33,212 nt of DNA from Bacteroidales bacterium (lineage in GTDB: Bacteria > Bacteroidota > Bacteroidia > Bacteroidales > Marinilabiliaceae): NCBI GenBank assembly GCA_024401355.1, contig JAKSLF010000030.1, positions 1 through 33,212 on the forward strand, written 5' to 3'. A model generated the notes under the pieces. The model made no database searches, was not told the DNA's origin, and saw only the letters and a program-made list of their open reading frames with translations. Below, piece after piece: positions 1-33,212 of this stretch (positions are counted from its first letter, which is position 1; each line of letters begins with the position of its first letter). Position numbers and translations under genes: made by a program.

Positions 1-52
1 CCTGGACCCACAGATTAAGAGTCTGTTGCTCTACCAGCTGAGCTAGCGAGTC
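1..52 (-). tRNA. tRNA-Lys (anticodon CUU), 3' part cut by the window edge
   Basis: Read on the minus strand, the 5' end is at position 52. The acceptor strand GACTCGC is followed by TA, a D arm with stem GCTC/GAGC, and a five-pair anticodon stem ACAGA/TCTGT around the seven-base loop CTCTTAA. The loop gives anticodon CTT, which is lysine. The variable region and the first bases of the T arm are present. The rest of the T arm and the 3' acceptor strand lie beyond the left edge. A good promoter precedes it. Confidence 0.93.
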
Positions 53-105
53 ATTAATTTGATATTAATTCAATGTTCTTTGTCTCTCCTTTCGGATAAC
101 GGGTG

Positions 106-136
106 CAAAATTAGGGGTAATTTTTTTAATTACCAA
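106..136 (-). promoter_or_regulatory. Bacteroidetes-type promoter of the tRNA-Lys gene
   Basis: On the minus strand, an exact -7 element TAATTTTG (consensus TAnnTTTG) lies at 113 to 106. TTGG at 136 to 133 is a fair -33 element, 19 bases upstream. Transcription would start near position 99-101, about 50 bases before the mature tRNA 5' end. Confidence 0.65.
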
Positions 137-180
137 GCAATGACGGCATTTTTTTTTGAAAAATATGATCTATGCCTATA

Positions 181-214
181 TAAAAATAAAGACCGCCATT
201 TGTAGGCGGTCTTT
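181..214 (-). terminator. Rho-independent terminator after the TonB receptor gene
   Basis: A perfect 10-bp inverted repeat, AAAGACCGCC at 188-197 and GGCGGTCTTT at 205-214, has a 7-base loop. On the minus strand it is followed by a T-rich stretch (187 downwards). It begins 22 bases after the stop codon of the TonB-dependent receptor and would end the receptor transcript. Confidence 0.85.
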
Positions 215-236
215 AATGATTATATCAAATTCTTTG

Positions 237-3230
237 TTAGAATCCGAAGTTTACACCAACTGTATATATACCACCAATCTTGTCGCAATATACAAATTCT
301 CTCTTTTCTGTATTAAAGAGGTTGTGCGCGTTTGCAAATACTTCCAACTGCTGTACTGGCTTGTAGCCAATCTTCATGTTCATTGTACATCTGTTTCCAA
401 GTTCTTCTGAACCATACTTGGTGTTGTATGTACGCTTGCCGATGAAGTTTGCAAATGCTGATACTTCCAACTGCTGTAAAGGCTTGTATATCAAACCTAA
501 CATACCATAGAACGCTGGAGTGGCTTTGTGCTCATATCCATTAGTCTTTGGAGTTGTTGAGTCGTCGTGTGTTATTTGTGTTTTGCCATATTCATAGCAG
601 TCACGATAGTCGTTGTATTGTTCTTTCAATACCGATATTGATGCATCTGCTATTGATGCTGAGTTGCCAAATAAGTATTTCTTGACAATCTCTGTGAAGG
701 CTACTGACAGGTCAGATACTGCACCAACCTTTGCCTGCTGAAGCATTGACTGGATGTCGTTTGTCTGGTTGTATACGTAGTAGTTGTCAATTGTAGTCTT
801 CTGGAAGTTCGCATTCATCTTGGCTATCAACTTCGATGATATGATGTAGTCAATGTTGAATGAGATACCCATCTGCTTTACGTCGTATGGCAATGAAGAG
901 TACTTGATGCCAGCGTATGGCTCGAGAATCATTCCGAGGTCAAATCCTTCACCTTGGTATGAGTCGCCTACTCCAGATATCATTTTCTGAAGTGCTTCTG
1001 CAATCATGTTTGGATTTGCCTGAACTGCGGCTGCGAGACCTTCCTTGCCACCGAACCTGCTCTCGTATAGACCAAGGCCTTCTTCCATTCTCTGTACAAT
1101 TCTCTGGGCATTATCACCTCTTACATGCATTGCACCTGAGTTTGCCATCAATGCACCGTAACCTGTGCTCTTCGAATAGAACAACTCTGCATCGATGAGG
1201 ACATTGTTCACTGGCTTTACACGATATCCGAGTTCAATGTTGTCTATCTTGACGAAGTCTGCATCTGTGTTCTTCTCGAAGTGAAGCTTCTTTGGATAAA
1301 CCATATTTGTTCTGATCCAGTCGAAGTCTGCTGTCGAATTCACGAGGTTTGTGCCGCGGTTCGCACGTCCATATACTACGCGTACAAAGTTGCGGTCATT
1401 GATTTCGTAGTTCGCTGCAAACTGCCATGAGTGATGCCATTTGTCTGGTATGTTTGTCTTGTCTGCACGGTAAGCGCCAATGAGTCGTACTCCACCCACC
1501 TTGTAGTCAAGACGCAAACTTGGTGCAAATGTTTTCAAGATACCCTTATACATAAGGAAGCCTGAAAGATTGTCGTATTTGCGCTCCGGATATCTGTATC
1601 CAGGGTTTTCAAAATGCCATGTGTATTTGTCTTTGTCTGTCCACTCTGGAGTGTAGTCCTCGTATGTCAGATACTGGTATGAGAGACCCGGACGGATTCC
1701 AAGTCCTCCTACATTGATGTCATAGTCTAATGATGCATTAATTTCATCTGCCCAGATCTTGAAGCCCGGTACGCCATTTGCATAGTCCTGTGGACCGAAA
1801 TGATAGTTTACCAATGCATGCACACCCTTCACTGATGCATCAAGTGCTACATATCCAGTCTTTGATGTACGTGTGTTGAATGAGAAGATGTCATCACCAA
1901 CAGGTGTTACTGTCGCGTATGAGTTCTGGTATCCACCCATCAGGTTTATCAATACGTCTGTTGTTGGAGTGAATGTCAAATATCCGTTGAATGCAACCTG
2001 CTTACGTGCAAGTTCTGGATGCTTGAACATGTCCTTGCCAAGCGTCTCTGGCTCTTTCGAGTCAAACAGACGATACGATACAATGTTGCCATTTGCATCA
2101 TATTCTTCTGGATATATCTGCTTGAAGTTGTCTATTTCTGACAATGTATAATAACCGCCAGCAGATGCTTCCTGAAGTCCACTGAAGATGCTTGTGTGCT
2201 GGGCGTATGCTGTCTTGAAGTTTGTCAAGGCTGTCATGAAGTCAAGTGCAGTCTTGCCCTCTTCAAGTTTCAAGCTCTCCATTACAGGATTGCTGTTCTT
2301 GTCTAGCTGAATTGAACCCACACCATTCAAGGACAATACTCCATCCTGACCAAGCGTTCCGTATGCGTATGGTGTCTTTACCTGGCTTCCTGGCGTAGGC
2401 ATTGTCGATTGGTTTGTACAATAGTACATTCCTGCCTGTCCTGGTATTACATACAATTTGTCTGTTGGACGCTGGCGATACTGCATGTTGAATGTCAGTC
2501 CAGCTGCAAATTTCTTGCTGAATGCCTTGCGCAATGCAATGTCACCACTGTATGTGTTCTGCGAACCCATCTGAAGGTTTCCACTTATTGTCTTTGAGTT
2601 CTCATTTGGCTTCTCTGTGAGGATGTTGATAACGCCTGATACTGCATTCGCACCATAAAGCGCACCGCAGGCACCACGTACTACCTCAATTCGCTCGACA
2701 TCTTCTATTGATATTGGAAGCATGTCAAAGTTCACTGAACCCATGATGTAGCTCTGTACCGGACGACCATCTATCATGATCAAGGTGTTAGCATTTTCGG
2801 TATAGAGATACATGTTGTTGTCTGGAATGTTGTTCAGACCACGCATCTGGATGTCATATATGCCATTGGTCTTCTCTGTTACTATCATGCCAGGAATCAG
2901 ACGGAATGCTTCCTCGATATTCGATATACCATAGGTACGCATCTCTTCACGAGTGATTACTGTTGATGACAATGGTGATGTAAATGAACTCTCCTCTTTC
3001 TTTGATGCAGATGATACGTTCTTGTTCATGATCATTGCAAAGAGTTCGTCTACACTCGATACTCCAAGTGTCTCAACTGCCTGCATGAGGTCCTCAAGAG
3101 GTAGTTCAGACAATTCCTCAATTGACATGCTTAGAATCTGCTCTTTTGTCAATTGCTGTTGGGCACTTGCGTCAATTGATCCTATTGATGTTAATAACGC
3201 TAGCGCTACTACTGAATATATTTTCTTCAT
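237..3230 (-). CDS. TonB-dependent outer-membrane receptor with an intact plug and a 22-strand-type barrel
   Basis: 997 residues. A signal peptide (about 1-23, ending ASAQQ) leads to a helical N-terminal segment with two repeats of the kind EELSELPLEDLM (about 35-75) and the element VSSASKKEE, seen in receptors of this group. The plug domain is about 80-205, with MIDGRPV, RIEVVRGACGALYGANAVSGVINI as landmark positions about 150-200. The remainder is barrel, ending in the aromatic outer-membrane signal NFGF. The family imports scarce ligands across the outer membrane using TonB energy; the ligand cannot be told from sequence, and no SusD partner is adjacent, so a classic polysaccharide locus is unlikely. 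The start lies 19 bases after the YfiR-like gene, so the two are probably cotranscribed, and a terminator follows. Family assignment is firm; the substrate is unknown. Confidence 0.93.
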   Translation of the reverse strand: MKKIYSVVALALLTSIGSIDASAQQQLTKEQILSMSIEELSELPLEDLMQAVETLGVSSVDELFAMIMNKNVSSASKKEESSFTSPLSSTVITREEMRTYGISNIEEAFRLIPGMIVTEKTNGIYDIQMRGLNNIPDNNMYLYTENANTLIMIDGRPVQSYIMGSVNFDMLPISIEDVERIEVVRGACGALYGANAVSGVINILTEKPNENSKTISGNLQMGSQNTYSGDIALRKAFSKKFAAGLTFNMQYRQRPTDKLYVIPGQAGMYYCTNQSTMPTPGSQVKTPYAYGTLGQDGVLSLNGVGSIQLDKNSNPVMESLKLEEGKTALDFMTALTNFKTAYAQHTSIFSGLQEASAGGYYTLSEIDNFKQIYPEEYDANGNIVSYRLFDSKEPETLGKDMFKHPELARKQVAFNGYLTFTPTTDVLINLMGGYQNSYATVTPVGDDIFSFNTRTSKTGYVALDASVKGVHALVNYHFGPQDYANGVPGFKIWADEINASLDYDINVGGLGIRPGLSYQYLTYEDYTPEWTDKDKYTWHFENPGYRYPERKYDNLSGFLMYKGILKTFAPSLRLDYKVGGVRLIGAYRADKTNIPDKWHHSWQFAANYEINDRNFVRVVYGRANRGTNLVNSTADFDWIRTNMVYPKKLHFEKNTDADFVKIDNIELGYRVKPVNNVLIDAELFYSKSTGYGALMANSGAMHVRGDNAQRIVQRMEEGLGLYESRFGGKEGLAAAVQANPNMIAEALQKMISGVGDSYQGEGFDLGMILEPYAGIKYSSLPYDVKQMGISFNIDYIISSKLIAKMNANFQKTTIDNYYVYNQTNDIQSMLQQAKVGAVSDLSVAFTEIVKKYLFGNSASIADASISVLKEQYNDYRDCYEYGKTQITHDDSTTPKTNGYEHKATPAFYGMLGLIYKPLQQLEVSAFANFIGKRTYNTKYGSEELGNRCTMNMKIGYKPVQQLEVFANAHNLFNTEKREFVYCDKIGGIYTVGVNFGF

Positions 3231-3249
3231 TTGTTTTGGTGTTTTGGTT

Positions 3250-3753
3250 TTAATCTACTTCTGTACCAAGAGTTATGAGCTTCTGGCTTACCTGTAGGCC
3301 TCGCTTTGAAATGTTCTTGTTCGAAATTTCAAATTTGAGCTTGCCTCCTTCCGATACGAAAGATATACCAGCACCCTGGGCACATAGTCCCTTCTTGCCA
3401 CTGACAATTAAGTTTTTGTTGCCTTCCTGAGCTGACATCAAACTGCTTATCTGGCCAGCTTTCGATTCGCCAAGAAATACAACGTCCGATTTTTGAATTC
3501 CGCTTGTTGTTGCCGATTCCTTCACTATTACTTTGCGTGCACCAATCGATTTGGTCGCAGCAAGTTTGTTTAGCTCTGCCGAAAGGTCATTGTCTCCTAT
3601 GACGGTGATGACAAAATCCTTTGAAGCATCTTCTGATGGCCAGCCTATGTTCTTCGCAAAGTTGTAAATGTACAATGCCTGGAACTGGGCCATCTGAGCC
3701 TTAGCTACAAAACTACAACACACAAACAAAAATGTAAGAATTAGTCTTTTCAT
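3250..3753 (-). CDS. YfiR-like periplasmic protein (DUF4154 family)
   Basis: 167 residues with a signal peptide (1-19, ending VAKA). The mature start FQALYIYNFAKNIGWP is the typical opening of the YfiR/DUF4154 family. Two cysteines besides the signal region are present, one in GKKGLCAQG, as expected of YfiR. In Pseudomonas, YfiR represses the diguanylate cyclase YfiN from the periplasm. No GGDEF or EAL gene is in this window, so that role is not supported here. The gene instead sits directly upstream of a TonB-dependent receptor, 19 bases apart, a pairing I associate with other Bacteroidetes genomes. A role as a periplasmic accessory or sensor of the receptor is inference. No clear TAnnTTTG promoter was found upstream. 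Confidence 0.85.
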   Translation of the reverse strand: MKRLILTFLFVCCSFVAKAQMAQFQALYIYNFAKNIGWPSEDASKDFVITVIGDNDLSAELNKLAATKSIGARKVIVKESATTSGIQKSDVVFLGESKAGQISSLMSAQEGNKNLIVSGKKGLCAQGAGISFVSEGGKLKFEISNKNISKRGLQVSQKLITLGTEVD

Positions 3754-4005
3754 TTTTTTCTCAATTTATTTATATGTTCTTGTTACGTGTTTTTGCATGT
3801 AATGTTTCTTTTTTTATGATTTTTATTCAAATAATCCCATTTTTTGTAATTATCGGTCATTTTTTTTTATATTAAAATCCGAAGTTTATACCGACGGGGT
3901 AGACACCATCTGTCTTGTTTGCAAATGAATATGTTGTCCCATTGATGAATAATCTCATACTTGATATATGATTTCGCGTGCAGTTTTATTGATTGTTTTG
4001 CCGTT
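3754..4005. other. Intergenic stretch upstream of the YfiR-like gene
   Basis: About 250 bases without an intact gene. The half nearest the DciA-like gene holds the receptor fossil (3872-3985). The half nearest yfiR is very A/T-rich, with T runs on the + strand, and shows no exact TAnnTTTG box on the minus strand. If yfiR has its own promoter it is here, but I cannot point to it. Confidence 0.5.
3872..3985 (-). pseudogene. Fossil C-terminus of a TonB-dependent receptor
   Basis: In the minus-strand frame ending with TAA at 3874-3872, 38 codons are open after an upstream stop at 3988-3986. They encode a peptide ending DGVYPVGINFGF. This matches the end of the intact receptor at 237 (GGIYTVGVNFGF), and the preceding residues also align: RLF, N, F and K fall in the same places. 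The DNA is alike too, with the same TTA-x-TCC-GAA-GTT-TA-ACC block at the stop end on the + strand. The aromatic final residue is the outer-membrane barrel signal. There is no room for plug or signal peptide, so only the last two barrel strands survive. It lies between the DciA-like gene and yfiR. Confidence 0.75.
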
Positions 4006-4332
4006 TTATCTAAATACAACGTCCTCTACTACATCATCTCCTACTGCTTTGTTTATGTTTTCTATGACTTTCTTCTTTAGCATTATCATCTCCTGTCTTA
4101 CAACGCTCGATGACATCTCTACATGAAGCACTCCATTATTCATATATACGTTTTTTGTATATTTGCTTACTGTGGGACCTACTACTGCATGCCATAAACT
4201 TACTGCTCTGTTCTCCAGCATTTTTGCTCCGAGATTATTCTCGTTGAATATGTCGAGAAGAACTTCGGAAATCTTCTTTGATGTGTCTATTTCTCTTATC
4301 ATTATTGATTTTTCTTTTTTTATCTTGGACAT
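4006..4332 (-). CDS. DUF721 (DciA-like) protein
   Basis: 108 residues. The pattern of SEVL near the N-terminus, LWHAVVGPTVSKYTKNVY, and the basic helix SSSVVRQEMIMLKKKVIENIN ending in DVVFR is that of Bacteroidetes DUF721 proteins. The family includes DciA, which helps load the replicative helicase DnaB in bacteria lacking DnaC or DnaI. The gene follows recF by 10 bases, the usual neighbourhood, so a replication or repair role is likely. A second in-frame ATG at 4302 fits the usual family N-terminus slightly better; the ATG at 4332 is used because it sits directly after the recF stop with an A-rich leader. The exact molecular role in Bacteroidetes is inferred. Confidence 0.82.
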   Translation of the reverse strand: MSKIKKEKSIMIREIDTSKKISEVLLDIFNENNLGAKMLENRAVSLWHAVVGPTVSKYTKNVYMNNGVLHVEMSSSVVRQEMIMLKKKVIENINKAVGDDVVEDVVFR

Positions 4333-4342
4333 TTTTAATTAG

Positions 4343-5446
4343 TTAATTGGGACTTGCTGACCCGTTAGCAATATTAAAAATGCGATAATCCTTATTTGCT
4401 TTTTCTAGGATGCCTTCAAGACGATGCCTGTTGGTGTCCGTGATGAATATTTGGTCAAACTCTCCCGATGCTACAAGCGATATGAGGTTATCTCCTCGTT
4501 TGCTATCCAGTTTGTCAAATACATCATCTAATAGTAGTATTGGCTTGAAGCCTATATTCTCTGTCAGATAACTGAATTGCGCCAGTTTCAACGCTATTGC
4601 AAATGATTTGCGTTGTCCCTGCGATCCGGTTGTCCTGATAGGGTAGCCGTCAAGCTTGAATTCTATGTCGTCGCGGTGTATCCCTCGCGATGTATAACCC
4701 AACGCAAGGTCCCTGTTCCTGCTTTCTATCAGACCTTCATATAGGTCATATCTCTGCAGTCCGCTTATATAGTTCATCTCTGCCACTTCCCGACCTGACG
4801 ATATCGACATGTAGTAGTTTTGCAATATTGGCTTCAATTTCTCTATGAACGATGTCCTGCTTGCTGAAATAGCCGTTCCATAATTGCCTAACTGCATGTC
4901 TATTACGTCCAATAGCGAAAAGTCATGCCTCTCTTGCTCCTGCATCTGCTTCAGTAACGCATTGCGTTGCTGTATGAGCTTGTTGTAGTTCATCAGCATG
5001 TTTAGGTAGTTGTGGTCACATTGTGATATCACACTATCTGCATACTTACGCCTCTCTTCTGCTCCGTCTGCAATCAGTAGTTCGTCAAATGGAGCTATCA
5101 CTACAACAGGCAACAGTCCAATATGTTCCGACAACTTCGAATAGTCTTTCTTGTTGCGCTTAAACTGCTTTTTCTGACCTGCTTTGACGCCACAATATAT
5201 CAACTCTGTCTGCCCATTTCGCTCATATTCACCTTGTATGACGAAAAATGGCTCGCCATGCTTTATGTTCTGACTGTCCGGTGTCGAATAGAAACTCTTG
5301 CAGAACGACATGTAGTATATTGCATCCAGCAAGTTTGTCTTGCCTTCACCGTTGTCTCCTACAAAACAATTTATTCCATCCGACATCTCTATGTCAGCTT
5401 GGGATATATTTCGATAGTTTATTATATGCAGATTCCGAAGATTCAC
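4343..5446 (-). CDS. recF: DNA replication and repair protein RecF
   Basis: 367 residues, the normal size. The SMC-like ATPase features are all visible: the opening LRNLHIINYRNI, Walker A GDNGEGKTN at 30-38, a signature region TTGSQGQRKSFAIALKLAQ, and Walker B with D-loop PILLLDDVFDKLD. RecF binds gapped DNA and with RecO and RecR loads RecA at stalled forks. The start is 3 bases past the stop of the ABC transporter, and the DciA-like gene follows, so this is probably one transcript. It lies away from any visible dnaA or dnaN, unlike in enterobacteria. Confidence 0.95.
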   Translation of the reverse strand: MNLRNLHIINYRNISQADIEMSDGINCFVGDNGEGKTNLLDAIYYMSFCKSFYSTPDSQNIKHGEPFFVIQGEYERNGQTELIYCGVKAGQKKQFKRNKKDYSKLSEHIGLLPVVVIAPFDELLIADGAEERRKYADSVISQCDHNYLNMLMNYNKLIQQRNALLKQMQEQERHDFSLLDVIDMQLGNYGTAISASRTSFIEKLKPILQNYYMSISSGREVAEMNYISGLQRYDLYEGLIESRNRDLALGYTSRGIHRDDIEFKLDGYPIRTTGSQGQRKSFAIALKLAQFSYLTENIGFKPILLLDDVFDKLDSKRGDNLISLVASGEFDQIFITDTNRHRLEGILEKANKDYRIFNIANGSASPN

Positions 5447-5449
5447 TTT

Positions 5450-8400
5450 CTAATTTCTCCTTCTCTTGAATAATAGTCCATCTCTCAATATCTTACCCAA
5501 TATTCCTGTCTGCAGTATTATGAACATGACCGCATTCATCAGCCATAATATAATGACGTCAAATACGTATGTGTCTATGCGTTCACCAAATACAACTTTG
5601 TATGGCGAGAAGAGCGGAGCTCTAAATGCCTTGTCTGTATCTTGATATACTGCCTCTGATTTCTGCCATAGCCTGTTGTCGAATTCCATTATGACATCCG
5701 ATACTATTGCACCACTCTTTGAGCATACAAAATCACTCACACTGATGTTGTTGTATCTCAGTCTCATGTCCTCCAACTCCTCGCGTGGTATCTCTTTCCT
5801 GCATTTGTCTTCTGCCTGGTCTGCTCGGTTGTAACGCTGTACGTTGAATTTCCTTACCTGCTCTATGTATTCCGATATCGCTTCGTACGATGCAGGACCA
5901 TACAAACCAAGGCTGAATATCTCTTTTCTTGGAGGCTTCAAGTCTCCAAATTGCTTCATCGGATCATGCATCTCGTCTTTGAGCATTGTCAGAAGTCTCT
6001 TCGTCTCTGCTGCGTCGTCGTTCTGCAACGCTTTCGATGCCTTGTCTAGGTTCACTTTAAGTGTTGGCACCCAGTAGTCTTTGTAATATGTGGCCTGACT
6101 CTTCGCCTTGTGATACTGGTAGAAGTTGTTCTCGTAGCCGTTATATACAAACTGGTTCACAGCCAATGCTTCAAATGCCCATCGTGCCGTGATGAAGTTT
6201 CCATAGTTCGGCACTCCTGTCGTACTGCTGAAGTCCGGATTCATCTTGTCAAACCTTACAAAGACACCGCTCAAGATCAACTGTGGTATCACTATAAATG
6301 GAATAATGATATAGATGTTGATGGTCTTGTCTAGGCTGTCCGACAAAATAAGACCTATAAGGTTGGCTGATACTGCTGTACTGAATAGTACAAGCCAATA
6401 TTCACCCCACATGTTCTCTATTCCCAGTATTCCATTGCCTACCACTACAAATAACACCATCTGGAATGCCGATAGTATTGTTGTCAGAAGACATTTCGAC
6501 AATATGTAACTTAGGCGACTCAGATTCAAGAATTTCTCTCGCTTCAATATCTGCCTGTCCTGGATTATCTCTTCTGCACTGACTGTCAGTCCCACAAAGA
6601 ATGCTACTATTACCGACATGATCAGATATACCGGTATGTTCGGATTCGCCGCATACGTGTATACTTCTGTCGTCGCTATATTATAGTATCGTATCAAAAG
6701 CGACAGCATCAATGCCAATACTGGCGCCTCAAATATGTTAATTAGCAGGTACTGTAGATTGGCCGAACGCGACTTTACGTCTCGCTTGAAGTATATCCAC
6801 AACTGCTTTAGCTTTCTCGGTATCTTGTATGTTATCTGTGGCAGAGGTTCTGGGTCACCTATATATGATGAGTCCAAAGCTCCCCAATACAGTTTGTCAT
6901 ACCATTCCTGTGGCGTCACTTTTCGGTTGTCCGTGTTGTTGCCATACTCGTCTACGATTGGCTGGCTTATCATGTTAAGCACCTGCTCCACGTTGACGTT
7001 GCCACATCGTGGACATTCTACGTCTCTATCGTTAAGCATCTGCAAGTGATAGCGGAAGTATGTCAAACTCTCTATCGGATTGCCATTGTATATCATGTAG
7101 CCTCCTGTGTCAAGCACTATGAGCTTGTCAAACATCTTGAAGATGTCCGACGATGGCTGGTGTATGACCACAAAAATCAACTTGCCCTTGAAGGTTAAGT
7201 CTTTCAGAAGTTCTATGATGTTCTGTGAGTCGTGAGATGACAAGCCCGATGTCGGCTCGTCCAGTATCATGATGGCTGGCTCACGTATAAGTTCTATCGC
7301 TATGTTTAGTCGCTTTCGCTGACCGCCACTTATCTTCTTGTTTAATGGCGAACCTACTTTTACATCCCTGATCTCAAACAGACCAAGCAGATGCAGTATG
7401 TTCTCTATCTTGTCCTTTATCGCTATGTCCGACAGGTTGTCAAACGACATCTTCGCGTTGTAGAACAAGTTGTCATATACCGTCAAGTCCTCTATCAATA
7501 TGTCATCCTGCGACACATAGCCGATAAGGCCTTTTATCATTTCCGGATTCTGGTATATGTCTATGTTGTTGATATATACATGGCCATGCGTAGGCTGTAC
7601 CATGCCCGAGATTACGTAGCCAAATGTACTCTTTCCCGAACCGCTGACACCCATGATGCCTATCATCTGACCCGACTTCGACTCAAATGAAAATTTGTGC
7701 AGACCAATAAGGTCCGGGTTGAAATAATGCTCCACGTTACGGCACTCCAGCGTGACCTGTGCCTGAGTGTTCTGCGATACGACATGCTGCATGATGTCGT
7801 AGAAGAAGATCGGAGCACTGATGTTGTTCTTCAACGAGGTGCCCGCTCTCATTATGTAGCTCTTTCCTGCTGTTATCAGCGTGCCATTCATCTCGATATG
7901 GCTTGTGCCGAAATACTTGAACAGGAAGATACTTATCGTAGGAATGTAGATGAAGTGCAGCTCACCCTCCATGTCCTCCCAGAATACATGCTTAGGCTCT
8001 ATTATCTCTGTGCAGTCCTCGTCTCCGCATAATACCACTTTCTCATTGACGTTCTCTATGTCAAATATGAAGTTCTGTATCAGCGACAACTCATCCTTGT
8101 TGATGTTGAATTTGTCTGCTACTGCATCATTGACAAGACCTTGCTCTATATACGAAAGTTCTCCTGTGTTCAGGTATTCGTAGAGCTGTACTAATATGAT
8201 GTATTTCTGATATGGAGTGAGCTCCCTGTTGAGCTCTATGGCGATTCGCGTTACTTTCGATGTGACACGCGATATTACCTTGTACTGGTTGTTGCTCTTT
8301 CGACCCTGCTCGATACTCTGACGGTAATAGTCGTCAAAGTAACGGATATACCTGTTCGCTAATTCCTTGTTAAGCTGTTCATACAAAAAATTGTATACAA

Positions 8401-8491
8401 CTTCACGCTTCTCCTTCATACTCTCAGTACTGCGTACCGAGGCTATGATGGCGAAGAGGTGTACAAGGGCGTCAAGTATGCGGTCGCTCAT
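5450..8491 (-). CDS. ABCG-type ABC transporter with an N-terminal TerB-like region
   Basis: 1013 residues in one chain. Residues 1-145 are helical, acidic and basic mixed, and resemble a TerB-like domain. About 150-240 is a beta-rich segment that could be a degenerate FHA-like fold. The nucleotide-binding domain is about 245-475: Walker A GVSGSGKST at 281-289, signature ISGGQRKR at 387-394, Walker B IMILDEP at 407-413, then a His switch in VVIHQPSSD. A CxxC pair (CPRCG, 493-496) follows, and then an ABC2-type membrane domain with about six segments, one pair near 575-650, more to 760, and a last one near 990. The large soluble insert about 770-960 lies between membrane segments. ABCG half-transporters usually move lipids or hydrophobic molecules; the substrate here is unknown. 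It follows a secreted protein gene by 9 bases. Confidence 0.88.
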   Translation of the reverse strand: MSDRILDALVHLFAIIASVRSTESMKEKREVVYNFLYEQLNKELANRYIRYFDDYYRQSIEQGRKSNNQYKVISRVTSKVTRIAIELNRELTPYQKYIILVQLYEYLNTGELSYIEQGLVNDAVADKFNINKDELSLIQNFIFDIENVNEKVVLCGDEDCTEIIEPKHVFWEDMEGELHFIYIPTISIFLFKYFGTSHIEMNGTLITAGKSYIMRAGTSLKNNISAPIFFYDIMQHVVSQNTQAQVTLECRNVEHYFNPDLIGLHKFSFESKSGQMIGIMGVSGSGKSTFGYVISGMVQPTHGHVYINNIDIYQNPEMIKGLIGYVSQDDILIEDLTVYDNLFYNAKMSFDNLSDIAIKDKIENILHLLGLFEIRDVKVGSPLNKKISGGQRKRLNIAIELIREPAIMILDEPTSGLSSHDSQNIIELLKDLTFKGKLIFVVIHQPSSDIFKMFDKLIVLDTGGYMIYNGNPIESLTYFRYHLQMLNDRDVECPRCGNVNVEQVLNMISQPIVDEYGNNTDNRKVTPQEWYDKLYWGALDSSYIGDPEPLPQITYKIPRKLKQLWIYFKRDVKSRSANLQYLLINIFEAPVLALMLSLLIRYYNIATTEVYTYAANPNIPVYLIMSVIVAFFVGLTVSAEEIIQDRQILKREKFLNLSRLSYILSKCLLTTILSAFQMVLFVVVGNGILGIENMWGEYWLVLFSTAVSANLIGLILSDSLDKTINIYIIIPFIVIPQLILSGVFVRFDKMNPDFSSTTGVPNYGNFITARWAFEALAVNQFVYNGYENNFYQYHKAKSQATYYKDYWVPTLKVNLDKASKALQNDDAAETKRLLTMLKDEMHDPMKQFGDLKPPRKEIFSLGLYGPASYEAISEYIEQVRKFNVQRYNRADQAEDKCRKEIPREELEDMRLRYNNISVSDFVCSKSGAIVSDVIMEFDNRLWQKSEAVYQDTDKAFRAPLFSPYKVVFGERIDTYVFDVIILWLMNAVMFIILQTGILGKILRDGLLFKRRRN

Positions 8492-8500
8492 TGCTCCTTA

Positions 8501-8929
8501 TTACTCGTTCAGCTTGAATCCTGTCATCAGTATCGCAAATCCCGACGATGCAAGTGTGTTGTCAAGCTTTGCCTCTATGATACAGTCTATATATCCATCT
8601 ACTGAGAAATCCCAGTATGGAGCATTGTCATAGTCCTTGTTCGAGAACAACAGGTTGCGCTCTGAATCATATACATTTATTATAATGTAGTTCTTGCCTG
8701 CCGAACCTGCCGCAATTCTATATGTTGTGCCAGAAAATAGGGTAGCGTTGAACTCTGCTACTTCATCTCCTGTCAATAATGCACGGAATGGACGTCCCGT
8801 AACGATGAAAGGCGATTCAAAACATACTTTGCAACTTGCCTCTACAGCCTCTGCCTGGCCGTTACCCAATGATGGCATAAGAAGTCCAGCTGATAACGCT
8901 ATCGCTGATAATATATTCTTTATTTTCAT
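8501..8929 (-). CDS. Secreted protein of unknown function, upstream of the ABC transporter
   Basis: 142 residues with a signal peptide (about 1-25, LSAIALSAGLLMPSLGNGQA). The mature part carries two cysteines early (SCKVCF) and is predicted to be mostly beta, with YRIAAGSAGKNYIIINVYD and a final SGFAILMTGFK. I do not recognise a named family, though the shape (small beta sandwich with bacterial pre-peptidase-like strands) suggests ligand or polymer binding. Its stop is 9 bases before the ABC transporter start, so the pair are probably cotranscribed and may work together, for example as periplasmic partner. A promoter-like TGCATTTG (one mismatch to TAnnTTTG) is at 9013 to 9006. Confidence 0.7.
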   Translation of the reverse strand: MKIKNILSAIALSAGLLMPSLGNGQAEAVEASCKVCFESPFIVTGRPFRALLTGDEVAEFNATLFSGTTYRIAAGSAGKNYIIINVYDSERNLLFSNKDYDNAPYWDFSVDGYIDCIIEAKLDNTLASSGFAILMTGFKLNE

Positions 8930-9102
8930 CTTGTGTAATTTATTTTGTTATCTTATCCGTCTTATGTGATACTTTTCAGACCTCTAAGTTATACCTATTT
9001 TTAATCAAATGCAACAATTTTTCCCTCTTTTCTTCGCTGTCGGTTAAATATGTTCACTTTTTTCGACTCTATGCCACTCTTTTCTCTCCTGCTCAATTCT
9101 CT
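8930..9102 (-). other. Leader region between the 58-aa gene and the secreted-protein gene
   Basis: A 173-base A/T-rich gap. On the minus strand the best promoter candidate is TGCATTTG at 9013 to 9006, one mismatch from TAnnTTTG, which would give a leader of about 70 bases for the secreted-protein gene. No terminator hairpin follows the 58-aa gene. Confidence 0.3.
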
Positions 9103-9279
9103 TTATACACCTACACTAAAGTGATTCTCGTAGAATTTTATGCACGACATTATGCCAATCACTATTATTGCAATAAGTCCGGCTATCACTATCATCATGC
9201 ATCCTTTGAATCCCCATGGCGTTGCCGCTTTCTTGTTCCCATTTGACTTCGCCTTGATGTTCTTCTTCGTGTTCCCCAT
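9103..9279 (-). CDS. 58-residue single-pass membrane protein
   Basis: The minus-strand frame opens with ATG at 9279 and stops with TAA at 9105-9103. The product starts MGNTKKNIKAKSNGNKK, strongly positive, then has one hydrophobic helix about residues 28-47 (CMMIVIAGLIAIIVIGIMSC) and a short tail. The basic N-terminus predicts that it stays inside. Codon use is like the neighbours. It lies between the mdh terminator (24 bases upstream) and the secreted-protein gene, so it needs readthrough or an unseen promoter. No family recognised. The clean charge and hydrophobic pattern argue that the frame is real. Confidence 0.6.
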   Translation of the reverse strand: MGNTKKNIKAKSNGNKKAATPWGFKGCMMIVIAGLIAIIVIGIMSCIKFYENHFSVGV

Positions 9280-9302
9280 TTTTTCTACTCTTTTCCTATA
9301 TA

Positions 9303-9338
9303 TAAAAAACTGACAGACACCTCACCGATGTCTGCCAG
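9303..9338 (-). terminator. Rho-independent terminator of mdh
   Basis: On the minus strand, CTGGCAGACA (9338 to 9329) pairs with TGTCTGTCAG (9319 to 9310), ten pairs with one G-T, around a 9-base loop, and a T6 run follows at 9309 to 9304. It starts 20 bases after the mdh stop. Confidence 0.88.
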
Positions 9339-9358
9339 TCTATCTGTCTCTGTTTTTA

Positions 9359-10285
9359 TTACTTCTGAAGTACTGACATTACCTCAAGTACGTGCTTGCG
9401 GCTTGTCTGGAGAAGATCGTTCTCTGCCTTTGTGAGCTTCAACTCGAGTACCTTCTCAACACCCTTCTTGCCAAGTACTACTGGTACACCAAGGTAGCAG
9501 TCGTCAATGCCATACTCGCCCTCGAGCTTAACACAGCATGGAAATACTCGCTTCTGATCCTTTACGATTGCCTCTACCATTGCTGCTGCTGATGCACCTG
9601 GTGCATACCATGCTGATGTGCCCATCAACTTAACGAGCTCACCACCACCATTCTTTGTACGCTCTACGATTGCATCAAGCTTCTTCTTTGAAAGGAGCTC
9701 TGTTACAGGTATACCACCTACGTTTGTGTAACGTGGCAGTGGAACCATTGTGTCGCCATGACCACCAAGCAACTGTGCCTGAACGTCCTTTACTGACACC
9801 TTCAATGCCTCTGCTATGAATGCCTTGTAACGTGCTGTGTCAAGTACACCTGCCATACCTATCACGCGGTTACGTGGGAACTTTGATGTCAAGTGTGCCT
9901 GATATGTCATTACGTCAAGTGGGTTCGATACGATGATGATTACGCACTTAGGGCTGTACTTCACTACCTGCTCTACTACCGACTTTACAATGCCTGAGTT
10001 TACGCCGATAAGATCGTCACGTGTCATGCCTGGCTTACGTGGAAGACCTGATGTGATGACTACTACGTCTGAATTAGCTGTCTTTGAATAGTCGTTTGTT
10101 GCACCTACTGTACGTGTGTCATACATTGTTACTGGTGACTTCTGGAAAATATCGAGTGCCTTGCCTTCAGCAACACCTTCCTTGATGTCAAGGAGGACAA
10201 CTTCATTCGCAACCTCGCGGTATGCCAATACGTCAGCTACGGTAGCGCCTACGTTACCTGCGCCTACAACTGTTACTTTTGCCAT
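9359..10285 (-). CDS. mdh: Malate dehydrogenase (LDH-like type)
   Basis: 308 residues. It converts malate and oxaloacetate with NAD(H), a step of the fumarate-reducing branch used by anaerobic Bacteroidales to make succinate and propionate. The Rossmann loop GAGNVGAT is at 8-15 and D33 should bind the NAD ribose. R83 and R89 in LPRKPGMTRDDL and R152 are the substrate arginines; arginine at position 83, where lactate dehydrogenase has glutamine, favours malate. The catalytic pair is D149/H176 (GGHGDTMVPL). Length and motifs match the single-domain LDH-type MDH of Bacteroidetes. It has its own promoter, a long leader and a strong terminator, so it is a single-gene unit. Confidence 0.96.
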   Translation of the reverse strand: MAKVTVVGAGNVGATVADVLAYREVANEVVLLDIKEGVAEGKALDIFQKSPVTMYDTRTVGATNDYSKTANSDVVVITSGLPRKPGMTRDDLIGVNSGIVKSVVEQVVKYSPKCVIIIVSNPLDVMTYQAHLTSKFPRNRVIGMAGVLDTARYKAFIAEALKVSVKDVQAQLLGGHGDTMVPLPRYTNVGGIPVTELLSKKKLDAIVERTKNGGGELVKLMGTSAWYAPGASAAAMVEAIVKDQKRVFPCCVKLEGEYGIDDCYLGVPVVLGKKGVEKVLELKLTKAENDLLQTSRKHVLEVMSVLQK

Positions 10286-10355
10286 GTTATTAATTTTATA
10301 ATGCTTTGTGTTATTTTTGTTTCTTGTTCTTTTTCTTTTGTCTGTGAAATGTTTT

Positions 10356-10387
10356 GGTTGAGTGTTTAATATTTAACCATCTCAACC
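10356..10387 (-). other. Inverted repeat in the mdh mRNA leader
   Basis: GGTTGAG at 10356-10362 and CTCAACC at 10381-10387 can form a 7-bp stem in the leader predicted to start near 10424. The loop of 18 bases is A/T-rich. No T run follows on the minus strand, so it is not a terminator. It may stabilise the mRNA; nothing more can be said. Confidence 0.35.
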
Positions 10388-10429
10388 CGCATAATGTCTT
10401 TGTTTTACATCACGCCATCATCCACACCA

Positions 10430-10460
10430 CAAAAATACAAAGTATATCATAATTTGAAAA
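10430..10460 (-). promoter_or_regulatory. mdh: Promoter of mdh
   Basis: On the minus strand, TATTTTTG at 10437 to 10430 is an exact TAnnTTTG -7 element. TTTTC at 10460 to 10456, 18 bases upstream, is a weak -33 element. The leader would be about 140 bases long, unusually long for this window. Confidence 0.55.
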
Positions 10461-10532
10461 AATAAATACAGAAATTTTTCTTTATTTTTTCATGGCTAAC
10501 GTTTGCACAACTTCCTTTTCTGCTTCGTCAAC

Positions 10533-10904
10533 CTATTTTGATATGCTGTAGCCAATCATTAGTGCCAAATATCCCAATGTGATACTCAATACCATATATA
10601 TTAGCGATTCCATTACATGCTCGCCTCTTATCATCATCGACGCATCATTCATGAAGGTCGAGAATGTCGTGAACCCTCCACAAAAGCCTACTGTAAGCAG
10701 TAGTTTCAGCTCCGGATTTACGAGCGTCCCTTTCATGAATAGTCCATTAGCAAGTCCTATCAGCAGACATCCCACGATGTTCACGCTTATCGTTCCGTAT
10801 GGATATGTCCCAGCTAATAATGTCCCTAGCCATTTCGATACTCCATATCTTGCAACTCCTCCTAGTCCGCTGCCTATGAATACGTATATTGCTTCTTTTA
10901 GCAT
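10533..10904 (-). CDS. crcB: Fluoride exporter CrcB/Fluc
   Basis: 123 residues with four hydrophobic helices. The family marks are all there: GGVARYG near 15-21, GTISVNIVGC near 37-46 with the conserved Asn, and GFCGGFTTFSTF near 73-84 with the phenylalanines and threonines that line the fluoride pore. Fluc channels work as antiparallel dimers in the inner membrane and let fluoride leave the cell. The start is 12 bases after the phosphohexomutase stop, so it shares that transcript. There is no room for a fluoride riboswitch. Codons at the start (CTA AAA GAA GCA ATA) end almost all in purines, as in other minus-strand genes here. Confidence 0.95.
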   Translation of the reverse strand: MLKEAIYVFIGSGLGGVARYGVSKWLGTLLAGTYPYGTISVNIVGCLLIGLANGLFMKGTLVNPELKLLLTVGFCGGFTTFSTFMNDASMMIRGEHVMESLIYMVLSITLGYLALMIGYSISK

Positions 10905-10916
10905 CTTTCTGCAAGG

Positions 10917-12464
10917 TTAGTTGTTGTATAGTTGTGTCGAATCTACGTTTCTTATGTTCCTGAAGAATAGCTTCAACTTTTTCACGATCGATTCTGTTCC
11001 TCCTGCTATGTCACTCTCTATGTTTAGCGGCATCACCGGGTCATGCAACGACTGGCGTATGTGGAACCATCCTTTCTCATATTCGTTCGTGCATCGTATT
11101 CTCAGTCCTTCATAGTTTCGGGTTTCTTCTTCCCATCCTGGTATCTGAAGCACAAATTGGCGCAACGCCACGATTGTCTCGTTTGCCACTCGGCTGAAGT
11201 CGCTGTCCATTATGTCTAGTCTGTATTCTATGCTTTCCTGAGGCAGAGGCAGTTTTTCTATCAATGTCGATATGCTCTTGTTCTGCTGCTTCAGCTGGGC
11301 CAGCTTTATTACTATCTTTGTCGCGAAATATGCTCCGTCATCGCTGAACGAGTTCTCCTTGAATGCCGCATGTCCCGATGTCTCTATCGCCAGCCAGCAT
11401 GGTTCGCCCGAGGCGTTAAGTCTCTTGGCTTCCGCTATCACGTTCCTGTAGCCTCGCTGGTATCTGTGGTGCTTGCCACCCATCACTTCTGTGATGAATA
11501 TTCCAAGTCCGGTCGAGGTTATTGAGTCTGTCACGATTGTTGTCCCCGGATGCTCTTCCAGAACCATCGCTGTCGCCATCGCTACAAGTTCGTTTCTTGT
11601 GATGCATCGTCCGTCCGAGTCTACTATGCCCACACGGTCTACGTCCGAGTCAAACATGATTCCAAGGTCCGCTTTCTTGCTCGTTACGGCTGACGATAAC
11701 GATCTCATCGCTTCATAGTCGTCCGGACTCGATACATGGTTCGGAAATCTTCCGTCTGGGTTCAAAAATTGGCTGTCCGATACGTCTGCTCCAAGATGTC
11801 TCAACACTCTATATACAAAGAATGTCCCCGATCCGTTTCCTGCATCTACTATTATTTTAAGTCCTTCCAGTGGTTTGTGACCGTCTTGGCATGGTAGTGC
11901 CTCATACACTATCTTGCGCAGTTCCGCTGAATATATCGCCGGCAGGTTCGTTATATGTACTGTTCCTGGAGTCTCTTTTCCCGAATATCCCTCTGCTGCA
12001 AATTCCATTATCTGCACGAGGTCTTCCTGCACTATGTCTCTGCCTCCGGTGAAGAATTTTAATCCGTTGACGTTGAACGATAGATGTGTTCCTGTCGCAG
12101 TTATCATTATTGCTCCGTCTGCTTGAAGGTCTGGCCATTTCTCAAGCGTTTCTAGCGACGGTTTCGTGATCATCTGCAACGATGGGGTAGAGGTGAGGTC
12201 GCAGTTCATGACGTCACATCCCATTTCGGTTATCGACTGCTCCAGGTCTTCCATGAATTTCGGACCCGTAAGTCTGCAGTCCATGCCTACCGCTATGCGC
12301 AGAGGATGTTTGCCTCGCAACTCCCATAACCAGCGTACAAATCCTTTGCCTAGCGCCGACACTTTCTCACTGGTCAGGTTCACTTTCTCACCAATGATTC
12401 CGTCCGACGCTACTCCGCGTATCTCCGCTCCATTCTGTAGCTGTGTCCATTCTGCCCCCAACAT
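10917..12464 (-). CDS. Phosphoglucomutase/phosphomannomutase, plant-type, with altered catalytic loop
   Basis: 515 residues of the alpha-D-phosphohexomutase superfamily, which moves phosphate between C1 and C6 of hexoses. The Mg-binding loop DSDVDR (272-277), the sugar loop ETSGHAAF (about 363-370) and the phosphate loop RQSLHDPVMPLN near the C-terminus (about 480) are good. SLHDPVMPLN is typical of the plant-like subgroup. The catalytic loop normally reads TASHxP with a phosphoserine, but here it is TATGTHLS at 122-129: two extra residues and threonine in place of serine. The frame is unbroken on both sides (DGAIMI before, NGLKFF after). It may use Thr as phosphate carrier, or have lost mutase activity. 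Downstream of the SIS gene by 30 bases. Confidence 0.87.
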   Translation of the reverse strand: MLGAEWTQLQNGAEIRGVASDGIIGEKVNLTSEKVSALGKGFVRWLWELRGKHPLRIAVGMDCRLTGPKFMEDLEQSITEMGCDVMNCDLTSTPSLQMITKPSLETLEKWPDLQADGAIMITATGTHLSFNVNGLKFFTGGRDIVQEDLVQIMEFAAEGYSGKETPGTVHITNLPAIYSAELRKIVYEALPCQDGHKPLEGLKIIVDAGNGSGTFFVYRVLRHLGADVSDSQFLNPDGRFPNHVSSPDDYEAMRSLSSAVTSKKADLGIMFDSDVDRVGIVDSDGRCITRNELVAMATAMVLEEHPGTTIVTDSITSTGLGIFITEVMGGKHHRYQRGYRNVIAEAKRLNASGEPCWLAIETSGHAAFKENSFSDDGAYFATKIVIKLAQLKQQNKSISTLIEKLPLPQESIEYRLDIMDSDFSRVANETIVALRQFVLQIPGWEEETRNYEGLRIRCTNEYEKGWFHIRQSLHDPVMPLNIESDIAGGTESIVKKLKLFFRNIRNVDSTQLYNN

Positions 12465-12504
12465 AATTAATTGTCTATTATCAATTATCCATTATCAATT
12501 GTCA
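12463..12504. repeat. Three imperfect 14-bp tandem repeats at the SIS-gene/mutase junction
   Basis: On the + strand: ATAATTAATTGTCT (12463-12476), ATTATCAATTATCC (12477-12490), ATTATCAATTGTCA (12491-12504). The array runs from the mutase start codon into the last codons of the SIS-domain gene and supplies its stop codon. Confidence 0.7.
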
Positions 12505-13115
12505 ATGCTCTTCCCCGCTTGCTTCCTCGATACGTTACCCAGATATCCTCCATGGTGACGTTTCGCATATTCCGCACTCGTGAATCCTATCTTCTTCATC
12601 AGCATCACTACCAGTATGTCACCTATGACGGTCATGACTGTTGTCGATGTCGTAGGTGTCAGACCAAGTGCACATACTTCTTTCGGACTTCCTGTGGCCA
12701 GCACTACGTCTGCTTCGTCTGCCAGCAAACTATCCGGATTTCCTGTGATGACGATGATTGGCACTTTCTCATATAGGTTCCTCGCCAAGTCTATGAGTTC
12801 CACTATCTCTCGCGTCTTGCCCGAGTTGCTTATCAGCACCATGATGTCATTCTTCTGCATCACGCCCAAGTCACCATGCTGTGCTTCTGCCGGATGCAGA
12901 AATATTGCTGGCGAACCTGTCGAGCTGAAGGTGGTCGACATGTTTATGGCTATCTGACCAGCTTTGCCCATGCCGCTCATTATTATTTTGCCACCAAGCT
13001 CATGCACGTGGTGATGTATCATTTCGACCGCTTTGTCAAACGAGTCTGTCACCGGGATGTTCATCACGGCTTCTGCTTCGTGCTTCAGTATGTCGGTTAT
13101 TATCGTTCTGTCCAT
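12495..13115 (-). CDS. SIS-domain sugar-phosphate isomerase (KdsD/KpsF-like, no CBS domains)
   Basis: 206 residues made of a single SIS domain: GMGKAGQIAINMSTTFSSTG near 48-67, HPAEAQHGDLG near 74-84, and SNSGKTREIVELI near 95-107. These match arabinose-5-phosphate isomerases, which turn ribulose-5-phosphate into arabinose-5-phosphate for Kdo in lipopolysaccharide. Enterobacterial KdsD and KpsF are about 320 residues with two C-terminal CBS domains; these are absent, and the frame ends about 25 residues after the SIS fold. Short forms exist in Bacteroidetes. The neighbouring phosphohexomutase suggests shared work in envelope-sugar supply. The last residues (SIDN) come from the 14-bp repeat array. 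Confidence 0.83.
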   Translation of the reverse strand: MDRTIITDILKHEAEAVMNIPVTDSFDKAVEMIHHHVHELGGKIIMSGMGKAGQIAINMSTTFSSTGSPAIFLHPAEAQHGDLGVMQKNDIMVLISNSGKTREIVELIDLARNLYEKVPIIVITGNPDSLLADEADVVLATGSPKEVCALGLTPTTSTTVMTVIGDILVVMLMKKIGFTSAEYAKRHHGGYLGNVSRKQAGKSIDN

Positions 13116-13186
13116 TTCCTAGCTTTTTCTTTTTTGAAGGTTTTGTTTGTTTTATGAAGGATTCGATTTTTTGCTTTTTCTTTCGG

Positions 13187-14824
13187 CTAGTAGTCGTAAT
13201 ATCTGTTCTTCAGGCTCCATCTGAGTGCGAAGTAGAAGTTCTTCGTGCTTTTCGAGTCGTAGTCGCTGTCCATCTTGCGCAATCTCACGCCTGCGGTGAA
13301 GTTCATCATCGTTCGTGGATTGATAAGGAAGGTGGTCGCAAAGTCACCATATTTCACGGTGGTCTTGTTTCCTTGCAGCATCTTTATTCCATATTGACCG
13401 TTACGTTTCACGCTCGCTATCACCGGATTGTGACCATACGACAATGTGTCGTTTGGTATGTCGTCTCCATACTGGGCAAAGTTAAATTGTCCTTTCACCA
13501 GAAGTCTCTTGTACCTGTAGTTTGCTATCGCTACAAGTTCCCTGAAGTTCGCTCCAAGCGGATGAGCCAGCGACTGGTTGTGGTGCGTGTAGCTTCCCAT
13601 TCCGTCATACTGCGAATAGCAGAACGGTCGGGCGTATGAATATTCCACCTGAAGGTCAAGTCCCTTGGCTGTCGCAAAGTCCGTCGATTTCAATCCTATC
13701 AGATATGCATATTTGTTCGACCAGTATCCTTTGTCCGACACCATCTCCTTCAGTCTGAATTCGTTCAGCATCAATTGTCCATGCAATGTCAGCCAGTTGC
13801 ACAATATCACTTTCGTGTTTAAGCCCACAATCATCTTGTCTGGCGATCCTGAGTTGAATTCACATGGTCTGAACACTACAAACGGATTGACATATTCAAG
13901 GTCTATGTTCCTGCTTTCGCCGGTCTTCCTCCACGCCGCCTGTGTTACGTTCTCAAATAATCCTACCGACCATCGTCCAAACATGTTCCAGTCCAGATAG
14001 TGCGTGAAGCTGTATTTCTGTCTGAATCCGTTGTTGCTCGTTTTCTGGTTGTCATGTGTCTCCAACTGCGACATCATCATCATGTACCTCACGTTCATGA
14101 ATCTGACGTTAAACTGGAAGTATGGATATGTTGGAGCCGCATCCGACAACAGCAGCGACCTGTATCCGTCTCCTATGAAGTTCTTGCCTCGTCCCAGCTG
14201 AAAGTCCACGTATTTGCCAACGTTGAAACCTATGTATCCATTTGCATTCTGGAAGTCATAGTACGATGACTCTCGCTTATAGTTCGACTGTCCCGGAACC
14301 GACTTGAATTGCTTGTCTATGATGTTCTCCAGATATGTGTCGTATCTAGCCTGCACTTCGCTGAAGTCCATGTAGAACCAGAAGTTCTTGCCCAGGTTTC
14401 CGTTGACGTAGAATCCTCGCGAGTTCGTATATGTATTCCTGTCTCCGTCTCTTCCCAGCTCAAAGTCGCAGAATGGGTTTATGGCTACATATATTTCTTT
14501 GTATCTCCACGCCAGAAAGTCGTCATGTATCAGGTTCTTGAATATGTTCCCACATACCGGCTTCCCGTTTTCGGCTTCACGCGGATGCACATACTCGTCT
14601 CTTCTGGCTATACCATCATATATAAGTGAGTCGAGGTCATAATATTCTCTCAACTCATCAAGTTTATACATCCTTATTGATGAATGCAGCTTGTTGTTGC
14701 CAACGACATACATCTGGCGCTGGAAAGGGTCAAACTGCGAGTTCTCGTAGTAGCTGTAACCCTGTGCCGCAGCACCAACTGCCGTCAGTAGCATACCTAT
14801 ATATATAATAGCAAGTCTCTTCAT
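13187..14824 (-). CDS. RemB/Wzi-like outer-membrane beta-barrel protein
   Basis: 545 residues from the ATG at 14824 (an ATG at 14839 would overlap fmt). Signal peptide about 1-21 (MKRLAIIYIGMLLTAVGAAA). The body is rich in alternating aromatic strands, with a motif near residue 215, GRGKNFIGDGYRSLLLSD, that I know from RemB and from Wzi-type capsule-assembly barrels in Bacteroidetes. RemB is tied to gliding motility in Flavobacterium; Wzi anchors capsule to the cell surface in Escherichia. No other gliding gene (gld, spr) is visible, so a surface-polysaccharide role fits better. It follows fmt by 5 bases. The final residues (RYYDY) are aromatic, as for barrel assembly signals. No obvious terminator follows. 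Confidence 0.78.
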   Translation of the reverse strand: MKRLAIIYIGMLLTAVGAAAQGYSYYENSQFDPFQRQMYVVGNNKLHSSIRMYKLDELREYYDLDSLIYDGIARRDEYVHPREAENGKPVCGNIFKNLIHDDFLAWRYKEIYVAINPFCDFELGRDGDRNTYTNSRGFYVNGNLGKNFWFYMDFSEVQARYDTYLENIIDKQFKSVPGQSNYKRESSYYDFQNANGYIGFNVGKYVDFQLGRGKNFIGDGYRSLLLSDAAPTYPYFQFNVRFMNVRYMMMMSQLETHDNQKTSNNGFRQKYSFTHYLDWNMFGRWSVGLFENVTQAAWRKTGESRNIDLEYVNPFVVFRPCEFNSGSPDKMIVGLNTKVILCNWLTLHGQLMLNEFRLKEMVSDKGYWSNKYAYLIGLKSTDFATAKGLDLQVEYSYARPFCYSQYDGMGSYTHHNQSLAHPLGANFRELVAIANYRYKRLLVKGQFNFAQYGDDIPNDTLSYGHNPVIASVKRNGQYGIKMLQGNKTTVKYGDFATTFLINPRTMMNFTAGVRLRKMDSDYDSKSTKNFYFALRWSLKNRYYDY

Positions 14825-14829
14825 CTTTT

Positions 14830-15777
14830 TTATATGCACTTCGATTCGTCACCAAGATGGAATCCCTGCAGAAACGACTTTATGTCCATTCTCTTCTTTC
14901 CTGCTGCTTGCAGACTCTCTATGCTGAGCGCTTTGTCCGCTGTGCCTACCATCAGATAATTCTTACCGTCTGTCTCTATGGCTCCTGCCGCCAACTTCTT
15001 GTCCGAGATCGATGTCTTGTATATCTTGGTGCTCACAGCTACGCCTTTTGCATCTACTATCTCTGTCCATGCTGTAGGGTAGGGCGACAGTCCTCTCACT
15101 TTGTTGTGAAGTGTCGTCGAGTCTTTCGTCCAGTCCAGTCTCATGTCTTCTTTGAACAGTTTTGGCGCCGGACGCAGTTCCGTTCCGTCTTCCAGCATCG
15201 ACTGTGCTTTCAGGTCTGTCTTGCCTGCTTCTATCAGTTTCAAGGTCTCAATGAGTGTTGCCGCACCTGTTGTCATCAGCTTGTCATGCACGCTTCCCGC
15301 ATCGTCTTCCGGCAATATGTCTATCGCTTTCTGCAGCAATACGTCTCCCGTGTCTATCTCATGCTTCAGCTTGAATGTCGTTACGCCTGTTGTCTTGTCT
15401 CCGTTCATCACCGCCCAGTTTATCGGCGCTGCTCCTCTGTATTGAGGCAATATCGACGCATGGAGGTTGTAGGTGCCCAGAGGTGGCATGTTCCATACTA
15501 TCTCTGGCAACATCCTGAAGGCTACGACTATCTGAAGGTCTGCCTTCAATCCTCGCAACTCTTCAACAAATGCTTCGTCTTTCAAGCGCTCCGGCTGCAT
15601 TATCTTCAGCCCTCTCTCTTCGGCAAATTCCTTTACTGCCGATTTCGATATCTTCTGACCTCTGCCCGATGGTTTGTCCGGCATCGTCACCACGCCCACT
15701 ACGTCATAACCCGCATCACAGATGGCGCGAAGGCTCTCGACCGCAAAGTCCGGCGTACCCATAAAGACTATTCTCAT
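14830..15777 (-). CDS. fmt: Methionyl-tRNA formyltransferase
   Basis: 315 residues from the ATG at 15777, where MRIVFMGTPDFAVESL is the standard opening. An in-frame ATG at 15819 would add 14 residues but lies in the loop of a strong hairpin, so it is rejected. The formyl-transfer region has NLHASILPQYRGAAPINWAVM with the catalytic Asn-His pair, and DTGDVLLQ follows; the C-terminal OB-like tRNA-binding domain is about 205-310. The enzyme formylates initiator Met-tRNA from 10-formyl-THF. It has its own promoter at 15833-15840. Confidence 0.96.
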   Translation of the reverse strand: MRIVFMGTPDFAVESLRAICDAGYDVVGVVTMPDKPSGRGQKISKSAVKEFAEERGLKIMQPERLKDEAFVEELRGLKADLQIVVAFRMLPEIVWNMPPLGTYNLHASILPQYRGAAPINWAVMNGDKTTGVTTFKLKHEIDTGDVLLQKAIDILPEDDAGSVHDKLMTTGAATLIETLKLIEAGKTDLKAQSMLEDGTELRPAPKLFKEDMRLDWTKDSTTLHNKVRGLSPYPTAWTEIVDAKGVAVSTKIYKTSISDKKLAAGAIETDGKNYLMVGTADKALSIESLQAAGKKRMDIKSFLQGFHLGDESKCI

Positions 15778-15797
15778 TACTTCCTTTTTTATTAACG

Positions 15798-15832
15798 CAA
15801 AACCGTAGGCACATTTCATAATGCGCCCACGG
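15798..15832 (-). terminator. Strong hairpin, terminator of the acidic protein gene or leader hairpin of fmt
   Basis: On the minus strand, positions 15832 to 15820 and 15815 to 15803 pair over 13 bp with two G-T pairs around a four-base loop, and TTTT follows at 15802 to 15799. It sits 20 bases past the stop of the gene at 15852-16214 and immediately downstream of the fmt -7 box. Confidence 0.65.
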
Positions 15833-15840
15833 CAAATGTA
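15833..15840 (-). promoter_or_regulatory. fmt: Promoter -7 element of fmt
   Basis: TACATTTG on the minus strand is an exact TAnnTTTG match, 12 bases after the stop of the upstream gene. Transcription would start near 15826-15828, at the base of the hairpin described separately. No good -33 element is seen in the upstream coding end. Confidence 0.5.
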
Positions 15841-15851
15841 TTTTCTTCTGT

Positions 15852-16214
15852 TTATTCCAGACCCGACTCGTCTGCTATGTCGATGTCTTCAAAGTTGTCA
15901 GTTGGCTTTTCTACCTCGTCTGGCTCCTCTTCCTCATCTACATCCTCACCACCTGTGAGGTCCATCTCATCGTCACCACCTATTCCATCGCTGTCAAGGT
16001 CTACATCTTCCTTGACTGGGAATTTAATAAGGTAAATAAAATCTTCTGTCTCTATTCTTAACGCCGACATGAATTTGCCACCTCCGATGTCAAGTGTCTC
16101 TATCTGGTTCTGGAATCCCTCTGGAAATGTCTCTTCGAGAAGTTTTCTCATCTTCTCGTCAAGCTTCTCATAGTTCTTGATGACACGTGGTTTGTTACTT
16201 TTTGGTTTTGCCAT
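15852..16214 (-). CDS. Small protein with a very acidic C-terminal tail, function unknown
   Basis: 120 residues from the ATG at 16214; an in-frame ATG at 16286 would add 24 mostly basic residues and both lie in the predicted transcript. I prefer 16214 because the relatives I recall from Bacteroides begin in the same way (MAKPKSNKPRVIKNYEKLD) and the leader is A-rich. The first 75 residues look folded: LEETFPEGFQNQI, then SALRIETEDFIYLIKFPV. The last 45 are almost all Asp, Glu and Gly. This is a Bacteroidetes-restricted type with no known function. Acidic tails often bind basic partners such as ribosomal or DNA-binding proteins; that is inference. It precedes fmt. Confidence 0.72.
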   Translation of the reverse strand: MAKPKSNKPRVIKNYEKLDEKMRKLLEETFPEGFQNQIETLDIGGGKFMSALRIETEDFIYLIKFPVKEDVDLDSDGIGGDDEMDLTGGEDVDEEEEPDEVEKPTDNFEDIDIADESGLE

Positions 16215-16321
16215 TTCTTCTATCGTTCTATATTGTTCTTTTTTTTCCTTTTTCTCTTCGGCAAGGAATCTCCGCCTCTGGCTCATGACTGCCTTCCTGG
16301 CTTCACATCCCTTTCCGATGC

Positions 16322-16350
16322 CAAATATAGGAACTTTTTGTATTATGAAA
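16322..16350 (-). promoter_or_regulatory. Promoter of the acidic-tail protein gene
   Basis: On the minus strand, TATATTTG at 16329 to 16322 is an exact -7 element, and TTTC at 16350 to 16347 is a weak -33 element 17 bases upstream. Transcription should begin near 16316. It is one half of a divergent promoter region; the other half is at 16482. Confidence 0.6.
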
Positions 16351-16481
16351 GAATATCAGATGAAAAAAGATAGTTAATATTTTGCAAAAACCTTTTTTTC
16401 TCTTTTTTCTCAGTTCTCTCTTCTTCCATAATGCTGAAAAATTATTTTCGCGAAACACGTACTTTCAACCTACTTTTTTCT

Positions 16482-16489
16482 TACCTTTG
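16482..16489 (+). promoter_or_regulatory. Promoter -7 element of the basic-protein gene
   Basis: TACCTTTG is an exact TAnnTTTG match. Transcription would start near 16495, between the ATG at 16431 and the ATG at 16509, which decides the start of the gene in favour of 16509. Confidence 0.55.
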
Positions 16490-16508
16490 TGCTATCTATA
16501 TTATAGGT

Positions 16509-17024
16509 ATGGCAAGAATCGAACTTCATAATGGCGTGACTCTCAAGGGCGCACGCCGCATTCTAACCCGTCGTGGCTCCAGTTTCCGTCTGACGCTCCG
16601 ACATGGTCGCCTCTATACTTTCCGCAAGTTCCATTGCCAGCAGCCCAATTCTCCTGCACAGATCCGTTGCCGCAACCTTCTCGTCGAGGCTACTCGTCTC
16701 GCCAAGGCTGATATGGCCCGACCTGGACGACTCGATTTTTGGACTCTCCGAGCCGCTTCTACTGGCTACAAGACTGCCATCGGATGCGCCCGCGCTTTTT
16801 TTATCGCCCAGCTTAAGGCCAATTCTTCTTTGGCTGCCGATTCTGTTCATGATGATGTCCCTGCCCGACGTGTTCCTCTGACTATTTCTTCACATTCACA
16901 TCCTGTATCGGCCGCAAACTCTTCTTCGTCTTCTGATGATGTCGTACATATTTGGCGCTCAGCCGATTGGCTCCGTAGCACCTCTCACGCAAAGAGGAGG
17001 AAGAATAAGACTCCTCGTTACTAG
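16509..17024 (+). CDS. Basic protein of unknown function
   Basis: 171 residues from the ATG at 16509. The first half is strongly basic and beta-like: MARIELHNGVTLKGARRIL, then RRGSSFRLTLRHGRLYTFRK. Next comes QQPNSPAQIRCRNLLVEA, which recalls a small Bacteroidetes family in which a basic beta opening is followed by P-x-T/S-PAQ-x-x-R-x-R; I cannot name it. A helical part (ADMARPGRLDFWTLRAASTGYKTAIGCARAFF, about 70-105) follows, then a serine-rich low-complexity stretch and a basic end. There is no signal peptide or membrane segment. The composition suggests nucleic-acid binding, but no known domain is visible. It is transcribed alone, away from the divergent gene. Confidence 0.6.
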   Translation: MARIELHNGVTLKGARRILTRRGSSFRLTLRHGRLYTFRKFHCQQPNSPAQIRCRNLLVEATRLAKADMARPGRLDFWTLRAASTGYKTAIGCARAFFIAQLKANSSLAADSVHDDVPARRVPLTISSHSHPVSAANSSSSSDDVVHIWRSADWLRSTSHAKRRKNKTPRY

Positions 17025-17033
17025 TTCTTTTTT

Positions 17034-17058
17034 TTGCGTTACGCAAGTGCTATTTTTT
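17034..17058 (+). terminator. Possible weak terminator after the basic-protein gene
   Basis: TTGCG TTA CGCAA at 17034-17046 forms a short perfect hairpin, and a run of Ts follows at 17053-17058 after a five-base gap. The stem is only 5 bp. Confidence 0.35.
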
Positions 17059-17068
17059 GTTTCAAAAC

Positions 17069-17099
17069 TTGAATAACTATAAAAAAGTATCTAAATTTG
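17069..17099 (+). promoter_or_regulatory. Promoter of the CBM lipoprotein gene
   Basis: TAAATTTG at 17092-17099 is an exact -7 element, and TTG at 17069-17071 is a -33 element 20 bases upstream. This is one of the best promoters in the window. The leader to the ATG at 17139 is about 33 bases and very A-rich. Confidence 0.7.
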
Positions 17100-17138
17100 C
17101 AAAAAATACAAAACTAACACAAAACAAAAAATTTAATC

Positions 17139-18464
17139 ATGAAGAAATTCTTTATCTATGGTCGTCAGTTGATGCTCGCTAGCGTCCTCTGCACCAGTTT
17201 GGTCCTTTCTTCTTGCGACGATGACAAGGACGAACCAGCTCCAGCAGTTCCTGTCGTAACTGTTACTCCTGCTACTAATGGTCAGGTGACTGTTACTCCT
17301 GTTGATGCATTTGGCGCAGATGCTACTGTTAATGTTAAAGCTAACGACGGCTATGTTCTTGATAAACTCCTTATTAATGGTAAGGATGTTACTGCTTCAG
17401 TTGTTAATGGCGTGTATACTATTAAAGGTATAGTTGTCGATTCTAAGATTGAGGCTTCTTTCAAGGAGTCTGCTACTCCAGAACCAACTCCGGAACCAGA
17501 GCCAACTCCAGAACCAGAGCCAACTCCAGAACCAACACCTACTCCTGCTGGTGATATCATCAACGATAACGTTGAAGGTGGTCAGAAGATTGGCGGCTGG
17601 GGCAACAGCTCAACAATTGAGGTCGTTGACGACAACGGTGGTAAGGCTTACAAGCTCACTAACCCTTCTGTTGTTAATCCATGGGAGGCTCAGACTGCTT
17701 ATGATATCGACAATGCTTTCGAAGATGGCGTAGAATATACTGTCGAGTTCGATGCTAAGGCTACTGCAGCATACAAGTATACTATCGGTCTCCAGAATGC
17801 TGAGGACAACTACAGAGATTGTGGTAACACTTCTGTAGATCTTACTACTGACTGGCAGCATTTCAAGACAACTATCAAGTGCAAGGGCGATGGAGCTAAG
17901 CGTTTCATCATGAGCTATGGCGACCTCGAGGGTTCTATCTTCCTCGATAATTTCAAGGTTTATACAGGTTCTGAGTCTGCTGTCGATCCACAGCCAACTC
18001 CAGAACCAGAGCCAACTCCTGAGCCAGAACCAGCACCAGCCGGTGATATCATTAGCGACGACGTTGAAGGCGGCAAGAAGATTGGCGGCTGGGGCAACAG
18101 CTCAACTATTGAGGTTGTCGACGACAATGGTGGTAAGGCTTACAAGTTCACTAACCCTTCTGTAGTTAACCCTTGGGAGGCACAGACTGCATACGATGTT
18201 GCTAATGCTTTCGAAGATGGCGTAGAATATGTAATCGAGTTCGATGGTAAGGCTTCTGCAGCTTATACATATACTATCGGTTTCCAGAATGCTGAAGACA
18301 ACTACAGAGGTTGTGGTGAGTTCAAGGTTGATCTCACAACTGATTGGCAGCACTTCAAGGAGACTCTTAAGTGCAACGGCGATGGAGCTAAGCGTTTCAT
18401 CATGAGCTATGGTGACCTCGCAGGTTCTGTATACCTCGATAATATCAGAGTGTACAAGAAATAA
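17139..18464 (+). CDS. Surface lipoprotein with an InlB-type repeat domain and two carbohydrate-binding domains
   Basis: 441 residues. A lipoprotein signal ends LSSC with the lipid-carrying Cys at 26, followed by DDDKDE, an acidic stretch like the surface-export signal of Bacteroidetes lipoproteins. Residues 38-109 resemble an InlB B-repeat-type domain (ANDGYVLDKLLINGKDVT). A PTPEPEP linker (112-136) leads to domain one (138-276), a second linker (281-301) and domain two (302-441). The two domains are near copies and look like CBM4/9/22 jelly rolls (IGGWGNSSTIEV, WQHFK, FLDNFKVY). No catalytic domain exists, so it probably binds polysaccharide on the cell surface. It has its own promoter and terminator, so it acts as a single-gene unit. 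Ligand unknown. Confidence 0.87.
   Translation: MKKFFIYGRQLMLASVLCTSLVLSSCDDDKDEPAPAVPVVTVTPATNGQVTVTPVDAFGADATVNVKANDGYVLDKLLINGKDVTASVVNGVYTIKGIVVDSKIEASFKESATPEPTPEPEPTPEPEPTPEPTPTPAGDIINDNVEGGQKIGGWGNSSTIEVVDDNGGKAYKLTNPSVVNPWEAQTAYDIDNAFEDGVEYTVEFDAKATAAYKYTIGLQNAEDNYRDCGNTSVDLTTDWQHFKTTIKCKGDGAKRFIMSYGDLEGSIFLDNFKVYTGSESAVDPQPTPEPEPTPEPEPAPAGDIISDDVEGGKKIGGWGNSSTIEVVDDNGGKAYKFTNPSVVNPWEAQTAYDVANAFEDGVEYVIEFDGKASAAYTYTIGFQNAEDNYRGCGEFKVDLTTDWQHFKETLKCNGDGAKRFIMSYGDLAGSVYLDNIRVYKK
17550..18461 (+). repeat. Tandem duplication of the CBM-domain coding sequence
   Basis: Copy one is 17550-17966 and copy two 18042-18461, offset by 492 bases. Long blocks agree at DNA level, for example the stretch coding IGGWGNSSTIEV and the stretch coding GDGAKRFIMSYGDL, and linkers between them repeat the units coding for PEPTP. 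Differences are mostly silent or conservative. Confidence 0.88.
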
Positions 18465-18483
18465 TCTTGTTTAGTTCATACGT

Positions 18484-18516
18484 GAGGCTGTTCCCTTTGG
18501 GGGACAGCCTCTTTTT
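18484..18516 (+). terminator. Rho-independent terminator of the CBM lipoprotein gene
   Basis: GAGGCTGTTCCC at 18484-18495 pairs with GGGGACAGCCTC at 18500-18511 (12 bp, one G-T) around a four-base loop, followed by TTTTT at 18512-18516. Confidence 0.92.
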
Positions 18517-18584
18517 GTTTCTTTTCTTCTCTATTATTTCTCTTTTTATCTCCCTAACCACTTTTTTTATTCATATTATACTCG

Positions 18585-18592
18585 TAATTTTG
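18585..18592 (+). promoter_or_regulatory. Promoter -7 element of the LtaS-like gene
   Basis: TAATTTTG is an exact TAnnTTTG match; transcription should start near 18598. T-rich sequence at 18562-18568 lies where a -33 element would be. The leader to the ATG at 18649 is about 50 bases. Confidence 0.55.
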
Positions 18593-18648
18593 CATTCAGA
18601 CTTTCTGGTATTCTATTTTTTGTAGTTTCCAGGCAATAGATGATCTAA

Positions 18649-20490
18649 ATGAAACAAGGTGCAATTAATGTTTGGCTCGCAGTTAGGTATCTCTTCCTGC
18701 ATGCGTTTTTCTGGATAGTGACTTTCGCTCTCCATCGCATCCTCTTTATAGCTATCAATAGCAGCAAGGCTATCGATACTCCTATTGGCCAGCTTTTCAG
18801 TGCTCTCCTTCATGGTATGGTGTTCGACCTTAGCATCGTCGGTTATCTCTCGCTCCTCTATTGCGTCATCATCGCTATTGTCGGACAATGGTATAATCTC
18901 AAGAAGGTTCTTTCTATTTGCAACTATATAACTCTTGCCCTGTCGTCTGTCGTGGTCTTTTTCATGCCTGGCGATGGTATAATGTATAGTTACTGGGGAT
19001 TCCACTACGATGCCACTTGCATCGCCGGCTCCACTTGGGACGCTATCGAGACTTGGGCTATTGTCCTCTATCTTATAGCTAGTTTCGCTCTCATCGCCGG
19101 CAACTATGTTCTCCTCCGCACGCTCACTTCGCGTGTCATCGATGTCGACGCACCACCAGCACCGACTTTCCCTGCTCGCATAACCAATTGTGTCGTTATG
19201 CTCGTTATTGCTGCTGCTATGATTATTCCTATTCGCGGCGGTCTCGATCTCGCACCTCTTAGCAATTCTCGTGCCTATTTCAGCGAATATCAGTTCGCTA
19301 ACCATACTGCCATGAGCCCACTCTGGAATTTTATCTATTCCACTAAACGACTCAAGGAGGCTTCTACTACTTACCATTTTATGGACGACTCCAAGGCTGA
19401 AACTATTTTCCGCGACCTTACTGTCGAAAGCGGAGAATATCCTCACCTCCTTACCACTTCTCGTCCTAATGTTATAGTCATCCTTCTCGAAAGCTTCTCG
19501 GCTCATGCTATCGAATTTCTCGGTGGCGTCAACGCTACTCCTACTATCAAGAGTCTGCTCGGACAAAGTATCGTCTTCGACCATGTTCTTGCCGCCAGCG
19601 ATCGTTCTGGCAAAGGTCTCGTGGCTGCTATGTGCGGCTATCCTGTCCTCCCGACTATTAGCATTATCCAGTATCCTAAAAAGACTCAGACGTTGCCTTT
19701 CATCGCACGCAAACTGAGAGATGAAGGATACGAAAGCCAGACTTTTATCTATGGTGGCGACCTCAATTTTAATAATTTCAATTCACTCGTCAATATCGCT
19801 GGCTTCGATAATGTCATCACCGAAGACGATTTTGATGCTTCAATGCTCGGACCTAAATGGGGCGCTCACGACGAATATGCTTTCGACCGCCTTCTCGAGG
19901 TTGCTAGCAGCCAGAAACAGCCGTTCTTCGATTTCTTCTTCACTCTCTCTAGCCACGAGCCTTTTGTCGTGCCTATGAAGCGTAAGTTCGACAACGACTA
20001 TCTCAATTCCGTATACTATACTGATATGTGTCTCGGCAAGTTCCTCGACGCTGCCAGAAAAAAGTCTTGGTGGAAAAATACTGTCGTGGTTCTCATGGCC
20101 GACCATGGACATAATGGTCCCGACGATGTTCCTATCGAACATGAGTCTCGTTTCAAGATTCCTCTCATTCTTACAGGTGGAGCTGTCGCTAAGGATACTC
20201 TCGTGACTAAGCAGGGCTCGCAGATCGATCTCGCAAAGACTCTTCTCTCGCAGATGGATGTCGACTGCCGCGAGTTTACTTTTAGCAAGAACCTTCTCGA
20301 TCCTGTCGTCAAAGGCTATTCCTTCTTCGATTTCAACGATGGATACGGTTTCGCCGACGACGAGAACTATCAGGTATATGACAATCGTGGACGCACTTGG
20401 CTCAAGAAGTATTCTTCTGCCGCCGAGGCCGATACTCTAACTGCTCGGGCTATTCTCCAAATCATGTCCGACGACAACCAGAAAAGATAA
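18649..20490 (+). CDS. LtaS-like membrane phosphotransferase/sulfatase-fold protein
   Basis: 613 residues. The N-terminal 200 residues carry about five membrane helices (near 12-36, 55-80, 88-107, 135-158, 180-196). The rest is an extracytoplasmic alkaline-phosphatase-superfamily domain: metal-binding E281 in VIVILLESFS, likely nucleophile S320 in SDRSGKGLVAAMCGYP (many relatives have Thr there), SSHEPFVVP, and the metal pair in MADHGHNGP. The family transfers phosphoglycerol, phosphoethanolamine or like groups to envelope glycans or lipids. Gram-negative bacteria have no teichoic acid, so the acceptor here may be lipid A, capsule or a periplasmic glucan; which is unknown. It heads a transcript with the U32 gene 11 bases later. 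Confidence 0.88.
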   Translation: MKQGAINVWLAVRYLFLHAFFWIVTFALHRILFIAINSSKAIDTPIGQLFSALLHGMVFDLSIVGYLSLLYCVIIAIVGQWYNLKKVLSICNYITLALSSVVVFFMPGDGIMYSYWGFHYDATCIAGSTWDAIETWAIVLYLIASFALIAGNYVLLRTLTSRVIDVDAPPAPTFPARITNCVVMLVIAAAMIIPIRGGLDLAPLSNSRAYFSEYQFANHTAMSPLWNFIYSTKRLKEASTTYHFMDDSKAETIFRDLTVESGEYPHLLTTSRPNVIVILLESFSAHAIEFLGGVNATPTIKSLLGQSIVFDHVLAASDRSGKGLVAAMCGYPVLPTISIIQYPKKTQTLPFIARKLRDEGYESQTFIYGGDLNFNNFNSLVNIAGFDNVITEDDFDASMLGPKWGAHDEYAFDRLLEVASSQKQPFFDFFFTLSSHEPFVVPMKRKFDNDYLNSVYYTDMCLGKFLDAARKKSWWKNTVVVLMADHGHNGPDDVPIEHESRFKIPLILTGGAVAKDTLVTKQGSQIDLAKTLLSQMDVDCREFTFSKNLLDPVVKGYSFFDFNDGYGFADDENYQVYDNRGRTWLKKYSSAAEADTLTARAILQIMSDDNQKR

Positions 20491-20501
20491 TTTGTGCATC
20501 T

Positions 20502-21773
20502 ATGATAAATAGAAAGGAAATAGAGATTATGGCGCCTGTTGGCTCTTATGAGTCACTTATGGCTGCTATACAGGCCGGAGCCGATTCCGTCTACCTCGGC
20601 ATCGAACAGCTCAATATGCGCTCCCGTTCGTCCAATAATTTTACTAAGGACGACCTCCGCAAGATTGTGCAGATTGCCAACGAGCATGACGTGAAGACCT
20701 ACCTCACGGTCAATACCGTTATATATAATGACGAACTTCCTCTCATGCGTGAGGTCATCGATGCTGCCAAGGAGAATAATGTCACAGCTATCATCGCTTC
20801 CGATCTGGCCGCTATCACTTACGCTCGTCAGATTGGTGTCGAGGTGCATATCTCTACACAATGCAATCTTACCAACATCGAGGCTGTTCGCTTCTTTAGC
20901 CAGATGGCCGATGTTGTGGTACTCGCCCGCGAGTGCAATATGGATCAGGTTAAGCAGATACATGAAGCAATTGTCAAGGAGAATATTACTGGTCCACGTG
21001 GCGAACTTGTCAAGATCGAGATGTTCGCACATGGAGCTCTCTGCATGGCTGTCAGCGGTAAATGCTATCTCAGCCTCAACACTCTCGGAGCATCTGCCAA
21101 CCGTGGTGCTTGTCTCCAGGTGTGCCGACGCAGTTATCTCGTGACCGATCGCGAAACTGGCAACCAGCTCGAGGTCGATGGCAAATATATAATGTCTCCT
21201 AAAGATCTTAAGACTATCGATTTTATCGACCGCATGGTCGACGCTGGAGTCCGTGTCTTCAAGATTGAGGGTAGGGCACGCTCTGCCGACTATGTCAAGA
21301 ATGTTGTCGAATGCTACAACGAGGCTCTTAATGCTGTTTGCGACGGCTCTTACCAGAATATCGAAAAGGGACATTGGGACGAAAAACTTAGCCGTGTCTT
21401 CAATCGTGGCTTCTGGGACGGTTACTACCTCGGACAGAAAATGGGCGAGTGGAGCGAACAATATGGTAACCTTGCTACTGAAAAGAAAGTATATATAGGT
21501 AAAGTGCAGAATTATTTCGCCAAACTTGGTGTCGGCGAGTTCGTCATGGAAACCGGTTCGCTCTGTCCTGGAGACAAGATTGTAATCATGGGACCAACGA
21601 CCGGAGTCATGGAAATGGAGGCCGATGACATCCGTTTCGAACTCCAGACTACTTCTCAGGTCAACAAGGGAGATGTCTTCTCTATGAAGGTTCCCGATCG
21701 AGTTAGGAAAAATGACAAACTATATAAAATAGTACCTTCTTCTCTCGTTGTTGATGGTCAAGGAGCCAAGTAA
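20502..21773 (+). CDS. U32 peptidase-family protein (TrhP/RlhA-like RNA hydroxylation)
   Basis: 423 residues from the ATG at 20502; an earlier in-frame ATG at 20397 overlaps the LtaS-like gene. The opening IEIMAPVGSYESLMAAIQAGADSVYLG, then HGALCMAVSGKCYLS and RGACLQVCRRSY, are the U32 signature with four cysteines placed as in proteins that hold an iron-sulfur cluster. Enterobacterial relatives hydroxylate tRNA uridine-34 (TrhP) or 23S rRNA (RlhA), using prephenate. Older annotation calls such proteins collagenases; RNA modification is more likely. The C-terminal 80 residues (KKVYIGKVQNYFAKLGVGEF on) form the small beta domain of the family. The choice between tRNA and rRNA cannot be made. 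Confidence 0.85.
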   Translation: MINRKEIEIMAPVGSYESLMAAIQAGADSVYLGIEQLNMRSRSSNNFTKDDLRKIVQIANEHDVKTYLTVNTVIYNDELPLMREVIDAAKENNVTAIIASDLAAITYARQIGVEVHISTQCNLTNIEAVRFFSQMADVVVLARECNMDQVKQIHEAIVKENITGPRGELVKIEMFAHGALCMAVSGKCYLSLNTLGASANRGACLQVCRRSYLVTDRETGNQLEVDGKYIMSPKDLKTIDFIDRMVDAGVRVFKIEGRARSADYVKNVVECYNEALNAVCDGSYQNIEKGHWDEKLSRVFNRGFWDGYYLGQKMGEWSEQYGNLATEKKVYIGKVQNYFAKLGVGEFVMETGSLCPGDKIVIMGPTTGVMEMEADDIRFELQTTSQVNKGDVFSMKVPDRVRKNDKLYKIVPSSLVVDGQGAK

Positions 21774-21830
21774 AGTATAAAAAAAATCAAAAAAACATTC
21801 GAAAACTGCATCAGTTAAATTATTTTGATA

Positions 21831-21838
21831 TAACTTTG
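21831..21838 (+). promoter_or_regulatory. Promoter -7 element of the receiver gene
   Basis: TAACTTTG is an exact TAnnTTTG match 52 bases before the ATG at 21891. The -33 region shows no clear TTTG. Confidence 0.5.
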
Positions 21839-21890
21839 TTGTCAACGCATCAATTAAAATGCAAGTAGCATACAAAATATAGAGAATATT

Positions 21891-22283
21891 ATGGAGATTA
21901 TTAACGAAGAAGCCAAACCTGTTACCGGTAAAAAGTGTATTCTCATAGCAGAAGACACAGAGAGTAACTATATGCTCGTCTCTTACATATTAAAGAACGA
22001 TTATGAACTCGTATGGGCTCATGATGGTGTCGAGGCTCTTGAAATGTATGATGAAAGAAAGCCTGACCTCATTCTGATGGATGTCAGAATGCCTCGTCTT
22101 GGCGGACTTACTGCTACTTCACGCATTAGAGAAAAGGATAAGGAAACACCTATTATTGCTCTTACTGCTTTCGCTTTCGAAAGCGACAAAGCCAAGACTA
22201 TCGAGAGCGGCTGCAACGATTTCGTAGCTAAGCCTATCAATGCTAAGGCTCTGAAGGAAATCGTCAAAAGCTATATAGGATAA
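21891..22283 (+). CDS. Stand-alone response-regulator receiver protein
   Basis: 130 residues, a single REC domain. The acidic pair E21/D22, phosphoacceptor D64 (LILMDVRMP), T92 (IIALTAFAF) and K114 (VAKPI) are all in place, so it should be phosphorylated normally. It has no output domain. The sequence is closest in style to the C-terminal receivers of hybrid histidine kinases (TESNYMLVSYIL). A 12-residue N-terminal extension is not conserved in such domains. No kinase is in the window. It could act as a phosphate shuttle or bind a partner. It has its own promoter and lies 220 bases ahead of the ketosynthase operon, but nothing directly links the two. Confidence 0.9.
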   Translation: MEIINEEAKPVTGKKCILIAEDTESNYMLVSYILKNDYELVWAHDGVEALEMYDERKPDLILMDVRMPRLGGLTATSRIREKDKETPIIALTAFAFESDKAKTIESGCNDFVAKPINAKALKEIVKSYIG

Positions 22284-22406
22284 TACTTTTTGATGTTCTC
22301 TAAAGCATCATTATTGTTGTTGCGAAACAAAATTGGTTTGTGAAATAGTGTGTATTGAAATAAAAAAATTGTAATTGATGCACGTTATTTGCCAAAAAAT
22401 GCCGAA

Positions 22407-22440
22407 ATTGCACTGCTTTCGGAAGAATTTTTTACTTTCG
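22407..22440 (+). promoter_or_regulatory. Probable promoter of the polyene-lipid operon
   Basis: TACTTTCG at 22433-22440 is one base from TAnnTTTG, and ATTG at 22407-22410 is a possible -33 element 22 bases upstream. Transcription would start near 22446, leaving a leader of about 60 A-rich bases. The rest of the gap between the receiver gene and the operon (22284-22406) shows nothing definite. Confidence 0.4.
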
Positions 22441-22505
22441 ACGATGTAATTATAGGATAATTTGTTGATTAATAAAGAAATAAGAAAGAAAGATATATAA
22501 ACCGT

Positions 22506-23726
22506 ATGGAAAGAAGAGTTGTAATAACCGGAATGGGCATCTACTCATGCCTCGGTAAGACACTTGACGAAGTTAAGACTTCTCTTTACACTGGAAAGTC
22601 AGGAATTGTTTTCGATCCTGTTCGTAAGGAGATGGGTTTCCGTTCGGCGTTGACTGCTAAGCTTGACGAACCGAACTTGAAAGGTGTGTTGTCTAGAAAT
22701 CAGAGAGTCTATATGGCTGAAGAGTGTAAGTACGCTTATGCAGCCACTAAGGATGCACTCGATTATGCTAAGCTCGATCTCGACTATCTCGAGAAGCATG
22801 CGGTTGGTCTTCTTTATGGTAATGATAGTAGTGCTGATGCCGTTGTTAAGAGTGTCGACACTATGCGCGAAAAGAAAGATACTACTCTCGTTGGTTCTGG
22901 AGCTATATTCCAGTCAATGAACTCTACCGTAACTATGAACCTCGGCACTCTCTTCAAGCTTCGCGGTATCAATATGACCGTCTCTGCTGCCTGCGCTTCT
23001 GGTTCACATGCTATCGGTCTCGGATCACTCCTCATTAAGTGGGGCCTCCAGGATATCATCGTCTGTGGTGGCGCTCAGGAGGTTAATCCATTCTCTATTG
23101 GCTCTTTCGATGGTATATCAGCCTTCTCTGCTCGCGAAAGCGAACCTACTAAGGCTAGTCGTCCTTTCGACCGCGACCGCGATGGTCTCGTACCTGGTGG
23201 TGGAGCTGCTACTGTTATCATCGAGGAATATGAACATGCTGTTAAGCGTGGTGCTCCTATCCTCGGCGAAATTATGGGTTACGGCTTCTCATCTAATGGT
23301 GACCATATCTCTTCTCCTAATGTCGACGGACCTGCTAATTCACTCAAGATGTGTCTCGAACAGGCTAAGATGAACATTAAGGATATCGGATATATCAATG
23401 CTCACGCTACTTCTACTCACGTGGGTGATACTAACGAGGCTAAGGCTATCTATAACGTATTCGGCGACCAGAAGGTGCCTGTTACTTCTACTAAGGGACA
23501 GACTGGTCACGAAATGTGGATGGCTGGCGCTAGCGAAATCATCTACTCTATGCTCATGATGAAGAATGATTTCATCGCCGCTAACCTCAACTTCGAAAAT
23601 CCAGACGAGGATTCAGCTAAGCTGAACATCCCTGGTGAGAGAATCTCCGCTCATTTCGATACGTTCCTCTCTAACTCATTCGGATTTGGCGGTACTAACT
23701 CTACTTTGATTGTAAAGAATTTGTGA
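22506..23726 (+). CDS. Beta-ketoacyl-ACP synthase of the polyene-lipid operon
   Basis: 406 residues. The Cys-His-His set is complete: C163 (SAACASGSH), H300 (NAHATSTHVGD), K330 and H335 (TSTKGQTGHEMWMAGASE), plus GFGGTN near the C-terminus. It should be a working condensing enzyme, not a chain-length factor. The family is FabB/FabF-like and resembles ketosynthases of aryl polyene and flexirubin pathways more than housekeeping FabF, judged mainly from its neighbours. It extends an acyl-ACP with malonyl-ACP in the cytoplasm. It is the first gene of a seven-gene plus-strand operon; ACP follows after 36 bases. Confidence 0.9.
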   Translation: MERRVVITGMGIYSCLGKTLDEVKTSLYTGKSGIVFDPVRKEMGFRSALTAKLDEPNLKGVLSRNQRVYMAEECKYAYAATKDALDYAKLDLDYLEKHAVGLLYGNDSSADAVVKSVDTMREKKDTTLVGSGAIFQSMNSTVTMNLGTLFKLRGINMTVSAACASGSHAIGLGSLLIKWGLQDIIVCGGAQEVNPFSIGSFDGISAFSARESEPTKASRPFDRDRDGLVPGGGAATVIIEEYEHAVKRGAPILGEIMGYGFSSNGDHISSPNVDGPANSLKMCLEQAKMNIKDIGYINAHATSTHVGDTNEAKAIYNVFGDQKVPVTSTKGQTGHEMWMAGASEIIYSMLMMKNDFIAANLNFENPDEDSAKLNIPGERISAHFDTFLSNSFGFGGTNSTLIVKNL

Positions 23727-23762
23727 TTTAGTTTATAATAATAATTTCAATAAGGATAACAA

Positions 23763-24008
23763 ATGGAAAATCAGGAATTAATTGCCCACATAAACGAAGT
23801 ACTTGCTGACGAGTTCGAAATTGAAGTGAGCGACATCACTCCAGATGCTAATATTAAGGAAACTCTTCAGCTCGATAGCCTCAGCCTTGTAGACATGGTT
23901 GCTTTGATCGAGAACGAGTTCTGTGTTAAGATTCAGAATTCTGAACTCCCTACAATTCAGTCTTTCGCTGATCTTTACGCTTTCATTGGCGCTAGAATGT
24001 CAAAGTAA
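23763..24008 (+). CDS. Acyl carrier protein
   Basis: 81 residues with the classic fold: acidic helix one, LQLDSLSLVDMVALIE at 35-50 with the phosphopantetheine serine S39 in DSL, and a third helix. It is probably dedicated to this pathway, because it lies inside the operon and differs from primary ACP, which usually reads GADSLD. It would carry the growing chain for the ketosynthase upstream and the dehydratases downstream. The next gene starts 14 bases on. Confidence 0.93.
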   Translation: MENQELIAHINEVLADEFEIEVSDITPDANIKETLQLDSLSLVDMVALIENEFCVKIQNSELPTIQSFADLYAFIGARMSK

Positions 24009-24022
24009 TTCGTCTTTATCAA

Positions 24023-24457
24023 ATGGATATCCAGAAGATATACAAAGACGAAGATATAAAAAAGCTACTTAACCAGCGCAATCCTATTCTTATGGTCGAT
24101 TCGCTCTCTGCAGTCGACGACCTTAACGGACTTGCTGGTCTGACCATACACGCAGACAACATGTTCTGCTACAATGGTAAATTTACTGAACCGGGGTTGA
24201 TTGAGCACATCGCTCAATCAGCGTCGGCTTTTGTAAGTTATAGGGCTATCGCCGAAGGCACTGCCGATAACGCCTTGCTTGGCTTTATCGGTGAGGTTAA
24301 GAAGTTCAAACTTTGTGGCGAACTACCATCTGTTAATGACATCCTCTCTACTACGGTTTCTATCCAGTCTTCTGTAATGAATATTACTATGTTTTCTGCT
24401 GAAACTAAGGTAAATGATAGGGTAGTGGCTACATGCCAAATGAAGTTGTCTGTCTAA
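24023..24457 (+). CDS. Hotdog-fold ApeP-like dehydratase
   Basis: 144 residues. The order NQRNPILMVDSL (about 17-28), then NGKFTEPGLIEHIAQSASAFVSY (about 51-73), is that of a FabZ-related hotdog protein. The family loop usually written HFPGxPxxPG is replaced by GKFTEPGL, so the usual catalytic His is missing, while the glutamate helix LIEHIAQ remains. This pattern resembles the ApeP-like group of aryl polyene clusters. It should remove water from 3-hydroxyacyl-ACP, or help the next gene product to do so. Exact role inferred from family and operon. Confidence 0.75.
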   Translation: MDIQKIYKDEDIKKLLNQRNPILMVDSLSAVDDLNGLAGLTIHADNMFCYNGKFTEPGLIEHIAQSASAFVSYRAIAEGTADNALLGFIGEVKKFKLCGELPSVNDILSTTVSIQSSVMNITMFSAETKVNDRVVATCQMKLSV

Positions 24458-24469
24458 TCTGTACCAGCT

Positions 24470-24841
24470 ATGAAGATGCTCGAAGGTTCCTATTTCGATG
24501 TCCTGTCTACTTCTAATGACAATGGCACATACTCTTTTGACATCCGTCTCCACAGCAACCATAAGGTCTATGACGGACATTTCCCTGGTAACCCAGTTTC
24601 GCCTGGCGTTTGCTCTATTGAAATGATTAGAGAATGCTCTGAAATGATTTTCTCTAAGCCTCTCACTATCTCTGCTGTATCTCAATGCAGATTTATTACT
24701 GTTCTGACTCCTGTCTCTTATGATAAGGCTGTCATTACTATCACTCCAACTGTTACTGGCGATTCTATTAAGGTCGTCGCTTCTATTACAGATGGAGCTG
24801 ACACAACTTTTGTGACATACAAGGGTGAGTATGTCGCCTAA
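24470..24841 (+). CDS. Hotdog-fold ApeI/FabZ-like dehydratase
   Basis: 123 residues. Here the catalytic loop is canonical: H37 in GHFPGNPVSPGV, with E51 in SIEMIREC. The protein is shorter than FabZ (about 150) and matches the ApeI-like type. It likely dehydrates 3-hydroxyacyl-ACP to the trans-2-enoyl form; without an enoyl reductase in the operon, double bonds would be kept and conjugated. It starts 12 bases after the other hotdog gene and 11 bases before the exporter. An ATG two codons on (24476) is an equal start. Confidence 0.82.
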   Translation: MKMLEGSYFDVLSTSNDNGTYSFDIRLHSNHKVYDGHFPGNPVSPGVCSIEMIRECSEMIFSKPLTISAVSQCRFITVLTPVSYDKAVITITPTVTGDSIKVVASITDGADTTFVTYKGEYVA

Positions 24842-24852
24842 ACGAACTTGAA

Positions 24853-27336
24853 ATGACTGATTTTGTAATTAATATATACAGATTTCTTGCAAAGCATAGA
24901 AAGACTAGAATAACTGCGCTTATTGTTAGCACAGTTATCTTTGTGTTTTTAGGTCTTAAGGTATCTTATGAAGAGGACATCTCTTCTCTTCTCCCTTCTA
25001 CTGACAATGGTAACGAGAAACTTGCATTCTCCAGCCTTAGGGTAAAGGATAAAATTTATATCCTTGTCGCTCCAAAAGAGGGTGAAGAACTCGATACCGA
25101 CGAACTTGTCGAACTGACTGACGAATTCGTCTCTACTATTCAGGAAAGAGATTCTGCTTCCCATCTCATCGACGATATCCTCTATCAGCTCGACGAGGAT
25201 GTTATGATGGATGCTCTCGGCTACCTCGGCGAACATTTCCCTATGTTCGTTGATGCCGATTCTTATGATGTTATCGATTCACTCCGTACCGACGAAAGTC
25301 TCAACGAGGTGATGCAGCGCAACTACGAGTTGCTCACTTCTTCTGAAGGTATGGCTATGAAAGGCATGATTCAGAGCGATCCTATCGGTATGCGCAAGAT
25401 TCTGCTTAACAAGTTTAAGGAGGTTAAAGATGGTATGGGTGGCAGCCATGCTATCTATGATAGCCATCTCTTTACTCCCGATACTACTATTGCTCTTGCA
25501 TATATCTCTCCTAGCTTCCAGTCTTTCGACTCTCGTAGCGGTTCCAAGCTTGTCGAGCTTCTCGAAACGGTTGTTGAAGAGATGGAGAGTGAACACCAGA
25601 ATATCGATATCCATTTCCATGGTGCTCCTATTCAGAGTGTGTATAATTCTCGACAGATTAAGAGCGACCTGACAATGACAGTTTCTATTTCTCTTGTCAT
25701 TATCTGCTTCATTATTCTTCTGTGCTTCAAGAATGTGTCTACTTTGCCTATGCTTCTCGCACCAGTCCTCTACGGCACTTTCTTCGCACTATCCATGATG
25801 TATCTCATACGTGGCACTATGTCTCTCCTTGCACTTGGCATCGGAGCTATAGTCCTTGGAGTAGCGCTAAGCTACTGCCTGCACGTTATTACTCATTATA
25901 AGTATGTTAGTGAACCAGAACAGGTGCTCCGCGATCAGGCTAAGCCTGTGTTCCTCGGATGCCTTACTACTATAGGATCTTTCCTCGGACTCCTTTTCAC
26001 TCAGTCCGACCTTCTTAAGGATTTCGGCCTTTTCGCTTCTTTCGCTCTGGTCGGAACTACTTTCTTCAGCCTTATCTTCTTGCCTCATTTCTTCAACCCA
26101 TCTAGAAACAAGAAGTCTAGGAAGGCTTTCGCTCTCCTCGAGAAGATTAATGCTCATCCATTCGAAAAACACTCTTGGCTCATTGTCTTGATTGTTATTA
26201 TTTGTGGTGTCAGCTTCTATACACAGTCTTTGGTTAAGTTCGATTCCGACTTGTCACACATTAGCTTCTATCGCCAGGAGGTGCTCAAGTCAATGGATCT
26301 ATATGCCAAGAAGACACAAAGCGGATATACTACTGTCTATTATGCTGCTTCGTCTTACGATCTTGATTCCGCTCTGATGACGAGCCGCAAGATGGTCGCT
26401 AAGCTCGACAGCATGAAGGCTGATGGCAAGATATTTGGTTTCTCTAAGGCTTCCAACCTTTTCCTCACTACTGACGAACAACAGGAGAATATCGATATGT
26501 GGCAGGAGTACTGGGACGACGATAAGGTCCAGTCTACTATCGCTAAGGTTAAGAAGGTTGGAGCTAAATATGGCTTTAAGGACGAGTTCTTCGAGTCATT
26601 CAATGATTTGGTTACCGACGACTACGAACCAGAATCTCTTTTCGAGGCTGGCATCATTCCTGATGGTCTTCTCGCTAATATGATTGAATGTACTGATAGT
26701 GTTTATATGGTATTCACTTCCGTACAGCTCAAGCCAGAAGATAAGTTCGATATTGGTAATGAAATCATCAAGATACCTGATGTAGTGGTCGTCGATCCTA
26801 TGTTCTATGCCAACGAAATGGTCAAGACTATCAACAACGATTTCAATATTGCTCTCAATATTTCAATGGCATTCGTCTTTATCGTGCTGTTGCTCTCTTT
26901 CCGCAATATTGTCTTGTCTCTGTTGGCTTTCTTGCCTATGGCTCTAAGCTGGTTCATTGTCTTGGGCTTCATGGGTATTTTCGACCTTCAGTTTAATCTT
27001 ATCAATATTGTTATCTCGACATTCATCTTCGGTATTGGTGTCGATTACAGTATTTTCGTCATGGAGGGTCTCCTCTCTAAGGTCCGTCCAGGTACAGACG
27101 CTCGCTTGCTGATGTTCCATAAGACTGCCATTTTCTTCTCGGCTGTAGTTCTTATGGTGACTACCGGATCTCTCCTCCTGGCAACTCACCCTGCACTTAA
27201 GTCTATTGGCATAGCTACTATTATAGGCATGAGTGCTGCTGTGATTCTTGCATATACTCTTCAGCCTTTCCTCTTTCATCACATTGTCAAGTTCATTAAA
27301 AGGAAGAACTTGAACGTTAAATGGATTAAGAATTAA
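24853..27336 (+). CDS. MMPL/RND-type lipid exporter
   Basis: 827 residues in two repeats, each with a first helix, a large periplasmic loop and five more helices. Helices lie near 20-36, 270-425 and 440-458 in the first half and near 670-815 in the second. The proton-relay motif GIGVDYSIFV is in the second half only; the matching place in the first half reads VLGVALSYCLHV with no Asp. Relatives in aryl polyene loci are called predicted exporters and are thought to move the finished lipid across or out of the inner membrane. The oxidoreductase gene starts four bases after its stop. Confidence 0.87.
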   Translation: MTDFVINIYRFLAKHRKTRITALIVSTVIFVFLGLKVSYEEDISSLLPSTDNGNEKLAFSSLRVKDKIYILVAPKEGEELDTDELVELTDEFVSTIQERDSASHLIDDILYQLDEDVMMDALGYLGEHFPMFVDADSYDVIDSLRTDESLNEVMQRNYELLTSSEGMAMKGMIQSDPIGMRKILLNKFKEVKDGMGGSHAIYDSHLFTPDTTIALAYISPSFQSFDSRSGSKLVELLETVVEEMESEHQNIDIHFHGAPIQSVYNSRQIKSDLTMTVSISLVIICFIILLCFKNVSTLPMLLAPVLYGTFFALSMMYLIRGTMSLLALGIGAIVLGVALSYCLHVITHYKYVSEPEQVLRDQAKPVFLGCLTTIGSFLGLLFTQSDLLKDFGLFASFALVGTTFFSLIFLPHFFNPSRNKKSRKAFALLEKINAHPFEKHSWLIVLIVIICGVSFYTQSLVKFDSDLSHISFYRQEVLKSMDLYAKKTQSGYTTVYYAASSYDLDSALMTSRKMVAKLDSMKADGKIFGFSKASNLFLTTDEQQENIDMWQEYWDDDKVQSTIAKVKKVGAKYGFKDEFFESFNDLVTDDYEPESLFEAGIIPDGLLANMIECTDSVYMVFTSVQLKPEDKFDIGNEIIKIPDVVVVDPMFYANEMVKTINNDFNIALNISMAFVFIVLLLSFRNIVLSLLAFLPMALSWFIVLGFMGIFDLQFNLINIVISTFIFGIGVDYSIFVMEGLLSKVRPGTDARLLMFHKTAIFFSAVVLMVTTGSLLLATHPALKSIGIATIIGMSAAVILAYTLQPFLFHHIVKFIKRKNLNVKWIKN

Positions 27337-27340
27337 GATT

Positions 27341-28834
27341 ATGGCTGAGAAGTTTGATGTCGCTATCATCGGTGCCGGATTAGGTGGACTCGAGTGCGGA
27401 CTTATGCTTGCTAAGCATGGCAAGAAGGTTTGTGTACTCGAAAAGGACGCTCTCATCGGAGGTTGCCTGCAGACGTTCCGCCGCAAAGGTGTAAGTCTTG
27501 ATACTGGTTTCCACTATGTAGGAGGTCTCGATAAGGGACAGATGCTTTATAAGTTGTTCTCTTTCTTCGGACTTATGGATCTTCCTTGGGTCAAGATGGA
27601 CGATTTCTTCGACGAGGTCGTAATTAAAGGTGAACACTTCCACATAGCTCAGGGCTTCGAACTTTATAGCAATACTCTCAAGCAGGCTTTCCCTGACAAT
27701 TCTAGCGAAATAGATGTATGGGTCGATCTTCTTATGAAGGTTGGCTACAATATCGAAAAGAGTTTTGAACCACGCGATACTGAGGATTTCTATACTCAGT
27801 CACTCTTCTCACAGTCTGCCTACGATTTCCTCAAGAAGACTTTCTCTAACGATACTCTTATTGATGTCGTTTCCGGACCTTCTCTTAAGATGGAACTCCA
27901 TCCCGAGAAGTTGCCTCTCTACACTTTCGCACAGATTAATAGTAGCTTCATCCAGAGCGCTTATCGTCTTCGTGGTGGTGGTATGCAGATTGCAGAGTCT
28001 CTTCGCCGACAAATAGAGGATAAGGGTGGAGTAGTGCGACGTAATGCTAAGGTTACAGGTGTCATTGAAGCCGACGGTAAGATTGGAGCTCTTGTTGTCA
28101 ACGATTCTGAATCCGTTGAGGCAGATTTCTTTATCTCCGACATTCATCCAGCCGCTACAATGAATCTGATGGAGAATACAAAACTCATCAGAAATATATA
28201 TAGAAAACGAATAAATGGTCTCGAGAATACTTTCGGAATGTTCACTACTCATCTGATTCTGAAGCCCGAAACTATTAAGTATATCAATAACAATATATTC
28301 GCATATACCGAGTCAGATTTGTGGCATATTAGCCAGTCTTCTAGCACTGGTGATGTCAAGCAGATTCTTATTTCTGTCAATCCATCCGACGACAACTCTG
28401 ATTTCGTTCGAAATATAGATATCCTTACTCCTATGAATTGGAGCGAGGTTGAACCATGGTTTGGCACGAATATTGCATCGAGAGGTAATGACTACGAACT
28501 GATGAAGAAGTCGGTTGCCGATAAGTGTATTGCTGAAGCTTCAAAATACATCGACGGCTTGCAAGAGGCTATTGAAGATGTCTATACTAGCACTCCTCTG
28601 ACCTATTGCGACTACACGGCTACAAAGGACGGTTCTGCCTATGGCATCCGAAAGGATTGTAATCAATTGATGTTTACGGTCCTGACTCCTCGAACTCCTG
28701 TACCAAACCTTCTTCTCACAGGTCAAAGTCTTAATTTGCACGGTATTCTCGGCACTTCTATGACTTCCGTTTTTACTTGTGCAGAAATACTCGGTATTGA
28801 TACAATAGTTAATGACTTGAAAGATATAAAATGA
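27341..28834 (+). CDS. Phytoene-desaturase-like FAD oxidoreductase
   Basis: 497 residues. The N-terminal dinucleotide fold has GAGLGGLECGLMLAKHG at 11-27 and the FAD ribose Glu in VCVLEKD; CLQTFRRKGVSLDTGFHYVGG near 45-65 is the second FAD contact typical of CrtI and carotene isomerases. The C-terminus has LLLTGQSLNLHGILGTSMTS, a modified form of the family end signature. Carotenoid genes such as crtB and crtE are absent, so the substrate is more likely the polyene chain, which it could desaturate, isomerise or cyclise. Its stop overlaps the next start as ATGA, a sign of coupled translation. Confidence 0.85.
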   Translation: MAEKFDVAIIGAGLGGLECGLMLAKHGKKVCVLEKDALIGGCLQTFRRKGVSLDTGFHYVGGLDKGQMLYKLFSFFGLMDLPWVKMDDFFDEVVIKGEHFHIAQGFELYSNTLKQAFPDNSSEIDVWVDLLMKVGYNIEKSFEPRDTEDFYTQSLFSQSAYDFLKKTFSNDTLIDVVSGPSLKMELHPEKLPLYTFAQINSSFIQSAYRLRGGGMQIAESLRRQIEDKGGVVRRNAKVTGVIEADGKIGALVVNDSESVEADFFISDIHPAATMNLMENTKLIRNIYRKRINGLENTFGMFTTHLILKPETIKYINNNIFAYTESDLWHISQSSSTGDVKQILISVNPSDDNSDFVRNIDILTPMNWSEVEPWFGTNIASRGNDYELMKKSVADKCIAEASKYIDGLQEAIEDVYTSTPLTYCDYTATKDGSAYGIRKDCNQLMFTVLTPRTPVPNLLLTGQSLNLHGILGTSMTSVFTCAEILGIDTIVNDLKDIK

Positions 28835-29451
28835 AAAAGTTTTTTTATAGTGCAGTCGCTCTGCTTCTTTCTGTGACTTATGCAGGTGGACAGCTCAAGA
28901 ATTCTAATGGCAATGCAACTCTTGCTAAGATTAAGACCGCTAATGAAAAGGTGACTACGATGAGTTGCTCTTTCACTAGAACAATCAAGCAGTCTATGCT
29001 CGATCAGTCTGCTAAGGCCGATGGCAATTTCAATTATACAAAGGACAACAAACTTAGCATGGTCTATACCAATGGCGAAATGGTTGTAATTAACAATAAT
29101 GAAGTCGCTATAGGTAAAAAAGGTAAGGTCCGTCACCTGAAGGCTAAAAGCAAGCATGCTGAGCCACTCGTAAATACACTTCTTGGTTGCGTTTCTGGCA
29201 ATCTCGACAAGTTGGATGGAACTCTCGAAAGTGTCAAAGAAGCTAATGGTGTAAGCACTGTAATTATTACAGTTGATAACTTCAAGGTAGGGCAGAGCAA
29301 GTTCTCTAAGGTAGAACTTAATTATGGTGCCGACCTCACTATCCAGAGCATTAAAATGACTGAGGCTGATGGTAGTTATACATTATATGAACTCCAAAGC
29401 AAGACATTAAATAAGAGTATTGACGATAAGGTATATAATACAGAAAAATAA
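28831..29451 (+). CDS. LolA-like periplasmic lipid carrier
   Basis: 206 residues with a signal peptide (about 1-20, MKKFFYSAVALLLSVTYAGG). The mature part fits the LolA/LppX half-barrel: TMSCSFTRTIKQSM early, DGNFNYTKDNKLSMVYTNGEMVVIN in the middle, and KVELNYGADLTIQSIKMTEADGSYTLYEL at the end. LolA-like proteins in aryl polyene loci carry the product over the periplasm, while housekeeping LolA carries lipoproteins. It is the last gene of the operon and is followed by a bidirectional terminator. Cargo is inferred. Confidence 0.82.
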   Translation: MKKFFYSAVALLLSVTYAGGQLKNSNGNATLAKIKTANEKVTTMSCSFTRTIKQSMLDQSAKADGNFNYTKDNKLSMVYTNGEMVVINNNEVAIGKKGKVRHLKAKSKHAEPLVNTLLGCVSGNLDKLDGTLESVKEANGVSTVIITVDNFKVGQSKFSKVELNYGADLTIQSIKMTEADGSYTLYELQSKTLNKSIDDKVYNTEK

Positions 29452-29495
29452 TTCCTGTTTTTACGCTTTTCGTCTTTATATATAAGACTTAAATA

Positions 29496-29532
29496 ACAAA
29501 GCAGCATTGGTACTCAATGCTGCTTGTTGTTT
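29496..29532. terminator. Bidirectional terminator between the lipid operon and clpB
   Basis: AAGCAGCATT at 29499-29508 and AATGCTGCTT at 29516-29525 form a perfect 10-bp stem with a 7-base loop. T-rich sequence follows on the + strand (29526-29532) and on the minus strand (29498 downwards), so it can serve the convergent genes on both sides. Confidence 0.85.
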
Positions 29533-29592
29533 GTTAGTCAAAACGATCTTTGTTTCTTGTCTATTGTGGAATATATCAATATCGAGGTCCGG

Positions 29593-32178
29593 CTAGTTCT
29601 TGAAGACCAATTGGTCGCCTTCCATGTCGACTATTAGAGGTTTGTCTTTGGTTACTGTCTCCGCAAGCAATTGCTTTGACAAGTCGTTTAGGACATACTT
29701 CTGCAAGGCTCGTTTTATAGGTCGTGCTCCATACATTGCATCAAAGCCGGCTTCGCTTAGCCAATGTATAGCCGATGGAGTGATGTCGATTGTAATGCCA
29801 TTCTCCGCAAGCATTTTCTTGATAGAGTTGAATTGCAGTTCTACAATCTTTTCAATCTCTCCCTTGTCAAGCGGTGTGAACATCACAGTTTCATCTATAC
29901 GGTTGAGAAATTCAGGACGTATTGTTTTTCTCAGCAACTGCATTACGTCTGCTTTTGATTCCTCAATGAGCTCAGGTGTTACCTTACCATTCGACTTTTC
30001 GAAGTGTTCCTGGATCAAGTTCGATCCAAGGTTCGATGTCATTATTATTATCGTATTCTTGAAGTCGACGGTTCGTCCCTTGTTGTCTGTCAATCGGCCA
30101 TCATCAAGTACTTGTAATAGTATGTTGAACACATCAGGATGAGCTTTCTCTATTTCATCCAGCAAGACTACTGAATATGGCTTACGACGAACAGCTTCTG
30201 TAAGTTGACCACCTTCGTCATATCCAACGTATCCCGGAGGGGCTCCAATAAGTCTGCTGACAGTATGCTTTTCCTGGTACTCCGACATGTCTATTCGCGT
30301 CATCTGACTCTCGTCGTCAAACAGGAATTCAGCCAGGGCTTTCGCAAGTTCGGTCTTTCCGACTCCTGTCGTGCCAATGAAGATGAATGAACCAATTGGT
30401 CTTTTCCCGTCCTGCAATCCGGCACGACTACGTCGTACAGCATCTGCAACGGCGTTTATTGCCTCTGTCTGACCTATTACACGTTTGTGTAATTCGTCTT
30501 CAAGTGCCAATAATTTCTGTCGTTCGCTTTTTTGCATTTTGCTGACAGGAATACCAGTCCAACGACTTACAACTTCTGCTATGTCATCTGAGTCTACTTC
30601 CTCTTTGATCATTGCACCTTCACCTTGCATCTGTTGGAGTGTTGCCTTCAGTTTCTCTATGTTCCTTTCCGATTCCGGAATTCTTCCATAGCGTAATTCG
30701 GCAACCTTATCAAGCAATCCGTCTCGCTCGCATCGTGTGGCTTCAAATTTGAATTGCTCTATAGACGATTTCTCTTGTTGTATCTTGTCTATGACGTCCT
30801 TTTCTGATTTCCACTTTGCACGCTTGGCAGAACACTGGGCATGAAGCTCGCTGATCTGTTTGTCAAGATTGGCAATCTTCTCTTTGTCTCCTTCGCGTTT
30901 GATGGCTTCTCGCTCTATTTCTACTTGTTTGATGTGTCTTTCAAGTTCATCAATATCTTCAGGAACAGAGTTCATTTCCATGCGAAGATGGGCAGCTGCT
31001 TCATCAATAAGGTCAATCGCCTTGTCTGGAAGGAATCTTTGCGATATATATCGTTGTGACAGCTCAACAGCGGCTATGATAGCTTCGTCTTTAATTCTGA
31101 CTTTATGATGACTTTCATATCGCTCTTTAAGTCCACGAAGGATGCTTATGGCGTCCATTTTGTTTGGTTCGTCAACAAGCACGGTCTGGAATCTTCTCTC
31201 CAGCGCCTTGTCCTTTTCGAAGTATTTCTGATACTCGTCAAGTGTTGTTGCACCGATGGCTCGCAACTCACCTCGTGCCAATGCTGGCTTTAATATGTTT
31301 GCTGCGTCCATTGCACCGTCGCTTTTGCCTGCTCCGACAAGTGTATGTATTTCATCAATGAATAATACGACCTTTCCGTCTGCAGCAATGACTTCCTTTA
31401 CAACACTTTTAAGACGTTCCTCAAATTCGCCCTTGTATTTGGCTCCTGCTATCAAGGCTCCCATGTCAAGCGAATATATCTCCTTGTCTTTAAGGTTTTC
31501 AGGAACATCTCCATTGACTATTCTATGAGCAAGCCCTTCAGCAATGGCAGTTTTACCAACACCTGGTTCGCCAATTAGTATAGGGTTGTTCTTGGTTCTT
31601 CGAGAAAGTATCTGTAAAACTCGCCTTATTTCATCGTCTCGTCCGATTACAGGATCTAGTTTTCCTGTCCTCGCACGTTCGTTCAGATTTATGGCGTATT
31701 TGCTCAATGAGTTGTATGTGTCTTCTGCACTTTGGCTATTGACTTTTGTGCCTTTACGCATTTCATTGATGGCGTCTTCAAAGCCCTTGGCAGTAGCTCC
31801 AGCATCTTTCAGTATTTGAGATGCCTGACTGCTTGTCTTGATTATTGCAAGAAGCAGGAATTCTATAGATGCAAATTGATCACCATTGTCTCGGCTATAT
31901 TCTACGGCTTTGGTTATGACGTTGTTGGCTTCACGACTCAAATAGGGATCACCTCCCTGAACTCGTGGTAGACTTTGGATGACACTGTCCACAGCAAATG
32001 TGACGTTCTGGTTGACTCCACATTTGTTGAATATGAACTGTGTTATACTAGGTTCGGTTTCCATCACTCCTTTCAGAATGTGGATTGGCTCAATGGCTTG
32101 TTGGCCTTTGTCGCCGGCTATTTGAACAGCCTTCTGGATAGACTCTTGAGCCTTTAATGTAAAATTATTGAAATCCAT
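29593..32178 (-). CDS. clpB: ATP-dependent disaggregase ClpB
   Basis: 861 residues, full length. The N-domain has [12 protein letters not shown] and [11 protein letters not shown]. Walker A of the first AAA module is GEPGVGKT (about 204-211), with Walker [11 protein letters not shown] coiled-coil M domain spans about 405-525 ([19 protein letters not shown]), and the second module has GTTGVGKT near 605-612 and [11 protein letters not shown]. The C-terminal end lacks a ClpX-type zinc finger or a ClpP-binding loop, as expected for ClpB. With DnaK it rescues aggregated proteins after heat and other stress. The codon pattern is more even than in its neighbours, as expected of a well-expressed gene. 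The upstream region is discussed as a separate entry. Confidence 0.97.
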
Positions 32179-32212
32179 AAGCTTAATTTTTTATCGTTTT
32201 GCCTATGTTGTT

Positions 32213-32227
32213 TCAATTGACGTGCCA
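32213..32227 (-). promoter_or_regulatory. clpB: Sigma-54-like promoter of clpB
   Basis: On the minus strand, TGGCAC at 32227 to 32222, five bases, then TTGA at 32216 to 32213, matches the -24/-12 pattern TGGCAC-N5-TTGC with one change at -12. Transcription would start near 32201, 22 bases before the ATG. No TAnnTTTG box is found between the gene and the GH2 stop. The use of sigma-54 here is inference. Confidence 0.4.
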
Positions 32228-32238
32228 ATTTTGATTTT

Positions 32239-32305
32239 ATGTCAAATTGACATGGATTTTATAGAAAATAGAGTGCTATGGCTAGATTTTATGACATTTT
32301 GTCAT
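32239..32305. promoter_or_regulatory. Two TGTCA palindromes upstream of clpB, possible activator or repressor sites
   Basis: ATGTCAAATTGACAT at 32239-32253 is a perfect 15-bp palindrome with 7-bp arms. ATGACATTTTGTCAT at 32291-32305 is another of 15 bp with 6-bp arms and a 3-base centre. Their centres are 52 bp apart, five helical turns. The second overlaps the stop codon of the GH2 gene. Confidence 0.5.
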
Positions 32306-33212
32306 TTGTTTTGAGATGGCATAATTAATTCGTCAGGTTTTTCTTTTGTATATATACCTTCGTTAGGTGTTTGTTTGATGAATAGATTCCTTATTATATC
32401 TATATCAATTTTTTCATGTGGTGAAAATGATGGCGATTTCATATAGTTAAGTATAGATTCTTTCATTTGACGTGCTACTATGCGATGATCAAGGTCGGTT
32501 GTAAGATCAAATGATGTGACTATAATTTTACCGCTATATACTTTTACCTCTACAAGCATTCCTAGTTTCCTCGATATGAACCAGGTGTCAATAGGTTGTA
32601 CTATCGGTTGCATGTGCTTAGGAAAATCGCTCATTAGTATGACTGGTGCTTCATTGACAAGTTCCCACCATTGAATGTCTGAATGGCAATCAGTAACAAA
32701 GTCATGAAATATCTTATGGTCTTTGTCTATGTACATTCCAGTTGTATGAGGCGGACGCATCTGAAACCATGAAGTGTTCCAGAATATCGGCAGAAAATGC
32801 TGTTCAATACCACGGCCGTATGTGAGTCGTTTGTTGGCCAGTAGCAATACTTTACCGCCGGTTTTGAGTCGCTCTATTGCTTCGTTATTCAATGTGTCTG
32901 TTACATATACATCATTGTAATCATGTGATTCAATTTCAGGATATAGCCAGAAGTTCCATGAGTTATGGCCTATAAGTCCATTTGCACCATGTCTTCTGAC
33001 TTCTATGGTAAGTTCTATTTTCTCTGCTTTATTGTGTTTCTGGGCAGGTATTTCAATACATCCGATGTTGTTATTTCCAGAGCATAGGGTAGTGTTGTTG
33101 GATAGAGTACCTCTAATTGTGTCAACTCCAATGGTATAGTAATAATTGATGTCAACATCAACAGAGTCATCAATAAACTGTGTAATCTCTGTGTTTACAG
33201 TTATTGTTTCAT
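32302..33212 (-). CDS. Glycoside hydrolase family 2 protein, C-terminal part (5' end outside the window)
   Basis: The minus-strand frame is open from the right edge down to the TGA at 32304-32302, giving about 303 codons with no upstream stop. The visible part begins in a beta-sandwich domain (IELTIEVRRHG, NSWNFWLYPE), then VYVTDTLNNEAIERLKTGGKVLLL, RGIEQHFLPIFWNTSWFQMRPPHTTG and WWELV. This is the accessory C-terminal module of GH2 beta-galactosidase/glucuronidase-like enzymes of Bacteroidetes. The catalytic TIM barrel would lie beyond the edge. An internal TTG at 32892 is not the real start. Substrate unknown. No SusC/SusD partner is in view on this side. Confidence 0.82.
   Translation of the reverse strand, partial: ETITVNTEITQFIDDSVDVDINYYYTIGVDTIRGTLSNNTTLCSGNNNIGCIEIPAQKHNKAEKIELTIEVRRHGANGLIGHNSWNFWLYPEIESHDYNDVYVTDTLNNEAIERLKTGGKVLLLANKRLTYGRGIEQHFLPIFWNTSWFQMRPPHTTGMYIDKDHKIFHDFVTDCHSDIQWWELVNEAPVILMSDFPKHMQPIVQPIDTWFISRKLGMLVEVKVYSGKIIVTSFDLTTDLDHRIVARQMKESILNYMKSPSFSPHEKIDIDIIRNLFIKQTPNEGIYTKEKPDELIMPSQNK

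Follow-up and report, generated by a model that had tools for sequence, protein, structure and literature searches.

What could be made by a gene set that holds the elongation and export parts of aryl polyene and flexirubin clusters, with no aromatic starter genes beside it, and which genes elsewhere could complete it? Such a set occurs in a Bacteroidales bacterium (GCA_024401355.1), within a stretch of 33,212 nucleotides, here called the window, which spans contig C24, one of 69, in full. Since the window is a single contig of a genome that is 85% complete, a gene missing from it may still be present in the genome.

The seven-gene operon and its surroundings

Seven tightly packed open reading frames (ORFs), all on the + strand, occupy positions 22506-29451, separated by gaps of 36, 14, 12, 11 and 4 bases and, in one place, overlapping by 4 bases. 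The first (22506..23726) encodes a FabB/ApeR/FlxC-like ketosynthase (KS) of 406 aa, assigned by PF00109 (9e-32) and PF02801 (1.1e-30), by its residues C163, H300 and H335, and by trees. It is followed by an acyl carrier protein (ACP; 23763..24008; PF00550, 1.5e-9), in which S39 was located, and by two hotdog proteins. DH1 (24023..24457) is of the FabZ kind without the HFPG histidine and matches the NCBIfam FabZ model (1.3e-8) and no Pfam model. DH2 (24470..24841), a hotdog dehydratase with H37 (HFPGNPVSPG) and E51, scored 22.3 bits with PF07977 (1.1e-4) against a cut-off of 23. In the DH1 family (46 sequences) E61 is invariant and H62 is found in 97%, and in the DH2 family H37 is kept in 46 of 46 sequences, with Q at position 51 in 40 and E in 3. 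Next come an MMPL/RND-family exporter of 827 aa (24853..27336; PF03176, 1.8e-24; HpnN model, 3.6e-32, below its cut-off), a CrtI-type flavoprotein of 497 aa, here FAD (27341..28834; PF01593, 1.8e-12; NCBIfam TIGR02733, 7.7e-36), and a LolA-like periplasmic carrier (28831..29451; PF03548, 7.5e-8). The latter reached 90.7 bits with the NCBIfam LolA2_flexi model, under the cut-off of 125, and a search of solved structures (E 0.1) gave no relative by sequence. The coordinates, parts and active-site residues given by the first-pass annotation were all confirmed by ORFs, Pfam/NCBIfam and residue positions.

The gaps it had reported in the gene set were borne out as well, as a Pfam scan of the window's 27 larger ORFs revealed no lyase, ligase, SDR, acyltransferase, methyltransferase or second KS. 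Outside the operon, ORFs matched TonB plug, DUF4154, SMC-like ATPase, ABC transporter, LDH/MDH, phosphomannomutase, CrcB, Fmt, SIS, CBM, sulfatase, U32, receiver, ClpB and DciA, while those at 8501, 13187, 15852, 16431 and 32302 were without a Pfam match. The receiver domain gene (21891..22283, + strand; PF00072, 6.1e-28) is an upstream syntenic neighbour that also adjoins KS in genomes G001, G005 and G014, and is at most a possible member of the unit. Downstream, a pattern scan placed a terminator-like hairpin at 29499..29525, between lolA and the convergent clpB, the pattern having 7 sites in the scanned region versus 5.2 expected. The promoter consensus of Bacteroidales gave 0 matches in the window versus 0.83 expected, and a sigma-70 scan gave 20 versus 16.7 in shuffles; with scans near or below expectation, no promoter is claimed for the operon.

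Occurrence across Bacteroidales and kinship with aryl clusters

In regard to the distribution of the operon, the locus set comprised 80 loci, and in 79 of them (the scored loci) the window-type FAD ORF with the highest score lay on the + strand. At most 10 kb was examined on each side of a scored locus, many having less than 10 kb on one side, and genes were tallied at the 46 loci with at least 7.6 kb before and at least 2.6 kb after FAD, the 33 short-flank loci being dropped. The loci are mutually related and partly from the same genomes as G001-G017, so the tallies are not independent. Genes were found by BLAST (1e-4) against single reference proteins, and divergent LolA or hotdog genes may therefore be missed.

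The fullest form in relatives, acyltransferase-KS-ACP-DH1-thioesterase-DH2-MMPL-FAD-ketoreductase-LolA, is complete in 5 of the 46 loci. Among the core genes, KS was found at 38 loci, ACP at 34, DH1 at 33, MMPL at 32 and DH2 at 31, followed by thioesterase (28), LolA (20), acyltransferase (17) and ketoreductase (KR; 13). The acyltransferase adjoining those 17 loci is of the PlsC family. Of the acyltransferase, thioesterase and KR genes, 36/46 loci keep one or more, and the window operon is a locally trimmed form of an operon found in many Bacteroidales. Rumen and horse faeces are the source of a sizeable share of the bacteria bearing it, and its KS and FAD part occurs in Tannerella forsythia. 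The description as a minimal cluster thus holds at the host locus and not in most of these relatives. Likewise, of the missing genes that the first-pass annotation proposed to look for beside the operon in other genomes, the KR does lie there in 13 of 46 loci, and the lyase and KS/CLF in none, so that its reading is refuted in part by its own criterion. TAL, MT, CLF, LPLAT, GT and ACP3 all counted 0 in the locus tally. Within the examined flanks (up to 10 kb each side), TAL, methyltransferase and CLF were found in 0 of the 79 scored loci, which supports the proposed separation from aryl starter genes; nor was a KS-CLF pair of the ApeO-ApeC type seen, the operon having a single KS.

Trees were built from KS sequences of 370-450 aa and FAD sequences of 440-600 aa, others being dropped; the CLF sequence was trimmed to its first 400 residues, and the careful KS tree omitted nine long-branched sequences. 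There, the window-type KSs form one clade of 51 sequences (support 100/97) outside FabF, with catalytic residues kept in 51/51. An identity as housekeeping FabF, the placement to be checked by such a tree, was rejected, since FabF sequences lie outside the window-KS group. The window-type FAD is separated from aryl-cluster FADs with a split support of 100, and the KS clade and the FAD split together mark the window operon, on sequence grounds, as a lineage separate from aryl clusters. KS cavity residues gave no separation of aryl-linked from window-type KSs, and the position that contacts the aryl group (M138 in FabB) holds Met both in the window clade and in TAL-linked KSs, so it does not discriminate starters. 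Homologous FADs are also present in TAL-bearing clusters, and for this reason the earlier idea of a desaturase-like enzyme in place of aromatic starter genes was rejected.

Kinship with aryl polyene and flexirubin parts is nevertheless supported. The flexirubin cluster of Chitinophaga pinensis and Flavobacterium johnsoniae (PMC3992019) shares KS, ACP, two dehydratases, LolA and exporter with the window operon, as well as a FlxB-type KR, which is here in trans, and an acyltransferase, which is present only in fuller relatives; its FlxA TAL, FlxJ methyltransferase and KS/CLF set are neither in nor near the window operon. For its 4-coumarate-CoA ligase, FlxY, the Pfam scan of the window gave no match. 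The window KS is nearest to KSs beside FlxA-FlxB in relatives. The APE clusters of E. coli, Xenorhabdus and Acinetobacter, according to PMC8253772, PMC8358021 and PMC8041823, have counterparts in the FabB-like KS (ApeR), the two dehydratases (ApeI/ApeP), an ApeQ-like KR (in trans here), the RND/MMPL exporter (ApeM) and the LolA-like carrier (ApeL). In contrast to them, the window operon has no ApeO-ApeC KS/CLF pair, one ACP and no ligase in the window, and has the CrtI-type flavoprotein in addition. ApeR, FabB-like too, makes polyenes with up to four double bonds (PMC8358021). Searches of the open-licence PMC literature turned up no account of such a TAL-less operon.

Aryl genes and a ketoreductase encoded elsewhere

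In the same genome, contig C1 carries flexirubin-like loci (115.7-128 kb and 262-270 kb) with FlxA, FlxB, FlxJ, KS/CLF, three ACPs, a thioesterase, an acyltransferase-fused MMPL and their own KS, FAD and LolA. FlxA, a tyrosine ammonia-lyase (TAL), scored 815.6 bits against a cut-off of 700. Paralogs resemble those of the window operon at 56% (KS), 30% (FAD), 31% (MMPL), 27% (LolA), 38% (DH1) and, over 69 residues, 35% (DH2).

The FlxB-type KR of this genome (C1:121958-122686; 372 bits versus the FlxB cut-off of 340) lies outside the operon. One such KR (61-100% identity) was present in 26/26 genomes with window-type FAD, all tested genomes carrying the operon type, and two of the 26 had an additional FabG-like match at 41-42%. 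The KR of a TAL-less Mediterranea also passes the cut-off (406.5 versus 340 bits), and in G007, G009 and G010 the KR lies apart from any known partner. In 40/40 KR ORFs, the C1 one included, the lid is three residues shorter than in E. coli FabG, a shortening absent from two FabG-like paralogs, and the equivalent of ApeQ Leu185 is Phe in 38 and Tyr in 2. For ApeQ, PMC8041823 describes a shortened lid and an in vitro assay in which FabG was unable to replace ApeQ. The constant presence of the FlxB-type KR argues against the reliance on primary FabG for reduction that the first-pass annotation had assumed, and we reject it by inference from this presence, the short lid and the published assay.

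We lean, with slightly better than even confidence, towards the operon being a type II synthase module of the flexirubin/aryl-polyene type, functioning without the branch that derives a starter from tyrosine. It could also be, with a lower though appreciable probability, a detached part of the same genome's aryl-polyene (flexirubin-like) pathway, providing the aryl pigment with a precursor or second acyl arm, or yielding a variant of it, and not autonomous. TAL was asked for in the genomes of 30 of the 80 loci and was found in 21 (one partial), so that aid to the aryl pathway is possible; it was not found in 9, some of which may be assembly gaps since the completeness of these genomes is not given. 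It was also not found in G004, G011 and G054 (97, 98 and 99% complete). In favour of a detached part, a KR and a thioesterase, missing from the window operon and present in many relatives, lie in the C1 cluster, and TAL genomes account for 14/16 loci without KR versus 7/14 with it (Fisher p 0.046, uncorrected for kinship). One locus of this comparison, L100, is cut short downstream. On the other hand, whole operons stand at L105, L112, L113, L119 and L121 in genomes without detected TAL, the aryl loci of the host own a KS, FAD, MMPL and LolA, and the KS and FAD lineages are separate.

Proposed product and its meaning

For a module working without the tyrosine-derived branch, gene content suggests that the product is most likely a short polyenoic acyl chain with a non-TAL starter, reduction in trans and MMPL/LolA export. 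The KS and its own ACP would add malonyl units to a starter drawn from primary metabolism, or to some other acyl group bound to ACP, and the FlxB/ApeQ-type KR encoded on C1 would reduce the beta-keto group. ApeI and ApeP act as a pair, and dehydration would here be carried out by DH1 and DH2. As no enoyl reductase is encoded, double bonds would remain, giving a short polyenoyl chain, which the CrtI-type flavoprotein may then isomerise, desaturate further or saturate in part. The chain may be put onto a lipid by the PlsC-family acyltransferase where present and by some other one in the host, and MMPL and LolA would move this lipid to the outer membrane. The earlier reading as an unusual polyenoic lipid is kept as to aryl/flexirubin kinship and the separate KS, and abandoned as to FabG and the desaturase-for-starter exchange. 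LolA at just 20/46 loci, DH1 and DH2 gone in three genomes of the genus, and the partnerless KR of G007, G009 and G010 are points against the proposed module.

CrtI-type flavoproteins are desaturases and also isomerases and saturases, retinol saturase and carotenoid isomerase being akin. The flavoprotein could therefore be a saturase, or the chain could be otherwise reduced, and the product would then be a specialised saturated or mono-unsaturated lipid instead of a polyene, which we regard as rather improbable. Much less probable is a branch of the FabA/FabB kind that makes the usual unsaturated fatty acids of the membrane: in a quick tree, in which ApeR was not among the sequences, the window KS does group with E. 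coli FabB (97), with E. coli FabF and the FabF-like KS of the host genome (C17) outside the group, yet the operon also contains MMPL, LolA, FAD and its own ACP.

Within the genus, all seven genes are found in the same order in 6/15 genomes, the host's own included, and in one sister-genus genome, and such recurrence is not explained by chance. In 8/15 the operon is scattered or partly lost, G012 being cut by a contig end and not judged; G013 retains KS, ACP, MMPL, FAD and LolA across three contigs, and the operons of G006, G011 and G014 lack DH1 and DH2. This scattering could be read as the decay of a once larger cluster, which is hardly credible given KS identities of 81-96% among the 9 further genomes of the genus in which the KS was located (G007-G010 and G012 not covered), the intact catalytic residues of the KS clade, and KS, MMPL and FAD in 6/6 genomes of the genus search (completeness at least 93, own included; five at least 97% complete).

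Aryl polyenes and flexirubins are regarded as aromatic pigments, and the related operon described here has no aromatic starter genes beside it. Tentatively, and with somewhat less than even confidence, we propose that flexirubin/aryl-polyene biosynthesis has a non-aromatic sister pathway across the Bacteroidales, in which a FlxC/FlxB-type module and a carotenoid-desaturase-like flavoprotein would yield an exported outer-membrane alkyl polyene lipid. This pathway would run alongside that of the tyrosine-started pigment and could use the ketoreductase, dehydratases and thioesterase of the latter in common with it. The elongation set consists of a few small proteins, testable in vitro. If the product is a non-aromatic polyene lipid, the genome miner label 'arylpolyene' would name the wrong product for such loci, and an outer-envelope lipid of which we found no description would belong to a large animal-associated bacterial group.

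The operon and its conservation in the genus

The seven ORFs of the operon (22506..29451) are genuine and lie on the same strand almost without gaps. Domain-model searches bore out the first-pass annotation for every product: a ketosynthase (KS), an acyl carrier protein (ACP), two hotdog dehydratases (DH1, DH2), an MMPL exporter, a CrtI-type FAD flavoprotein (FAD) and a LolA-like carrier, with the claimed residues present in the KS (C163, H300, H335) and the ACP (S39). The neighbours, described there as unrelated, are so by Pfam for the remaining larger ORFs of the window, five of which have no match at all. A predicted terminator-like hairpin (29499-29525) precedes the convergent clpB. The ORF at 21891-22283 is a 130-aa receiver domain. 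Its relatives in three genomes (G001, G004 and G005) sit within proteins of 628-646 aa, and in G004 the domain forms the C-terminal end of the longer protein; the remainder of such a protein is absent in the window. The window is one entire contig (C24) of a 2.9 Mb assembly that is 85% complete.

The FAD of the window type was found in all 15 genus genomes seen, this one included, with 54-72% identity in the other 14. All seven genes, in the same order, are kept in six of the 15 (G000, the own genome, to G005) and in the sister-genus genome G017. In G006 (L039), G011 (L041) and G014 (L026), KS-ACP-MMPL-FAD-LolA is kept with neither hotdog dehydratase in the operon, the G012 operon is truncated at a contig end, and in G007-G010 and G013 FAD-LolA stands alone at the locus. 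The G013 KS is located on contig C8, and its ACP-MMPL pair on C14, next to U32 and receiver genes, the same neighbours as those of the window operon. When the own genome and five others at least 97% complete were searched, KS, MMPL and FAD were all present in 6/6, and the FlxA tyrosine ammonia-lyase (TAL) in 4/6. KS, ACP, MMPL, FAD and LolA look like the specific parts, and ketoreductase (KR), thioesterase (TE) and dehydratases look replaceable.

Flexirubin-like loci in the same genome and the two lineages

Two of the five PF00109 matches in the genome are on contig C1. There, the set at 115.7-128 kb comprises FAD, KS, ACP, TAL (815.6 bits, cut-off 700), an ORF that by eye resembles PurF (L006, 15423-16832, between TAL and KR), FlxB KR (372.3 bits, cut-off 340), ACP, LPLAT, FlxJ methyltransferase (594.3 bits, cut-off 560), a FabZ-like hotdog protein, a YbgC-type TE, a 568-aa KS/CLF-like protein and the last of three ACPs. 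The set at 262-270 kb holds LolA, a hotdog protein, a GT2-DUF2062 protein and a fusion of MMPL with an acyltransferase (PF01553). TAL, KR, acyltransferase, methyltransferase and a second ketosynthase are indeed absent from the window, as had been noted, but since the C1 sets hold them, they are present in trans. C1 also carries a second set of KS, FAD, MMPL and LolA, the paralogues sharing 56% (KS), 30% (FAD) and 31% (MMPL) identity with those of the window.

In G030, G056, G057 and G029, most C1-type genes are gathered in a single cluster, with TAL adjoining KR and KS. Aryl-type loci of relatives also hold several oddities. A 455-aa ORF occupies the FlxJ position in G030 (L134, 2681-4048), where it is a B12-binding radical SAM protein, and in G056 (L136, 2238). 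In three loci (L043, 6074-7777; L128, 10022-11677; L138, 9050-10714) the gene after the FAD encodes a protein of the acyl-CoA:6-APA acyltransferase type (PF03417), and neighbouring paired CrtI-type FAD paralogs occur in G029 (L138, 6056-9045) and G011 (L126, 13951-16952).

In the KS tree (60 rows), the window type forms a single group of 51 rows (support 100/97). In a separate, quickly built tree whose outer rows have long branches, the KSs of TAL clusters are nearest to it and both are on the FabB side; E. coli FabF and the FabF-like KS of the genome fall outside, which sets the operon KS apart from housekeeping FabF. In the FAD tree (FastTree), one branch with support 100 separates 84 window-type rows from 11 of the aryl-cluster type. 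The C1 FAD is present twice among these 11, and part of the 11 belong to genomes in which no TAL was found.

Spread and gene content across the order

Scanning with a FAD profile built from 17 proteins gave at least 538 relatives, the best 80 of which were taken as loci. All 80 carry a Bacteroidota label, for the most part that of a Bacteroidales group; rumen and horse faeces are the source of many, and Tannerella forsythia and Mediterranea are included. In the 46 loci with enough flank we counted KS in 38, ACP in 34, DH1 in 33, MMPL in 32, DH2 in 31, TE in 28, LolA in 20, acyltransferase (AT) in 17 and KR in 13. TAL, methyltransferase, CLF, LPLAT, GT and ACP3 were found in none of the 46, nor in any of the 79 scored loci. 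The most frequent pattern was KS-ACP-DH1-TE-DH2-MMPL-FAD (13/46), and the complete AT-KS-ACP-DH1-TE-DH2-MMPL-FAD-KR-LolA set was present in five. In both examples scanned, the upstream gene is a PF01553 acyltransferase; at 1e-30 it was matched only in G004 among 11 genus genomes (G000-G010), and G017 has a relative at the locus. In our reading the window operon is trimmed, which is not meant to say that the fuller form is ancestral. In T. forsythia (L117, L118), only the KS and FAD are together, with an opposite-strand MMPL alongside, and TAL is elsewhere in the genome.

Starter, ketoreductase and the nature of the operon

TAL was present in 21 of the 30 genomes with a window-type FAD locus that were asked, once partially, and was not found in nine, among which are complete operons (L105, L112, L113, L119, L121). 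One FlxB-type KR per genome was found in 26/26 genomes with a window-type FAD, at 61-100% identity to the Mediterranea query, the 100% being the Mediterranea genome itself; additional matches at 1e-50 appeared in two genomes only (41-42% identity). In G007, G009 and G010, where TAL was not found, the KR adjoins an ORF that by eye resembles adenylate kinase, and has no further polyene gene beside it. The KR lid is three residues shorter than that of E. coli FabG in all 40 FlxB-type ORFs collected, which include some genomes counted under two names, and is of full length in two FabG-like paralogs from operon-bearing genomes. A shortened lid is also described for ApeQ, which FabG could not replace in vitro (PMC8041823). 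Position 183 is Phe in 38/40 KRs, so these KRs do not share Leu185, the aryl contact of ApeQ. The occurrence of the KR, its short lid and the ApeQ analogy argue for a dedicated KR that would act in trans for the operon, and against the proposed reduction by primary FabG; this is not proof, the KR having been scored only in operon-bearing genomes.

The operon first annotated as a minimal polyene or acyl-lipid cluster is genuine and conserved, but was partly misread. No description of an operon of this kind was found in the open-access literature searched. It is a sister of the flexirubin/aryl-polyene clusters; it fails two of their features, the starter lyase and the CLF, and most likely works like their elongation and export halves.
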